Positions 1-54,189 of a DNA stretch of 54,189 nucleotides are shown one piece after another. The position numbers were made by a program, and so were the translations under genes. Origin of the DNA: Candidatus Alkanophaga volatiphilum (GTDB taxonomy: Archaea > Halobacteriota > Syntropharchaeia > Alkanophagales > B39-G2); the NCBI GenBank assembly GCA_029259545.1, contig JAPHEE010000009.1, positions 2,575 through 56,763 on the forward strand, read 5' to 3'. Positions within the stretch are counted from its first letter, which is position 1. Every line of letters starts with the position of its first letter. The notes under the pieces were generated by a model. It saw only the letters and a program-made list of their open reading frames with translations, did no database searches and was not told the DNA's origin.

Positions 1-277
1 TAAAGGATAAAAGTTACGAGGAGTTTAAAAATAATCGTATGCTTCAGGATGCTGTTATAAGGGAGATTGAGATAATTGGTGAGGCCGCTAAAAATCTTTC
101 AAAGGAGTTCAGGAGCAAACATCCAGATATACCATGGAGACAAATAGCTGGCATGAGGGATAAGCTGATACATATGGATATTTTGGAGTGGATTTGGACG
201 CTGTATGGGATACAGCAACGAGAGATATCCCATCATTGAAAAGAGAACTACAGGAAATCATAAAAAGGAGGAGATAA
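1..277 (+). pseudogene. HepT-like (DUF86/HEPN) toxin, 5' end outside window, frameshifted
   Basis: Frame upstream of the track ORF reads KDKSYEEFKNNRMLQDAVIREIEIIGEAAKNLSKEFRSKHPDIPWRQIAGMRDKLIH; after ~position 174 the family-typical tail GYFGVDLDAVWDTATRDIPSLKRELQEIIKRRR* continues in another frame. Confidence 0.8.
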
Positions 278-423
278 AATGAGCGGGGTTCGGGACTCTC
301 GCAATCCTTCGGATTGCTCGGTGCTGACGCACTCGGACAACATGGGATATGTGACTTGTTCACGCCTTTTGCATAAGGCTGCTGCCCTTCCCGTCGCCGC
401 TTTTCCTCACCCGCGAAGCAAGA

Positions 424-430
424 TTATAAA
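424..430 (+). promoter_or_regulatory. putative TATA box of pyrD (leaderless spacing)
   Basis: TTATAAA about 25 nt upstream of the ATG at 452. Confidence 0.45.
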
Positions 431-451
431 GGGCTCGTTAATCTTAAAGCG

Positions 452-1363
452 ATGTCCTTGGAGGTGCGGCTGTGCGGCGTCAGGCTGCGGAACCCGACGG
501 TTCTCGCCGCTGGCGTCTTGGGAACGAGCCCTCACATTCTAAAAAGGGTTTACGACGCAGGCGCCGGTGCGGTCACGACGAAGTCCATCGGACCGAGGGA
601 GCGGGAGGGACATCCGAACCCTGTCGTCGTGGAGTTCGAGTGCGGGCTTCTGAACGCCGTCGGGTTGCCGTCGCCGCCGCTTGAGGAGAGTGTGGAGAAT
701 CTGCGCAGAGCCGTGAAGCTTGTGAAAGGATCGGTGATCGCAAGCATCTACGGCGAGACCGCCGCCGACTTCAGACATGTCGCATCGCTCGTCTCTGAAG
801 CGGAGCCGGCGATGGTCGAACTCAACATTTCCTGCCCGAACGTTGAAGGACGCATCCCCGCGTTGAACCCTGCGGAGAGCGCCAAAATCGTCGGCGCCGT
901 CAGGGACGTTGTAAAGCAGCCGCTAATCGTGAAGTTAAGCCCAACGGACACCTTCACGATAAAGGAGGTGGCGAGGGCGGTCGTGGACGCCGGCGCCGAC
1001 GTCATAGCCGCCGTTAATACGATGCCGGCGATGGTCATCGACGTCGATTTCGGGCGTCCGGTGCTCTCGAACAGGAGGGGGGGCATGAGCGGCGCCGCCC
1101 TCCGCCCGATAGCGGTGCGCTGCGTCTACGACATTTACGAGGAGGTTGCGGATGCGAACGTCCCGATAATAGGCATAGGCGGCGTCAGTTCCGGTAGGGA
1201 TGCCTTAGAAATGATGATGGCGGGCGCGAGCGCCGTCGGCGTCGGAACCGCCGTCCTTAAAGGGCTTGACGTATTCAAACGCATATTAGCCGAAATGGAG
1301 GAGTTTTTGGAAAAGCGATGCCTTTCATTGGCTGAGGTCGTAGGGATGGCGCACGGTAGGTAG
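452..1363 (+). CDS. pyrD: dihydroorotate dehydrogenase B catalytic subunit
   Basis: LRNPTVLAAGVLG, NISCPNVEG, PLIVKLSPT, IPIIGIGGVSSGRDALEMMMAGASAVGVGTA motifs. Confidence 0.95.
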   Translation: MSLEVRLCGVRLRNPTVLAAGVLGTSPHILKRVYDAGAGAVTTKSIGPREREGHPNPVVVEFECGLLNAVGLPSPPLEESVENLRRAVKLVKGSVIASIYGETAADFRHVASLVSEAEPAMVELNISCPNVEGRIPALNPAESAKIVGAVRDVVKQPLIVKLSPTDTFTIKEVARAVVDAGADVIAAVNTMPAMVIDVDFGRPVLSNRRGGMSGAALRPIAVRCVYDIYEEVADANVPIIGIGGVSSGRDALEMMMAGASAVGVGTAVLKGLDVFKRILAEMEEFLEKRCLSLAEVVGMAHGR

Positions 1364-1374
1364 GGGCGGCGAAG

Positions 1375-2163
1375 ATGGCGAGGGCGAAGCCGAGAGCCGC
1401 AAGGGTCGAGAGGATCGTGGTGGAAAACGCAAGAGTGAAAACCTTCATGTTCGATCTGGAGCTGGAGGCGGAGCCCGGGCAATTCATTATGCTCTGGCTG
1501 CCTGGCGTCGACGAGAAGCCGTTTACGCTGAGCTACATGCCGAAAGTGGGCGTGAGCGTCGCAAGGGTTGGCGCCTTCACGCAAAGGCTGCATGAGATCC
1601 GCGAAGGCGAAATGTTGGGTATAAGAGGACCTTATGGGCGCGGCTTCAGTCTTTCAAGCTCGGACGCCGACGTTTGCTTGGTTGCCGGTGGCGTCGGCGC
1701 CGCGGCACTCGCCCCGCTGGCGGAGACGCTGAAAGCGTCGGGAGCGAAAATAACGACGGTACTCGGAGCTAAAAGCGCATCAGAAATACTTTTCGAGAAT
1801 AGATTCTTGGCATGCGGCGAGGTGCTTGTGTGTACTGACGACGGCTCCAAGGGCAGAAGAGGGTCTGCAACCGCTTTGTTCTCGAAACTGCTTGAAAGCC
1901 GGGACTTCGACGCCGTCTACGCCTGCGGACCCGAGCTTATGATATATGAGGTTGCGAGGTTGTGCGAGGAGCGTGGCATAAAAATGCAGGCTGCCGTCGA
2001 ACGCTACATGAAATGCGGCATCGGAATCTGCGGCAGCTGCGTGCTCAATGGACGTCGTGTGTGCGTCGAAGGTCCGGTCTTCGACGGCAAAACCCTTCTC
2101 ATGAGCGAAGAATTCGCAAGCGTGCGCAGGGAACGCTCCGGACGCCTGACGCGTGTCCAGTAG
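1375..2163 (+). CDS. pyrK: dihydroorotate dehydrogenase electron transfer subunit
   Basis: FAD/NAD-binding reductase fold; C-terminal MKCGIGICGSC...RVCVEGPVF 2Fe-2S motif; adjacent to pyrD. Confidence 0.92.
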   Translation: MARAKPRAARVERIVVENARVKTFMFDLELEAEPGQFIMLWLPGVDEKPFTLSYMPKVGVSVARVGAFTQRLHEIREGEMLGIRGPYGRGFSLSSSDADVCLVAGGVGAAALAPLAETLKASGAKITTVLGAKSASEILFENRFLACGEVLVCTDDGSKGRRGSATALFSKLLESRDFDAVYACGPELMIYEVARLCEERGIKMQAAVERYMKCGIGICGSCVLNGRRVCVEGPVFDGKTLLMSEEFASVRRERSGRLTRVQ

Positions 2164-2164
2164 A

Positions 2165-3232
2165 TCATATAGCTCCGGCTCTTTCTAACTCTTTTATGCG
2201 TTCCTCGTCGTAAAGCAGTGAAGATAATACCTCTTTCGTGTGCTCGCCGAGCTTTGGAACCTTCCCCACATCAGGACGCAAACCTGCGAATTTTAGTGGG
2301 ATCCCTTGCGCTCTCACACCCCTTTGCGGGCTGGAAGCCTCTAGGGGAGGAAAGCCCCCGAAACATTTTTATTCCTTCTAACTTTTATCGATGATGCCCA
2401 ACGGCATGTCCGTTGGGCGGATGGGTCCCTGACCGGCCGAGCTGATGCGTCTCCGCAAGCCGCCCGTCCCGTGTCGGAACCTCGCCCCGGCGGGAGGCAG
2501 GTCAGCTTCCCTAACCTTGGGTAGCGGCGACGTGCGGGCGCATTTGAAGACGTCAGCGACCGTGTTTATGGAAGCTGCGGGCACGCCGTGCCGCAGAGCG
2601 TCTCCACGACTTCGTCTCGCGTTCGCGCGCCCGCGTCCACTCCTCGATGATGGGTTTCAAGAGGCTCTCAAAGTTGCGATATCGATCTTCAAGCGTCTGG
2701 ACCTTGGATGATTTACTAAGTCCTCCCCCTATCGCTCGGCAAAAACGCTCCCAGATGGTCTGAGATGCCGCTGTTATGATCACTAAGCCGTCTTTCGACT
2801 CAAAGGCGTATGGTGCGATCAAAGGAACTCCAATGCCGCTAGGTCCCGGAACTTCGCCCGTCCACTCATAGATTGCAATTTCTCTGTACATGAGGTAGAC
2901 CATGCTGTCGTACATCGCGACGGCGACGTGCTGCCCCTCGCCTGTGATATTGCGGAAGCGGGGCGCCGCGAGTATCGCAGACGCCATGAGCGTCGCCGGA
3001 AATATATCGCCGATGCTGGGTCCAACCTTCACGGGCAGCCCGCCCCTTGGGACCCGTGATGCGGGGAGCACGTCCTTATGCCCGAAACCCGTGATCGTCG
3101 CGTATATGATTCTCGGGTTCACCTGCCTCAGCATTAATGACCTCAGCACCAAGATTTACGAGGAGCATCGTGCAAAACGGCCCTGCGAGGAACCCTGTAG
3201 GGTCTAATACTCTTAACCTTCAAGTGTTTCAT
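2165..3232 (-). pseudogene. CaiB/BaiF family III CoA-transferase pseudogene
   Basis: N-terminal GFLAGPFCTMLLVNLGAEVI, central NPRIIYATITGFG/GEGQHVAVAMYDSMVYLM, and C-terminal GIPLKFAGLRPDVGKVPKLGEHTKEVLSSLLYDEERIKELERAGAI* lie in different frames with an internal deletion and an inserted ~200-bp element. Confidence 0.85.
2311..2507 (+). repeat. dispersed ~200-bp element, copy A (inserted in CoA-transferase pseudogene)
   Basis: Reverse complement closely matches 20758-20957; e.g. CCGTCCCGTGTCGGAACCTCGCCCCGGCGGGAGGCAGGTCAGCT shared. Confidence 0.85.
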
Positions 3233-3264
3233 AGTACTACTCTAACAACCATAGTAACAGAAAA

Positions 3265-3339
3265 TAGCGGGGGGTGGATTCGAACCACCGATCTCCGGGT
3301 TATGAGCCCGGCGGGATTTCCTGACTACCCCACCCCGCT
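3265..3339 (-). tRNA. tRNA-Met (CAT), initiator type
   Basis: AGCGGGGTGGGGTAG...GGGCTCATAACCC...GGTTCGAATCC...CCCCGCT cloverleaf; archaeal initiator features. Confidence 0.9.
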
Positions 3340-3390
3340 GTTTATACTTATGGAAAAGTTCATATAAAACCTTTACGTCATTCTCTGTGA

Positions 3391-3464
3391 GGGCCGGTAG
3401 CTCAGCCAGGAAGAGCGGCAGGCTCTTAACCTGTTGGTCGGGGGTTCAAATCCCTCCCGGCCCG
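3391..3464 (+). tRNA. tRNA-Lys (CTT)
   Basis: GGGCCGG...CAGG CTCTTAA CCTG...GGTTCAAATCC...CCGGCCC. Confidence 0.93.
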
Positions 3465-3596
3465 CTTTTCCGTCGCAACTTCTTGATAAAAGCTACATAG
3501 TGCCGTAGTAATCGTAAAGCAGTTTTGAGTAAAAACATATAAACAACTTCTGCCAATCCCTTTCGACCCTTCCTCGGTAGGGCAGGAGTTGGGAAA

Positions 3597-4265
3597 ATGC
3601 ATGGCGGCCATCCTGAGGTGCATCCTGAGGTGGTAACATTAGAAAAAGATATCCTAAAGAGGAACGAAGAGCTCGCATCGCAGGTTCACGAGATGCTGGA
3701 GAGGAGCGGCGTGCGGGCGTTCGACATCATGGGCAGCGTGGGCTCCGGGAAGACGACGATCATAGAGCGGCTTGTCGAGATGCTGAAGGCGGAGGGCGTG
3801 CGTTGCGGCGCCATCACCGGCGACGTCGCCGGCGACTGCGACTACCAGCGTCTCGTGCGGCACGGCGTCCCTGCAAAGAACATAAACACCGGAAAGCAGT
3901 GCCATCTCGACGCGCATCTCATACTGCACGCCCTCGAAGATTTCGACCTGAGCGGAATAGACGTGCTCTTCATAGAAAACGTCGGGAACTTGGTCTGTCC
4001 TGCGGACTTTCCGTTAGGCACGGAGAAGCGGGTCGTCGTGATTTCGGTAACTGAGGGCGACGACATCGTGCGTAAGCACCCTCTCATCTTCCAACTCGCG
4101 GACATCGTCGTGCTCAACAAGATAGACTTGGCAGAGTTCGTGGGCGTCGAGCCGCAAAGGGTTGTCGAAGACTATTTCAAAATCTCACCGAACGGCAGGA
4201 TCTTCCTCACGAACGCAAAGAGCGGCGAAGGACTGGTGGAACTCAAAAATGCGTTGCTTTCTTGA
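3597..4265 (+). CDS. hypB: hydrogenase nickel incorporation GTPase HypB
   Basis: MGSVGSGKTTIIERL P-loop, GDVAGDCDYQRL, FIENVGNLVCPADF, LNKIDL. Confidence 0.95.
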   Translation: MHGGHPEVHPEVVTLEKDILKRNEELASQVHEMLERSGVRAFDIMGSVGSGKTTIIERLVEMLKAEGVRCGAITGDVAGDCDYQRLVRHGVPAKNINTGKQCHLDAHLILHALEDFDLSGIDVLFIENVGNLVCPADFPLGTEKRVVVISVTEGDDIVRKHPLIFQLADIVVLNKIDLAEFVGVEPQRVVEDYFKISPNGRIFLTNAKSGEGLVELKNALLS

Positions 4266-4289
4266 TCTGAGATGAGGCTCGATTGAGAA

Positions 4290-5378
4290 ATGCTGTTCAG
4301 ATTCAGGGATTCGGCGGTCGCAAGGAAAATTGTAGAGCGGCTTAAGGAGATGCGTCTGGACATTCGGGTGATGCACGTATGCGGGACGCATCAGGATACG
4401 CTCGTGCGTTTCGGGCTTGATGAGGTCTTTCAAAGCGTGGGCGTGGAGGTGCGGCAGGGTCCCGGCTGCCCGGTCTGCGTGACCACGCCCTTCGAGATAG
4501 AGCAGGCGACGACGCTGGCTCGCTGCGGAAAGACCATAGCGACGTTCGGCGACATGGCACCAGTTCCATCGGTGAGCGGCTCGCTCTTGGACGCTCGTGC
4601 GGAGGGCTGCGACGTCCGCATCGTCTACAGCGTCGAGGAAGCCGTGCGGATCGCAGAGCGGGAGCCGCAGCGTGACGTCGTGTTTTTTGCTGTCGGTTTC
4701 GAGACCACGGCGCCGACGACCGCCGCCGCTCTCCTGAGCGAGCCGCCCTCGAACTTCTACGTGCTTTCCGCTCATCGCTTAATACCACCAGCGATGGAAG
4801 CCTTGTTAAAGCTCGGCGAGCTCCGCATCGACGGCTTCATAAACCCAGGGCACGTCTCTACAATCATCGGAACTAAGCCCTATGAGCATATTTCTACCAG
4901 ATATAAGGTGCCGCAAGTCGTTGCTGGCTTTGAGCCTCTAGATTTAATGATGGGCGTTTACATGCTCGCACGCCAGATAAAAGAGGGGCGGTGCGAAGTT
5001 GAAAACGAATATTCGAGGGTTGTCAGACCGGAAGGCAACGTCAGAGCACAGAAAATGATGCGAGAGGTGTTCAAAGTTGTCACCGTGAATTGGCGAGGAC
5101 TTTCTGAAATTCCAGAGAGCGGGCTCTCGCTACGCCGCAGCTTCGAGGAGCACGACGCCCTGAAGGTCTTCGAGGATGAGCTTAAAGAGTTGTCAGAACG
5201 CAAATCCGAGTTCAAGGAGCCTGCGGGCTGCCGCTGCGGCGAAATTCTGCGAGGCTTGATCTATCCCAAGGAGTGTCCGCTGTTCGCAAGGCGGTGTACC
5301 CCCGAAAGCCCGGTCGGACCCTGCATGGTTTCGAGGGAGGGGAGTTGCAACATATTTTACAAGTACGGGCGGAAATAG
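4290..5378 (+). CDS. hypD: hydrogenase expression/formation protein HypD
   Basis: MHVCGTHQDTLVRFGL, GPGCPVCVTT, GFETTAPTTA, C-terminal cysteines. Confidence 0.96.
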   Translation: MLFRFRDSAVARKIVERLKEMRLDIRVMHVCGTHQDTLVRFGLDEVFQSVGVEVRQGPGCPVCVTTPFEIEQATTLARCGKTIATFGDMAPVPSVSGSLLDARAEGCDVRIVYSVEEAVRIAEREPQRDVVFFAVGFETTAPTTAAALLSEPPSNFYVLSAHRLIPPAMEALLKLGELRIDGFINPGHVSTIIGTKPYEHISTRYKVPQVVAGFEPLDLMMGVYMLARQIKEGRCEVENEYSRVVRPEGNVRAQKMMREVFKVVTVNWRGLSEIPESGLSLRRSFEEHDALKVFEDELKELSERKSEFKEPAGCRCGEILRGLIYPKECPLFARRCTPESPVGPCMVSREGSCNIFYKYGRK

Positions 5379-5412
5379 GGTATGCCGCTTGCGGCGTGGT
5401 GGGGGATGTCTG

Positions 5413-6963
5413 ATGGAAAAGCTTCCGTGGTGGAACGATGCCCAGAAGGCGTTAGCGGATGAAGTTGAGCGTTTCGCCGACGAAATAACGCTGCGTGCGC
5501 AGGAGCTTGTATGGCGTCGTAAATATCCTGTGGAAATAATAAAAGAGACGGGGAAGCGAGGATGGCTCGGCACGATACTCCCGGAAGAATACGGCGGCTC
5601 CCCGGAGACGGGCTTCACGGGCTCCTGCATCGTCCTAGAAGAGCTTTCGAGGGTGAGCTTGGCAGGTATGCACTGCATCGTGCACCTGTGCGACGAATAC
5701 ATGCTGCTGAAGCACGGCAGCGACGAGCTGAAGGAGGAGTTCCTGCCGAGGATGGCACGTGGCGACCTCATCGGCGCTTTGGTGGTGACGGAGCCCTACG
5801 TCGGGAACGACGCCGCCGCCATCGAGACCGTCGCCCGTAAGGAGGGCGATGAGTACGTGCTGGAGGGCAAGAAGCGTTTCATAAGCGGCGTCGGCGTTTC
5901 CGACGTCTACTTCGTGCTTGCGAGGACGAGCGACGAGCCAGAGGCGGTGCGCCGCCACGAGCACCTGAGCATGTTCGTCGTCGAGCGGGGGGCTGAGGGC
6001 TTCCACGTCGAGCGGGTCAACGAGCTCACGGGCTTCGACAACATATACAATGCGTACTTGGACCTTGATGGCGTGCGGGTGCCCGCCGACCGTATGATAG
6101 GCGAAGAGGGCGAGGGCTGGCGCGTCCTCATGACGATGGCGAATTACGAGCGGCTTCTGGCGTCCGCAGTCCCCCTCGGCATGATGCGGGAGGCGCTCCG
6201 CTATGCAATCTTCCACATGAGCCGCCGTGTCCAGTTCGGGCAGCCGACGCTCGCCCTCCCGACGAACCAGTTCAAGGTTGCGGACATGCTCATGCGGTAT
6301 CACGCCGCCCGCCTCATGACGTACCACGCCGCTTACCTCTTCGACCTCGGCAAGGAGCCGATAATCGAGGTGGCGGCTGCCCGCTGCTTCAACGCCGACC
6401 TCGCATTCAGAGTCTTCGAAGACGCCACGCAGTGCATGGGCGGCGACGGCGTCACCAAGTTCTACCCGGTCGAAGCCTTCGTCCGCAACGGGAAGATCGG
6501 ACAGCTCGCCCCGACCACGACGGACATTATGAAGGTCGTCGTCTTCAGGTTCGGATTGAGAGCGTGGGCGGACGCCCTCCGCCCGCCCCGCCGCAAGATC
6601 CACGACGAGCTGAAGGTGCCGGTCACCGTCGGCTACTACGGCGACGGCGCCGCCGCAGCAGAGAAAGAAAAAGCCGAGGGGCGCAGCATCACCGAGGACG
6701 ACGTGCTGAACGCCCTCGCCGAGAACTATAAGGTGAACCCCGGGCTCTACATGCACCGCAACGATCTCAAGGAGGAGCTCGGCGTGGACGACGATAAACT
6801 CGACGCGCTTCTGACGGCGCTCGAAAGCAAGGGGCTTGCGACGCTCTACCGCCGGAAGGGTAGGATAGAGCTTGCGAGAGCCACATTCAAGGGGCTGAAA
6901 GCTGCGAAGGTCGAGGAATACCGGTGGTTCCCCGAATGGGTTGACACGGAGCACATGTTCTGA
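5413..6963 (+). CDS. acyl-CoA dehydrogenase family protein with C-terminal extension
   Basis: GALVVTEPYVGNDAAAIETVARKEGDEYVLEGKKRFIS...RVQFGQP...QCMGGDGVTKFYPVE; start chosen at MEKLPWW (track ORF starts 5389). Confidence 0.9.
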   Translation: MEKLPWWNDAQKALADEVERFADEITLRAQELVWRRKYPVEIIKETGKRGWLGTILPEEYGGSPETGFTGSCIVLEELSRVSLAGMHCIVHLCDEYMLLKHGSDELKEEFLPRMARGDLIGALVVTEPYVGNDAAAIETVARKEGDEYVLEGKKRFISGVGVSDVYFVLARTSDEPEAVRRHEHLSMFVVERGAEGFHVERVNELTGFDNIYNAYLDLDGVRVPADRMIGEEGEGWRVLMTMANYERLLASAVPLGMMREALRYAIFHMSRRVQFGQPTLALPTNQFKVADMLMRYHAARLMTYHAAYLFDLGKEPIIEVAAARCFNADLAFRVFEDATQCMGGDGVTKFYPVEAFVRNGKIGQLAPTTTDIMKVVVFRFGLRAWADALRPPRRKIHDELKVPVTVGYYGDGAAAAEKEKAEGRSITEDDVLNALAENYKVNPGLYMHRNDLKEELGVDDDKLDALLTALESKGLATLYRRKGRIELARATFKGLKAAKVEEYRWFPEWVDTEHMF

Positions 6964-6990
6964 TTTCTCCCTTCTGATTTCTCCCAACCC

Positions 6991-7563
6991 ATGAGGAGCA
7001 GGAGGATAGTAGTGGCAATTACGGGCGCGAGCGGCGTGATTTACGGGATCAGGCTGCTGGAGGTGCTGAAGGAGGAGCGGGTGGAAACCATCCTCATAGT
7101 CTCAGAGACCGCAAAAAAGCTGATACCACTAGAGACGAGCTTCGGGGTAGAAGATGTCTACGGGCTCGCATCACAAGTTTACGAGAACGACGAGCTGACG
7201 GCGGAGGTCAGCAGCGGCACCGCCGAGTACGACGGCGCCGTCATCATACCCTGCAGCATGAAGACGCTCGGCTGCATCGCCGCCGGCATCTCGGCGACGC
7301 TCATCACGAGGGTTGCGGAGGTCTGCCTCAAGGAGGGGCGCAAGCTCGTGCTCGTGCCCCGGGAGACGCCCCTGAACGCAATACATCTCGAAAACATGCT
7401 CACGCTGCGGCGTGCCGGCGCCGTCATCCTGCCGGCGTGCCCCGCCTTCTACCACCGCCCGGAAAAAATTTCAGAACTCGTGGATTTCATCGTCATGAGG
7501 GTTTTGGACGCGCTCGGCGTGCGGAGCGAGCTCGTCCCCCGCTGGGGAAAATGCATTTTGTAA
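6991..7563 (+). CDS. ubiX: UbiX-like flavin prenyltransferase
   Basis: VVAITGASGVIYGIRLLEVL, IIPCSMKTLGCIAAGIS, LVPRETPLNAIHLENML. Confidence 0.92.
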   Translation: MRSRRIVVAITGASGVIYGIRLLEVLKEERVETILIVSETAKKLIPLETSFGVEDVYGLASQVYENDELTAEVSSGTAEYDGAVIIPCSMKTLGCIAAGISATLITRVAEVCLKEGRKLVLVPRETPLNAIHLENMLTLRRAGAVILPACPAFYHRPEKISELVDFIVMRVLDALGVRSELVPRWGKCIL

Positions 7564-7629
7564 AGGTCAAATTTATTTGATGAAGCGGGGGCGGCGGGCG
7601 GGGCGCCATCCAAGCCTCGTGCGGGGCGT

Positions 7630-8511
7630 CTACTTGTAAACTGAAAACTCCCGGAGCAGCGACGTCCGCGGCACGAGCCCCACGGGCTTCCCGTTCTGCA
7701 TCACGAGGAGGCTCCCGACCCCGTAGCGGTTCACGAGCTGCACCGCCTCGTACACGGAGCGGTCGCCCTCGATGGTTATCAGCTTCTTCTTCGCCAAGTC
7801 CTTCGCCTTTATGTTGAGCTTCCCGCTGGCTATCGCCTTGCAAATGTCCTTAAACGAGAGAATTCCTATTATCTCGTCGTTTTTCGTCACCACCGCCCTG
7901 TCCACATTGTTCTTCAGCAGGATCCTCGATGCCTCTTGGATGGTAGCGGTCGCCGGCACCTTCACCAAGTCCCCCTCCACGTACTCTATGACCTTCTTCT
8001 TCGGGAGCGATATTATGCTCATGATGTTGCATATCACCACGTTCTCGATGTCGTCCCTGCCGACGACCTCCCCTTTCAGCACCACCTTGTTCACCGGCGT
8101 CGGTCCCACCTCGATGATATCGCCGGCGTCGAAGTCCTTGATGTCCCCTATCATCTTGATGTGCGCCGTGCAAACCTCCGGGTGCCGGACCATTTTGAAC
8201 TCTATCTCCTCGACGGTCACGCCGTCCACCGGCTTGCCGTTCCTTGATACGGGCACCGGCGCCTCCTTCTCAGTACTGACCTCTAGGACCTCGTAGGCTT
8301 TTCCGGTGGCTTTGTACCCGCCTTTCGGTCCAGGAACCCCCTCCACGAGCCCGAGGGACTTCAGCGTCTGCATCTGGTTTCTGATGGTGCCGGGGTTGCG
8401 TCCGATGAGCGCCGCTATCTCCTCGCCACGAATCGCACGCCCCTCCCGCCTATATAGGCTGATAAGCGAGAGCAGTATCTGCTTCTGGATCGGCGTCAGC
8501 TCTATCGCCAT
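7630..8511 (-). CDS. winged-HTH plus tandem CBS domain transcriptional regulator
   Basis: N-terminal HTH (AALIGRNPGTIRNQMQTLKSLGLVEG) and C-terminal CBS repeats. Confidence 0.85.
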   Translation of the reverse strand: MAIELTPIQKQILLSLISLYRREGRAIRGEEIAALIGRNPGTIRNQMQTLKSLGLVEGVPGPKGGYKATGKAYEVLEVSTEKEAPVPVSRNGKPVDGVTVEEIEFKMVRHPEVCTAHIKMIGDIKDFDAGDIIEVGPTPVNKVVLKGEVVGRDDIENVVICNIMSIISLPKKKVIEYVEGDLVKVPATATIQEASRILLKNNVDRAVVTKNDEIIGILSFKDICKAIASGKLNIKAKDLAKKKLITIEGDRSVYEAVQLVNRYGVGSLLVMQNGKPVGLVPRTSLLREFSVYK

Positions 8512-8611
8512 TTCGCGCCTGTCCTCCCAATGCGTCGATTAATAGTTAAGATTCGGTCAGGTTAAGATTGAGTCCCGCAGGTTATAAATGTTGGGTTGCA
8601 AGGGGCATATA

Positions 8612-8910
8612 TGAGGGGGCACGAGGCACCGTCGTGACGCTCCGCACCGAGTACATCCCATTGCTAAGGCACCGTCCCGATGTTTCAACGCCGACGGCGT
8701 GAGCCAATTGGAGGGCGGTGGGTCGAATGCCACTTGGGCGTGTCAGCAGCGCCCTGGGGGTTTGCAGTGATCGCTGCGCCACTCCATACGAGGCGACCCG
8801 CACGGGCTAGCTGACGCAGCCCTCGACGGGAGCCGCCCCCAGTCACGTGGTTCGGCGAGCGAGTGTCATAGCCGCAGGCGTCCCCCGGCGCCCTCAGCCC
8901 CACCCCCACG
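8612..8910. other. GC-rich intergenic region with candidate structured RNA
   Basis: TTATAAAT at 8582-8589 just upstream; multiple complementary helices visible (see findings). Confidence 0.35.
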
Positions 8911-8965
8911 TTAAAGGCTTAAAAAGGGAGAGCCGCTTTCGTCCCCACAGCTAAGGGGTGGTAGG

Positions 8966-9472
8966 ATGAAAATACGGGGGCAGGTCTTCCACATATTTCC
9001 AGATAACACGAACACCGACGAAATAATATCCGGGAAGTACAAATATGACGAGCTCGACTTGGAGAAACTAGCGGTGCACACGTTCGAATCTGTGTATCCG
9101 GGCTTTTACGACGAGATTAAGAACTTTGAGAGCCCGATACTCGTGGCGGCTCGCAATTTCGGCTGCGGCTCCTCACGAGAGCAGGCACCGCACGTCTTAA
9201 AGGCGTGCGGCGTGCGCTGCATCGTCGCAGCGTCGTTCGCCCGCATCTTCTTCAGGAACGCCATAAACATAGGGCTGCCGCTCGTGGAGTGCGACATCGC
9301 GGGCGATGTGAAAAAAGGCGACGAGCTCGAAATAGATTTTGAGGGCGGTGTGATCAGAAACCTGACGAGCAATGAGGAATTTTCGTTCAAAAAGCTCCCA
9401 CCGTTCCTGATGGAAATATTTGCAGAAGGTGGATTGATCCCGTATCTGAAGAAGAGAGGAGGATTCCGCTGA
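8966..9472 (+). CDS. leuD: 3-isopropylmalate dehydratase small subunit family (LeuD/HacB)
   Basis: FPDNTNTDEIISGKY, VAARNFGCGSSREQAPHVLKACGV, IAASFARIFFRNAINIGLP-type motifs. Confidence 0.93.
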   Translation: MKIRGQVFHIFPDNTNTDEIISGKYKYDELDLEKLAVHTFESVYPGFYDEIKNFESPILVAARNFGCGSSREQAPHVLKACGVRCIVAASFARIFFRNAINIGLPLVECDIAGDVKKGDELEIDFEGGVIRNLTSNEEFSFKKLPPFLMEIFAEGGLIPYLKKRGGFR

Positions 9473-9595
9473 ATAGCACCGTTAAGGAGTTTCAGCGAGC
9501 GCCCCCGAGCTACGCAGTTCTGACATGAGCACATAATATAGTATATGCTGCTGAAATAATCGAGTCATCTTGAAGGGCTTTCTTGGTGCCCTGCG

Positions 9596-9710
9596 CCCTC
9601 CGCCCTCGCTTAGCAAGGGGTTCCCGGGGAGGTTGGGAAGTGCGGTTTAAACGAACCGCTCCCCGCCGGGCGAGTCACCGCAGCCCGCCGCAGGACATAC
9701 CCACGTCCCA
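9596..9710 (+). repeat. GC-rich dispersed repeat, copy C1
   Basis: Shares CCTCCGCCCTCGCTTAGCAAGGGG...GGGAGGTTGGG...ACCGCTCCC with the reverse complement of 38941-39057. Confidence 0.75.
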
Positions 9711-9859
9711 AACATTCAGAGTTAAATTAATACCTCTACCAGCCCCCCACCTTCCTAATTCATCCCCGCCTCAGGACGAGCATTCTTAGCGACCGAAGGT
9801 AAAAATTTATCGGTACCGCAAAAATATTAAAGGAACAAAGCTTAATTTCCTAATTAAAC

Positions 9860-11899
9860 ATGCTGAAAAGTGGTACTCACTACGCTTTAAATCATCTACC
9901 TGTTGCCGTTTTCACCGTGGATGCCGGCGGGCGGATAACATCGTGGAACGATATTGCGACGCTCATCACCGGCTTCGAAGCCGAAGATGTCGTGGGTGAG
10001 CTTTGTATATTCCTGAAAATATGTCCAGAATGTGAAAAAACGTGTGAGCTTCGCCGCTTGATCCGAGAGCCGGCGGCAGAGAGTGCTGGAGATAGGGAGA
10101 TTAAGTTCATCGCTAAGGACGGCTCTGAACGGTGGGCGCTTAAGAGTTTGCGCCCGCTGAGAGGCGAGGGCGGCAACGTGCTCGGCGCCGTCGAGTGCAT
10201 CGTTGACATAACGCCGCTAAAACGGCGTGAGGAGGAGCTTTACAGGCACGTTCGCCTTCTTGATAGCTTGTGCGTGTATGCGGGGCTTCTCGACGCCGAG
10301 GGTCGTTTGGTCTTCGCAAACGCCCCGCCGGTCGAGGGTCTCGGCTACGCCTACCACGAGGTCATAGGGCGTCGCTTCTGGGAGTGCGGCTGGTTCGCCG
10401 CAGATGCGGGCTTGGCGAGAAGGGTTAAGGACGGCGTCATGCGGGCGTTGCACGGCGAGACCGTCACCTTCGAGGCTGACGTCTTCGCAAAGGACGGCAG
10501 CAGGGTCCCGATAATCTTAAATATGAAGCCTCCCCGCACCGCTGAGATTGAGGCTCTTAAAGGCGTCGAGAAGATCGAAGGCGTGGTCGTCGAGGGCATT
10601 CTTATCAGAGACCTGAGAGCCGTCAGGCAGAGGCTGCGGGAGGTCGAGGAGCTTTACCGGGTGCTTGCAGAGAAGACGCCTGTGGGCGTCTATCTGCACA
10701 GAGGTGGACGCTTCGAGTATGTGAACGAGCGATGTACGGAGATGCTTGGGTATTCCAGAGAGGAGCTGCTAAACATGAACTTTTGGGAAACGTCGCTGGA
10801 AGAAGAACAGGACTTCGTGCGGGAAGTCGGCTTGAAAAGGCTCCGTGGCGAGCTCGACGCCACGTACGTGGAACACCGCCTCGTGCGCAAAGATGGTAAA
10901 GTCGTCTGGGTCGGCGCTTACTCTCAGAGAGTCGTGCTCGGCGGCAAGCCTGCAGTCCTCGGCACAATCATCGACATAACAGAGCGGAAAGAGGCGGAGC
11001 TCGCCCTTAAAGCTTCGGAGGAGAAGTTTAAAAGCATATTCAACTCTCAGATAGATGGAATAGTCATCTCCGACGAGAATGGCATCCTCCTAGACATCAA
11101 CGACCGAATAGTGGAAGTCACGGGCTTCGGTCGTGAGGAGTTCGTAGGCAAAAGCTTCTGGGAGCTGAAAGCGCTCACTGAGGAGAGCAAGAGGAAGGTC
11201 GCCGAGATGCTGCCACGCCGCATAAGAGGCGAGGAGTTCCCACCTTATGAGGTCGAACTCGTGACGAAGGACGGCAGGATCATTCCGTTCGAAATTCATG
11301 GCAGCCGGATCACCTACGACGGCAAGCCCGCAGCGCTTGCGGTCTTCAGAGACATCTCAGAGCGTAAGTCGGCAGAAGCCGCAATCAGAGAGGCAAAGGA
11401 GCGCTACGAGACGCTATTCGAGGAGAGCCCCGACGGGCTGGCAATCGTAGAGCCTGACAATACCATAAGCATGGCTAATAAGGAGTCTGCGAGGATGCTG
11501 GGCTACAGCAAGGAGGAAATCGTGGGCTCGCCGTGGATGAGGTTCGTGCCGAAGGAGGAGGCGGAACGCATCCTTGAGCATTACAGGAGGAAGAAGAGAG
11601 ACCCCTCCTACGAGCCGCCCACGCATTACGAGGTGACCTTGGTGCGCAAGGACGGCAGCCGCCTCATCGCCGACATGAAGATCATACAGGTGTTTGAGGG
11701 GAAGACGCTGCTCGCCCTCAGAGATATAACCGAGCGTAAGAAACTGGAAGAAGAGCTGAAAGAGCGGTTGGAAGAGCTCGAAAAGTTCTACAGGGTCACC
11801 GTCCACAGGGAGCTCAGGATGATAGAGCTTAAGAAGCGGATAAAGGAGCTTGAGGAGGAACTGAAGCTTTTGAAGGAGGGTGCGGAAAGCACAGCTTGA
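9860..11899 (+). CDS. multi-PAS domain protein lacking a histidine kinase domain
   Basis: Several PAS/PAC repeats (VDITPLKRREEE, IIDITERKEAE, FRDISERKSAE, LRDITERKKLEEE) then coiled-coil C-terminus; no H-box or ATPase domain. Confidence 0.9.
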   Translation: MLKSGTHYALNHLPVAVFTVDAGGRITSWNDIATLITGFEAEDVVGELCIFLKICPECEKTCELRRLIREPAAESAGDREIKFIAKDGSERWALKSLRPLRGEGGNVLGAVECIVDITPLKRREEELYRHVRLLDSLCVYAGLLDAEGRLVFANAPPVEGLGYAYHEVIGRRFWECGWFAADAGLARRVKDGVMRALHGETVTFEADVFAKDGSRVPIILNMKPPRTAEIEALKGVEKIEGVVVEGILIRDLRAVRQRLREVEELYRVLAEKTPVGVYLHRGGRFEYVNERCTEMLGYSREELLNMNFWETSLEEEQDFVREVGLKRLRGELDATYVEHRLVRKDGKVVWVGAYSQRVVLGGKPAVLGTIIDITERKEAELALKASEEKFKSIFNSQIDGIVISDENGILLDINDRIVEVTGFGREEFVGKSFWELKALTEESKRKVAEMLPRRIRGEEFPPYEVELVTKDGRIIPFEIHGSRITYDGKPAALAVFRDISERKSAEAAIREAKERYETLFEESPDGLAIVEPDNTISMANKESARMLGYSKEEIVGSPWMRFVPKEEAERILEHYRRKKRDPSYEPPTHYEVTLVRKDGSRLIADMKIIQVFEGKTLLALRDITERKKLEEELKERLEELEKFYRVTVHRELRMIELKKRIKELEEELKLLKEGAESTA

Positions 11900-12015
11900 A
11901 CGATGCTGGTGTTTTCATTGTTCTTAAGATTTTGGTCGTATGGTCACACTACGTACTAACCGTAATAGGAAGTGTTCTAAAGGAAGGTGGTAGTGGTTAA
12001 GATCGGGGGTGGAGC

Positions 12016-12915
12016 TTGGGGACGCGGAAGAGTATTTCCGTGAGGATCACGGCTCTCGTCGTGGCGGTCATGCTCGTCTTGCTGCTGAGCATATCGCTCG
12101 CAGGCTATTTTGGCGTGAGGCGGAGCGTTTATGCAAAGCTGGAGGCGCAATCGCTTTCCATAGCTAACTGCTTGGTCTGCGTTTTCGGGGAGCGGGATCC
12201 GAAGTTGATGCAGAGAATCGCCGAGAGCGTGGGCGCCATGGAGGGCGTGCGTCGTGTCGCCGTCGTGGATGGCGACCTCAGAATACTCGCAGATAGCGAC
12301 GTTCGCAAGGTGGGCGGCGTCGTGGAGGCGGAAGTGGAGCCGTATCTCGCAGACGTGCTCGCCGAACGGGAGGTTAGAGTCGTGAGGTGCGACGACGAGA
12401 AGATGTACGTTTGCGTCCCGCTGCACGCTGATGCTCACAATGGCGCCGTCGTCGGTGCCGTCCTTGTAGAAATGGATTTAAGGCAGGCGAGCAGGGAGGC
12501 GCTTCTGCACTTCCTGCGCTGCTCGCTCCTGCACTCCTGTGCAGTAGTCGCCGTCGCCGTGCTCCTGCTCCTCGGCATCAGGCGTATGGTGATAGCGCCG
12601 GTGCGGCAGCTCTCGACGCTCCTCCGCCGAGCCTCCGCCGGCGACCTCGTCGAGGTCGGAAAGGACTTCGGCGAGGACGAGATAGGCGAGCTTTTCAGAG
12701 CTTTTGGCGAGATGACCGAGAACTTACGACGCCACCGTGAAGCTGCGGAGAGATCGCAGGCGGAGCTGCGTCGTGCGAACCGAGAGTTGGAGGAAAAATT
12801 GAAAGAGCTTGAGAAGTTCTACAGACTCACCGTGGGCAGGGAGCTTGAGATGATGAAGCTGAAAGAGAAAATAAAGATGCTGGAGGAGGAATTGAAAACG
12901 AGAAAAGCTGAGTGA
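12016..12915 (+). CDS. membrane HAMP-domain sensor-like protein without kinase domain
   Basis: Two TM segments, HAMP-like RMVIAPVRQLSTLLRRASAGDL...DEIGELFRAF; TTG start; same C-terminal motif as upstream PAS protein. Confidence 0.8.
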   Translation: MGTRKSISVRITALVVAVMLVLLLSISLAGYFGVRRSVYAKLEAQSLSIANCLVCVFGERDPKLMQRIAESVGAMEGVRRVAVVDGDLRILADSDVRKVGGVVEAEVEPYLADVLAEREVRVVRCDDEKMYVCVPLHADAHNGAVVGAVLVEMDLRQASREALLHFLRCSLLHSCAVVAVAVLLLLGIRRMVIAPVRQLSTLLRRASAGDLVEVGKDFGEDEIGELFRAFGEMTENLRRHREAAERSQAELRRANRELEEKLKELEKFYRLTVGRELEMMKLKEKIKMLEEELKTRKAE

Positions 12916-13137
12916 CCCTTCGAGAAGTCCACCCGTGCGGCACGTGCCGGCACGGCGTGCGTAGTGCGTAGCGTAGCCGCATCCGTCCCGATCGGGTCGG
13001 GCTGGTCGCCGTGCCGCTTGAGCCGTTCGGCTGGGAAGAGTGCCTTTGCTTGCAACGGCGTCTTCCAGCACGTATCGGTCTAAAGTCCGCCTCGCCGCCG
13101 GCTCGCCGCAGTCGCAACTTGGAACTACCGCTACGAA

Positions 13138-13725
13138 TCAGCGGTCTCGCCGCCGCTTGGCAGCCATGAATCCAAAGTCGTACATGAAGCGTTCCTGCGC
13201 CATGACGACCTCGACGCTGCTTTTCGCCCTTCTGTAGGCTTCGAGCATGTGCTCGTTCAGCTTGAAAAACGTATCGCCCCACTTGAACTTGCTCATTATA
13301 GCTCTTGCCCGTTCGACGTGACCGAGGATGAACAGCGCCGCCGCCAACGCCTCTGCGGAGCTCAGCATGAACGGCTTGCCGAAGTTCGTGGGGTTCGCCG
13401 CCAGTAAGAAAGGCAGCGCCCTCGCATTTCTACGCCGGAGAAATGCGGAAAACTCGTCAATACGCCGCCAAGAACAATCGAAAACGGTTATACTCCTCGC
13501 ATTTTTGTCCTCCTGCGAGAGCGCCTTATCTGAGAGGGGGCTCAGGAGCAGCGTGCTCTTCGGAATCTCCTTCAGCCGCCGCAGCGGCGTGACGACGCCG
13601 AGCCTTATGAGCTTCCGTGCGGTGCACCGCTTCACGTCGCACTGACCGGCTTCGTAGGCGTAAAGACGCACAGTTTTAAGTAGCAAGGAGCTCTTAAATC
13701 TTTTGCGGCAGGATGCCTGACGCAC
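13138..13725 (-). CDS. tsr3: Tsr3 (DUF367) rRNA aminocarboxypropyltransferase
   Basis: DCSWRRID, LPFLLAANPTNFGKPFMLSSAEALAAALFILGH. The true start may be internal. Confidence 0.88.
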   Translation of the reverse strand: MRQASCRKRFKSSLLLKTVRLYAYEAGQCDVKRCTARKLIRLGVVTPLRRLKEIPKSTLLLSPLSDKALSQEDKNARSITVFDCSWRRIDEFSAFLRRRNARALPFLLAANPTNFGKPFMLSSAEALAAALFILGHVERARAIMSKFKWGDTFFKLNEHMLEAYRRAKSSVEVVMAQERFMYDFGFMAAKRRRDR

Positions 13726-13734
13726 GGTGGAACG

Positions 13735-14349
13735 ATGCGAGTGCGAGCAGTTTTATTCGACCTCGACGGGGTGCTTGTGGACTCCAAGGATGCGTGGTAC
13801 GAGGCGTTCAACGACACGATAAAAAAGTTCGGTCTGCGGGGCATAAGCAAGGAGGAATTTGAGGAGAAGTACTGGGGACCCGACCTGCGGCATAACATCG
13901 ACGAATTGGGACTGAGCGAGGCAGCCGTGGAGTACTGCCTGAAGCGACAGCTCGAACTCATCGACAGAATGCGGCTCTTCCCCGATGTGAGGGGCGTGCT
14001 GGAGACCACACACCAAAAGTACAAGACGGGATTGGTCACAAACACCCCGAAGAGGAACACGCTGAAAATCATAGAGCATTTTCGCCTCGGAAAATACCTC
14101 GACGTCGTGGTCACCGGCGATGACGTCAGTCGAGGCAAGCCCGACCCCGAAATCATACTGAAGGCGTGCGCCGCCCTCGACGTCGACCCCGCCGAGACCG
14201 TGCTCATCGGCGACACCGAGAGCGATGTCGAGGCGGCGAGGCGTGCCGGCTGCTTCGTGATACTTAAAAGTGAAAACTTGGGCTCGAATGCTGGCGGCGT
14301 GCCCGTCGTGAGACGCCTGTCTGAAATTCTGGTGCTGTTGGAAAAGTAG
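13735..14349 (+). CDS. HAD-family hydrolase (phosphoglycolate phosphatase-like)
   Basis: AVLFDLDGVLVDS, VTNTPKRNTL, GDDVSRGKPDPEIILKA, VLIGDTESDVEAARRAG. Confidence 0.93.
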   Translation: MRVRAVLFDLDGVLVDSKDAWYEAFNDTIKKFGLRGISKEEFEEKYWGPDLRHNIDELGLSEAAVEYCLKRQLELIDRMRLFPDVRGVLETTHQKYKTGLVTNTPKRNTLKIIEHFRLGKYLDVVVTGDDVSRGKPDPEIILKACAALDVDPAETVLIGDTESDVEAARRAGCFVILKSENLGSNAGGVPVVRRLSEILVLLEK

Positions 14350-14640
14350 CAGTCGAAGACGCCGCCCTTTCGTCGTCGTAGCCGGACGTGCCAGACCAGT
14401 CCGGTCTGCGGGTCGGCAGGCAGCCGAAGAAAAGCGTCCTCGGAAGTCGGAAGTCTGCACGCTTCAGCGTTTCTTCGCCGTAGCCGTCTTGGTTCCACGG
14501 GGGGTTTATCAGGACGGCGTCGAACCGCTTGAGCCGCCCGCCCTCGGTGAACCTCGGGTAGAGGAGGCTGTCGCCGAACTCGATGAACGGGTCGGGGATG
14601 CCGTGCGAAGAAGGTTCATCGCAGCCCGCCCCCGTCAACT
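14340..14640 (-). pseudogene. fragment of HsdM-like N6-adenine DNA methyltransferase
   Basis: FIEFGDSLLYPRFTEGGRLKRFDAVLINPPWNQDGYGEETLKRADF (NPPW motif) followed by degenerate FFGCLPTRRPDWSG; no intact ORF around it. Confidence 0.7.
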
Positions 14641-14851
14641 ACCACCGCCGGAGCGGCGGCTTGCGGTCCTCGGCGTGCGTCGCCGCACGCTTGGCGTGTT
14701 CGTCCTTTTCCCTCTGTCTCCGGCGGACGCACACCGATGAGGCGGTTGACCGCAACCCTCTCAATTAAAACTGATGGCACGCCGCCGGACCGCATGCGCG
14801 GCGCAGCCCGCCCCGTCCAGTCGGGCGAGGTTTTGACGGAGAGCTGATGCC

Positions 14852-14908
14852 TCGGTGGCGTGTGAGCCGCTTGGGGGAGTGTGAGCCACCTTGGTGGCGT
14901 GTGACCCT
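14852..14908. repeat. short imperfect tandem repeat (~19-bp unit, 3 copies)
   Basis: TCGGTGGCGTGTGAGCCGC / TTGGGGGAGTGTGAGCCAC / CTTGGTGGCGTGTGACCC. Confidence 0.65.
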
Positions 14909-15236
14909 CGTTCAGCCCGCTAGCCTGCTCCGCCATGCTGCGTTGGCGAAACCAATGCGCTCGTGCGTCGCCGACGCCGCCGCCGGACGCCGCTGTGGCG
15001 GGAAAGCTCGACGAGCTCGGCAACCCTTAAGGTTTGAAAGCGGAGGGCTTCACGACTAAAAATCGAACTCTTCAAGCCTCCTGCGTCGAGTTTCACGGCG
15101 TCCCGCCGCCGCCCACCGCTCACCGCAGTTCCCTCTAAACGCAGGCGGAGAGTTCGGCTTTCGCCGAGAGCTCGCCAAAGGCTTCATGCTTCGATATCCT
15201 TTCGTAGCGAGCAGCAGAGAAGAAGTACGGGAGAGT

Positions 15237-15309
15237 GGGTCCGGAGGGATTCGAACCCTCGACCGCCCGGTTATGAGCCGGGTGCTCTACCTGGCTAAGC
15301 TACGGACCC
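15237..15309 (-). tRNA. tRNA with CAT anticodon (Met or Ile2)
   Basis: GGGTCCGTAGCTTAGCCAGGTAGAGCACCCGGCTCATAACCGGGCGGTCGAGGGTTCGAATCCCTCCGGACCC. Confidence 0.92.
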
Positions 15310-15382
15310 GCTTTCATCCCTGTTAACATATCGTCAAGGCTATAAAAATAGTTCACGCCGCCACTTCCCATTTTTAAACCGC

Positions 15383-16186
15383 TTAGAATTCCTCATCAGG
15401 CATCTGCATCTTCCGCATCCAGACGCCTACGGCGCACCGTGCCCTGTCGGGGTCTTCGAAGCAGCGTTCGATATCATCGTCCTCCGGATTGCCGATGAAG
15501 GGGTTCACAGCGCCCCTCTCGATGTTCGCCACCCATACCAAGATGTCTTCGTCCAGCGGGAACTCCCTGAAAAACCGGATGAAGGGCAGCGGCGTCTTCT
15601 CCGTGGGGACGACGAAGACGGTTCTCTTCCCCCCCTCCAGCCCGCCCCGTGCCTTCAGCTCGCTTAGGAACGTGGGTATGTAGCACACCGTGGGGAGCAA
15701 GAAGAGCTTGAGGTGCGTGTACCGTTTCTCGGCACTCATCTCCACATGCTTGTCCTTCCGCTCGATTTCGGAGACTGTATATCCGGCTCTTTCGAGAAAG
15801 CTCTTCAAGACCTCGCTCATCTTATCCAAGGGCGTTCGCAGGAACGCCAGTCGCAGAAACGCCTTTTCGATCTCTTCGTGCATGAAGCGGTGCGACGGGG
15901 GGCAGTAGAAGATCTCGCCCTGATAGTTGATTTTGACGTGGAGGTCGGGCGAGAACACCGAGAGCTTCTCGTGCGTCGTTATGCTCTTGAATACCAGTTC
16001 GGGAAGACTACCCTCGAGCGCCGCCTCCAGCTCCGCACGTGTCTCGTCGCTGAGCCTTTCCACCTCCCTGTTTATCACGAACCAAAGCTCCTCCTCAGAT
16101 AAGACCTTGTGCTCTGAGATGTAGGCTGAGAGGTTGTTCAGGATTTGCAGCAGCGGCGCATTCCACGCCTCCTTCCTCTCGCTCAT
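15383..16186 (-). CDS. hypothetical protein (267 aa)
   Basis: Long ORF with acidic start region and coding-like composition; no family recognised. Confidence 0.7.
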   Translation of the reverse strand: MSERKEAWNAPLLQILNNLSAYISEHKVLSEEELWFVINREVERLSDETRAELEAALEGSLPELVFKSITTHEKLSVFSPDLHVKINYQGEIFYCPPSHRFMHEEIEKAFLRLAFLRTPLDKMSEVLKSFLERAGYTVSEIERKDKHVEMSAEKRYTHLKLFLLPTVCYIPTFLSELKARGGLEGGKRTVFVVPTEKTPLPFIRFFREFPLDEDILVWVANIERGAVNPFIGNPEDDDIERCFEDPDRARCAVGVWMRKMQMPDEEF

Positions 16187-16215
16187 CTCTTTAATATTGG
16201 CTCTTCTTTATTAAC

Positions 16216-17337
16216 TTGATGCGCGCCGGACTCGCAAGTCGCATAAAAGCTATAGAGATTTCAGGAATACGAAGGGCGTTCGAGGCTGCCAGCGGCGAAT
16301 TCATAAACTTGGGGCTTGGTGAGCCGGACTTCGACACGCCTCAACACATAAAAGAGGCGGCGATCGCTGCCATAAAAGATGGCTTCACCAGCTACACTTT
16401 TGGGAAGGGTATAGAGGAGCTGAGGGAGGCGATAAGCGAGAAGTTGCGCGAGGAAAACGGCATCGACGTGACGAAGGATGAGATAATAGTCACTTCCGGC
16501 GCAAGCGAGGCGCTGCACATAGCGATCCACACGCTCGTCGAGCGCGGCGATGAGGTTCTAATTCCAGACCCCGGCTTCGTCTCTTACGCAAACCTCGTAA
16601 AACTCGCCGAAGGAGCGCCGGTGAGCGTGCCGCTGCGCAAAGAGGACATGACGATGGACGTCAATGCTGCAAGCGAGCTTATTTCGGAGCGAACGAAAGC
16701 CATTATTCTAAACTCACCCGCAAACCCCACCGGCGCTGTGTTAAGCAAAGAGGACGTGAGAGCATTTGCGGAGCTCGCTGAAGACCACAACCTGCTCATC
16801 ATTTCGGACGAAGTTTACGAGAAGATAATTTACGAGGGCGAACACGCCAGCCCTGCGAGCTTCTACGAGAACGTCGTGACCGTAAATGCTGTCTCTAAAA
16901 CGTATGCGATGACGGGCTGGCGTCTTGGTTATTTAGCGGCGCCTCGCAGCCTCGTGGAGGAAATGCTAAAGATCCATCAGTATATTCAGGCGTGCGCCTC
17001 TTCGATTTCACAAAAAGCAGCGCTCGCTGCACTCACCGGCCCGCAGGACTGCGTCGCCGCGATGGTTCGGGAATTCAGAAAGCGGCGGGATTTCGTCGTC
17101 GAAGCGTTGGAAAGGCTTGGGTTGGAGTTTGCAAAGCCGAAAGGGGCGTTCTACGTCTTTCCAGAGGTGGAGGACGAAGATGACTTCGTGGAAAGAATGA
17201 GACGAAGGGGCGTCATCGTGACCCCAGGCTCGGCATTTGGAAAATACGGGAAGAACCACGTCAGGATATCCTATGCTGCAAGCCTTGAAGACTTGAAAGA
17301 GGCGTTTGCGCGGATGGAAGACATTATTAATAGGTAG
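16216..17337 (+). CDS. class I/II pyridoxal-phosphate aminotransferase (aspartate aminotransferase-like)
   Basis: NLGLGEPDFDTPQHI, ILNSPANPTGAVL, SKTYAMTGWRLGYLAAP. Confidence 0.95.
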   Translation: MMRAGLASRIKAIEISGIRRAFEAASGEFINLGLGEPDFDTPQHIKEAAIAAIKDGFTSYTFGKGIEELREAISEKLREENGIDVTKDEIIVTSGASEALHIAIHTLVERGDEVLIPDPGFVSYANLVKLAEGAPVSVPLRKEDMTMDVNAASELISERTKAIILNSPANPTGAVLSKEDVRAFAELAEDHNLLIISDEVYEKIIYEGEHASPASFYENVVTVNAVSKTYAMTGWRLGYLAAPRSLVEEMLKIHQYIQACASSISQKAALAALTGPQDCVAAMVREFRKRRDFVVEALERLGLEFAKPKGAFYVFPEVEDEDDFVERMRRRGVIVTPGSAFGKYGKNHVRISYAASLEDLKEAFARMEDIINR

Positions 17338-17480
17338 AGACCTCTCCATTATTTTCCGAGCCCCACGGCATTGCTCCGTCCTTCATTCCACTTGGTATAT
17401 AATAGCCCAGTTGGTATTAAACTCCGTGATATTCAAGCAAAGATGGTACTGCAAGCGCTTGTTCATAGCTGGGATAGGCG

Positions 17481-17510
17481 AGCCTCTCCCGACTGGAGGC
17501 GGAGCTTCTT
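17481..17510 (+). repeat. IS200/IS605-end-like hairpin (degenerate)
   Basis: AGCCTCTCCCGACTGGAGGCGGAGCTTCTT resembles CTCCCGACTN-AGTCGGGAG end hairpins. Confidence 0.35.
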
Positions 17511-17626
17511 TAAGCCTCTCCGCTCCGCCTTATAGCCCCGCTCCGGAGCCTCACGACGTTCGGGCTGCTCATCTCAGCCCCTGACCGGAGCTGAGAATTG
17601 AAGCGAGCTATACGGTGTGGGCAGGC

Positions 17627-17734
17627 GTCGTGACGCCGGAGGGGAGCGTAGCTTCGTGCCGCACGCTTTCCAACCTCCCTCTAACTCCCAATGCCTCCGG
17701 TGGAAGCCCTGCCTCCAGTTGGGGAAGAGGTCAC
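17627..17734 (-). repeat. GC-rich dispersed repeat, copy C3 (divergent)
   Basis: Reverse complement shares GTGACCTC, GGGCTTCCACCGG, GGGAGGTTGG, CGCTCCC in the same order as copies C1/C2. Confidence 0.5.
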
Positions 17735-17960
17735 GAGCATGCGCTTGCGCGCTAACACTCGCGACATCTCAATTTTTCCTCTAACCCCTATCTTTTTCCA
17801 TCAATTCCGGTCAAAGTAGACGTTTAGCTTTCAAAACGCAGGAGATGACATGAACCCAGACATGCTCCGTCCCTTTCCCACCCTTATGCACCAAATACGT
17901 TATCACTTGTCCACTCTGGTAATGGCAGTGATTTTAAGTTACGGATCCAAAAAGAAATCG

Positions 17961-18374
17961 ATGCCAAAACGCCTTGTTATTAAGGACATAGAGAAGTGCG
18001 TGGGCTGTGGCGTGTGCATGTACGCATGCGCGAGGCGCAGCGCTAAGGACCCCGAAATAGGGATAGACCGCTCCGGCATACTGACGACCAGCTTGAGCGG
18101 CTTCGAGCGGGGCGCCACCGTCATCTTCTGCAGAGCTTGTGAGGAGCCGCCGTGCGTTCCGGTTTGTCCGACCGGCGCCCTGACGCCGAGAGCCGGCGGG
18201 GGCGTCTCCTACAAAGAGGACCTCTGCATCGCTTGCGGCAACTGCATAAAAGCGTGTAATATCGGCGCAATCTTCGAACGAAGCGACGGGAAGCCGGCGG
18301 TCTGCGTCCATTGTGGGTATTGCGCGAAGTTCTGCCCGCACGGCGTCCTCGCCTTCGAGGAGGTGCCGGCATGA
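17961..18374 (+). CDS. 4Fe-4S ferredoxin-like electron-transfer subunit
   Basis: CVGCGVCMYACARR, CRACEEPPCVPVCPTGAL, CIACGNCIKACNIGAI, CVHCGYCAKFCPHGVL; track ORF starts at 17850 but MPKRLVIKDIEKC is the more likely start. Confidence 0.9.
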   Translation: MPKRLVIKDIEKCVGCGVCMYACARRSAKDPEIGIDRSGILTTSLSGFERGATVIFCRACEEPPCVPVCPTGALTPRAGGGVSYKEDLCIACGNCIKACNIGAIFERSDGKPAVCVHCGYCAKFCPHGVLAFEEVPA

Positions 18375-20125
18375 ACGCAAGAACCAAAGTCCTGAAGATA
18401 GACCTTTCTCGGTACAAATACGAGGTTGAAGACCGGAGCGAGCTTTTCGAGCGGTGGCTAGGCGGCGTCGGCGTCGCCGTCCAGCTCCTGAGGGAGGAGA
18501 TGGACGTCGGAGCCGACCCTCTGAGCGAGGATAACGTCATCGTCTTCGCCATCGGACCCCTCACGCCCGCCTACCCCATGGCTTCGAAAACTGTTGCGCT
18601 CTTCAAAAGCCCCCTCACCGGGAACTTGGGCGAGAGCCATGCCGGCGGGCGGACGGCGACCAGCATCGCAAACGCAGGCTACGGCGCCATTATAATTAAG
18701 GGGGCGAGCAGGACGCCGGTCTATGTTGTCGTGGACAACGAAAAGGTGCACTTCAGGGACGCCCGTGGCATATGGGGCATCAAGAGCTCGCTGACCGCCG
18801 GCAGGATAATCGCCGAACGCGAAAAAGGGCGGGGCATGCGGACCGTCATGAGAATAGGCGGCGCCGGCGAGCGTCTCGTGCGTTACGCCTGCGTCACCAC
18901 CGAAACCTACAGGCACTTCGGGCGGCTCGGGCTCGGCGCCGTCTTCGGGAGCAAGAAGCTCAAAGCGCTCGTCGTCATCGGGCGCGGCTCGTACAAGCCC
19001 GCAGACGCCGCCGGCTACCGCAGAGTCTACGAGAAGATCTTCAGGACCGCTCTGGAGTCGGACGTGATGAACAAGTATCACCTGCTGGGCACGCCGGTGA
19101 ACGTGAACCCGCTGAACGAGCTGGGGGCGTTGCCTACGAGGAATTTGAAGGCTGCGAGGTTCGAGAAAGCGGAGGAGATAAGCGGGGAGGCGTTCGCAGA
19201 GTTCAACCTCGGACGACGAGTAGGTTGCAGCCACTGCCCGATCGCATGCATCCACATAGCGGTCCTCCGTGAACCCTACGAGGAAGAATCCTACTTCTAC
19301 AAGACGATAATGATTTCCTACGACTACGAGCCTATTTATGCGCTCGGCTCGATGTTGGGCGTAGGTAGCCGTGACGGTCTCCTGAAGCTGATCCACAGGG
19401 TCGAGGTTCTCGGGCTGGATGCGATGAGCACCGGCGTCTGCCTGGCGTGGGCGACGGAGGCTCTCGAAAAGGGCTTGATTTCGGAGGAGGACACTCTGGT
19501 GAGGCTGCGGTTCGGCGATCATGAGGCGTACTTGAGAGCCATGGACTTTCTGGTGGAGCAGCCGAACGACTTCTACAAGCACCTTGCGCAGGGCGTTGAG
19601 AAGGCTTCCGACGCCTACGGAGGTAAGGACTTTGCGCTGGCGTTCGGCGGGAACGAGATGCCGGGGTACCACGTCGGCTACGCCACGCACCTCGGCTACC
19701 TGATAGGGCTGCGGCACAGCCACCTCGACAACGCCGGCTACTCGCTCGACCAGAAAGCCGATGTGAGAGCTATGACGCCTAAGGAAATTGTAGACTCGCT
19801 GGTCGAGGAGGAGATATGGAGGCAGGTGCTTTCCAGCTTGGTCGTTTGTTTCTTCGCCCGTGGCGTTTATAAGCCGGGGACGGTCGTCGAGGCATTGGAG
19901 CCGTTGGGCATCAAAACAAGCGAGGAGGAGCTTCGGGAGCTTGGGAGGCGAATATATGCAGAGAAATTAAGGCTGAAAATGGACATGGGCTTCACTTTGG
20001 ACGCCTTAAGGCTTCCAAGGAGGATATTCGAAACTGAGACGCCGCATGGCATGCTAAAAGAGGAATTTTTCAGGGAAGCTTTGGACTACTATAAGCAGAA
20101 AATCGAGAATTTGATAATAAGTTAA
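18371..20125 (+). CDS. aldehyde:ferredoxin oxidoreductase (AOR) family
   Basis: MNARTKVLKIDLSRYKYEVEDRSELFERWLGGVGVAVQLL, ASKTVALFKSPLTGNLGESHAGGRTATSIANAGYGAIIIKG; ATGA overlap with upstream ferredoxin. Confidence 0.94.
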   Translation: MNARTKVLKIDLSRYKYEVEDRSELFERWLGGVGVAVQLLREEMDVGADPLSEDNVIVFAIGPLTPAYPMASKTVALFKSPLTGNLGESHAGGRTATSIANAGYGAIIIKGASRTPVYVVVDNEKVHFRDARGIWGIKSSLTAGRIIAEREKGRGMRTVMRIGGAGERLVRYACVTTETYRHFGRLGLGAVFGSKKLKALVVIGRGSYKPADAAGYRRVYEKIFRTALESDVMNKYHLLGTPVNVNPLNELGALPTRNLKAARFEKAEEISGEAFAEFNLGRRVGCSHCPIACIHIAVLREPYEEESYFYKTIMISYDYEPIYALGSMLGVGSRDGLLKLIHRVEVLGLDAMSTGVCLAWATEALEKGLISEEDTLVRLRFGDHEAYLRAMDFLVEQPNDFYKHLAQGVEKASDAYGGKDFALAFGGNEMPGYHVGYATHLGYLIGLRHSHLDNAGYSLDQKADVRAMTPKEIVDSLVEEEIWRQVLSSLVVCFFARGVYKPGTVVEALEPLGIKTSEEELRELGRRIYAEKLRLKMDMGFTLDALRLPRRIFETETPHGMLKEEFFREALDYYKQKIENLIIS

Positions 20126-20140
20126 GGAAAAAACCGAAGC

Positions 20141-20587
20141 CTAGTATCTGAACCTCTCACTCAGCCATTTTTCGACAACTTCTCTCGCGAGTTTTCGTTC
20201 TATCGTCGCATATAAGACGTTCACAACGCCAAGGAGCTCGCCCCGCCGCACGAAGCCATTACTTATCGGGTGAAAGAGCGCTTCTTCGAAAACTCTCTTG
20301 TCTTCTACGAGTTTCGGCTTGCCGACGCCGACTAACGCGGGCACGAAGCCAAGAGCATGCCGCATCACCGAGCACGGCATTATTATCGCGCGCTCTGGAA
20401 CTTCGATCCTCTCGATTTTTATGCTGACAACCTCGTTCGCCCGCACCTCCTTGTCCTCGCTCGCGATGACCATCTGCCACTCACCCTTGGGACCCGCACT
20501 GTAGCTGTAGGGGAACGCCTCCGTAACAAGCCGCTCAAGCTCCCCTCCCACTCTATTTTTCCAGTAAACAAGCTCTATCTTCGGCAT
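20141..20587 (-). CDS. uncharacterised archaeal protein (possibly DUF22-like)
   Basis: MPKIELVYWKNRVGGELERLV...; ORF extends to 20626 but the internal Met is more likely; family assignment weak. Confidence 0.45.
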   Translation of the reverse strand: MPKIELVYWKNRVGGELERLVTEAFPYSYSAGPKGEWQMVIASEDKEVRANEVVSIKIERIEVPERAIIMPCSVMRHALGFVPALVGVGKPKLVEDKRVFEEALFHPISNGFVRRGELLGVVNVLYATIERKLAREVVEKWLSERFRY

Positions 20588-20757
20588 GAGGATAGGGTTA
20601 GAAGTCCGGTTTTTAAGCTTTACCATTGGAATGCGATAACAGGGTCAGGAATTGATGAAAGCAAAAAGCAACTAACGCCTCAGCAGCTCCTTTAAGAGCG
20701 AGTAGAGCAAGTAAGGGAGAGAAAAGACGAACGCACCGAACATGTAGCAGCCGAGAC

Positions 20758-20957
20758 AGCTGACCTGCCTCCCGCCGGGGCGAGGTTCCGACACGGGACG
20801 GGCAGCTTGCGGAGACCGCATACGGCTCGGTCAGGGAGCCGTCCTCAGTCAGCATTTAGCTGACCGAATCATCGAAAAGTTAGAAGGAAGGAATAAAATG
20901 TTTCGGAAAGCGGGCTTTCCTCCCCTTAGAGGCTTCCAGCCCGCAGGAGGTGTGAGA
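20758..20957 (-). repeat. dispersed ~200-bp element, copy B
   Basis: Inverted copy of 2311-2507. Confidence 0.85.
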
Positions 20958-21030
20958 AAGACCTTGAGCCAGAGCATCTTCCATCTCACCGCCGTCACGA
21001 CGTGCCGCAGTGCTCCACCTCTGCTCAGAA

Positions 21031-21103
21031 CGCCCGGGTCGGGATTTGAACCCGAGTCGGAGCCTCGACAGGGCTCCATGATAGACCCCTACACCACCCG
21101 GGC
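21031..21103 (-). tRNA. tRNA-Asp (GTC)
   Basis: GCCCGGGTGGTGTAGGGGTCTATCATGGAGCCCTGTCGAGGCTCC...GGGTTCAAATCCC... Confidence 0.93.
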
Positions 21104-21299
21104 ATCGTTTTGAGATTGATGAGGGGTTAATAAATACTTTTGACTCCATGCTTCTTAAACCCCTCCTGAGGGCATCATTTCCCGCCGCCTTTTTCTTTTG
21201 GCACCGTTGTTAAAGCATACAATAAAGCATATAATTCTGCACATGTGATCATGACGAACACTTTTTTGCCTACGCAACCAACTAAAATGGGGAGGTAAG

Positions 21300-21854
21300 A
21301 TGCGATCTTTCATCGCTATCGACATGTCCGACGAGCTGAAGCGCGAAATAGCAGAAATACAAGAAGAGTTTCGGTTTTTAAGAGGTGTTAAATTTGTGAA
21401 GCCGGAGCAGGCGCATCTGACGCTGAAGTTCTTAGGCGAGGTGCCGGAGAGCAGGATAAACGCCTTGAAGAGGGCTTTAGATGAAGTGCGTGCAGAGGCT
21501 TTTGAAATGCAGCTGCGAGGTGTCGGCGTCTTCCCTAATGAAAGACGTATAAGAGTCATCTGGGTGGGCGTTGAGGATTCGGCGGCACTAAACGCTCTGC
21601 ATGCGGAAATCGAAGCGAGACTGAATAGGTTAGGATTCAGAAGAGAGCCACTGAGCCCGCACGTAACGCTATGCAGGGTGAAAAGCATGAGCGGTGAGGA
21701 GAAAAGCCTTACGCTAAAGAAACTCGGCGAGCTTTCCGACAAAAACTTCGGAAAAATGCTTGTCAGCGAGGTGAAGCTCAAAAAGAGCGTGCTCACGCCG
21801 AAAGGACCGATATATGAGGACGTGTACATCAAAACTTTAAGTAGGGAAGGATGA
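21300..21854 (+). CDS. thpR: RNA 2',3'-cyclic phosphodiesterase
   Basis: MRSFIAIDMSDELKREI, HLTLKFLGEV, LSPHVTLCRVK. Confidence 0.94.
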   Translation: MRSFIAIDMSDELKREIAEIQEEFRFLRGVKFVKPEQAHLTLKFLGEVPESRINALKRALDEVRAEAFEMQLRGVGVFPNERRIRVIWVGVEDSAALNALHAEIEARLNRLGFRREPLSPHVTLCRVKSMSGEEKSLTLKKLGELSDKNFGKMLVSEVKLKKSVLTPKGPIYEDVYIKTLSREG

Positions 21855-23221
21855 GAAGGAGGCGTACATTAGCGGATTTCCTATATTTTGAGGAAGAAAC
21901 GGGAGCCGAGGAGCAGTCTGTGGAGCGTAGTTCTCCTGAAGCTGAAAACAATACCGAGGTTGGACCGTTCATTGCCAACACGGAGGCGGAGCGCCGTCTC
22001 GACGTTCATATCTTCACGGTTGGGGAGCTCACGAAGTACATAAAGGGTATGTTGGAGAGTGACGAGCTCCTAGGCGACGTTTATGTCCGCGGCGAGGTCT
22101 CCAACTTCAGACAGCCAACTTCTGGGCACATGTATTTCACGCTTAAAGATGAGGCTGCGGAGCTTGAGTGCGTGATGTTCCGTCGTGAAAATGCAGCGCT
22201 CAGCTTCATCCCCGAAGACGGCATGAAAGTCATAGCCCGTGGCAGCATCGGCGTCTATGAGCGGCGGGGCAGATACGAGCTTTACGTAAAGGAGCTGAAA
22301 AAAGAGGGTTTGGGCGAGCTGTACCTAGAATTTGAGAGGCTTAAGGAGAAGCTCAGAAGCGAAGGGCTTTTTGATGCGGCTCGCAAGCGTCCGCTGCCGA
22401 AGTTTCCGAGGCGCATAGGTATAATCACGTCGCCGACCGGCGCCGCGATCCGAGACATGCTGAAGATAATAGGGAAGCGGTATCCGAACGTTCATGTTTT
22501 AATAAGTCCTGTGAAGGTGCAAGGCGAGGAGGCGCCGCTTGAAATAGCCAATGCAATAAAATTGATGAATCACGTGAGTGAGACGCTTTACCCTATAGAC
22601 GTGCTGATCGTGGGGCGGGGCGGCGGCTCCATAGAGGAACTTTGGGCTTTTAATGAAGAAGTCGTCGCGAGAGCGATCTACGAATCGAAAATCCCAATAA
22701 TCTCGGCGGTCGGGCATGAGATAGATTTTACGATTGCGGACTTCGCCGCAGACCGCCGGGCAGCGACGCCATCCGAAGCCGCCGAAATCGTCGTCCCGGA
22801 TATGCGAGAGCTGAAGAAACGCTTAGAAACTCTGGAAATAAGGCTTCGTCAGAGCGTCCTGAAAAAGCTTGAGGTTTACAAGAAGCGGCTGGAAAGCGTA
22901 GAACGCAGCACTGTCTTCAGGAAGCCCACTGAGAGATTGGACAAGTACAGGCAGCAAGTGGATGAGCTGAAGAGCAGGATGCTCGCTGCCCTTTCGCACC
23001 ACCTCAAGCTAAAGAAGAGCATGTTACAAGGCGTCGCCGGGAAGCTTGACGCCCTCAGCCCACTTGCGGTGCTCGGTCGCGGGTTCGGCGCATGTTTGCG
23101 GCTCGACGGTAGTGTCGTGCGCAGTGTTGAGGACGTGAGCGTCGGCGACGCCGTCAGAATATTGCTGAGCGATGGAGAATTGCTGGTTGAGGTAAAAAGT
23201 AAAAGTAGGAGGGGTGCTTGA
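21851..23221 (+). CDS. xseA: exodeoxyribonuclease VII large subunit
   Basis: FTVGELTKYIKGMLESDELLGDVYVRGEVSNFRQPTSGHMYFTLKDE, GIITSPTGAAIRDML, VGHEIDFTIADFAADRRAATPSEAAEI. Confidence 0.96.
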   Translation: MRRRRTLADFLYFEEETGAEEQSVERSSPEAENNTEVGPFIANTEAERRLDVHIFTVGELTKYIKGMLESDELLGDVYVRGEVSNFRQPTSGHMYFTLKDEAAELECVMFRRENAALSFIPEDGMKVIARGSIGVYERRGRYELYVKELKKEGLGELYLEFERLKEKLRSEGLFDAARKRPLPKFPRRIGIITSPTGAAIRDMLKIIGKRYPNVHVLISPVKVQGEEAPLEIANAIKLMNHVSETLYPIDVLIVGRGGGSIEELWAFNEEVVARAIYESKIPIISAVGHEIDFTIADFAADRRAATPSEAAEIVVPDMRELKKRLETLEIRLRQSVLKKLEVYKKRLESVERSTVFRKPTERLDKYRQQVDELKSRMLAALSHHLKLKKSMLQGVAGKLDALSPLAVLGRGFGACLRLDGSVVRSVEDVSVGDAVRILLSDGELLVEVKSKSRRGA

Positions 23222-23463
23222 TGGAACTGAGTTTTGAAGATGCATTACGGCGGCTTGAGGAAATTGTGGAGCTGTTAGAGCAAGGCGACCTGCCGTTGGA
23301 GGAAGCATTAAAACTTTTCGAAGAGGGGATTGTGCTCTGCCGGTTTTGCAACAAGAAGCTTGACGAGGCGGAATATAGAGTTGAAATGCTCGTGAGTGAG
23401 GGCGGAGAAGTGAAAACGGAAAAATTCGAATGGGATCGAGGCGGGCGGCAGGAGACCGACTAA
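23218..23463 (+). CDS. xseB: exodeoxyribonuclease VII small subunit
   Basis: FEDALRRLEEIVELLEQGDLPLEEALKLFEEGIVL. Confidence 0.95.
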   Translation: MMELSFEDALRRLEEIVELLEQGDLPLEEALKLFEEGIVLCRFCNKKLDEAEYRVEMLVSEGGEVKTEKFEWDRGGRQETD

Positions 23464-23471
23464 GGAACTAG

Positions 23472-24158
23472 CTATTCCAGTATGATCAGGGAATCGGCGG
23501 CAACGACGCCCTTACCCCGCTCCCTTACGAACAGTGGGTTTATGTCAAGCTCTTTTATTTCAAGATGCTCAGTCACGAGCTCTGAAACTTTGAGAAGGAC
23601 GTCAACGAGCGCCTCCACGTCGGCAGGCGGTACATTGCGGTAGCCTCTGAGTATCTTGTAGCCCTTTATCTCTTGGATCATCTCCTCAGCATCCTTCCGC
23701 TCTATAGGGCAGATCCTAAGCGAGATGTCTTCGAGGACTTCCGTGAAGATGCCACCTAGTCCAAAGAGGATCGTTGGCCCGAAGATTTCATCTTTTTTCG
23801 AGCCGACGAGCGTTTCGACGCCGCCTTCTACCATCTCCTGAACTAAGAACAAAGGCTCGATGTCTTGCGCCTTCGCCCTTTCAGAAATAGCTTCGTAGGC
23901 AGCGAGCAACTGCTTATCATCCTCGATGCCCACGTGGACGCCGCCGAAATCCTGCTTGTGCGTGACCTCGTGCGAGCAGATTTTCAGGACGACCGGATAG
24001 CCGATTTCCTTGGCAGCTTCCAGAGCTTCCTCCTTCGTGCTTACTACTTTTTCTCTGGTTATTGGGATGCCACGCTCCGCGAGTATTAGCTTCGACTCGT
24101 GCTCATTGAGAACTTTCCTTCCTTCACTGAGGGCGGCTTCGATTATCTTTTGTATCAT
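23472..24158 (-). CDS. ADP-forming acetyl/acyl-CoA synthetase beta subunit (ATP-grasp)
   Basis: LNEHESKLILAERGIPI, EALEAAKEIGYPVVLKI, VQEMVEGGVETLVGSKKDEIFGPTILFGLGG. Confidence 0.92.
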   Translation of the reverse strand: MIQKIIEAALSEGRKVLNEHESKLILAERGIPITREKVVSTKEEALEAAKEIGYPVVLKICSHEVTHKQDFGGVHVGIEDDKQLLAAYEAISERAKAQDIEPLFLVQEMVEGGVETLVGSKKDEIFGPTILFGLGGIFTEVLEDISLRICPIERKDAEEMIQEIKGYKILRGYRNVPPADVEALVDVLLKVSELVTEHLEIKELDINPLFVRERGKGVVAADSLIILE

Positions 24159-24159
24159 T

Positions 24160-25257
24160 TTAAATCATCCTTATGAGCGAACTTACATCACTCGTCGGAC
24201 TGCTTTTCTGCGGCACACTGACTTCCATCTCCTCTTCTTCCAACCTCTTGCTGTAGGCAACACTCTCCTCCACGCCCGTCATTATGGCGGTTACCTTAAC
24301 GCGCCCGCTGTAGTTTTCGTCGATTCTCGCACCCCATATAACCGTGGCGTTCGGATCGATCTCATAGGTTAGGAGCTTCACGATGTCGTCAGCTTCCTTT
24401 ATCGTGAGGTCAGGACCGCCGGTGATGTGCACCAAGCTGCCTTTTGCGCCTCTGTAATCCAAGTCGAGGAACGGATGACCGAGCGCCGCTCTGACCACCT
24501 CTTCAGCTTTATTTTGCGACTTCGACGTCTCGCCGACGAGCATGACGGCGACCCCCTTAAACCGCATCACCGCCCGTAGGTCGGCGAAATCTAAGTTTAT
24601 CAGTGAGGGCTGCGTGATCGTCTCGGTGATCCCCTTCACGGTGTCTGCTATTATCATGTCCATTACCTTAAATGCCTCCTCCACAGGCAGGTTCGGCACG
24701 TACTGCAGAAGCTTCTCGTTGTCGAGCACGATGACAGTATCCGCAAACTTCTTCAGCTCCTCAATTCCATCCTGCGCCTTCTTTATCCTCGCCCTCTCTG
24801 CCTTAAACGGCGAGGAAACCATAGCCACGACGATCGCGCCAAAATCCTTGGCAATCTCGGCTACGACGGGCGCAGCGCCCGTGCCGGTGCCGCCGCCCAT
24901 CCCGGCGGTGATGAATACAAGGTCCTTACCCCTGAGCGCATCCTCGATGACCGATTTATCCATCTCAGCGGCTTTCTTCCCAATCTCAGGCTCACCGCCC
25001 GTGCCCAAGCCTCTTGTCAAAGCCTTGCCTATCAGTATTTTCTTCTGCGCCTTTGTGTTATCGAGATGCAATTTGTCGGTGTTTATTGCAATCCGGTCCG
25101 CGCCTTTCACATCTAACTCCTCAAGCCGGCTTATCGTGTTGTTCCCGGCGCCGCCGATCCCCACAACTGCGATCCGGGGAACCCCGAAAAGTTGCGGCTC
25201 CGGCTCGTTGGCCTTGCTCGTGTCGTTCCCGAATATCATCCCCAACTCATTTACCAA
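24160..25257 (-). CDS. ftsZ: cell division protein FtsZ (paralog 1)
   Basis: [45 protein letters not shown]. Confidence 0.96.
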
Positions 25258-25681
25258 GAGACTCTCCCCCCATATGGCATCCTAGGAGGCAATAAATAAG
25301 AGTATCGTTACTGTAATAAATACCCTCCCCTGAACTTAAGGTGTAAAAATTGCAGTAGTGATTTCCGATGATATGGACTCTTACAGCCATATTGCGGCGT
25401 CCGAAATGATATTTTATCCAAAAGCACTCAATTACGCAGTTACTGCCGTCTAAATCATGTAAGGGGCGCACCTCTATGGGAACAAGCGCTATTTCCACTG
25501 TACTGATCCCCTCTTCATTTCGATGACGCTGCTGTCGTACTTGCAACGATCACTCCATATTCACTTGTATTCGTAAAGAGTGAAATATAATGATCATATC
25601 TCGAATCAGGGCATGTATGCACGTTTATTACTGTAGGGAGCTTATTTAAAGTTAACATGGACGCACTTCACGCTCATAACA

Positions 25682-26581
25682 TCAGGGTAGCACTTTGGCG
25701 CCATGAGTTGCTATTTTACTTTTGATGACTGCGCCGAAGTCTGAAAGACGCTCGTATATGTTCTCAGGTAGTGTATACGAGATCTTACGCCCGTCACCTG
25801 CAAGTCCGACTGCGAAGACCGTGTCGCCGAGCATTGCGACGCTTGCAAGCCCACCTTCTGCCTCCACCGCCTCTATAGCGTCCATACCTCTCTCACTTAT
25901 AAGTTCGGTTTCATAGGCGAAGCGCTTAGAGGTCCGCATGAAGTTTTCGAGGCTTGGCGCCTGCATGAAGTCCCTCATTGCTTTTCTCCCCGCCTCATTG
26001 ATTCTACGCATCGCCCCCTCGTCCTCTAAAATGGACCTCGTTGGCAGCTTCCCGAAGGTGACGGCTCCGATCTCGACATTTCCGCAAGGTATTTTGTCGA
26101 TGACGCCGATGCCTGGCGGTCCTGGTGAGAGTCTGATGACGGCTCCGCCGTAGCTCTGGGCGATAACATCGCCCAAACCCGTCCTGTTCGTCACTTCCGC
26201 AACATGGGCGAGTTGGGCAAGGCGGTTTAGCGACATTTTGAGGGAAAAAAGTTCATTAAGTGCGAGCGCTGTGCTTAAGGTGCCGGCGGCACTCGCACCG
26301 AAGCCGCAACCCACCGGCACGTCTAATTTTATATCCACGACGACAGGTTTTCCTGCAAGTCGTTCTACGACGAGCTTTGTGGTGCTTGCCTCGGCTTCGA
26401 CGCCGTTGATGCGGATGCAGTGTTCCCGTTCATCACTAAGGCGGACTTCGACGATGCAGCCCGCTTTGAGAGCGATGCCGCAGCCCACAGAGCCCATGCG
26501 TAGTGGGCTTTCATGCCTAATTATTTCAAAGAAGCCGGTGATGTGCGACGGCGAGTACGCCTTCGCGCTGCGAGCGAGCAT
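25682..26581 (-). CDS. pantoate kinase (GHMP family)
   Basis: AYSPSHITGFFEI, PVGCGFGASAAGTLSTALALNELF; archaeal CoA pathway kinase. Confidence 0.85.
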   Translation of the reverse strand: MLARSAKAYSPSHITGFFEIIRHESPLRMGSVGCGIALKAGCIVEVRLSDEREHCIRINGVEAEASTTKLVVERLAGKPVVVDIKLDVPVGCGFGASAAGTLSTALALNELFSLKMSLNRLAQLAHVAEVTNRTGLGDVIAQSYGGAVIRLSPGPPGIGVIDKIPCGNVEIGAVTFGKLPTRSILEDEGAMRRINEAGRKAMRDFMQAPSLENFMRTSKRFAYETELISERGMDAIEAVEAEGGLASVAMLGDTVFAVGLAGDGRKISYTLPENIYERLSDFGAVIKSKIATHGAKVLP

Positions 26582-26597
26582 GGAAAATTAGAAGAAA

Positions 26598-26990
26598 TTA
26601 GAAGGTTCCGATGACCTTTTTCGCCTCGCCGATGATCTTCAGGACTTCGGCGACATCGGGAGTCTCAAGCTCCTCCGGCACCTTCACTTCGGTCAAGCCG
26701 ACCCACGCCGGGCACGCGATCAGGCGGACGCCTGCGTCCTTCGCCGCCTTCACGAGCGCCACAGGATCGGCGGCGAGTCCCAATTTTTTAGCGTTTTCTT
26801 CTATTTTACTTTTATAGCCCTCAAGCAGAGGGGCGAGTCTGAACTTACGTTCCGCCAACGCTACAAGCGCCTCCTGCGTGAAGATGACGGCAACGTCGCC
26901 ACCCGCCTTCTTCGTCTCGATCGCCGCAACCAAGCTGCTTATATAAGAGTTTACCATACCATCTCGGCATATCACCACAGTGTCCACCAT
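26598..26990 (-). CDS. DsrE-like / peroxiredoxin-family protein
   Basis: Small alpha/beta protein with GGDVAVIFTQEALVAL...AKDAGVRLIACPAWVGLTEV. Confidence 0.65.
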   Translation of the reverse strand: MVDTVVICRDGMVNSYISSLVAAIETKKAGGDVAVIFTQEALVALAERKFRLAPLLEGYKSKIEENAKKLGLAADPVALVKAAKDAGVRLIACPAWVGLTEVKVPEELETPDVAEVLKIIGEAKKVIGTF

Positions 26991-27144
26991 ACTCCCACCA
27001 CCTTCCCCCTAAGCCGCTTTTTCCTAATAATACTTTCGGTTCCAAGCACGCCCAATATTCTTTAGTCTTTATTCGCGTTGTACGCTTGTCAAACTGCTGC
27101 CCTAAATTTTAAAAGCGGCTAGGATTAAACCATGTACTGAAGAT

Positions 27145-27217
27145 AGTCCCGTGGTGTAGGGGTCAAGCATGCGGGCCTTTGGAGCCCGTGACGGCGGTTC
27201 GAATCCGCCCGGGACTA
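27145..27217 (+). tRNA. tRNA-Gln (TTG)
   Basis: AGTCCCGTGGTGTAGGGGTCAAGCATGCGGGCCTTTGGAGCCCG...GGTTCGAATCC...GGGACT. Confidence 0.93.
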
Positions 27218-27670
27218 CTTTTCCTCCTCTTCTCGGCTCAGCAGCTTCACGCTGTCGCCTCTGACGGTGATGGGTATGGGGACCACGGCATCGAAGAGCT
27301 CGATGGTGACCTCCTCTTTTATTTCGTCCACCCTTTTGACCCGGGCGCGCTCACCTTTCAGCGGTCCGGATATTATTTCGACGATGCTGCCCTCGGTGAT
27401 GCCGGTGATCGAGGGCTTCGGCGTCAGGAAGTGCTCGATCTCGCTGAGGCTCGTCTCGCCCCGGACGAGCGATCTCGCGTGCGGTATGTGCTGTATCGCC
27501 TCCTCTATGGCGTCGGGCTTCTCAGCTTCGATGAGCACATAGCCCTTAAGGTCGTCGGGCACGAGGATGGCCCGGACCCCATGATCCTTCCTGCCTCGTA
27601 TCGCCCTTTCTATGAGGTTCGCAACCGCCTGCTCCTGATTCACCGTGGTCTTCACAGCGTATATCGGCAT
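27215..27670 (-). CDS. spt5: transcription elongation factor Spt5 (NusG)
   Basis: NGN domain (YAVKTTVNQEQAVANLI) and KOW (EGSIVEIISGPLKGERARVKRVD). Confidence 0.94.
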   Translation of the reverse strand: MPIYAVKTTVNQEQAVANLIERAIRGRKDHGVRAILVPDDLKGYVLIEAEKPDAIEEAIQHIPHARSLVRGETSLSEIEHFLTPKPSITGITEGSIVEIISGPLKGERARVKRVDEIKEEVTIELFDAVVPIPITVRGDSVKLLSREEEEK

Positions 27671-27680
27671 CCTACCACAC

Positions 27681-27887
27681 CTATCCCGGCAACACTGCCA
27701 TGAGAACGTATATCAGGAAGCCTATGAGCCCTACGAATAAAATCACAACGCCCGCGATCTTTGAGATCCTTAAAAACTCCTCCCTTGTGGGCCTCCTTGT
27801 AAGCTTCAAAATCATGTAATACTCTCTCAATTTCGTCTCTAGATCCTTCATGCTCACTTGGGAGATTCTTGGTGACATGCTTATCAC
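27681..27887 (-). CDS. secE: protein translocase SecE/Sss1 subunit
   Basis: LREYYMILKLTRRPTREEFLRISKIAGVVILFVGLIGFLIYVLM; next to spt5. Confidence 0.88.
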   Translation of the reverse strand: MISMSPRISQVSMKDLETKLREYYMILKLTRRPTREEFLRISKIAGVVILFVGLIGFLIYVLMAVLPG

Positions 27888-27998
27888 ATCTTGTTATTTG
27901 TAGTAGCCCATCGGTCCCCGCCTCTATTCTGGCACCCTAGCATAATTATACTCTTCGAGAACCCTCAGCATTTTCATCCTTCATCTCTCGGCAGTGCG

Positions 27999-29057
27999 TT
28001 ACCCAATTATGTCGATACCGTATTTTTCCTTTTTGGTCACCTTTCCGAGTATTTGATCCGAACGTACGCCAGTCACTATCACCATCGCCCTTATTGTGTT
28101 TTTCAGCTCTGGCATTATCTGCGCACCCCAAATTATCCTCGCATTCGGGTCTACCATCTTATAAACTTCCTCGACAACGCCTTCCGCTTCCTCGATGGTC
28201 ATGTCCTCGCCACCGCAAACGTTCACGAGCGCTGCCTTTGCGCCTGAGATGTCCACATCGAGCAGAGGTGAGCGCAGAGCACGACGCACTGCCTCTATCG
28301 CCCTGTTGTCACCATTAGCCTCGCCTAGACCGATCATCGCAACTCCGCCTTTCTGCATCACCGTGCGAACGTCCGCAAAATCTAAGTTTATCAAGCCAGG
28401 CTTCGTTATCAACTCGGTTATCCCCTTAACAGCTCGCATTAAGATTTCATCAGCAACCTTGAACGCTAAATTTAACGGAAGCCTGGGGGCGACCTGTAGA
28501 AGTCGGTCGTTCGGGATTACAATGACGGTATCCGCCGCCTCCCTTAACCTCTCAAGCCCCATCTCGGCGTTCTCCCAACGAACTCGTCCTTCGGCGGTGA
28601 ACGGCATGGTCACGACGGCTATCGTCAGGGCGCCGTCCTCCGCCGCCGCCTCGGCGACGATGGGCGACGCGCCCGTGCCGGTGCCGCCGCCGAGCCCACA
28701 GGTCACGAACACCATGTCCGCGCCCCTGACCACTTCCTTTATCTCGTCTATGCATTCCTTTGCAGCCTCCTCACCCAGCTGCGGGATGCTGCCGGCGCCT
28801 AGACCTCTCGTCGTCTTCTTCCCTAAAAGCACCTTCCGGTGAGCCTTCGCGTAGAACAGGTGCAAAGCGTCGGTGTTCATCGCGATCAGCTCGGCGCCCT
28901 CGATCCCCTCCTCCATCATCCTTTGTATGGTGTTAGTGCCGCTGCCGCCGCACCCTATCACCTTTATGATGGTCTTCGCCCTCTGCAGAATCTCCTCTAT
29001 CTCCTTATTTACAACCTCCCTCTCCCTACTTATCACCTCATCAACGATACGCTCCAT
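27999..29057 (-). CDS. ftsZ: cell division protein FtsZ (paralog 2)
   Basis: [44 protein letters not shown]. Confidence 0.96.
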
Positions 29058-29073
29058 ATTATCACTATCCTAA

Positions 29074-29156
29074 TGCGGAGGGGGGGATTCGAACCCCCGA
29101 ACCCCTACGGGACTGACCCCTCAAGCCAGCGCCTTTGTCCGCTCGGCAACCTCCGC
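29074..29156 (-). tRNA. tRNA-Leu (GAG)
   Basis: GCGGAGGTTGCCGAGCGGACAAAGGCGCTGGCTTGAGGGGTCAG...GTTCGAATCCCCCCCTCCGC with long variable arm. Confidence 0.93.
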
Positions 29157-29987
29157 AATCTCCGTTTTCAATTTCATGTATTTCTCCTTCAAAGCTTTTA
29201 CGGCTCTTAATACTATCTCCCAAACGTCGTAAGAACCATCGGACTCGACATTAAAAACGAACGATTGCTTATCATAAAGCACCTTTATGGCGTTTCTATC
29301 GCAAACACTCTCGCAAAGCTTGCATAGCGAGCAAAGCTTCTCATCTTTTACCGTCACTGTACCCAATGACACCTCGAGTATTCGCTTCGGACACTCCTCA
29401 ACGCATTTTCCGCATGCATCGCATTTCTCCTCGTCTATCTCGACAATGGGCATGTTTTTATAGCCACATGCCGTCACCGGTTGCCATTTTGCATGCTTTT
29501 TCCCAACACCAAGCCTTGCAATCGCCTCTATCATCAAACTCTGTCTTGAAACTGTTTTTATGCCGTCTATCCGCACCTCTCTTGAAATCAGCTTGACGAT
29601 GGGGATGTTGGGATACGGGCGGACTCTCTCGTCGGACGAAACAAGTTCATTGGAGTAAACAACTCGCTGCCCCACCTCCTCTGGGCTTTGAGCAGTAAGG
29701 GTAAACGACACCTGGCAGAAGCCACAGCCCTCCCCCTTGCACTCGCAGTCCTCAGGAAATACGAATTCGTCTATGTTTTCGGCTCTCAGAGGGATGAGTG
29801 CGAGCCTCAGCGCTAAAATTTCGTCGAAAAGTGGCGAGGTGTTTTCATAAACGTTGACCTCATCGATTGCGAGCTTTGGGACCTCCGTCATCATCGCACG
29901 CCGCAGGGCGTTTGCAAAGTAGGGCTTGACACCTCTGAGGATGAACTTCATTGCCAAGTCCGTGAGTTCGAGAATTTCCACTTCCAT
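29121..29987 (-). CDS. rpoD: DNA-directed RNA polymerase subunit D with two 4Fe-4S motifs
   Basis: FILRGVKPYFANALRRAMMTEVPKLAIDEV; CDACGKCVEECPKRI and CSLCKLCESVCDRNAI. Confidence 0.96.
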   Translation of the reverse strand: MEVEILELTDLAMKFILRGVKPYFANALRRAMMTEVPKLAIDEVNVYENTSPLFDEILALRLALIPLRAENIDEFVFPEDCECKGEGCGFCQVSFTLTAQSPEEVGQRVVYSNELVSSDERVRPYPNIPIVKLISREVRIDGIKTVSRQSLMIEAIARLGVGKKHAKWQPVTACGYKNMPIVEIDEEKCDACGKCVEECPKRILEVSLGTVTVKDEKLCSLCKLCESVCDRNAIKVLYDKQSFVFNVESDGSYDVWEIVLRAVKALKEKYMKLKTEIAEVAERTKALA

Positions 29988-29996
29988 CTCGACACC

Positions 29997-30386
29997 TCAA
30001 ACCCTTCTTCCTCGCTTCCCACCGGGAGGTCGCGTGCCGTCGTGCGGTATGGGCGTAACGTCCTCTATTCGCCCTATCCGCAGACCAGCTCTTGCAAAAG
30101 CGCGAATTGCAGCCTGCGCTCCAGGTCCAGGACTTTTTTCTCTGTTCCCGCCCGGCGCTCTCACCTTTATGTGGATGCCCACTATACCCTTCTCCTTTAT
30201 TTTCTCAGCAAGCTGGAGGGCGAGCTGCATTGCTATATAAGGCGAGCTCTCGTCCCTGTCAGCCTTTGCTATCATGCCTCCTGAACCCCTTGCGATGGTC
30301 TCTGCTCCCGTAAGGTCAGTTATCGTGATTATCGTGTTGTTAAATGATGCGTAAATGTGAGCGACCGCCCACTTCCCGTCCTTCAT
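29997..30386 (-). CDS. rps11: 30S ribosomal protein S11
   Basis: [40 protein letters not shown]. Confidence 0.98.
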
Positions 30387-30910
30387 GCCTGCACCTCACC
30401 TAAGCCCAGCTTCTCAGCAATACTCTCATCAAAATATTGTACCTCAGGCTCTTCATCCACAGATACGATATAGCCGGGGGCTGTCACGCGGCGACCCGCC
30501 ACTGCGATGTGCCCGTGTACAATCAGCTGGCGAGCTTGTTTCATCGTCTTCGCAAGCCCTTTCCTATATACTATCGTCTGCAAACGTCGCTCTAAGATGT
30601 CTTCAACATTCAGCCCTAGTACATCGTCGACATCGCCGTCTGGTTTTAGCAACCCCTTGCGCTTCAAACTCCTCAGAAGCTCCTCCTTCTTACGCAAGGC
30701 ATGCTCACTGCCCTTCATACTGGAAAGCGCTGCCAGTATTCTTCTCACTTCCCTCCTATACTTTTTTATCATCGTCAGCGCCTTGTAAATTTCACGCTTG
30801 TTCTTCAGCCCGTACTTCTCCACGAGTTCCTTCTCCTCCTGTATTCTTGTTGCTTCCCAAGGATGTTTTGGTGTCTCATAGGTCTTCCTTTGCCTCTTAG
30901 GGTCGCCCAT
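30383..30910 (-). CDS. rps4: 30S ribosomal protein S4
   Basis: [35 protein letters not shown]. Confidence 0.98.
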
Positions 30911-30919
30911 GCCCCCACC

Positions 30920-31393
30920 TCACTTCTTCTTCCTCCTAACGCCGACAGCGGGACCCTTTCTACCTGTGGAGCGTGTCCTTTGCCCTCTCACCTTCAGCCC
31001 AAGCTCATGCCTTATGCCCCTATAACATCGTATCTTTTTCATGAGGTTTATATCCTCCCTGACCGTCATCAGCAAGTCCGAGCCTAAGATGTGCTTGTCC
31101 TCGCCTGTGTAGAAGTCCTTCCGCCGATTCAGCATCCAACTTGGCAGTCTCTTCTCGACACTCTCCAAAGCGTTCCTCAACCTTTCTATCTCTTCGTCGG
31201 AGAGCTTGCCCATCGTCGCATCCGGATCGATACCTGCAGAGATTGCTATCGCCTTTGCAACTCGCCGCCCTATGCCCTTTATGCCGCAGAGCGCATACTG
31301 TACGCTTTTCGTTCCATCTAAGTCTGTATCTATGAGCCTTACTATGTGCTTAAACTCCTTATCCGCCGTTTCCTCTGCTGCGTCCTCTGCCAT
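30920..31393 (-). CDS. rps13: 30S ribosomal protein S13
   Basis: [51 protein letters not shown]; start trimmed from track ORF (31534). Confidence 0.97.
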
Positions 31394-31505
31394 CCGCTCA
31401 CCTTCTTTTTTATTTCTCACGCAGCATTTAAATATGTCGCCACAGTGGCTGGGAGCGTTTAACGCCAGATATAAGAACGAACAAACCAGAGGGAAGAGGC
31501 GCTCA

Positions 31506-31742
31506 TCAATTGTCGTGCGTCGGCTCAACCTCAAATTTCAGTAGCTCCTCCCAGAGTCGTAGCGTCTCCAGTGCCTCCTTCTCATCTATAACTTCGATCG
31601 CAAAGCCAGCATGCACTATCACGTATTGCCCGACGGCGACATTCACAAGCGAGATGTTCACGTCACGTTTGACGCCACCGAAGTCCACCTTCGCACGGTC
31701 GCCATGGATTTCAAGCACTTTCGCTGGTATCGCTAAGCACAT
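31506..31742 (-). CDS. hypC: hydrogenase assembly chaperone HypC
   Basis: [53 protein letters not shown]. Confidence 0.95.
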
Positions 31743-31763
31743 GAAAATCGTTTCATTCCGCAC

Positions 31764-31952
31764 CTAAATATTTTTTGAGTCGATGAAGCTTGGAAGGCGA
31801 TAACTGTGCTTCCTATCCATGACAGCCCTTCCGATTTCGCCGTGGTCGACGCTTGCAATCGTTCCTTCTAGGAGATGTACTCGGAGTTCGAAAATGTATT
31901 TGAATTCCAAATAATAACGGAGGTGAGAGGCGGCTTCCTTCACCTCCTCCAT
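31764..31952 (-). CDS. small hypothetical protein upstream of hypC
   Basis: 62-aa ORF co-oriented with hypC; no family recognised. Confidence 0.5.
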   Translation of the reverse strand: MEEVKEAASHLRYYLEFKYIFELRVHLLEGTIASVDHGEIGRAVMDRKHSYRLPSFIDSKNI

Positions 31953-31975
31953 TATAATCCACGCCGTCGGGGCTT

Positions 31976-32917
31976 ATGAAAATAACCGGCGTTAAAGTTA
32001 GGGAAAGAATGAGTGTGGACGAGCTGGTACGTGAGCTGGAGCGCTGCGCCTTCGGCGCTCGCCGTCTTGCCGTCGCCGTAGATATTTACAATGAAATGCT
32101 AGAGCGGGGCGCCGTGAAATTTTTGGGCTTAGCAGGCGCCTTGGTTCCAGCAGGACTGCGAGGAGTGATTTCAGAGATGCTGCGTTCGGGCTTCGTGGAC
32201 GTGCTTGTGACTACCGGCGCAAATATAGTGCATGACATAATCGAGGCGCTCGGAGGGCATCATTATCTCACGACGCTTGCCGTCGAGAGCATCGACGACG
32301 CCGCGCTCCGCACGCAAAGTACGAGCCGCATATATGATGTGCTCGTACGTGATGAGGACTTCGTGCGGCTTGAAGAATTCGTGCGTTCAACTCTTGAGGA
32401 GCTTAATACCAAGGGCATGCTAAGAAAGCCTATTAGCATAAGGGGGTTGTTGGTAGAGTTCGGTAAGAGGCTTGACGACGAAGATTCAATTTTGAGGGTC
32501 GCCGTTGAGAAAGGGATTCCAGTTTTCTGTCCGGCGTTCGCGGACTCCATGCTCGGGCTGCATGCCTCGCTCTTCAGGCAGACGGCACCGCTTGTCGTAG
32601 ACGCGATTGCGGACATGCAAGAACTTATCGGTCTCTGCTACGACGCCGAGCTCGCAGGTGCGATTATACTCGGCGGCGGCGTTCCCAAAAACTTCATATT
32701 TCAGGCAATGTTACTATCTCCAAAAGGCGGCTTCGACTACGTCATCCAGATCACGACGGACACGCCGCACGCCGGAGGTCTCAGCGGCGCCACGCCCGAC
32801 GAAGCCAAATCCTGGGGCAAGGTGAAGAGCGATGCGAAGACCGTCGTCGTTTATTGTGATGTTACCATTGCGCTCCCTATCATAGTAGCAGCTCTTAAAG
32901 AGCGAAGACGTAGATAA
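31976..32917 (+). CDS. dys: deoxyhypusine synthase
   Basis: LVTTGANIVHDIIEALGGHHYL, PVFCPAFADSMLGL, GAIILGGGVPKNFIFQA, DTPHAGGLSGATPDEAKSWGK. Confidence 0.96.
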   Translation: MKITGVKVRERMSVDELVRELERCAFGARRLAVAVDIYNEMLERGAVKFLGLAGALVPAGLRGVISEMLRSGFVDVLVTTGANIVHDIIEALGGHHYLTTLAVESIDDAALRTQSTSRIYDVLVRDEDFVRLEEFVRSTLEELNTKGMLRKPISIRGLLVEFGKRLDDEDSILRVAVEKGIPVFCPAFADSMLGLHASLFRQTAPLVVDAIADMQELIGLCYDAELAGAIILGGGVPKNFIFQAMLLSPKGGFDYVIQITTDTPHAGGLSGATPDEAKSWGKVKSDAKTVVVYCDVTIALPIIVAALKERRRR

Positions 32918-32930
32918 TGAGGGTGGTGGC

Positions 32931-33329
32931 ATGAGCGAGGAGCTTTTCGAGCGGGCGAAGAAGCTGCTGGGCGAGCCCGAGAGGATGGTATCGCTGATAT
33001 TCGAGGCGGCGGAGGGGATGCTCGGCACCGTCCCCTTCATCCTCAAGGAGATGGCGAGGCGCCCTGAGGTCATGATCCCGGACGTGATCGGCGATTTTTT
33101 CGCGCTGCGTCCGAAAGCCTTGGATGCGAAGACTGCGGAGCTCGTCGCCCTCGCCGCAGCAGCCGCGCTCAGAGCAGAGGAGTGCATAAGCGTGCATATA
33201 GACGCCGCTCTTAAATGCGGAGCTACCGAAGAAGAGATTTTTGACGTTTTAATGATAAGCGGGATAATGGGAAAGACTGCGATCCTTGCGACCGCATTAC
33301 GAAAATTGAAGGAGAAACGAGAGAAATAG
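32931..33329 (+). CDS. carboxymuconolactone decarboxylase family (AhpD-like) protein
   Basis: ALDAKTAELVALAAAAALRAEECISVHIDAALKCGATEEEIFDVL (ExxCxxH). Confidence 0.9.
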   Translation: MSEELFERAKKLLGEPERMVSLIFEAAEGMLGTVPFILKEMARRPEVMIPDVIGDFFALRPKALDAKTAELVALAAAAALRAEECISVHIDAALKCGATEEEIFDVLMISGIMGKTAILATALRKLKEKREK

Positions 33330-33340
33330 GAGGCTCGGTC

Positions 33341-34309
33341 GTGGCTGCCGAAGAACGACTTCCGAGGACGATACTTGAGGGTACGGAGGAGGTAGTGACG
33401 CTTGAGGAGCTGAGGGCAGCCCTAGAGGACGCCACTGGTAAGAGGGCGTACGTGGGCTACGAGCCGAGCGGGAGCATCCACCTCGGGCACATGATTACAG
33501 TGTTGAAGCTTGCGGAGTTCCAGCGGCTTGGATTCAAGGCGACGGTGCTGCTTGCCGACCTTCATGCGCACCTTAACGAGAAGGGGAGCCTTGAGGAGGT
33601 AAGGGAGATTGCCGAACGCAATAAAAAGTGCTTTCTTGCAATGGGCGTGCTCGGCGACGATACTGAATTCCTGCTCGGCTCGTCGTTCCAACTGGACGCC
33701 GACTACATGCGAGATGTCCTGCGGCTTGCGACGATCACGACGCTAAGCCGGGCAAGGCGAAGCATGGATGAAATTTCGCGGAGCGTCGAAAATCCTAAGG
33801 TCTCGCAGATGATTTATCCGCTAATGCAGGTAATGGACATCGCATATCTTAACGCGGATGTTGCAATCGGTGGGATCGACCAGCGTAAGATCCACATGCT
33901 CGCAAGGGAGAGCCTGCCGAAGCTCGGATTTAAGGCGCCGATATGCGTACACACGCCGCTCATCCTCGGGCTCGACGGCGAGAAGATGTCGTCGTCGAAG
34001 GGTAACTTCATTGCAGTAGATGATGATGAGGCAACTGTCAACGCAAAAATCAGGAGGGCGGTGTGCCCGCCGAAAACCGCCGAGAACAACCCCGTCCTCC
34101 AGCTCTACGAGCTCCTAATCTTTCCAGTCTTCAGGAAGGTAGAAATAGAGAGGGATGCAAAATACGGCGGCGACGTCGCCTATGAGAACTTCTACGAGCT
34201 TGAAAAGGACTACGTTGAGGGCGAGCTGCACCCACTTGACCTCAAGCTCAACGCCGCAAGATACATCAACAAGCTGATAGAACCTGCGAGGCGGAAACTG
34301 AAAAGGTGA
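33341..34309 (+). CDS. tyrS: tyrosine--tRNA ligase
   Basis: YVGYEPSGSIHLGHM, QVMDIAYLNADVAIGGIDQRKIHMLARE, LDGEKMSSSKGN. Confidence 0.95.
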   Translation: MAAEERLPRTILEGTEEVVTLEELRAALEDATGKRAYVGYEPSGSIHLGHMITVLKLAEFQRLGFKATVLLADLHAHLNEKGSLEEVREIAERNKKCFLAMGVLGDDTEFLLGSSFQLDADYMRDVLRLATITTLSRARRSMDEISRSVENPKVSQMIYPLMQVMDIAYLNADVAIGGIDQRKIHMLARESLPKLGFKAPICVHTPLILGLDGEKMSSSKGNFIAVDDDEATVNAKIRRAVCPPKTAENNPVLQLYELLIFPVFRKVEIERDAKYGGDVAYENFYELEKDYVEGELHPLDLKLNAARYINKLIEPARRKLKR

Positions 34310-34579
34310 CTGTGACAGCGGGCGGCGCCGCCGGGCGTCGGAGGCTGGAAGTATGTTGCGTGGGCGTGAAATCTGGGCTGGGCGGAGAGGCGAAACGACC
34401 AAGACCAAAGACGGCGTTCAGCACCTTCGGGCTGCGGCTTCGGCGGGAGCATTTTAGTCTTTCTTAGGGAGCGGTGGAGGAGTGGAGACGTGGTACGTGG
34501 CATGTCGGTCGTGGTGCGTGGTCCGGTGGTACGTGGTCCATGCCGCCCCTGAAACGCTGCCCCCCTAAAACGTCGCCTC

Positions 34580-35083
34580 CTAAACTTTCCGGTACCTCCT
34601 CGCTATTTCTCGGAATGACTTTAGCAGCTGGTCGCTCAGTTTTGGACTCATCGAGATGTCCTCGGCGACTTTTTGTACATCACTCAAGTATCTCTCGACC
34701 TTTTCGATCTCCGTTCTGAAAGATTCCTCGTCCATCGACCCCTCGTAAAAACCATCGGAGTGCAGCCTTTCGGACCTCGCAAACATCCTATCTGCAAGAC
34801 CGAGTTTCTTCACTTCCTCAACATTCTTCTCAAGGGTCTCCAACAATTTTTTCCTTTCAGCTCTGCCTCTTGGTTTGTACGCACTCACACGCACAAGCAA
34901 ATAATCCGTAGCTAAAACTACAGAAAGCCAAGCCTTTTCACAAGCATCTCTGAGCTTCATAGGCTCCTTCTCTCGAATATACTCATCAAATTCCTTTTTT
35001 GCCTGCTCTAACGCTTTATAGGCGTCTGAGATGAGGTCATAAGGAGATATTCTCTCATCTTGCAATTTCTCCACACCTCTCAA
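34580..35083 (-). CDS. PaREP1/HEPN-like helical protein
   Basis: DAYKALEQAKKEFDEYIREKEPMKLRDACEKAWLSVVLATDYLL...; family call by pattern. Confidence 0.6.
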   Translation of the reverse strand: MRGVEKLQDERISPYDLISDAYKALEQAKKEFDEYIREKEPMKLRDACEKAWLSVVLATDYLLVRVSAYKPRGRAERKKLLETLEKNVEEVKKLGLADRMFARSERLHSDGFYEGSMDEESFRTEIEKVERYLSDVQKVAEDISMSPKLSDQLLKSFREIARRYRKV

Positions 35084-35420
35084 TGACTACGACTTGGTAG
35101 TATAAAAAAGCTTGCGGATATTCCCATGGTTCTGATTTCGTCGGTGCGTAACTGAAGGAAGCCGATAAAGGAAGCCTCGACGGTTAGGAGTTACCTGCTA
35201 AATCACGCCCAGCGGTGATGAACGCAAGAAAGAGCTTTACTCTCTCACATGCCTTGCCGTCGCCGTTGTGATCATGAATGCGCTACATGAGGGTTTGCGG
35301 GCGCCATCGCCGTCGGGCTGAGACTGAAGAGCCGAGAGGAGAGTCTCACACTCCTAGGAGATGCCCGCGAATATGCTAATCCAAGCACCCGAGCACGTCA
35401 GGCTGCCCCGATCCTAGACG

Positions 35421-35585
35421 CTACTCGTAAGCGGGCTTTCCAAACTCCCGCTCGTAAGCCCTGCAGAACGGGCATATCTTGCGGTCTATATTCTTTACGA
35501 ACCAGTACGCCAAGCCTTTTTTCTTACTCCGTGCCCTCCTGCATATCGGGCATACCTCAGCACAAAATCTCGCACGCCTGCTCAT
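35421..35585 (-). CDS. 54-aa putative zinc-binding protein with two CxxC motifs (not in ORF track)
   Basis: MSRRARFCAEVCPICRRARSKKKGLAYWFVKNIDRKICPFCRAYEREFGKPAYE*. Confidence 0.75.
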   Translation of the reverse strand: MSRRARFCAEVCPICRRARSKKKGLAYWFVKNIDRKICPFCRAYEREFGKPAYE

Positions 35586-35662
35586 AACTCGACTTTCCTC
35601 CTCCTTTTATAAGAGTCTCACGCCGCCGACTTCGGCGTCCGCCTGCCACGCTCGTAGCCCGG

Positions 35663-35941
35663 CTACCAGCGCACGACCGTTTTCAGGAGGTAGGCGACGA
35701 CTGCGATCACGCACGCTGCAAAGCCCGCCGTCACCAACGCTTGGTACCTGTATTCGAAGAGGCTGGCGACCGCACTCACGACCGAAAAGTAGAAGTGGAA
35801 CGTCGCAACGAGCAGCAAGAGCATCAAAATAATGAGAACGCCGAGCCTGAAGTATCTGAGAAGGTCATCACCATGCCGTAGCTCATCAGTGCTCGCCTTA
35901 GTGTCGTCACTCTCCTCAATTTTCCCCTTTTCGCTTGCCAA
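35663..35941 (-). CDS. small membrane protein
   Basis: Two predicted TM stretches (VLIILMLLLLVATFHFYF; ALVTAGFAACVIAVVAYLL); overlaps upstream gene end. Confidence 0.6.
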   Translation of the reverse strand: MASEKGKIEESDDTKASTDELRHGDDLLRYFRLGVLIILMLLLLVATFHFYFSVVSAVASLFEYRYQALVTAGFAACVIAVVAYLLKTVVRW

Positions 35942-36947
35942 ACCTCATCACCCCCTTCAACAAAAATAACGTCGCTAAGAGCGAGAGCGCTGCCGCCACC
36001 CCTTCAAAACCTGCGGGCATCGGTGGTGAGGGGTAACGCTCGCCTTTTCTTGCGCCCTCTGGCATTCTGAGCGGTTCAGGCTGTGGTGTTGGGATGAAGC
36101 TCGTGATTTCGACCGCCGGCGAGACCTCCACAGCTCTTTCTTCAGCTCCGACCGTGATCGTGCGGTTCACAAAAGGGCTGAGGACGACAAAGCCGCTGCT
36201 CTCCTTTATTATCCGCTGCCCCTGCCAGATTTGGACTTCGACGACGTAGTCACGTCCGTTGAGTAAGCGGAGCGTCGCATGCCGCAAACTCGTGCTCTCC
36301 TTCGGCAAGAGTCCAAGATCGAGCCATTGCCATGCGGTTATGAGCTTCGTCTCGTTATCTCGTGCTTTTACGAGCGCTCGCAAGCCGCTGACGTCGCCGC
36401 CGAGGTTGTCGATGTAGAGCGTGACGTTTATCGCCGCATACTCCTTACCGCCGATGCTTTCGACAGATTCTACGTAAAAGTCCATGGTCCTGAGCGAGAG
36501 CCTCGCGTGCTCCGGCGGCTCGAGCGCTTCGAGTCCTCTGACGTAGACCTCGTAGTCGCCGACGCCTCTGTCGTCCTCGAAGAGCACAAGCCGAATGCGG
36601 TAGTCACCACGCCGCTCCACGTATATTAGCGCACTAGCTGCCTTTGTTTCCTTCTTCTTCAATACGCCGACGCACGTCTTATTTGTAGCGACGAGAAGGT
36701 TCGTCTTCGCATTGAAAGCTTTCACAAGGAGCTCGATGTCGCCGCTACCGGCGCCGTAATTGTCGAGATAAGCTGTGATGTTAAGCGATGCCGTCGAAGC
36801 GTTGACGGCGGCAGCCTTAACGTCCACGTCTCTAATAATTACGGCTGACGGCTCTTCGTAAAGACCCTCGCCGACCGTCGCAACGACAGCTACGAGCACG
36901 AAGAACGCCAGAACCACCAATAATGCCACCAAAAGGTCCCTGTCCAT
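35916..36947 (-). CDS. membrane-anchored protein with repeated CARDB/Ig-like extracytoplasmic domains
   Basis: N-terminal TM, repeated beta-rich LNITAYLDNYGAGSGDIELLVKAFNAKT / INVTLYIDNLGGDVSGLRALVKARDNET, C-terminal TM. Confidence 0.7.
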   Translation of the reverse strand: MDRDLLVALLVVLAFFVLVAVVATVGEGLYEEPSAVIIRDVDVKAAAVNASTASLNITAYLDNYGAGSGDIELLVKAFNAKTNLLVATNKTCVGVLKKKETKAASALIYVERRGDYRIRLVLFEDDRGVGDYEVYVRGLEALEPPEHARLSLRTMDFYVESVESIGGKEYAAINVTLYIDNLGGDVSGLRALVKARDNETKLITAWQWLDLGLLPKESTSLRHATLRLLNGRDYVVEVQIWQGQRIIKESSGFVVLSPFVNRTITVGAEERAVEVSPAVEITSFIPTPQPEPLRMPEGARKGERYPSPPMPAGFEGVAAALSLLATLFLLKGVMRFGKRKGEN

Positions 36948-37060
36948 CGCTTCTTGTTTGTGGGGGTCGGTTTAAATATTTTTCCTTAGCTTCGAACGGA
37001 TTCGCAGCATAATCGACAAGATTAAACTTTTGAAGCCCAACGGTTATTAAGGGATGTGAG

Positions 37061-37354
37061 ATGTTCAAGTGGTGGCTGCTGGGCTTTGCGCTAGTGTTGC
37101 TTGGCATTCTGATAACACTCGCGGGCACGCTTTACGAGAGTTACAAAGCAGCGCAAGAAGGACGTTATTGGCACGGGCGTACTGGAGAGTGCCGGGAGAA
37201 CGTTACAGGCGGCGCGGCGGGTGTCGTAATGATAGGTCCTTTTCCGATAGTGTTCGGGACGGACGTGGCGGCGGTGAAGCTCGTGATCGTGCTGACGATA
37301 GTGCTGATGGTGGTTGCGTTCGTCCTACTGCTGCTGTCCGTGCGTCTGCTTTAG
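37061..37354 (+). CDS. TIGR00304/DUF131-like small membrane protein
   Basis: Two TMs flanking GGAAGVVMIGPFPIVFGTD motif. Confidence 0.8.
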   Translation: MFKWWLLGFALVLLGILITLAGTLYESYKAAQEGRYWHGRTGECRENVTGGAAGVVMIGPFPIVFGTDVAAVKLVIVLTIVLMVVAFVLLLLSVRLL

Positions 37355-37357
37355 GCG

Positions 37358-38275
37358 GTGGGCATGAGGAGGAGATGGCTGCAGACGCTCCTCGGCGTGC
37401 TGATATTTGCGCTGCTCCTCTACAAAATAGACGTTAGGGAGGTTCTCGAAGCTTTTAAGGGCGTGAACTTGCTGTACTTCGGGCTTGCCGCCGCCGCTTA
37501 CTTCTGCTACGACGTGCTCATGGCGTTCCGTTTGCATTATCTGCTGTCGAGGCTCGGAGCAAGGAACTCTTTTAAGGAGGCGTTCTTTGCGCACATGGGC
37601 GGTATGGTGGCGTCGGACGTGACGCCCGCCAGAAGCGGCTACCTGCTGACGCCTTACTTCCTGAAAAAGGATGGGAGTGCGGGTATTACGGAGGGTCTTG
37701 CTGCCATTCTTGCGCCACAGGGCTTCGAGTTCGTGATGAAAGTTGTCGGTGGCTTTTTGGGCTTTCTATTTTTTGTCTCAGCGCTCGATACAAACCTACT
37801 CGTACCGCTGAGCGTCGCCGCCGTTGCATTTCTTATGATAGGTGTCTTGACGCTTGTGATCCTCTGGACGAGAGAGGGAATTTCCTCGTCACTGCTTTCT
37901 AAAATCCCGGTGCTAAGGAGATTCGACGAGAAATATAATAGGGTCAAAGACCTGAGTCTCGAAATTAAAAGCGATTTGCCCGTGATATTTGTGATATACA
38001 TGGCATGCTGGCTGCTAATGGGGCTGCAGTGGTTTTTCTTGGCTAAGGCGCTCGACATCGATCTATCGTTCGTCGCATGTTTCCTCCTGCACCCGCTGAT
38101 AACACTGCTTGCATTCGTGCCGCTGACGCCCGCAGGTTTTGGAATAATGGAAGGTGGCACCGCCGCCGTCTTCCACATGCTCGGAATTAACGTCGGCGTT
38201 GCGCTCACGTTCTCGCTGCTCGTGCGGATTAATTGCATAGTCGTGGACGCCATTGGGCTGAAAGAAGTCTTCTGA
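37358..38275 (+). CDS. flippase-like (lysylphosphatidylglycerol synthase TM family) membrane protein
   Basis: MGGMVASDVTPARSGYLLTPYFLKKDG...PLTPAGFGIMEGG. Confidence 0.9.
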   Translation: MGMRRRWLQTLLGVLIFALLLYKIDVREVLEAFKGVNLLYFGLAAAAYFCYDVLMAFRLHYLLSRLGARNSFKEAFFAHMGGMVASDVTPARSGYLLTPYFLKKDGSAGITEGLAAILAPQGFEFVMKVVGGFLGFLFFVSALDTNLLVPLSVAAVAFLMIGVLTLVILWTREGISSSLLSKIPVLRRFDEKYNRVKDLSLEIKSDLPVIFVIYMACWLLMGLQWFFLAKALDIDLSFVACFLLHPLITLLAFVPLTPAGFGIMEGGTAAVFHMLGINVGVALTFSLLVRINCIVVDAIGLKEVF

Positions 38276-38307
38276 AGCTTTTTATCTTTTACTCCAAACA
38301 TTAGAGC

Positions 38308-38652
38308 ATGCCGGGAATTGAACTGAGATGGGTATTTCTGGGGACGTTAATAATGATCGTCGTGGTAATAGCTTTCGGCGCTTTGCTGGGCGGCGTTATA
38401 GGGGGCTTTGCCGGCGTTCTCGGCTATCTCGTCGGCGGCATGCTCATAGGCAGGCTTTCCGCAGGCAAGACCATCTTGGAGGCAGGAATCGCAGGCGCAT
38501 TGACGGTCCTAATAGGTGCCTTCGCCCTTCTACGTGCGGGTGGCATTCCTGCAAGCATCGTAGCCATGGCGTCGTTACTTGGCTTCCTGATAGCGCTGCT
38601 CGGCGGCTGGCTCGGCGAGAAGTGGCAAGAGGCGGCGGGAGGTGGGAAGTAG
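38308..38652 (+). CDS. small polytopic membrane protein (DUF5518-like)
   Basis: Glycine-rich TM segments GALLGGVIGGFAGVLGYLVGGMLIG. Confidence 0.6.
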   Translation: MPGIELRWVFLGTLIMIVVVIAFGALLGGVIGGFAGVLGYLVGGMLIGRLSAGKTILEAGIAGALTVLIGAFALLRAGGIPASIVAMASLLGFLIALLGGWLGEKWQEAAGGGK

Positions 38653-38940
38653 AGCAAAAGGCGTAGGGCGTACGGCATGCTCGTTTCGACCCGATCAGCA
38701 CAGCACGGCACGGACGCCTCTCCTCACTCTCCTCACATCGAACGAGTCCGAGCGGATCGGTTCGGTTACGGTTACGGCTACGGGCAACTCCTCCTAGGGT
38801 TCTTACTGTCCTCGTCGTCGGGTTGGGAGCTCGGACCTTTACCTCCAGTCGCTAAGAAGGCTCGTCCTGAGGGCGGGATGATTAGGGGGTTGGAGGCAGT
38901 TAATTTTTATCCGAAGATGATGTGAGTTCGGAACGAGGCC

Positions 38941-39057
38941 GTGGGTACATCCTGCGGTCAGGGGCTGCTGTGACCCAGCCCGACGGGAGCGGTCCGTCCT
39001 GCACACTCCCCAACCTCCCCCGGTGGACGCCCCTTGCTAAGCGAGGGCGGAGGTCAC
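38941..39057 (-). repeat. GC-rich dispersed repeat, copy C2
   Basis: Reverse complement aligns to 9596-9710 over ~115 bp including a shared 23-mer CTCCGCCCTCGCTTAGCAAGGGG. Confidence 0.75.
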
Positions 39058-39196
39058 TTTGTGGGGAACCCGCCTCCGCCCCGCTCAGCCTCCGACTAAG
39101 CTCAGCCCCGCCTCAGTCTCCGCCTCGCTCGGTCTCAGGGGGCACCGACGATTGTCCGGCATGATTTGCGGCTCGCTCGGTTCCGACGGTCGAAGC

Positions 39197-40069
39197 TCAA
39201 AGCTCCAGCTTCAGGACCTTCTGGGCGTTTTTGACGAAGACCTTTTCGAGGACTTCGGGTTTGAAGCCCTGAGATTCCCAGTCTTGGAAGAGGCGCTCGT
39301 AGCTGAACCATGGGTAGTCAGAGCCGAACATTATCTTGTCTTGGAGGCGGGTGTTGATCTCTCGCTTGAAACTCTCGTCGAAGTAGCGAGGAAGCCAACC
39401 GTGAAGCTCGTTATACACGTTGCCCTTATGGATGAGGACGGACGCCATTTCCTTCTCGAAAGGCCAGGCGTAGTGAGCGCATATGATCTTGAGCTTCGGG
39501 AAGTCCGCAGCCACGTTGTCCACGTGCGGGATCGGGCGTTCCGTCCATAGTTTGATGCCCCAGCCGCCAGGCTGCCCCGAACCGTAAGCAAGGTGCCCGA
39601 CCCAGATTTTGATGGGGACGTCGGCATCCTCGCAAACCTCATAATACGGATACCAGCGGTAGTCATCCGCTGGAATTCCGGTGAAGGCGCCGCAGACCGC
39701 AACCCCAAATGTCTTAAGGTCGTAAATGCAACGCTCTAACTCTTTGACGCCGGCACGTCCCCAGTCCGGGTCGAGAGCTACCCAAGCGCCGACGATCACG
39801 TCAGGATACTTCTTTATCAGCTCGCCGACGTAATCGTTCTGCCTTTTTACTTCATCGAGGTCTTTCCAACCTATAGACCTAAACCCCCCTGTCCATACTA
39901 CACCGCAGACGTCGGCGTTCTTCATCCCGGCTATCCACTCCTCTTCGCTCATTATCACCTTGCTAGAAGCCTTGAAATACTTCATCAAGATGTCAAACCG
40001 CTCCTTGTCTTTAAAGGGAATTCTGCCCTCGACCCCTATCTGCACCTGCAGGTCTATTGCCTTCACCAT
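39197..40069 (-). CDS. amidohydrolase (TIM-barrel, Amidohydro_2-like)
   Basis: HVDNVAADFPKLKIICAHYAWPFEKEM, NVYNELHGWLPRYF, DKIMFGSDYPWFSYERL. Confidence 0.9.
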   Translation of the reverse strand: MVKAIDLQVQIGVEGRIPFKDKERFDILMKYFKASSKVIMSEEEWIAGMKNADVCGVVWTGGFRSIGWKDLDEVKRQNDYVGELIKKYPDVIVGAWVALDPDWGRAGVKELERCIYDLKTFGVAVCGAFTGIPADDYRWYPYYEVCEDADVPIKIWVGHLAYGSGQPGGWGIKLWTERPIPHVDNVAADFPKLKIICAHYAWPFEKEMASVLIHKGNVYNELHGWLPRYFDESFKREINTRLQDKIMFGSDYPWFSYERLFQDWESQGFKPEVLEKVFVKNAQKVLKLEL

Positions 40070-40180
40070 GTTTTCTTCTGAAGTTTTGATCCAGATAATG
40101 TTTTAGTGTTGTGCACCTTGCTGTTCAGATAGGCGTACGACCAGTACGAACTCGCACAAGCCCATAAAGAAGTTTGTTTA

Positions 40181-40227
40181 GAGGGCATTGTGGTCAGCTA
40201 CTCCCGTCTGAAGACGGGAGCTTGCAG
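40181..40227 (+). mobile_element. solo IS200/IS605-type right-end hairpin
   Basis: AGAGGGCATTGTGGTCAGCTACTCCCGTCTGAAGACGGGAGCTTGCA; perfect CTCCCGTC/GACGGGAG hairpin; no tnpA/tnpB ORF nearby. Confidence 0.55.
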
Positions 40228-40525
40228 GTGGTCTCATGCGGGCAATCATCGACCCTGCGACGTCCCGGCTGACGGCGCCCTCGGGCCGGGAGCCCGCCCC
40301 TAACCCGGTCGGTCGAAGCCCTCACAGCCCTACAGCCGTTCCTCCGAGAAACACCTCGGAGTCCTTAAGCTCTGGCTACAAAGATTCGAAACTTCACCGT
40401 TTAAAAACCTAACGGAGGTGAAAAGGCGGCACCCTCGTTAGGGGTTTCCTGCCGCCAAAACTTATGACTTTGATGTCAGAGAAAAACAGTTAGCACGTTT
40501 CCTAATTTCAGCTCGTCTAGGGGTG

Positions 40526-42076
40526 TTACACGAAAATGCACTTCGCTCGTCTTTTTATTTTTTGAATGAGGGGGTGTTCTTTCCAAGGCTCACCGCATAC
40601 GAACACGAACTCCGCACCCTTGCTCATCTCCAGCAGCTTTAAGACGTTTTCCAGCGCCGTTGTCAGCCCTTCATAATCCATGGGCGTCGGCACTTCTGAC
40701 TGCCCTATTGGATACGTCTCTTGGAGTTCCAACGGGTACGGCCCAAACGGCGGCTTTACGAGGAATACATGGTCGAAAGCCTGTAAGTCGAGCTTCAGAG
40801 CCTTGCAAGCATCTTCGAGCGTCGTGTCCAGGGCGGCGACAAGCGTATTGCCTGAAACTTCAAAGCGGTCGAGCTTCTTCGCATATTTCAGAACTTCGGG
40901 GCGGCGTGCCGACGTTTCTCCGAGGTAAAAGAAAGAACGTTTCGTAGAAACGTCGTACTTTTCAAGCAACTCAGCGTGCTCCAAAACTTTTTTCAAGCCA
41001 CTGAGGAGCAAAGGGTGCGCCCTGCATCGGCGCTCCAAAAGTTCCCAGAGCCTGTTTTCCCGAATTGCCTGCTTCACTGCCCTTATCTCTGCGAACGTCA
41101 CATAAAGGTTATGCTCGGCGAGAAGCCTCGCTCTTTCCTCCCGGTCGCACTCCTTCAGGTATCTGACGTCATATTTCGAACACACCGGACACGAGCACGG
41201 CAGGTAATGCAAATCTTCGAGGAAGTAGGTCCCATCGCTCGTCAGGTACCTGTCGTCTTTTGCGTAGAGGGCGTAGGCGGCGGAGTCGAAGAGGTCGCAG
41301 CCGAGGGCGACGGCGAGCGAGAAGAATATGGGGTGTCCAACGCCGAAAAGATGCACGGGCGCATCCGCGGGCAGTCGCTGCTTTACAGCGATGATGATTT
41401 CCACAAGCTCTCTGTATCTGTAGTCCTCTAGCAGAGGAACGAGCCCACCTATCGGGTAAACGTCAAAACCCATTTCTGAAACCGCCGCCGCACATCGCTC
41501 TCGCAAGTCGAGGAACGTCGAGCCTTGTATCGGGCCCGCTAGTAACGGCCTTGCGCCTCGTACCTCACCCCCTCCCCCCTCTCGTCCCCTAGAAATTCGC
41601 TTTGCCTCTTCAAGCCTGCGTAGCGTCTCAGCAAGGTCGCTTTCCGCCCGCTCCCGCTGGGCGTCGGGCGGTGTTGGTATATCCAGCGGGACGATGACGT
41701 CGGACCCTATCCCCAACTGGAACTCTACGATCTCCCGGTTGGAAACCTCGACGTCGCCATACTCATAGAGCTGGTACGAGCCGGAGTCCGTCATCAGAGG
41801 CTTTTTCCAGCCTAAAAGCTCGTGGACGCCGCCTTCTAAGGCTTTCTCTCGCAACTCCTCTTTCTTATGAATGATGTAAGCGTTCGTGATTATGATTTCG
41901 GCGCCGAACCTTTCCAGCTCGTCGGGTCTTATCAGCACCAAATTTGGATTCACTACCGGCATGATCGTCGGCGTTTCTACGACGCCATGCGGTGTTTCCA
42001 GCCTACCTATCCGTCCCATCAGGTCTTTGTGCAAAACCTCAAACACAATTATCAAGAAGGAACCATAGTATAACAA
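40526..42076 (-). CDS. tgtA: archaeosine tRNA-guanine transglycosylase (no PUA domain visible)
   Basis: ETPHGVVETPTIMPVVNPN, LMTDSGSYQLYEYGDVEVSNREIVEFQLGIGSDVIVPLDIPTPPDA, CSCPVCSKYDVRYLKE; start may be slightly internal. Confidence 0.94.
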   Translation of the reverse strand: MLYYGSFLIIVFEVLHKDLMGRIGRLETPHGVVETPTIMPVVNPNLVLIRPDELERFGAEIIITNAYIIHKKEELREKALEGGVHELLGWKKPLMTDSGSYQLYEYGDVEVSNREIVEFQLGIGSDVIVPLDIPTPPDAQRERAESDLAETLRRLEEAKRISRGREGGGGEVRGARPLLAGPIQGSTFLDLRERCAAAVSEMGFDVYPIGGLVPLLEDYRYRELVEIIIAVKQRLPADAPVHLFGVGHPIFFSLAVALGCDLFDSAAYALYAKDDRYLTSDGTYFLEDLHYLPCSCPVCSKYDVRYLKECDREERARLLAEHNLYVTFAEIRAVKQAIRENRLWELLERRCRAHPLLLSGLKKVLEHAELLEKYDVSTKRSFFYLGETSARRPEVLKYAKKLDRFEVSGNTLVAALDTTLEDACKALKLDLQAFDHVFLVKPPFGPYPLELQETYPIGQSEVPTPMDYEGLTTALENVLKLLEMSKGAEFVFVCGEPWKEHPLIQKIKRRAKCIFV

Positions 42077-42086
42077 GCAATCGCAT

Positions 42087-43271
42087 ATGGACGAAGCGAC
42101 GAAGAGGTTCGTGAGACGGAAATTTGCGGAATATTATAGGGGGGCGGAGCTGAGGCTGCCGTCGGAGCTCGAGCATCGGGAGTGGGGCTTTGTACTTTTC
42201 GATGCCAGTTATCCAAGGAAAACGGTGATGCGGCGGCACAGAGCGTTTACGACCTCTACGGCTCTCGTTTCATACCTCAGGAAAAATGCGCCTGCGCACG
42301 TTTATTATTCCTCCGCTTTATACGAGCGTCCGTCTGCGGAAATGGATGAAAAGGGCTGGCTCGGCGCCGACCTCATCTTCGACCTCGATGCCGATCACAT
42401 CGTCGACGACAAAAGGAGCTACCCCGAGATGCTTGATATCGTAAAGAAGGAGACTTTGAAGCTTTTGGACTTCCTCATCGGCGATTTCGGCTTCGAGGAA
42501 GACTTGATAGAGATCGTTTTTTCTGGATCGAGGGGTTATCATGTGCATGTTCGAGATGAGAGTGTCAGAAAACTTGGGAGCAAAGAAAGGCGGGAAATTG
42601 TGGATTATGTGACTGCAAGAGGCATGAAAATAGGTAGATTTATCGTGGACGCCGTGATAGTGGACGAAAAGGGTAAGAAGCGGGTGCTGAAGCTAATATC
42701 TGAGGGCTGGGGCTCAAGGTTGCTCCGCGGGCTGGTAGAATTCTTGGACAGAATTGCGGAGATGGACGACGAGGAGGCGTTCCGCTCGCTGCTCAGCATA
42801 AGAGGCGTTGGGGAGAAGCGGGCAGCGGCGCTCATGAAGGTAATAAGGGACGCTGCCGTCATGCAAGACATAAGAAATGGGTTGTTACCTCCACATCTAA
42901 GACCGGTTTGGGAGAAAATCATCGAGAGGGAGCGTGTCAAATACGAGGATCATCCCGACGAGCCTGTGACGGCGGACGTGAAGCGGTTGATAAGAATGCC
43001 AACATCACTGCACGGTAAGACTGGTTTCTTGGTCAAGCCGCTGTCCGTGCGAGAGCTTGAGGGCTTTGACCCTTTGGAGGATGCCGTCGTCTTTGGCGAC
43101 GACGAGGTGCGCGTCGAGATACGCCGCCCAGCAAGTATCTTCTTAAAAAGTACCACATACAAGGTAGAGGAAGGGACGGAGAAACTCCCGATGTATGCTG
43201 CTATCTTTTTGATGTGCGCAGGCGTGGCTTCGCTGAGCGGCTCGGCTCAAGATCGAGACGCCGTAGCATAA
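42087..43271 (+). CDS. priS: DNA primase small catalytic subunit
   Basis: LIFDLDADHI, EIVFSGSRGYHVHV, RMPTSLHGKTGFLVKPL. Confidence 0.95.
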   Translation: MDEATKRFVRRKFAEYYRGAELRLPSELEHREWGFVLFDASYPRKTVMRRHRAFTTSTALVSYLRKNAPAHVYYSSALYERPSAEMDEKGWLGADLIFDLDADHIVDDKRSYPEMLDIVKKETLKLLDFLIGDFGFEEDLIEIVFSGSRGYHVHVRDESVRKLGSKERREIVDYVTARGMKIGRFIVDAVIVDEKGKKRVLKLISEGWGSRLLRGLVEFLDRIAEMDDEEAFRSLLSIRGVGEKRAAALMKVIRDAAVMQDIRNGLLPPHLRPVWEKIIERERVKYEDHPDEPVTADVKRLIRMPTSLHGKTGFLVKPLSVRELEGFDPLEDAVVFGDDEVRVEIRRPASIFLKSTTYKVEEGTEKLPMYAAIFLMCAGVASLSGSAQDRDAVA

Positions 43272-43305
43272 CGGGCTGGTGCGACGGATGGGTGCGGAAG
43301 GGATG

Positions 43306-44055
43306 AACATAGAAAGGCTTTGGGAAATTTTGTATAAAGAGAGAAGCTCGCCTTTATTGCAAGAACTCCCACAAAACTTTTATGAGGAAGTGCGTGATTA
43401 CATAAGGAGGCTAGAGCAGGAGAAGGAAAAGGCGGACGACACGAGAAAAGCGTTCATTGAAGATGAAATAAGGAGCGCAAGAGCAAAGATCGAAGACATA
43501 TTTAGGAGGCGTATCGGTAAGATAGTGAAGATGGCGAGCGCGGGCGCGAAGACCTGCCCGAAAGGGCTGACACCCGATGAGAAGGCGATATTTGAGGGTG
43601 TTGCGAGTTGCGTCGAGGAAGGGAGGAAACGCATCATGCGAGCAATATTTGGCGAAACGAAGGATGAAAAAAAGGAGAATGAGAGTGGTTCATACGCGTC
43701 ATCACAGGATGATGTCGTCGCGGGGACTACTGTGGTGAGCGTTGATGTGAAGCAGCTGGCAGAGCAAGAAAGTGTGAGTGAGCACGCTAAAGAGGCTGCC
43801 AGTGGTGATGCAGGAGCGGCTGATGCTACGGATGAGATGGCGGTTGCTAACAGAGATGCGACAGCAAACGCAGCTGTAATGGAGAAGTTATGCGTAGTGC
43901 GTATGCTTGAGAGCGTACCTGCGTTCATCGGCGTAGACGGCAGAGTTTATAAAGTGAGGAGGGAGGATGTGCTCACACTACCTAAGGACAATGCTGAGAT
44001 CCTGTGTAAGAAGGGCGTCGCCGTGCAGCTGAGCGTCAGGAGGAGGTGGTCTTAA
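43306..44055 (+). CDS. GINS complex subunit (Gins51-like)
   Basis: [39 protein letters not shown]...; C-terminal B-domain [29 protein letters not shown]; track ORF begins 43279. Confidence 0.85.
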
Positions 44056-44056
44056 G

Positions 44057-44341
44057 ATGAAAATGCCGAAGAAAATTAGGACGTTCTGTCCCTACTGCAA
44101 GAAGCATTCTATACACGAAGTCGAAAAGGTGAAAAAGGGGAAGGCGTCGTCATTAAGCTGGATCGCGAGGCAGAAAAAGCGAAAGAAGGCGAGAATAGGA
44201 AACAGCGGGAAGTTTTCGAAAGTACCAGGCGGTGACAAGCCGACTAAAAAGGTATTTTTGAGGTATACATGTACGGAGTGCAAGAAGTCGCATACGAGGG
44301 AAGGCTTCAGAGTGTCGAGGTTCGAACTTGTGGAGATGTAA
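44057..44341 (+). CDS. rpl44e: 50S ribosomal protein L44e
   Basis: [53 protein letters not shown]. Confidence 0.97.
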
Positions 44342-44367
44342 CGCTGCGTATGAGAGAGGTGGGTGGG

Positions 44368-44550
44368 ATGGTGCTGAGGGTGTCGAAGAACAAGTTTTTA
44401 CGTGTGAAATGTGATGACTGTGGGAATGAGCAGATAATATTTGAAAGAGCGAGTACTGTCGTTCGTTGCTTGGTCTGCGGGCGGACGCTGGCAGAGCCGA
44501 GGGGCGGACGGGCTGAGATTAAAAGCAAGGTCGTGGAGGCGTTAGCATGA
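44368..44550 (+). CDS. rps27e: 30S ribosomal protein S27e
   Basis: [49 protein letters not shown]. Confidence 0.95.
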
Positions 44551-44566
44551 ACCATAGGCGAGGAGA

Positions 44567-45337
44567 ATGAAGAGGAAGAAATGGCCTGAAAAGGGCGAGT
44601 TGGTCGTGTGTACCGTTCGGGAGGTCAAGGACTTTGGCGCATTCGTAGATATTGAAGAGTACGGAAAGGAAGGCTTGATACACATTTCGGAAATAGCGTC
44701 GGGCTGGGTGCGTTACATTCGGGACTATGTCCGAGAGGGGCAGAAGGTCGTATGCAAGGTTCTCCACGTGGATAAGGCAAAAGGGCATATTGACCTCTCC
44801 CTGAAGGACGTGAAGCCGGCGCAGCGTGCGGAAAAGATTCGAGAGTGGAAGAACGAGCAGAAGGCGAAGAAGTGGCTTGAGCTCGTTGCGGAATTGCTGA
44901 AAATCAGCGAGAAGGAGAAGGAAGCTCTTGCTGAGAAGCTGCTTGACGCCTACGGCAGCATATATTCGGCGTTTGAGGATGCTGCAATCAATGGTGTGGA
45001 GTCGCTGAAAGGTATCGTCGGCGAGGAGTATGCCGAGGGGATTCATGAAGTTGCGACCGCGAACATAAAGCCGCCGACGGTCAGCGTCTCGGCGAACGTC
45101 GAGCTGAGCTGTCCGCTGCCGAACGGCGTGGACGTGATAAAAGAGGCGTTAAAGAAGGCGATGAAAGCCGCCGACGGTAACGTGAAGCTCGAAATCATCT
45201 ACATGGGAGCGCCCCGCTATCAGTTCAGGGTGGAGGCTCCTGACTATAAAAAGGCTGAGGGCGTCTTAAGGAAGGCGGCTGATGCCGCAATCAAGGTCGT
45301 TACCAAAAATAAGGGCACAGGCGTTTTCCACCGATGA
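44567..45337 (+). CDS. eif2a: translation initiation factor IF-2 subunit alpha
   Basis: S1 domain WPEKGELVVCTVREVKDFGAFVDIEEYGKEGLIHISEIASGWV; C-terminal aIF2alpha domain. Confidence 0.96.
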   Translation: MKRKKWPEKGELVVCTVREVKDFGAFVDIEEYGKEGLIHISEIASGWVRYIRDYVREGQKVVCKVLHVDKAKGHIDLSLKDVKPAQRAEKIREWKNEQKAKKWLELVAELLKISEKEKEALAEKLLDAYGSIYSAFEDAAINGVESLKGIVGEEYAEGIHEVATANIKPPTVSVSANVELSCPLPNGVDVIKEALKKAMKAADGNVKLEIIYMGAPRYQFRVEAPDYKKAEGVLRKAADAAIKVVTKNKGTGVFHR

Positions 45338-45495
45338 CTTCTAAAATAAAAAAGTGTGCGAAGTGCGGAGAATATACGCTTAAAGACGTGTGTGTGCGGT
45401 GCGGCGAGCGCACCCACAACCCGCTGCCGCCGCGTTTCTCGCCCGCTGATCGCTACGGTAAATACCGGCGGATGATAAAATACGGCAGGGCATAG
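45334..45495 (+). CDS. nop10: H/ACA RNP protein Nop10 (not in ORF track)
   Basis: MTSKIKKCAKCGEYTLKDVCVRCGERTHNPLPPRFSPADRYGKYRRMIKYGRA*; ATGA overlap with aIF2alpha stop. Confidence 0.96.
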   Translation: MTSKIKKCAKCGEYTLKDVCVRCGERTHNPLPPRFSPADRYGKYRRMIKYGRA

Positions 45496-45501
45496 GGGTA
45501 A

Positions 45502-46407
45502 GTGGCGGCGCGAAAGGTCGCTGTTAGCGACCGTACAGTAAAAATGCGTATCAGCTCGTTTTGGAAACTTACAAGGCTCGAGCACGGTATAATGTACGGG
45601 GTGGGCGTTTTAGTAGGTATGTTAGTGGCCGGCGGCTTGAATCTCACTTTTTGGCAGAAAGCAGTTTTTGGCTTCTCGACGGCACTGCTCATCGAGGCTG
45701 GGACCTTTGCGCTGAACGACTATTGTGACTACGAGAGCGACGTGGCGAACGAGCGTTACGACCGCCCGCTCGTGAGCGGCGAGCTTTCGCCGAATGTCGC
45801 CCTTTACACCGCGGCTGTTGCGACGACGCTCGGCGTGCTGGCGGCGGCGCCGCTCGGCGCCCTGTGCTTCAGAGTGGCGGCGGCGCTCGCAGCGCTCGGC
45901 ATCGCCTACGACATTTGGCTCAAAAAGTTGGGCGTCGTCGGGAACTTTTATATAGGCTTCACGATGGCGGTTCCCTTCCTCTTCGGAGCGCTCATCGTCG
46001 GCGTCGTTAATGAGGCGGTGCTCACGCTCTTCGCCATCTCGCTGCTCGCAGGCGTCGGCAGGGAGATCATGAAGGGCATCATGGACGTCAGGGGCGACGC
46101 CCTCAGGGGCGTGCGGACGGTCGCCCTAAGGTACGGCGAGACCGCCGCCAGAAGGTCGGCGGCGGCGCTCTTCCTCGCAGCGACGGCACTCAGCCCGCTG
46201 CCGTTCTTCGCTGCGGAGCCGTACCGCATGAACCTTGCGTACCTCGTGCCGCTGATATTTGCGGACGCCGCCTTCGTCCACGCTTCACTAGTGCTGCTTA
46301 GGGGCGAAAGTGTGCAGAAGCTCCGCCGAGAAACGCTGCTCGCCACGCTCCTCGGACTTTTAGCGTTCCTCTCCGGGGCGGTTGTGAGCTTAAAGCTTAG
46401 TTTTTAG
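45502..46407 (+). CDS. UbiA family prenyltransferase
   Basis: ALNDYCDYESDVANERYDRPLVSGELSP, GREIMKGIMDVRGDALRGVRTVALRYGE. Confidence 0.93.
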   Translation: MAARKVAVSDRTVKMRISSFWKLTRLEHGIMYGVGVLVGMLVAGGLNLTFWQKAVFGFSTALLIEAGTFALNDYCDYESDVANERYDRPLVSGELSPNVALYTAAVATTLGVLAAAPLGALCFRVAAALAALGIAYDIWLKKLGVVGNFYIGFTMAVPFLFGALIVGVVNEAVLTLFAISLLAGVGREIMKGIMDVRGDALRGVRTVALRYGETAARRSAAALFLAATALSPLPFFAAEPYRMNLAYLVPLIFADAAFVHASLVLLRGESVQKLRRETLLATLLGLLAFLSGAVVSLKLSF

Positions 46408-46518
46408 GCTAGCCTTCTGCGGCGGCGCCGTCGCCGTCGTGCACCCGTTCCGTGGCGGGAGGGTTGCCGCTCGGAGATTTAGGGCGCCCTAGTTTCTAGT
46501 TTCTGCAGCGGTGGTAAT

Positions 46519-47213
46519 TTAGCCGTGTCTTCTACTCCTACCGAATTCAAGCAAGTCTTCGAACAGTTGCGACAGGGGGTACGCCTTTTGGAATCGCCGG
46601 AACTGCTCGTAGCAATCATCGGGAATGTACACTCTTATGTCCAGTTTGGTCATGGTATCCACTATGCGTCTATGTCGCACTCCAAGGTGGCGAACCACAC
46701 GTTATCAGGAATCCCGTGGATTTTTAAAATGTAAGCTTCGCCCACGACCTCCCTCCACCGCTCCCTGACCTTACGCTTAACAGACAGTATCACGGCTTTA
46801 GAAGGGTCCTTGTCGAACGTCTCCCTGTCAGGAATCAGGAAATCGGGCGTTTCCCTGCCGATCTGCCTCTTCCTTGCGTCTCTCTCATACCTGACGCCGA
46901 GGCTATCTATTAGGAGTCTAAAAATCTCCTCAGTCGTTTTACCGGCTCTTGACATTCTGGACTGCTGTAGGGACTGCTCAAGCCTCGCCGGATCCACTTT
47001 ATCTTTCCATTTCTCCCTAATCCTCTCTTCATATCGCCTGTAGATCTCGTGGCACTTTCTTTCGAGCATCCTCGCAAGCTCCGAAGGTCTGACCTTCCCC
47101 ACAAGCCCTCCGAACCCAAGCTCGCTCTTCGCCTCCTCCAGAATCTCCATGACTGACGGGATCTCCTCAAGCCATTGCGGTTTAGGATTCTCGTTCATCT
47201 GAAACTTTATCAT
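46519..47213 (-). pseudogene. type II restriction endonuclease, apparently frameshifted near the C-terminus
   Basis: PD-(D/E)XK-like RETPDFLIPDR...AVILSVKRKVRERWREVV; ORF ends at CDIDA* but RIVDTMTKLDIRVYIPDDCYEQFRRFQKAYPLSQLFEDLLEFGRSRRHG* continues in another frame; ATGA overlap with methylase gene. Confidence 0.7.
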
Positions 47214-48544
47214 CGCTTCGCCCTCAGCACTATTATACTCTCTTTGGCTATGGTCGTCCCTTTTTCTCCTCGAACGTTCTCCGGGGCGTTCTGCCAAGGC
47301 AGCCTTTTCGATGGGATCTCCCGTCTGATGAGCGTTTCGAATTCAAGACCGAGAGCCTCTCCGAGCTCCACGATTATCCGGTCGGTCGGGACTTGCACCC
47401 TTCTGACCGTCCTGTTGCCCACGACGAAGCAGCAACAGCCGCTCAAAACCCCACGAAGCTGCTCAAGACACCTGAAAAGGTCTGAGAAGAACCAGAGAAC
47501 GTCGTTGTAACGCTCTCTGCTTTTCTTCTTGATCTCCTCCAAGGTCCGTTTTAACGTTTCCGAGGGGAGCTCCTCGCCGTCCGTGGGGCGTCCCCCAAGA
47601 GAGGCTTTATCAACTCCCGTGACCCCTCTCAATCCGAGCCAGAGCGCCGGGTATTTTGAGAACTGACCGTATGCGACCGTCGTTCTGCTGTCCCCGTACG
47701 GCGGGGACGTGACCACGAGATCGACTCCCCCCTTAAGAGGCAACCTTCGGGCGTCCCCCAGCAGAACTTCACAGAAAACGTTTTCGTCGCAAGCCCTGTA
47801 GAATTCGACCATCCTAGGAATACGCTCCTCGACGTGTTCGATGAATGTCTGAAGGACGTTCGGGTTGTGCTTTTTGAGCTTTTCCGCCGGCATCCTCATA
47901 ATCTTGAACTCCCCGGGCTTGAGATTCGAGACTTTGCGAACGGTCAGGCTGAAGCAGGTGGCGAAGAAAAAGTAAGCCCTTTCTCCCTTGAGAGCGTCTA
48001 GACGTCGTCTTATCACCGCCAGCTCCCTTGCGACCTGGGGCTTGAACCAGTATTCAAGATTTGGGATTTTCGGGACTTCGACTTCGAGCCGATCGAACCT
48101 CAACCCACGAACGTCCTCCTCTATCGCCTCCCGGAGTTCCAGCCAGAGCCTCTCAAGCTCCGATGGCTCCAAAGGCGTCGTTTTCGCCTTAGCAATGATG
48201 AGCGCCAAAGGATTTATGTCTATTCCTATGCTGTTCCTGCCGAGCAGCATGCTCTCCACGAGGACGCCGCCAGACCCGCAAAATGGGTCGAGAATGACGT
48301 CCTTTCGCTCAGAATAACGCTCTATGAGCCTTCTGGCGATCTGGGGGATCATCCTCGCTGGGTAGGGGTGGAGCCCATGGGTCAAATACTGCGTGTCCGC
48401 ACCGGCGAATCTCCAATCTTCACCCATTGAGCCGAGCTCTCTGAGATCGTTTGAGCAGAGTTTTATATAGGGATTTCTGAAGATTTCGATCCCACGCACT
48501 TCAACTCCAGTGGGGTTCTGAAGTGCGCCGCCGCAAGGTGGCAT
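47210..48544 (-). CDS. type II DNA methyltransferase (N4/N6 class)
   Basis: HGLHPYPARMIPQIARRLIE, DVILDPFCGSGGVLVESMLLGRNSIGIDINPLALIIAKAKTTP, VTSPPYGDSRTTVAYGQFSKYPALWLG. Confidence 0.92.
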   Translation of the reverse strand: MPPCGGALQNPTGVEVRGIEIFRNPYIKLCSNDLRELGSMGEDWRFAGADTQYLTHGLHPYPARMIPQIARRLIERYSERKDVILDPFCGSGGVLVESMLLGRNSIGIDINPLALIIAKAKTTPLEPSELERLWLELREAIEEDVRGLRFDRLEVEVPKIPNLEYWFKPQVARELAVIRRRLDALKGERAYFFFATCFSLTVRKVSNLKPGEFKIMRMPAEKLKKHNPNVLQTFIEHVEERIPRMVEFYRACDENVFCEVLLGDARRLPLKGGVDLVVTSPPYGDSRTTVAYGQFSKYPALWLGLRGVTGVDKASLGGRPTDGEELPSETLKRTLEEIKKKSRERYNDVLWFFSDLFRCLEQLRGVLSGCCCFVVGNRTVRRVQVPTDRIIVELGEALGLEFETLIRREIPSKRLPWQNAPENVRGEKGTTIAKESIIVLRAKR

Positions 48545-48633
48545 GACGCAGCCGAGCCCGCCTCTTTAAGTTCTTACTCAAAGTCTAGACGCCCTGAAAT
48601 ACGCATCGGCTGGGGAAGGAATGGGAGTAACGG

Positions 48634-49015
48634 CAACAAGAGCCGTTAACGCCGTTTGCTGAAATTCAACGCAGAACACCAATCGAAGAGAGCGACTACG
48701 GGTGCGTTTGGCAAGGAACATCGCTTGAAGTCATTTACGAGAAGGAGAAATGCATTCAGCATGAGGAATGCGTCGTTGAGCGATTTTGTCCCACGAGAGC
48801 ATTTGAAAGGTCAAGCGGTCTCAACCGAGAGCGATGCTTCAACTGCGGATTCTGCGTTTTCGCATGCGAGGGGGGCGCATTCAAAGGCGAACTCGGAAGC
48901 ATTTTCGTCGCAGGAAGAAAAGTTCCGATTACGCTACGCCTCTCAAACAGGGCAAAGGCACGAAAACTCTGCATACTTTTGAAGAAGCGGATTGAGGAGG
49001 GTGAATTTCTGCTTT
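48634..49015 (+). pseudogene. C-terminal fragment of a DUF39/ferredoxin-type (homocysteine-biosynthesis-like) protein
   Basis: Open frame without N-terminus: PFAEIQRRTPIEESDYGCVWQGTSLEVIYEKEKCIQHEECVVERFCPTRAF...ERCFNCGFCVFACEGGAFKGELGSIFVAGRKVPITLRLSNRAKARKLCILLKKRIEEGEFLL*. Confidence 0.65.
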
Positions 49016-49064
49016 AGTTGGAGCATATTGAAATTACATGTTACTAAGAGTGCAACGGTGGAAG

Positions 49065-49100
49065 GGTCAGCTTCTCCCGTCTTTAGACGGAAGATTGCTC
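49065..49100 (+). mobile_element. solo IS200/IS605-type end hairpin (degenerate)
   Basis: GAAGGGTCAGCTTCTCCCGTCTTTAGACGGAAGATTGC resembles the 40.2-kb copy; no transposase nearby. Confidence 0.45.
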
Positions 49101-49471
49101 TCGCTTAGTGGGACGCCGTCCCGCTTCATCGAGCCGATCAGGGTGGCTGACCACACCCCTCACGGGCTGGAATACTGGCATAAGCCGCTCCAGCCCATCC
49201 GAATTAAAATTGTAGTTAAAGATATAAATAACTTCCACCAATCATGGTTAAAACCATAGGCTTCCTTGGCGGCAGAGGTGTGAAGGGGCATTGCTTGGTA
49301 TTAGGGCAACGCTCTCTGAGGGGGTATTCATGGCAACTTCGCCCGACAGCAGACATACGGATGCGCATCGCTCCGCAAAAATTCGGCAAAGCAGAAATTT
49401 GTATAACTGCCAACTGTTGTCCGAAATTGCGGGCGACGACATAGGAAATATAGAATAGGAGGTTAACGAAA

Positions 49472-50350
49472 ATGACAAACGGAATAGAGTTGGTGGATGT
49501 AGAGACTGACCCTGAAATATGTGAAAAATTTCAAGAAGAAATGGATGAGAGAACCGCTGCATTAGCAATGATAGCACCATATCTACCAGCTAAAGTTAGT
49601 CCTTCAAAGGCTTTATGGGCTGAGATCGGTCTGGTTGAAGAATTAAATATGGAAGATACTATCTACAAACTTAAAGAAAATAATATAACAAATTTGATTC
49701 TTGTTATAAATTCATTTGGCGGTGGAGTATCCTCATCATTTAAAATAGCATATGCCTTGCGGAAAAATTTCGATGATATAACTGTTTTTGTTCCACATAT
49801 AGCCGCAAGTGGTGGGACTTTAATTGCTCTTGTGGGCAATGAAATCGTTATGGGTGATATGAGCACATTAACTCCTATAGATGTGCAAATGGAACGAAAT
49901 GGAAAAATGTATTCGGTAAATGCAATGATAAGAAGCTTTAGTGCTCTAAATGATTTGTTTAAGGATACTGCAGAAGAAGATGCACCATATCCATGGAAGG
50001 CTATGGCAAACAAATTGGATCCTGTTGAATTTCAGGAATGGATTGACGCATCGAGTTTGATGGAACTTCATGCAGAGAAAATATTGGAAATGAACAAGAG
50101 TTTTAAGGATAATAAAGATGGCATAATAAATAGGCTCACAAGCGGATATCCTGTTCATTCTTATACTATAACTGTAGAAGAAGCAAAAGAAATCTTTGGT
50201 GACCATATTCATCATGGAGATGAAGAGGAATACAAAAAGCTTTGGGAAGCTTCTCGCTTATGGGTAAAGAAGTATATAAATGTTGAATCGAGTAACCACA
50301 TTATTAGATTTATATTACCGAAAAAGGAGAAGGAGGATGTCAAAAAATGA
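49472..50350 (+). CDS. serine dehydrogenase proteinase (SDH_sah)/ClpP-SppA-class peptidase
   Basis: LILVINSFGGGVSSSFKIAYALRKNFDDITVFVPHIAASGGTLIALVGNEIVMGDMSTLTPID (Ser in AASGGT context). Confidence 0.88.
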   Translation: MTNGIELVDVETDPEICEKFQEEMDERTAALAMIAPYLPAKVSPSKALWAEIGLVEELNMEDTIYKLKENNITNLILVINSFGGGVSSSFKIAYALRKNFDDITVFVPHIAASGGTLIALVGNEIVMGDMSTLTPIDVQMERNGKMYSVNAMIRSFSALNDLFKDTAEEDAPYPWKAMANKLDPVEFQEWIDASSLMELHAEKILEMNKSFKDNKDGIINRLTSGYPVHSYTITVEEAKEIFGDHIHHGDEEEYKKLWEASRLWVKKYINVESSNHIIRFILPKKEKEDVKK

Positions 50351-50511
50351 AAAAATATCTAACAGAAGACGATATTCGAAAAATCTTTACCGATCCGAAT
50401 TCATTGAGAAAAGGGATTGAGTTATGGAAAACAGCGGAAAAGAGAGGAGAGACATTTATAAGAAAAATAAAAAACGAGAGAAAAAAATCCTTAGAAAGGA
50501 TACCGTTGTAA
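50347..50511 (+). CDS. 54-aa basic hypothetical protein overlapping protease stop codon (not in ORF track)
   Basis: MKKYLTEDDIRKIFTDPNSLRKGIELWKTAEKRGETFIRKIKNERKKSLERIPL*; ATGA overlap. Confidence 0.6.
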   Translation: MKKYLTEDDIRKIFTDPNSLRKGIELWKTAEKRGETFIRKIKNERKKSLERIPL

Positions 50512-50593
50512 TGCCTCTGTCGTCGCCTGCAACTCTCCGCCTCGCTTCGGTGCTTACGCACTCGGACTTAGGCGACATAGAGGAAAAAACAAA

Positions 50594-50887
50594 ATGAGAA
50601 CAAAAGAAGCGATTAAGGAATTCAAAAAGGATGTCAAAAAACTATATGGTAACAGATTAAAGCACATTATACTCTATGGCTCCTATGCGAGAGGTAGCGC
50701 TACAGAAGACTCTGACATAGATTTACTTATTGTTCTTGAAGGGAAGGTGAAACCAGGGGAGGAAATTGACAGAATGATAGAGATAATAACGGAAATAAAT
50801 TTGAGATACAACGTGTTAATATCGGTTTATCCTATTTCAGAGGAGGATTATAAAAAGGTAAATAGTCCATTACTCATAAATGTGTGA
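50594..50887 (+). CDS. MNT-type nucleotidyltransferase (antitoxin), probably shortened by an in-frame TGA
   Basis: IILYGSYARGSATEDSDIDLLIVLEG; see findings for C-terminus. Confidence 0.9.
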   Translation: MRTKEAIKEFKKDVKKLYGNRLKHIILYGSYARGSATEDSDIDLLIVLEGKVKPGEEIDRMIEIITEINLRYNVLISVYPISEEDYKKVNSPLLINV

Positions 50888-50904
50888 AGGGAAGGTATCC
50901 CAGT

Positions 50905-51102
50905 ATGAGAGAGATAAAATCTCTGGTAGAGAAAGCAAAGAAGTATTTAAGGAGTGCTGAAATACTCCTTAAGGAAGGTGATTATGAATTTTCGGTTTCA
51001 AGAACATACTATGCAATGTTTTACTGCGCGCAAGCGATGTTGCTCACGAAAAATCTATCATTTTCCTCTCATAAAGGTGTAATTTCCGCTTTTGGTGATT
51101 AA
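50905..51102 (+). pseudogene. truncated HEPN domain protein
   Basis: VEKAKKYLRSAEILLKEGDYEFSVSRTYYAMFYCAQAMLLTKNLSFSSHKGVISAFGD* stops mid-domain. Confidence 0.8.
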
Positions 51103-51240
51103 TTGCACATCCTCAGCGCTTCGTAACGCCCTTGCCGACCTTGCCGACCGCAGCAGCGCATGAGCGAGCATGTTATATCTTTCATCTTCTCCACACAGCG
51201 TTCTCCTCACCCTTTTTCTTTTGTTTCTTAATTAAGGAAT

Positions 51241-51930
51241 GTGGAAGGAGGCAAGCATTTGCATTTCGGCGGAGTGGATGTCGTGGAGCTTGCGGAGAGG
51301 TTCGGCACTCCCTTAATAGTTACGGACGAGGCGAGGGTGCGAGAGAACTTCAGAGCATACAAGGAGGCTTTCAGCGCATTCAAGGAAGAAGTCGCAGTTG
51401 TTGAGGATGTTGAGATTTACTATGCGGTGAAAGCGAACTGGAGCCTCGCAATCCTGAGAATACTCGCTACGGAGGGTTCAGGTGCGGATGTCGTCTCTGA
51501 TTTTGAGTTGAAGTCTGCGATGCTTGCGGGCATCCCACCGCAAAAAATTATATTCAACGGGAATGCGAAGAGCAAAGATGAGCTGCGTCTTGCGGTTGAG
51601 ACGGGCGTCTGCGTGTGTTTAGACTCCACAGACGAGGCGGATGCTCTCTCGGATGTCGCAAGGTTCTGTAATTTGTGCGAGGATGAGCGTGTGAGGGTTG
51701 CGGTGCGAGTGAATCCTGAGATTTCGGTGAGGACACACCCGAAGATTGCGACTGCACTCAAGACATCAAAATTTGGTATTCCAGCGGAGGAAGTCCTTGC
51801 AGCCTGCAGTTATGTTGAGAGGCGAGGTCTCGCACTTTGCGGTATTCACTGCCATGTCGGCTCGCAGATTTTTGAATTGAGCGTTTTCAGGGAGGCTGCC
51901 GAGAAAATGCTGCGCATCGCTTCGCATTAA
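51241..51930 (+). pseudogene. lysA: truncated diaminopimelate decarboxylase (N-terminal half)
   Basis: VEIYYAVKANWSLAILRIL, VSDFELKSAMLAGIPPQKIIFNGNAKS, CGIHCHVGSQIFELSVFREAAEKML then stop; C-terminal half absent. Confidence 0.85.
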
Positions 51931-51961
51931 ACCGGCGAGATGGCAGGCATCGTTGCGCAAG

Positions 51962-52105
51962 CCGTCATTGCGGACGCCGCCTTCGTCCACGCCCCGCTCG
52001 CACTGGTCAGGGGCGGGAGCGTGCGGAGGCTCCGCCAAAAACGCTGATAGCCGCGCTCCTCCTTCCTTTCCGGGGCGGTTGCAAGCCTGAGGCTTGGCTT
52101 TTAGG
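51962..52105 (+). pseudogene. duplicated 3' fragment of the UbiA prenyltransferase gene
   Basis: GCGGACGCCGCCTTCGTCCACGC...GTGCGGAGGCTCCGCC...TCCGGGGCGGTTG...TTTTTAGGC-like tail mirrors 46259-46410. Confidence 0.8.
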
Positions 52106-52262
52106 CGGGGAGGCGAGCTGGCAAATTTCAAAAAGGTAAGAGTTTATCACGGTTGCGAGCGGCTAAGAAGCTCCAAGCTCGTGACCATGCCTTCTCTGAC
52201 GGCTCTTGAGAGCGTCCTGAATGCTAACGTTGCTCAGCTCGCCTGTTGCCCAGAAGAAGGGA

Positions 52263-52619
52263 TCAGCAAATTTTTACAATCTTAGGCTTGAATATCTTCC
52301 TCCACCTTCTAAATTCATCACCCGTCAGTAAATGGAACTCAAACGGGTTGTCGAAAGGCAATCCCGCTTTTTCCTCAATTTTCGTGACAACCTCGGCTTT
52401 TTTCATGTTACTACCTACTTCGGCAACAATCATGATGTCGATATCACTCAGAGCCACGGCTCTCCCCTCAACTACGCTGCCGAATAGATAGACGTCCGCA
52501 TCGCCGAGCACGTCTCTCACAGCCGTGCAGATTCTCGACAAATACCTCTCATAATTTTTTATAATCTCACCCCTCCTCTTTCCTAACTCTATCAACAAGC
52601 TCCATGATTCCTTCGGCAA
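52263..52619 (-). CDS. MNT-type nucleotidyltransferase (antitoxin)
   Basis: DVYLFGSVVEGRAVALSDIDIMIVAE. Confidence 0.88.
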   Translation of the reverse strand: MPKESWSLLIELGKRRGEIIKNYERYLSRICTAVRDVLGDADVYLFGSVVEGRAVALSDIDIMIVAEVGSNMKKAEVVTKIEEKAGLPFDNPFEFHLLTGDEFRRWRKIFKPKIVKIC

Positions 52620-52959
52620 TCCTCACAGCCTCCTCAGCGTCTTCCTTTTCGTAAACCACACCCAAATACCTCGCATTTATGTATGCCGACTCCAAGAAGA
52701 TCAAGGATTTCCTGTCATACTTCACCTGCTTCTTAAGAAGGGTTGATAAAATTGATAACAAACTCCTTATGGAGTGCGTTCTTGGCATCTCGCCACTTAT
52801 CTCAAGTATTACGGCCTTTAAATAAAGTTGAGCAGACTGTTCTGCCATAAAGCAAGCCAAATCATAATCTCCATCCTTTAAACTACTTTTAGCCGCTCTT
52901 AAGAACCCTTTCGCTCTTCTTTTGAGTAATTCCACTTCCTCGGCATGCATAGCACTCAC
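52567..52959 (-). CDS. HEPN domain protein (toxin)
   Basis: RAKGFLRAAKSSLKDGDYDLACFMAEQSAQLYLKAVILEISGEMPRTHSIRSLLSIL. Confidence 0.9.
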   Translation of the reverse strand: MSAMHAEEVELLKRRAKGFLRAAKSSLKDGDYDLACFMAEQSAQLYLKAVILEISGEMPRTHSIRSLLSILSTLLKKQVKYDRKSLIFLESAYINARYLGVVYEKEDAEEAVRIAEGIMELVDRVRKEEG

Positions 52960-53061
52960 TTAAGTCTTTTTTGTGATAAAACTTGAGGCTGCCCGCTCCA
53001 AAGCTCTCTCCTTGAGCTGGCGAGAGTACGGAGTAGGTGTGGAAAATCGTCCAGCCAGCTT

Positions 53062-54189
53062 CTAAGCGTTCTCCTCACTGCCTACAATAACCGAAGGCTC
53101 TTTTTCGGCATACTTCCGAACACGGAGGTCGTCGGCGAAGGCGTAGCCGTGGTAGCGGTGTGCAACGAGCCCCACCTTCTCGTAGCCGCTGAAGCGGTAC
53201 TGAGGAGCAATTTTAAACGCCACCTTCTTCACACCATCGACGAAAAGCGCCACCCTCTCAGGCTTTATGACGATCCGCAGCTCGTACCACCTTTCGTCTT
53301 TCGCTCTGAATGCGCTGCTTGTGTAGACCCAGCCTCTGTCCTTGCCGTCGATGACAGGACGGAAGATCGTACCTGGACCGTTGTAAAATTCGAGCGCCCA
53401 CCAGTTATCTAAGTCTTTGGCATGAAACACAGGACCAGTTGCGGGATTTCTGCCAGCATGCGAGCGCTTCTGCTTCCATCGTAGCTCATAGATGTAGGTT
53501 TCAAGCTTGATGTTGCCGTTGATAATACCGTGCTGCCAGTAAGTTTTCGTGCTAGGTGTCAGCTTTACTATTTTATTCGTGCCATCCTTTACGATTTCCA
53601 CGGTGCAGTCTTCCCGCTGCCAGCCCGCCTTTTCCATGTCGTCCCAGCTCTCGTAGCCTTCAAAGTCGTCAAAGAATTCGAAGACGGCAGCGCCGTCCGA
53701 CTCCGAAGATGCATTGGGGTTTCCATAATACATATGAATGGTCTTTTCGGAACGTGCGGGGAGTTCCGGTACTTTTACCCATACGATCGCCTCTTTGCCA
53801 CGGCTGTCCCATTTTTCTATCCAGTATGGTAAGTTTCTGTCGCCGTCCTTGAAGCGGATGTCGCTGCCGTCGGATTTCGTTTTTGAGAAGTCGAAGTTCG
53901 CGGCGTTGAGCACGACACGCACTTGAAAGTCCTTTAGCTCCTCCTTGTTGTCGTTTCTTATGACTATAGGACGGCGGTATTTGAAATCTTTGCATACGGT
54001 CTCCACGAGCACGTCGCTCGCTCCCAGATTGCTGGCATTGTCGAGGGCAAGTGCGTAGAACGCAAGCTTTTTGCCTTTAAACGGTTTCGTGTCGAATTTA
54101 GCCTCGTAGGGCTCTTCTTCATCACTTTCAACAAATAGTGCGCCCGTGATGAAATCAACAAAGATGTGAGCGGCGTCGCCGCGATTGAT
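53062..54189 (-). CDS. DUF2341-containing (LamG-like) surface protein, 5' end outside window
   Basis: YRRPIVIRNDNKEELKDFQVRVVLNAANFDFSKTKSDGSDIRFKDGDRNLPYWIEKWD...AIVWVKVPELPARSEKTIHMYYGNPNASS; frame stays open to the window edge. Confidence 0.88.
   Translation of the reverse strand: MNRGDAAHIFVDFITGALFVESDEEEPYEAKFDTKPFKGKKLAFYALALDNASNLGASDVLVETVCKDFKYRRPIVIRNDNKEELKDFQVRVVLNAANFDFSKTKSDGSDIRFKDGDRNLPYWIEKWDSRGKEAIVWVKVPELPARSEKTIHMYYGNPNASSESDGAAVFEFFDDFEGYESWDDMEKAGWQREDCTVEIVKDGTNKIVKLTPSTKTYWQHGIINGNIKLETYIYELRWKQKRSHAGRNPATGPVFHAKDLDNWWALEFYNGPGTIFRPVIDGKDRGWVYTSSAFRAKDERWYELRIVIKPERVALFVDGVKKVAFKIAPQYRFSGYEKVGLVAHRYHGYAFADDLRVRKYAEKEPSVIVGSEENA

What the first reader, a model, noticed from the sequence alone, without database searches (positions are those of the whole stretch)
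2311..2507. ~200-bp non-coding element in two inverted copies (2.3 kb and 20.8 kb)
The two copies match along their length with scattered substitutions and a few indels (e.g. GCGGGCTGGAAGCCTCT...GGGGAGGAAAGCCC and CCGTCCCGTGTCGGAACCTCGCCCCGGCGGGAGGCAGGTCAGCT). No ORF inside; several hairpins, one with GCGGGCT/AGCCCGC arms. Copy A sits inside a pseudogene, so it probably moves or moved. No terminal inverted repeats, compatible with a non-autonomous IS200/IS605-like element, but family is not established. The GAGGAAAGCCC core and hairpins make a transcribed RNA conceivable.
Basis: partly seen in the sequence, partly recalled or inferred. Interest (0 to 1): 0.65.

Follow-up and report, generated by a model that had tools for sequence, protein, structure and literature searches.

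The report
Mobile guide-RNA mini-element in archaea
The 190-base repeat is a small jumping DNA of an archaeon, cut down from a larger element that carried an RNA-guided DNA-cutting enzyme (TnpB); it has lost the enzyme gene but kept its two ends, a promoter-like box and the guide-RNA gene, so each copy could still make a guide against the site where it landed.

Summary
Copy A is 2318-2505 (+) and copy B 20760-20951 (-). The genome holds 18 full copies, one cut by an assembly gap and one half-deleted intermediate, with sharp shared ends TCAC|A... and ...GGTCAG|. Orthologous sites in a same-genus genome without the element are empty and keep YCAC at 4 of 5 sites: insertion 3' of TCAC without target duplication, as in IS200/IS605. 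Full-length relatives with the same ends carry tnpB (Thermococcus, another MAG, and the window's own order), so the small element is a core-deletion derivative. Its right half is the Rfam RNA HgcC, which in complete tnpA-tnpB elements ends exactly at the right end: HgcC is very probably the TnpB guide RNA (omega/reRNA). A six-base pseudoknot between an inner CTGACC and the terminal GGTCAG matches the ISDra2 omegaRNA, and a TATA-like box lies in front. In the parents tnpB runs antisense to, and divergent from, this RNA, unlike the textbook arrangement. Unproven: transcription here, the TnpA that moves it, and any TnpB that loads it in this genome (no close intact homologue found).

The parts
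2314..2317 (+). Copy A target tetranucleotide TCAC (predicted TAM), not part of the element
   Evidence: TCAC (rarely CCAC) precedes nearly every copy; kept as YCAC at 4 of 5 orthologous empty sites
2318..2505 (+). Copy A, complete non-autonomous element (188 bp)
   Evidence: sharp ends shared by 18 full genomic copies
2328..2357 (+). Copy A left-end hairpin (GGGCT...AGCCC, inner GGCT/AGCC)
   Evidence: alignment and folds; same hairpin in full-length tnpB elements L065, L167, L227, L275
2358..2375 (+). Promoter-like BRE/TATA box (CCGAAACATTTTTATTCC) for the RNA strand
   Evidence: present in nearly all copies; Thermococcus copies have GCAAAGTTTATATG/AAG at the same place; inferred function
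2391..2505 (+). Predicted TnpB guide-RNA scaffold (HgcC/omegaRNA), 3' end = element right end; start approximate
   Evidence: cmscan HgcC 2420-2518, E 0.0022 (22.8 bits, below gathering); sister copy C28 scores 53.5 bits, above gathering 50
2396..2418 (+). Scaffold hairpin GCCCAACGG-CATGT-CCGTTGGGC
   Evidence: other copies keep a hairpin here with quite different, mutually complementary arms
2429..2434 (+). CTGACC, 5' strand of the predicted pseudoknot
   Evidence: complementary to 2500-2505; partner bases differ together between element families
2500..2505 (+). GGTCAG, 3' strand of the pseudoknot and right-end cleavage site TCAG
   Evidence: same RE terminus in a five-copy Thermococcus IS605
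2506..2521 (+). Predicted 16-nt guide of copy A (flanking host DNA)
   Evidence: inference from omegaRNA organisation (PMC10097598)
20952..20955 (-). Copy B target TCAC
20760..20951 (-). Copy B, complete non-autonomous element (192 bp)
20744..20759 (-). Predicted 16-nt guide of copy B (flanking host DNA)
   Evidence: inference

Best explanation
The repeat is a TnpB-less IS200/IS605-group element (PATE/MITE-like). It arose by internal deletion from a tnpB element whose left end is TCAC|(A)CYCCTTGCGGGCTGGAAGCC... and whose right end is an omegaRNA (reRNA, Rfam HgcC) ending in GGTCAG. Shown: multicopy, precise ends, insertion after TCAC without duplication, full-length and half-deleted tnpB relatives with matching ends, HgcC at the right end of complete tnpA-tnpB elements. 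Inferred: a Y1 transposase (TnpA) supplied in trans moved it as single strands; its TATA-like box transcribes a roughly 115-nt scaffold running into the flank, giving a guide RNA that a TnpB could use, with TAM TCAC, to cut the re-emptied site and favour retention. In the parents tnpB lies head-to-head with this RNA, on the other strand.
For: 18 full copies in the genome with identical end motifs and unrelated flanks. Empty sites in same-genus G001, which has no copy: junction continuous at C13, C3, C15:37858 and, from the right flank into YCAC, C28:4074. Full-length parents: L065, L167, L227, L275 with intact 388-aa tnpB frame; L274 has RNA and antisense tnpB, its LE was not matched by the profile. 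Half-deleted intermediate in the own genome, C5 (L114:1320-1640), with the tnpB remnant DLNAARNIA, 59% identical to the L167 TnpB C-terminus. HgcC = TnpB RNA: 6 own-genome HgcC hits sit just downstream of tnpB on the same strand; 8 of the Thermococcus HgcC loci examined likewise; five identical tnpA-tnpB elements in one Thermococcus genome end exactly at HgcC ...GGAGGAGGTCAG|. Pseudoknot: inner NTGACC and terminal GGTCAN pair G-C 28 times, C-G 20 times, as ISDra2 -5..-3 with -103..-105 (PMC10097598). HgcC RNAs are expressed in T. kodakarensis, and P. furiosus HgcC is antisense to a transposase gene (PMC4247193).
Against: No TnpA with these ends was found; two Thermococcus genomes with the family have no Y1 transposase. 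No intact tnpB closer than 34% to the parental one in this 88%-complete genome, so the RNA may be an orphan. Copy A scores only 22.8 bits to HgcC; its RNA half folds no better than shuffles (z -0.7). The pseudoknot change separates a few families, so it is few independent events. At C58 the G001 empty site reads TCAA. No transcript data for this genome.
Confidence: 0.85

Rival explanations
1. Pure DNA parasite: an IS605-type PATE whose right-end structure is kept only because TnpA recognises it as folded single-stranded DNA; the HgcC likeness is ancestry without present RNA function.
For: No close TnpB in the genome; both ends fold as DNA (z -2.1); PATEs without known RNA role exist (PMC3119063); copies C15 and C58 keep the right end but have a damaged pseudoknot.
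Against: A TATA-like box is kept between LE and scaffold in nearly all copies, which TnpA would not need; scaffold hairpin arms differ between copies but stay complementary; HgcC RNAs are expressed elsewhere, some from loci without transposase (PMC4247193).
Confidence: 0.4
2. The parental TnpB uses an RNA on its own strand, ending at the left-end hairpin, and the HgcC-strand RNA is something else (for example an antisense regulator).
For: In the parents tnpB ends inside the LE hairpin, resembling the usual tnpB 3' overlap with the RE.
Against: No upstream complement to the terminal AGGTGA/GGGTGA in tnpB sense in four parents; TCAC stays beside its flank in both filled and empty sites, so such a guide would mark the donor itself; HgcC-strand RNA is the right-end RNA of sense-oriented tnpB elements.
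Confidence: 0.12
3. Ordinary segmental duplication or a terminal-inverted-repeat MITE of another transposon family.
For: Ends share a short imperfect TSACCTCC likeness in L065.
Against: 18 full copies with unrelated flanks, no target duplication, no real inverted repeats, tnpB parents with the same ends.
Confidence: 0.01

Closest known systems
PATEs of Haloquadratum (PMC3119063)
   Same: short, non-coding, near-terminal palindromes, no inverted repeats, no target duplication, derived from IS605/IS1341-type elements by core deletion
   Different: here the deletion leaves a nearly whole HgcC/omegaRNA unit with a promoter-like box; parents have tnpB antisense to it
HgcC RNA family (Rfam RF00062)
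   Same: right half of the element; best sister copy 53.5 bits, above the gathering score
   Different: curated as an RNA of unknown role; here tied to tnpB right ends. Copy A itself is below the gathering score
ISDra2 omegaRNA/reRNA of TnpB (PMC10097598, PMC8612924)
   Same: scaffold of roughly 115 nt ending at the right end, 3'-terminal pseudoknot, guide taken from the flank
   Different: ISDra2 RNA overlaps the 3' end of tnpB in sense; here the parental tnpB is divergent, and the mini-element has no tnpB
Stand-alone omegaRNA loci of IscB (known to me from the OMEGA literature, not checked here)
   Same: guide-RNA loci outnumber nuclease genes
   Different: TnpB rather than IscB, archaeal, mobile ends defined here

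Membership tests
IS200/IS605 group (non-autonomous) | insertion 3' of a fixed short target, no target duplication | tested here: met
   TCAC before nearly all copies; empty sites keep YCAC at 4 of 5
IS200/IS605 group (non-autonomous) | subterminal hairpins, no terminal inverted repeats | tested here: met
   only a short imperfect likeness between the ends
IS200/IS605 group (non-autonomous) | tnpB-bearing relatives with the same ends | tested here: met
   L065, L167, L227, L275
IS200/IS605 group (non-autonomous) | Y1 TnpA acting on these ends | tested here: inconclusive
   TnpA genes exist in the genome, but those inspected have other ends; none in G040/G042
PATE | too short to code, palindromes near termini, derived by core deletion | tested here: met
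TnpB omegaRNA (reRNA) | RNA 3' scaffold end coincides with the transposon right end | tested here: met
   five-copy Thermococcus IS605; same terminus in this family
TnpB omegaRNA (reRNA) | pseudoknot between scaffold terminus and upstream segment | tested here: met
   complementarity and family-level covariation; pairing not tested physically
TnpB omegaRNA (reRNA) | overlaps the tnpB 3' end in sense | tested here: not met
   parents have tnpB antisense
TnpB omegaRNA (reRNA) | expressed, TnpB-bound, guides cleavage | not testable with these tools
   only literature on HgcC expression in other species (PMC4247193)
HgcC (RF00062) | score at or above gathering (50 bits) | tested here: inconclusive
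   C28 copy 53.5 bits; copy A 22.8; several other copies about 25-44
TIR-type MITE | terminal inverted repeats and target duplication | tested here: not met

The most novel reading that the evidence does not exclude
A family of TnpB elements in which the nuclease gene and its guide RNA are transcribed divergently from opposite strands, spawning swarms of enzyme-less mobile guide-RNA genes with their own promoters; Rfam's orphan HgcC RNA is this guide RNA.
Probability: 0.5. Interest if true: 0.75.

Novelty: new variant of a known kind. Interest (0 to 1): 0.6.

Why it matters
It gives a function to a two-decade-old orphan RNA family (HgcC): no paper in the held library was found to name both HgcC and TnpB. 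It suggests that archaeal IS605 mini-elements are mobile guide-RNA genes, so TnpB may serve many guides in trans. The antisense arrangement in the parents asks whether TnpB can use an RNA made from the opposite strand, whereas ISDra2 TnpB uses RNA overlapping its own 3' end.

Tried and rejected
The 17-mer scan of genome contigs gave 52 stretches, most of them chance; only L058, L078 and L065 were real by profile. RNAalifold on the copies found little covariation because the hairpin classes misalign. RNA energy of copy A's right half is unremarkable (z -0.7). Empty sites for copies A and B themselves were not found: no G001 match for the joined flanks, and the small frame split by copy B has no homologue in 40 relatives. 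Joined proteins gave no Pfam hit. L012's apparent compensatory change (GGTCGG with CCGACC) was not counted, because CCGACC occurs next to CTGACC in many copies. Considered and rejected: segmental duplication, TIR MITE, and the LE hairpin as the functional RNA.

Full report
Observation. The repeat is real. Copy A is 2318-2505 (+), preceded by TCAC 2314-2317; copy B is 20760-20951 (-), preceded by TCAC 20952-20955. Searching the window's own genome (archaeal by gene content; 1.85 Mb, 89 contigs, 88% complete) gave 19 places; an RNA model built from the copies finds 18 full copies plus one intermediate on C5, and a further copy on C44 is interrupted by an N gap. Copies differ by roughly 5-30%, yet nearly all start at TCAC|A(C)CYCCTTGCGGGCTGGAAGCC and end at GGAGGCAGGTCAG| with unrelated flanks.

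Insertion. G001, of the same genus, has no copy. Joining the flanks of each copy at TCAC and searching G001 gave orthologous empty sites. The alignment runs through the junction at C13 (G001: CCAC), C3 (CCAC) and C15:37858 (TCAC), and from the right flank into TCAC at C28:4074; the site of the C58 copy reads TCAA. The last base is C in 4 of 5 and G in none, so TCAC belongs to the target and TCAG to the element. There is no duplication. This is the IS200/IS605 mode and fixes the strand: left end at 2318, right end at 2505. Caveat: the two candidate joints (TCAC or TCAG) differ by one base, so the orientation rests on that base at five sites.

Parents. A pattern scan of public genomes with profile confirmation found two solo copies in Thermococcus sp. 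AUK126 and a full-length element, L065: the same LE, a tnpB frame (PF07282 E 2.4e-23) and the same RE, 1.3 kb apart. Further full-length cases: L167 in the same Thermococcus, L227 in another Thermococcus (88.6% TnpB identity), and L275 in the window's own order (intact frame). L274, also in the window's order, has the RNA and an antisense tnpB (73.6% identical to L065 TnpB), but its LE was not matched by the profile. In all of them tnpB runs from near the right end toward the left end, antisense to the conserved right-end RNA; in L065, L167, L227 and L275 it ends inside or beside the LE hairpin. The own genome keeps a half-deleted intermediate on C5, with RE, only the tnpB C-terminus (DLNAARNIA) and the GTGTGA end. 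The small element is therefore a core-deletion derivative.

The RNA. The right half matches Rfam HgcC: copy A 22.8 bits (E 0.0022 in 311 bases), the C28 sister 53.5 bits, above gathering. HgcC sits at tnpB right ends: in this genome six hits lie directly after tnpB on the same strand (compare), among them full-length L149; eight of the Thermococcus loci examined show the same; and five identical tnpA-tnpB elements in one Thermococcus genome run from TTAC|TTTTTC to exactly the HgcC end GGAGGAGGTCAG|. HgcC is therefore very probably the omegaRNA/reRNA. The ISDra2 omegaRNA has a pseudoknot of -5..-3 with -103..-105 (PMC10097598). Here the terminal GGTCAG pairs with CTGACC at about -77 (window 2429-2434); a second element family has GTGACC with GGTCAC. 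Over all right ends held, the outer pair is G-C 28 times and C-G 20 times, with few exceptions. This is a difference between a few families, not 48 independent events. A hairpin just upstream keeps complementary arms with different sequences in different copies; two copies (L011, L014) look like reciprocal chimeras with broken hairpins.

Promoter. Between LE and RNA nearly all copies keep CCGAAACATTTTTATTC; Thermococcus copies have GCAAAGTTTATATG/AAG, a BRE/TATA-like box at the distance expected for an RNA starting near GATGAT. In L167, L227 and L275 A/T-rich TATA-like sequence lies between the divergent tnpB and RNA. HgcC RNAs are expressed in T. kodakarensis, two of them outside transposase genes, and P. 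furiosus HgcC is antisense to a transposase gene (PMC4247193). Expression in the present organism is not shown.

Mechanism (inferred). TnpA in trans excises and inserts single strands at TCAC. The box transcribes scaffold plus flank; a TnpB charged with it would cut the restored TCAC-flank site after excision but not the occupied site, where TCAG precedes the flank. Weak points: no TnpA with these ends was found and no close intact TnpB in this genome (best intact homologue 34%). The elements may now be pure DNA passengers; I put present RNA function here near even odds.

Placement. It works like, and tests as, a non-autonomous IS200/IS605 element of PATE type (PMC3119063), with the added feature of a nearly complete promoter-plus-omegaRNA unit and parents with divergent tnpB. 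I found no paper in the held library naming both HgcC and TnpB; most subscription journals are not covered.

Noticed in passing
window 9760-9803 and 38838-39057; L149:418-1599; L223: A second, larger family of mini-elements: LE TTAC|(AAAAY/CTTCA)GTCGCTAAGA..., RE ...GGTGGAAGCC...GGGGGAGGAGGTCAC, also with an HgcC-like right end; full-length L149 carries sense tnpB, and a TnpA gene on C6 has the same left end. About 25-30 distinct copies or fragments are held.
   Followed up: partly
L114:1320-1640 (G000 C5): Half-deleted intermediate of the window's element family, with only the tnpB C-terminus left.
   Followed up: yes
L011:3096-3288 and L014:3012-3191: Reciprocal chimeras of two hairpin classes with the break in the loop; recombination between copies or an assembly chimera.
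   Followed up: no
G000 C44 (L022, about 3000-3340): A copy interrupted by an N gap; it could hide a full-length element.
   Followed up: no
L019, L016: Some copies sit directly at the right end of other IS605-type elements (...GGGAGGAGGTCAC|, ...GGGAGGCGTCAC|): elements nested end to end.
   Followed up: partly
G000: Over 30 tnpB hits but only a handful of Y1 tnpA: an unusually IS605-rich genome.
   Followed up: no
window 1-280: C-terminal part of a frame that reads like a HEPN/DUF86 (HepT-like) protein at the window edge, judged by eye only.
   Followed up: no
window 46259-46409 and 51968-52106: Diverged direct repeats 5.7 kb apart (80-82% identity), apparently ends of duplicated genes.
   Followed up: no
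L065 (JAGGSE010000238.1): The record is titled 'bacterium' but the contig carries an element otherwise seen here only in archaea; possibly a mislabelled archaeal MAG or contig.
   Followed up: no
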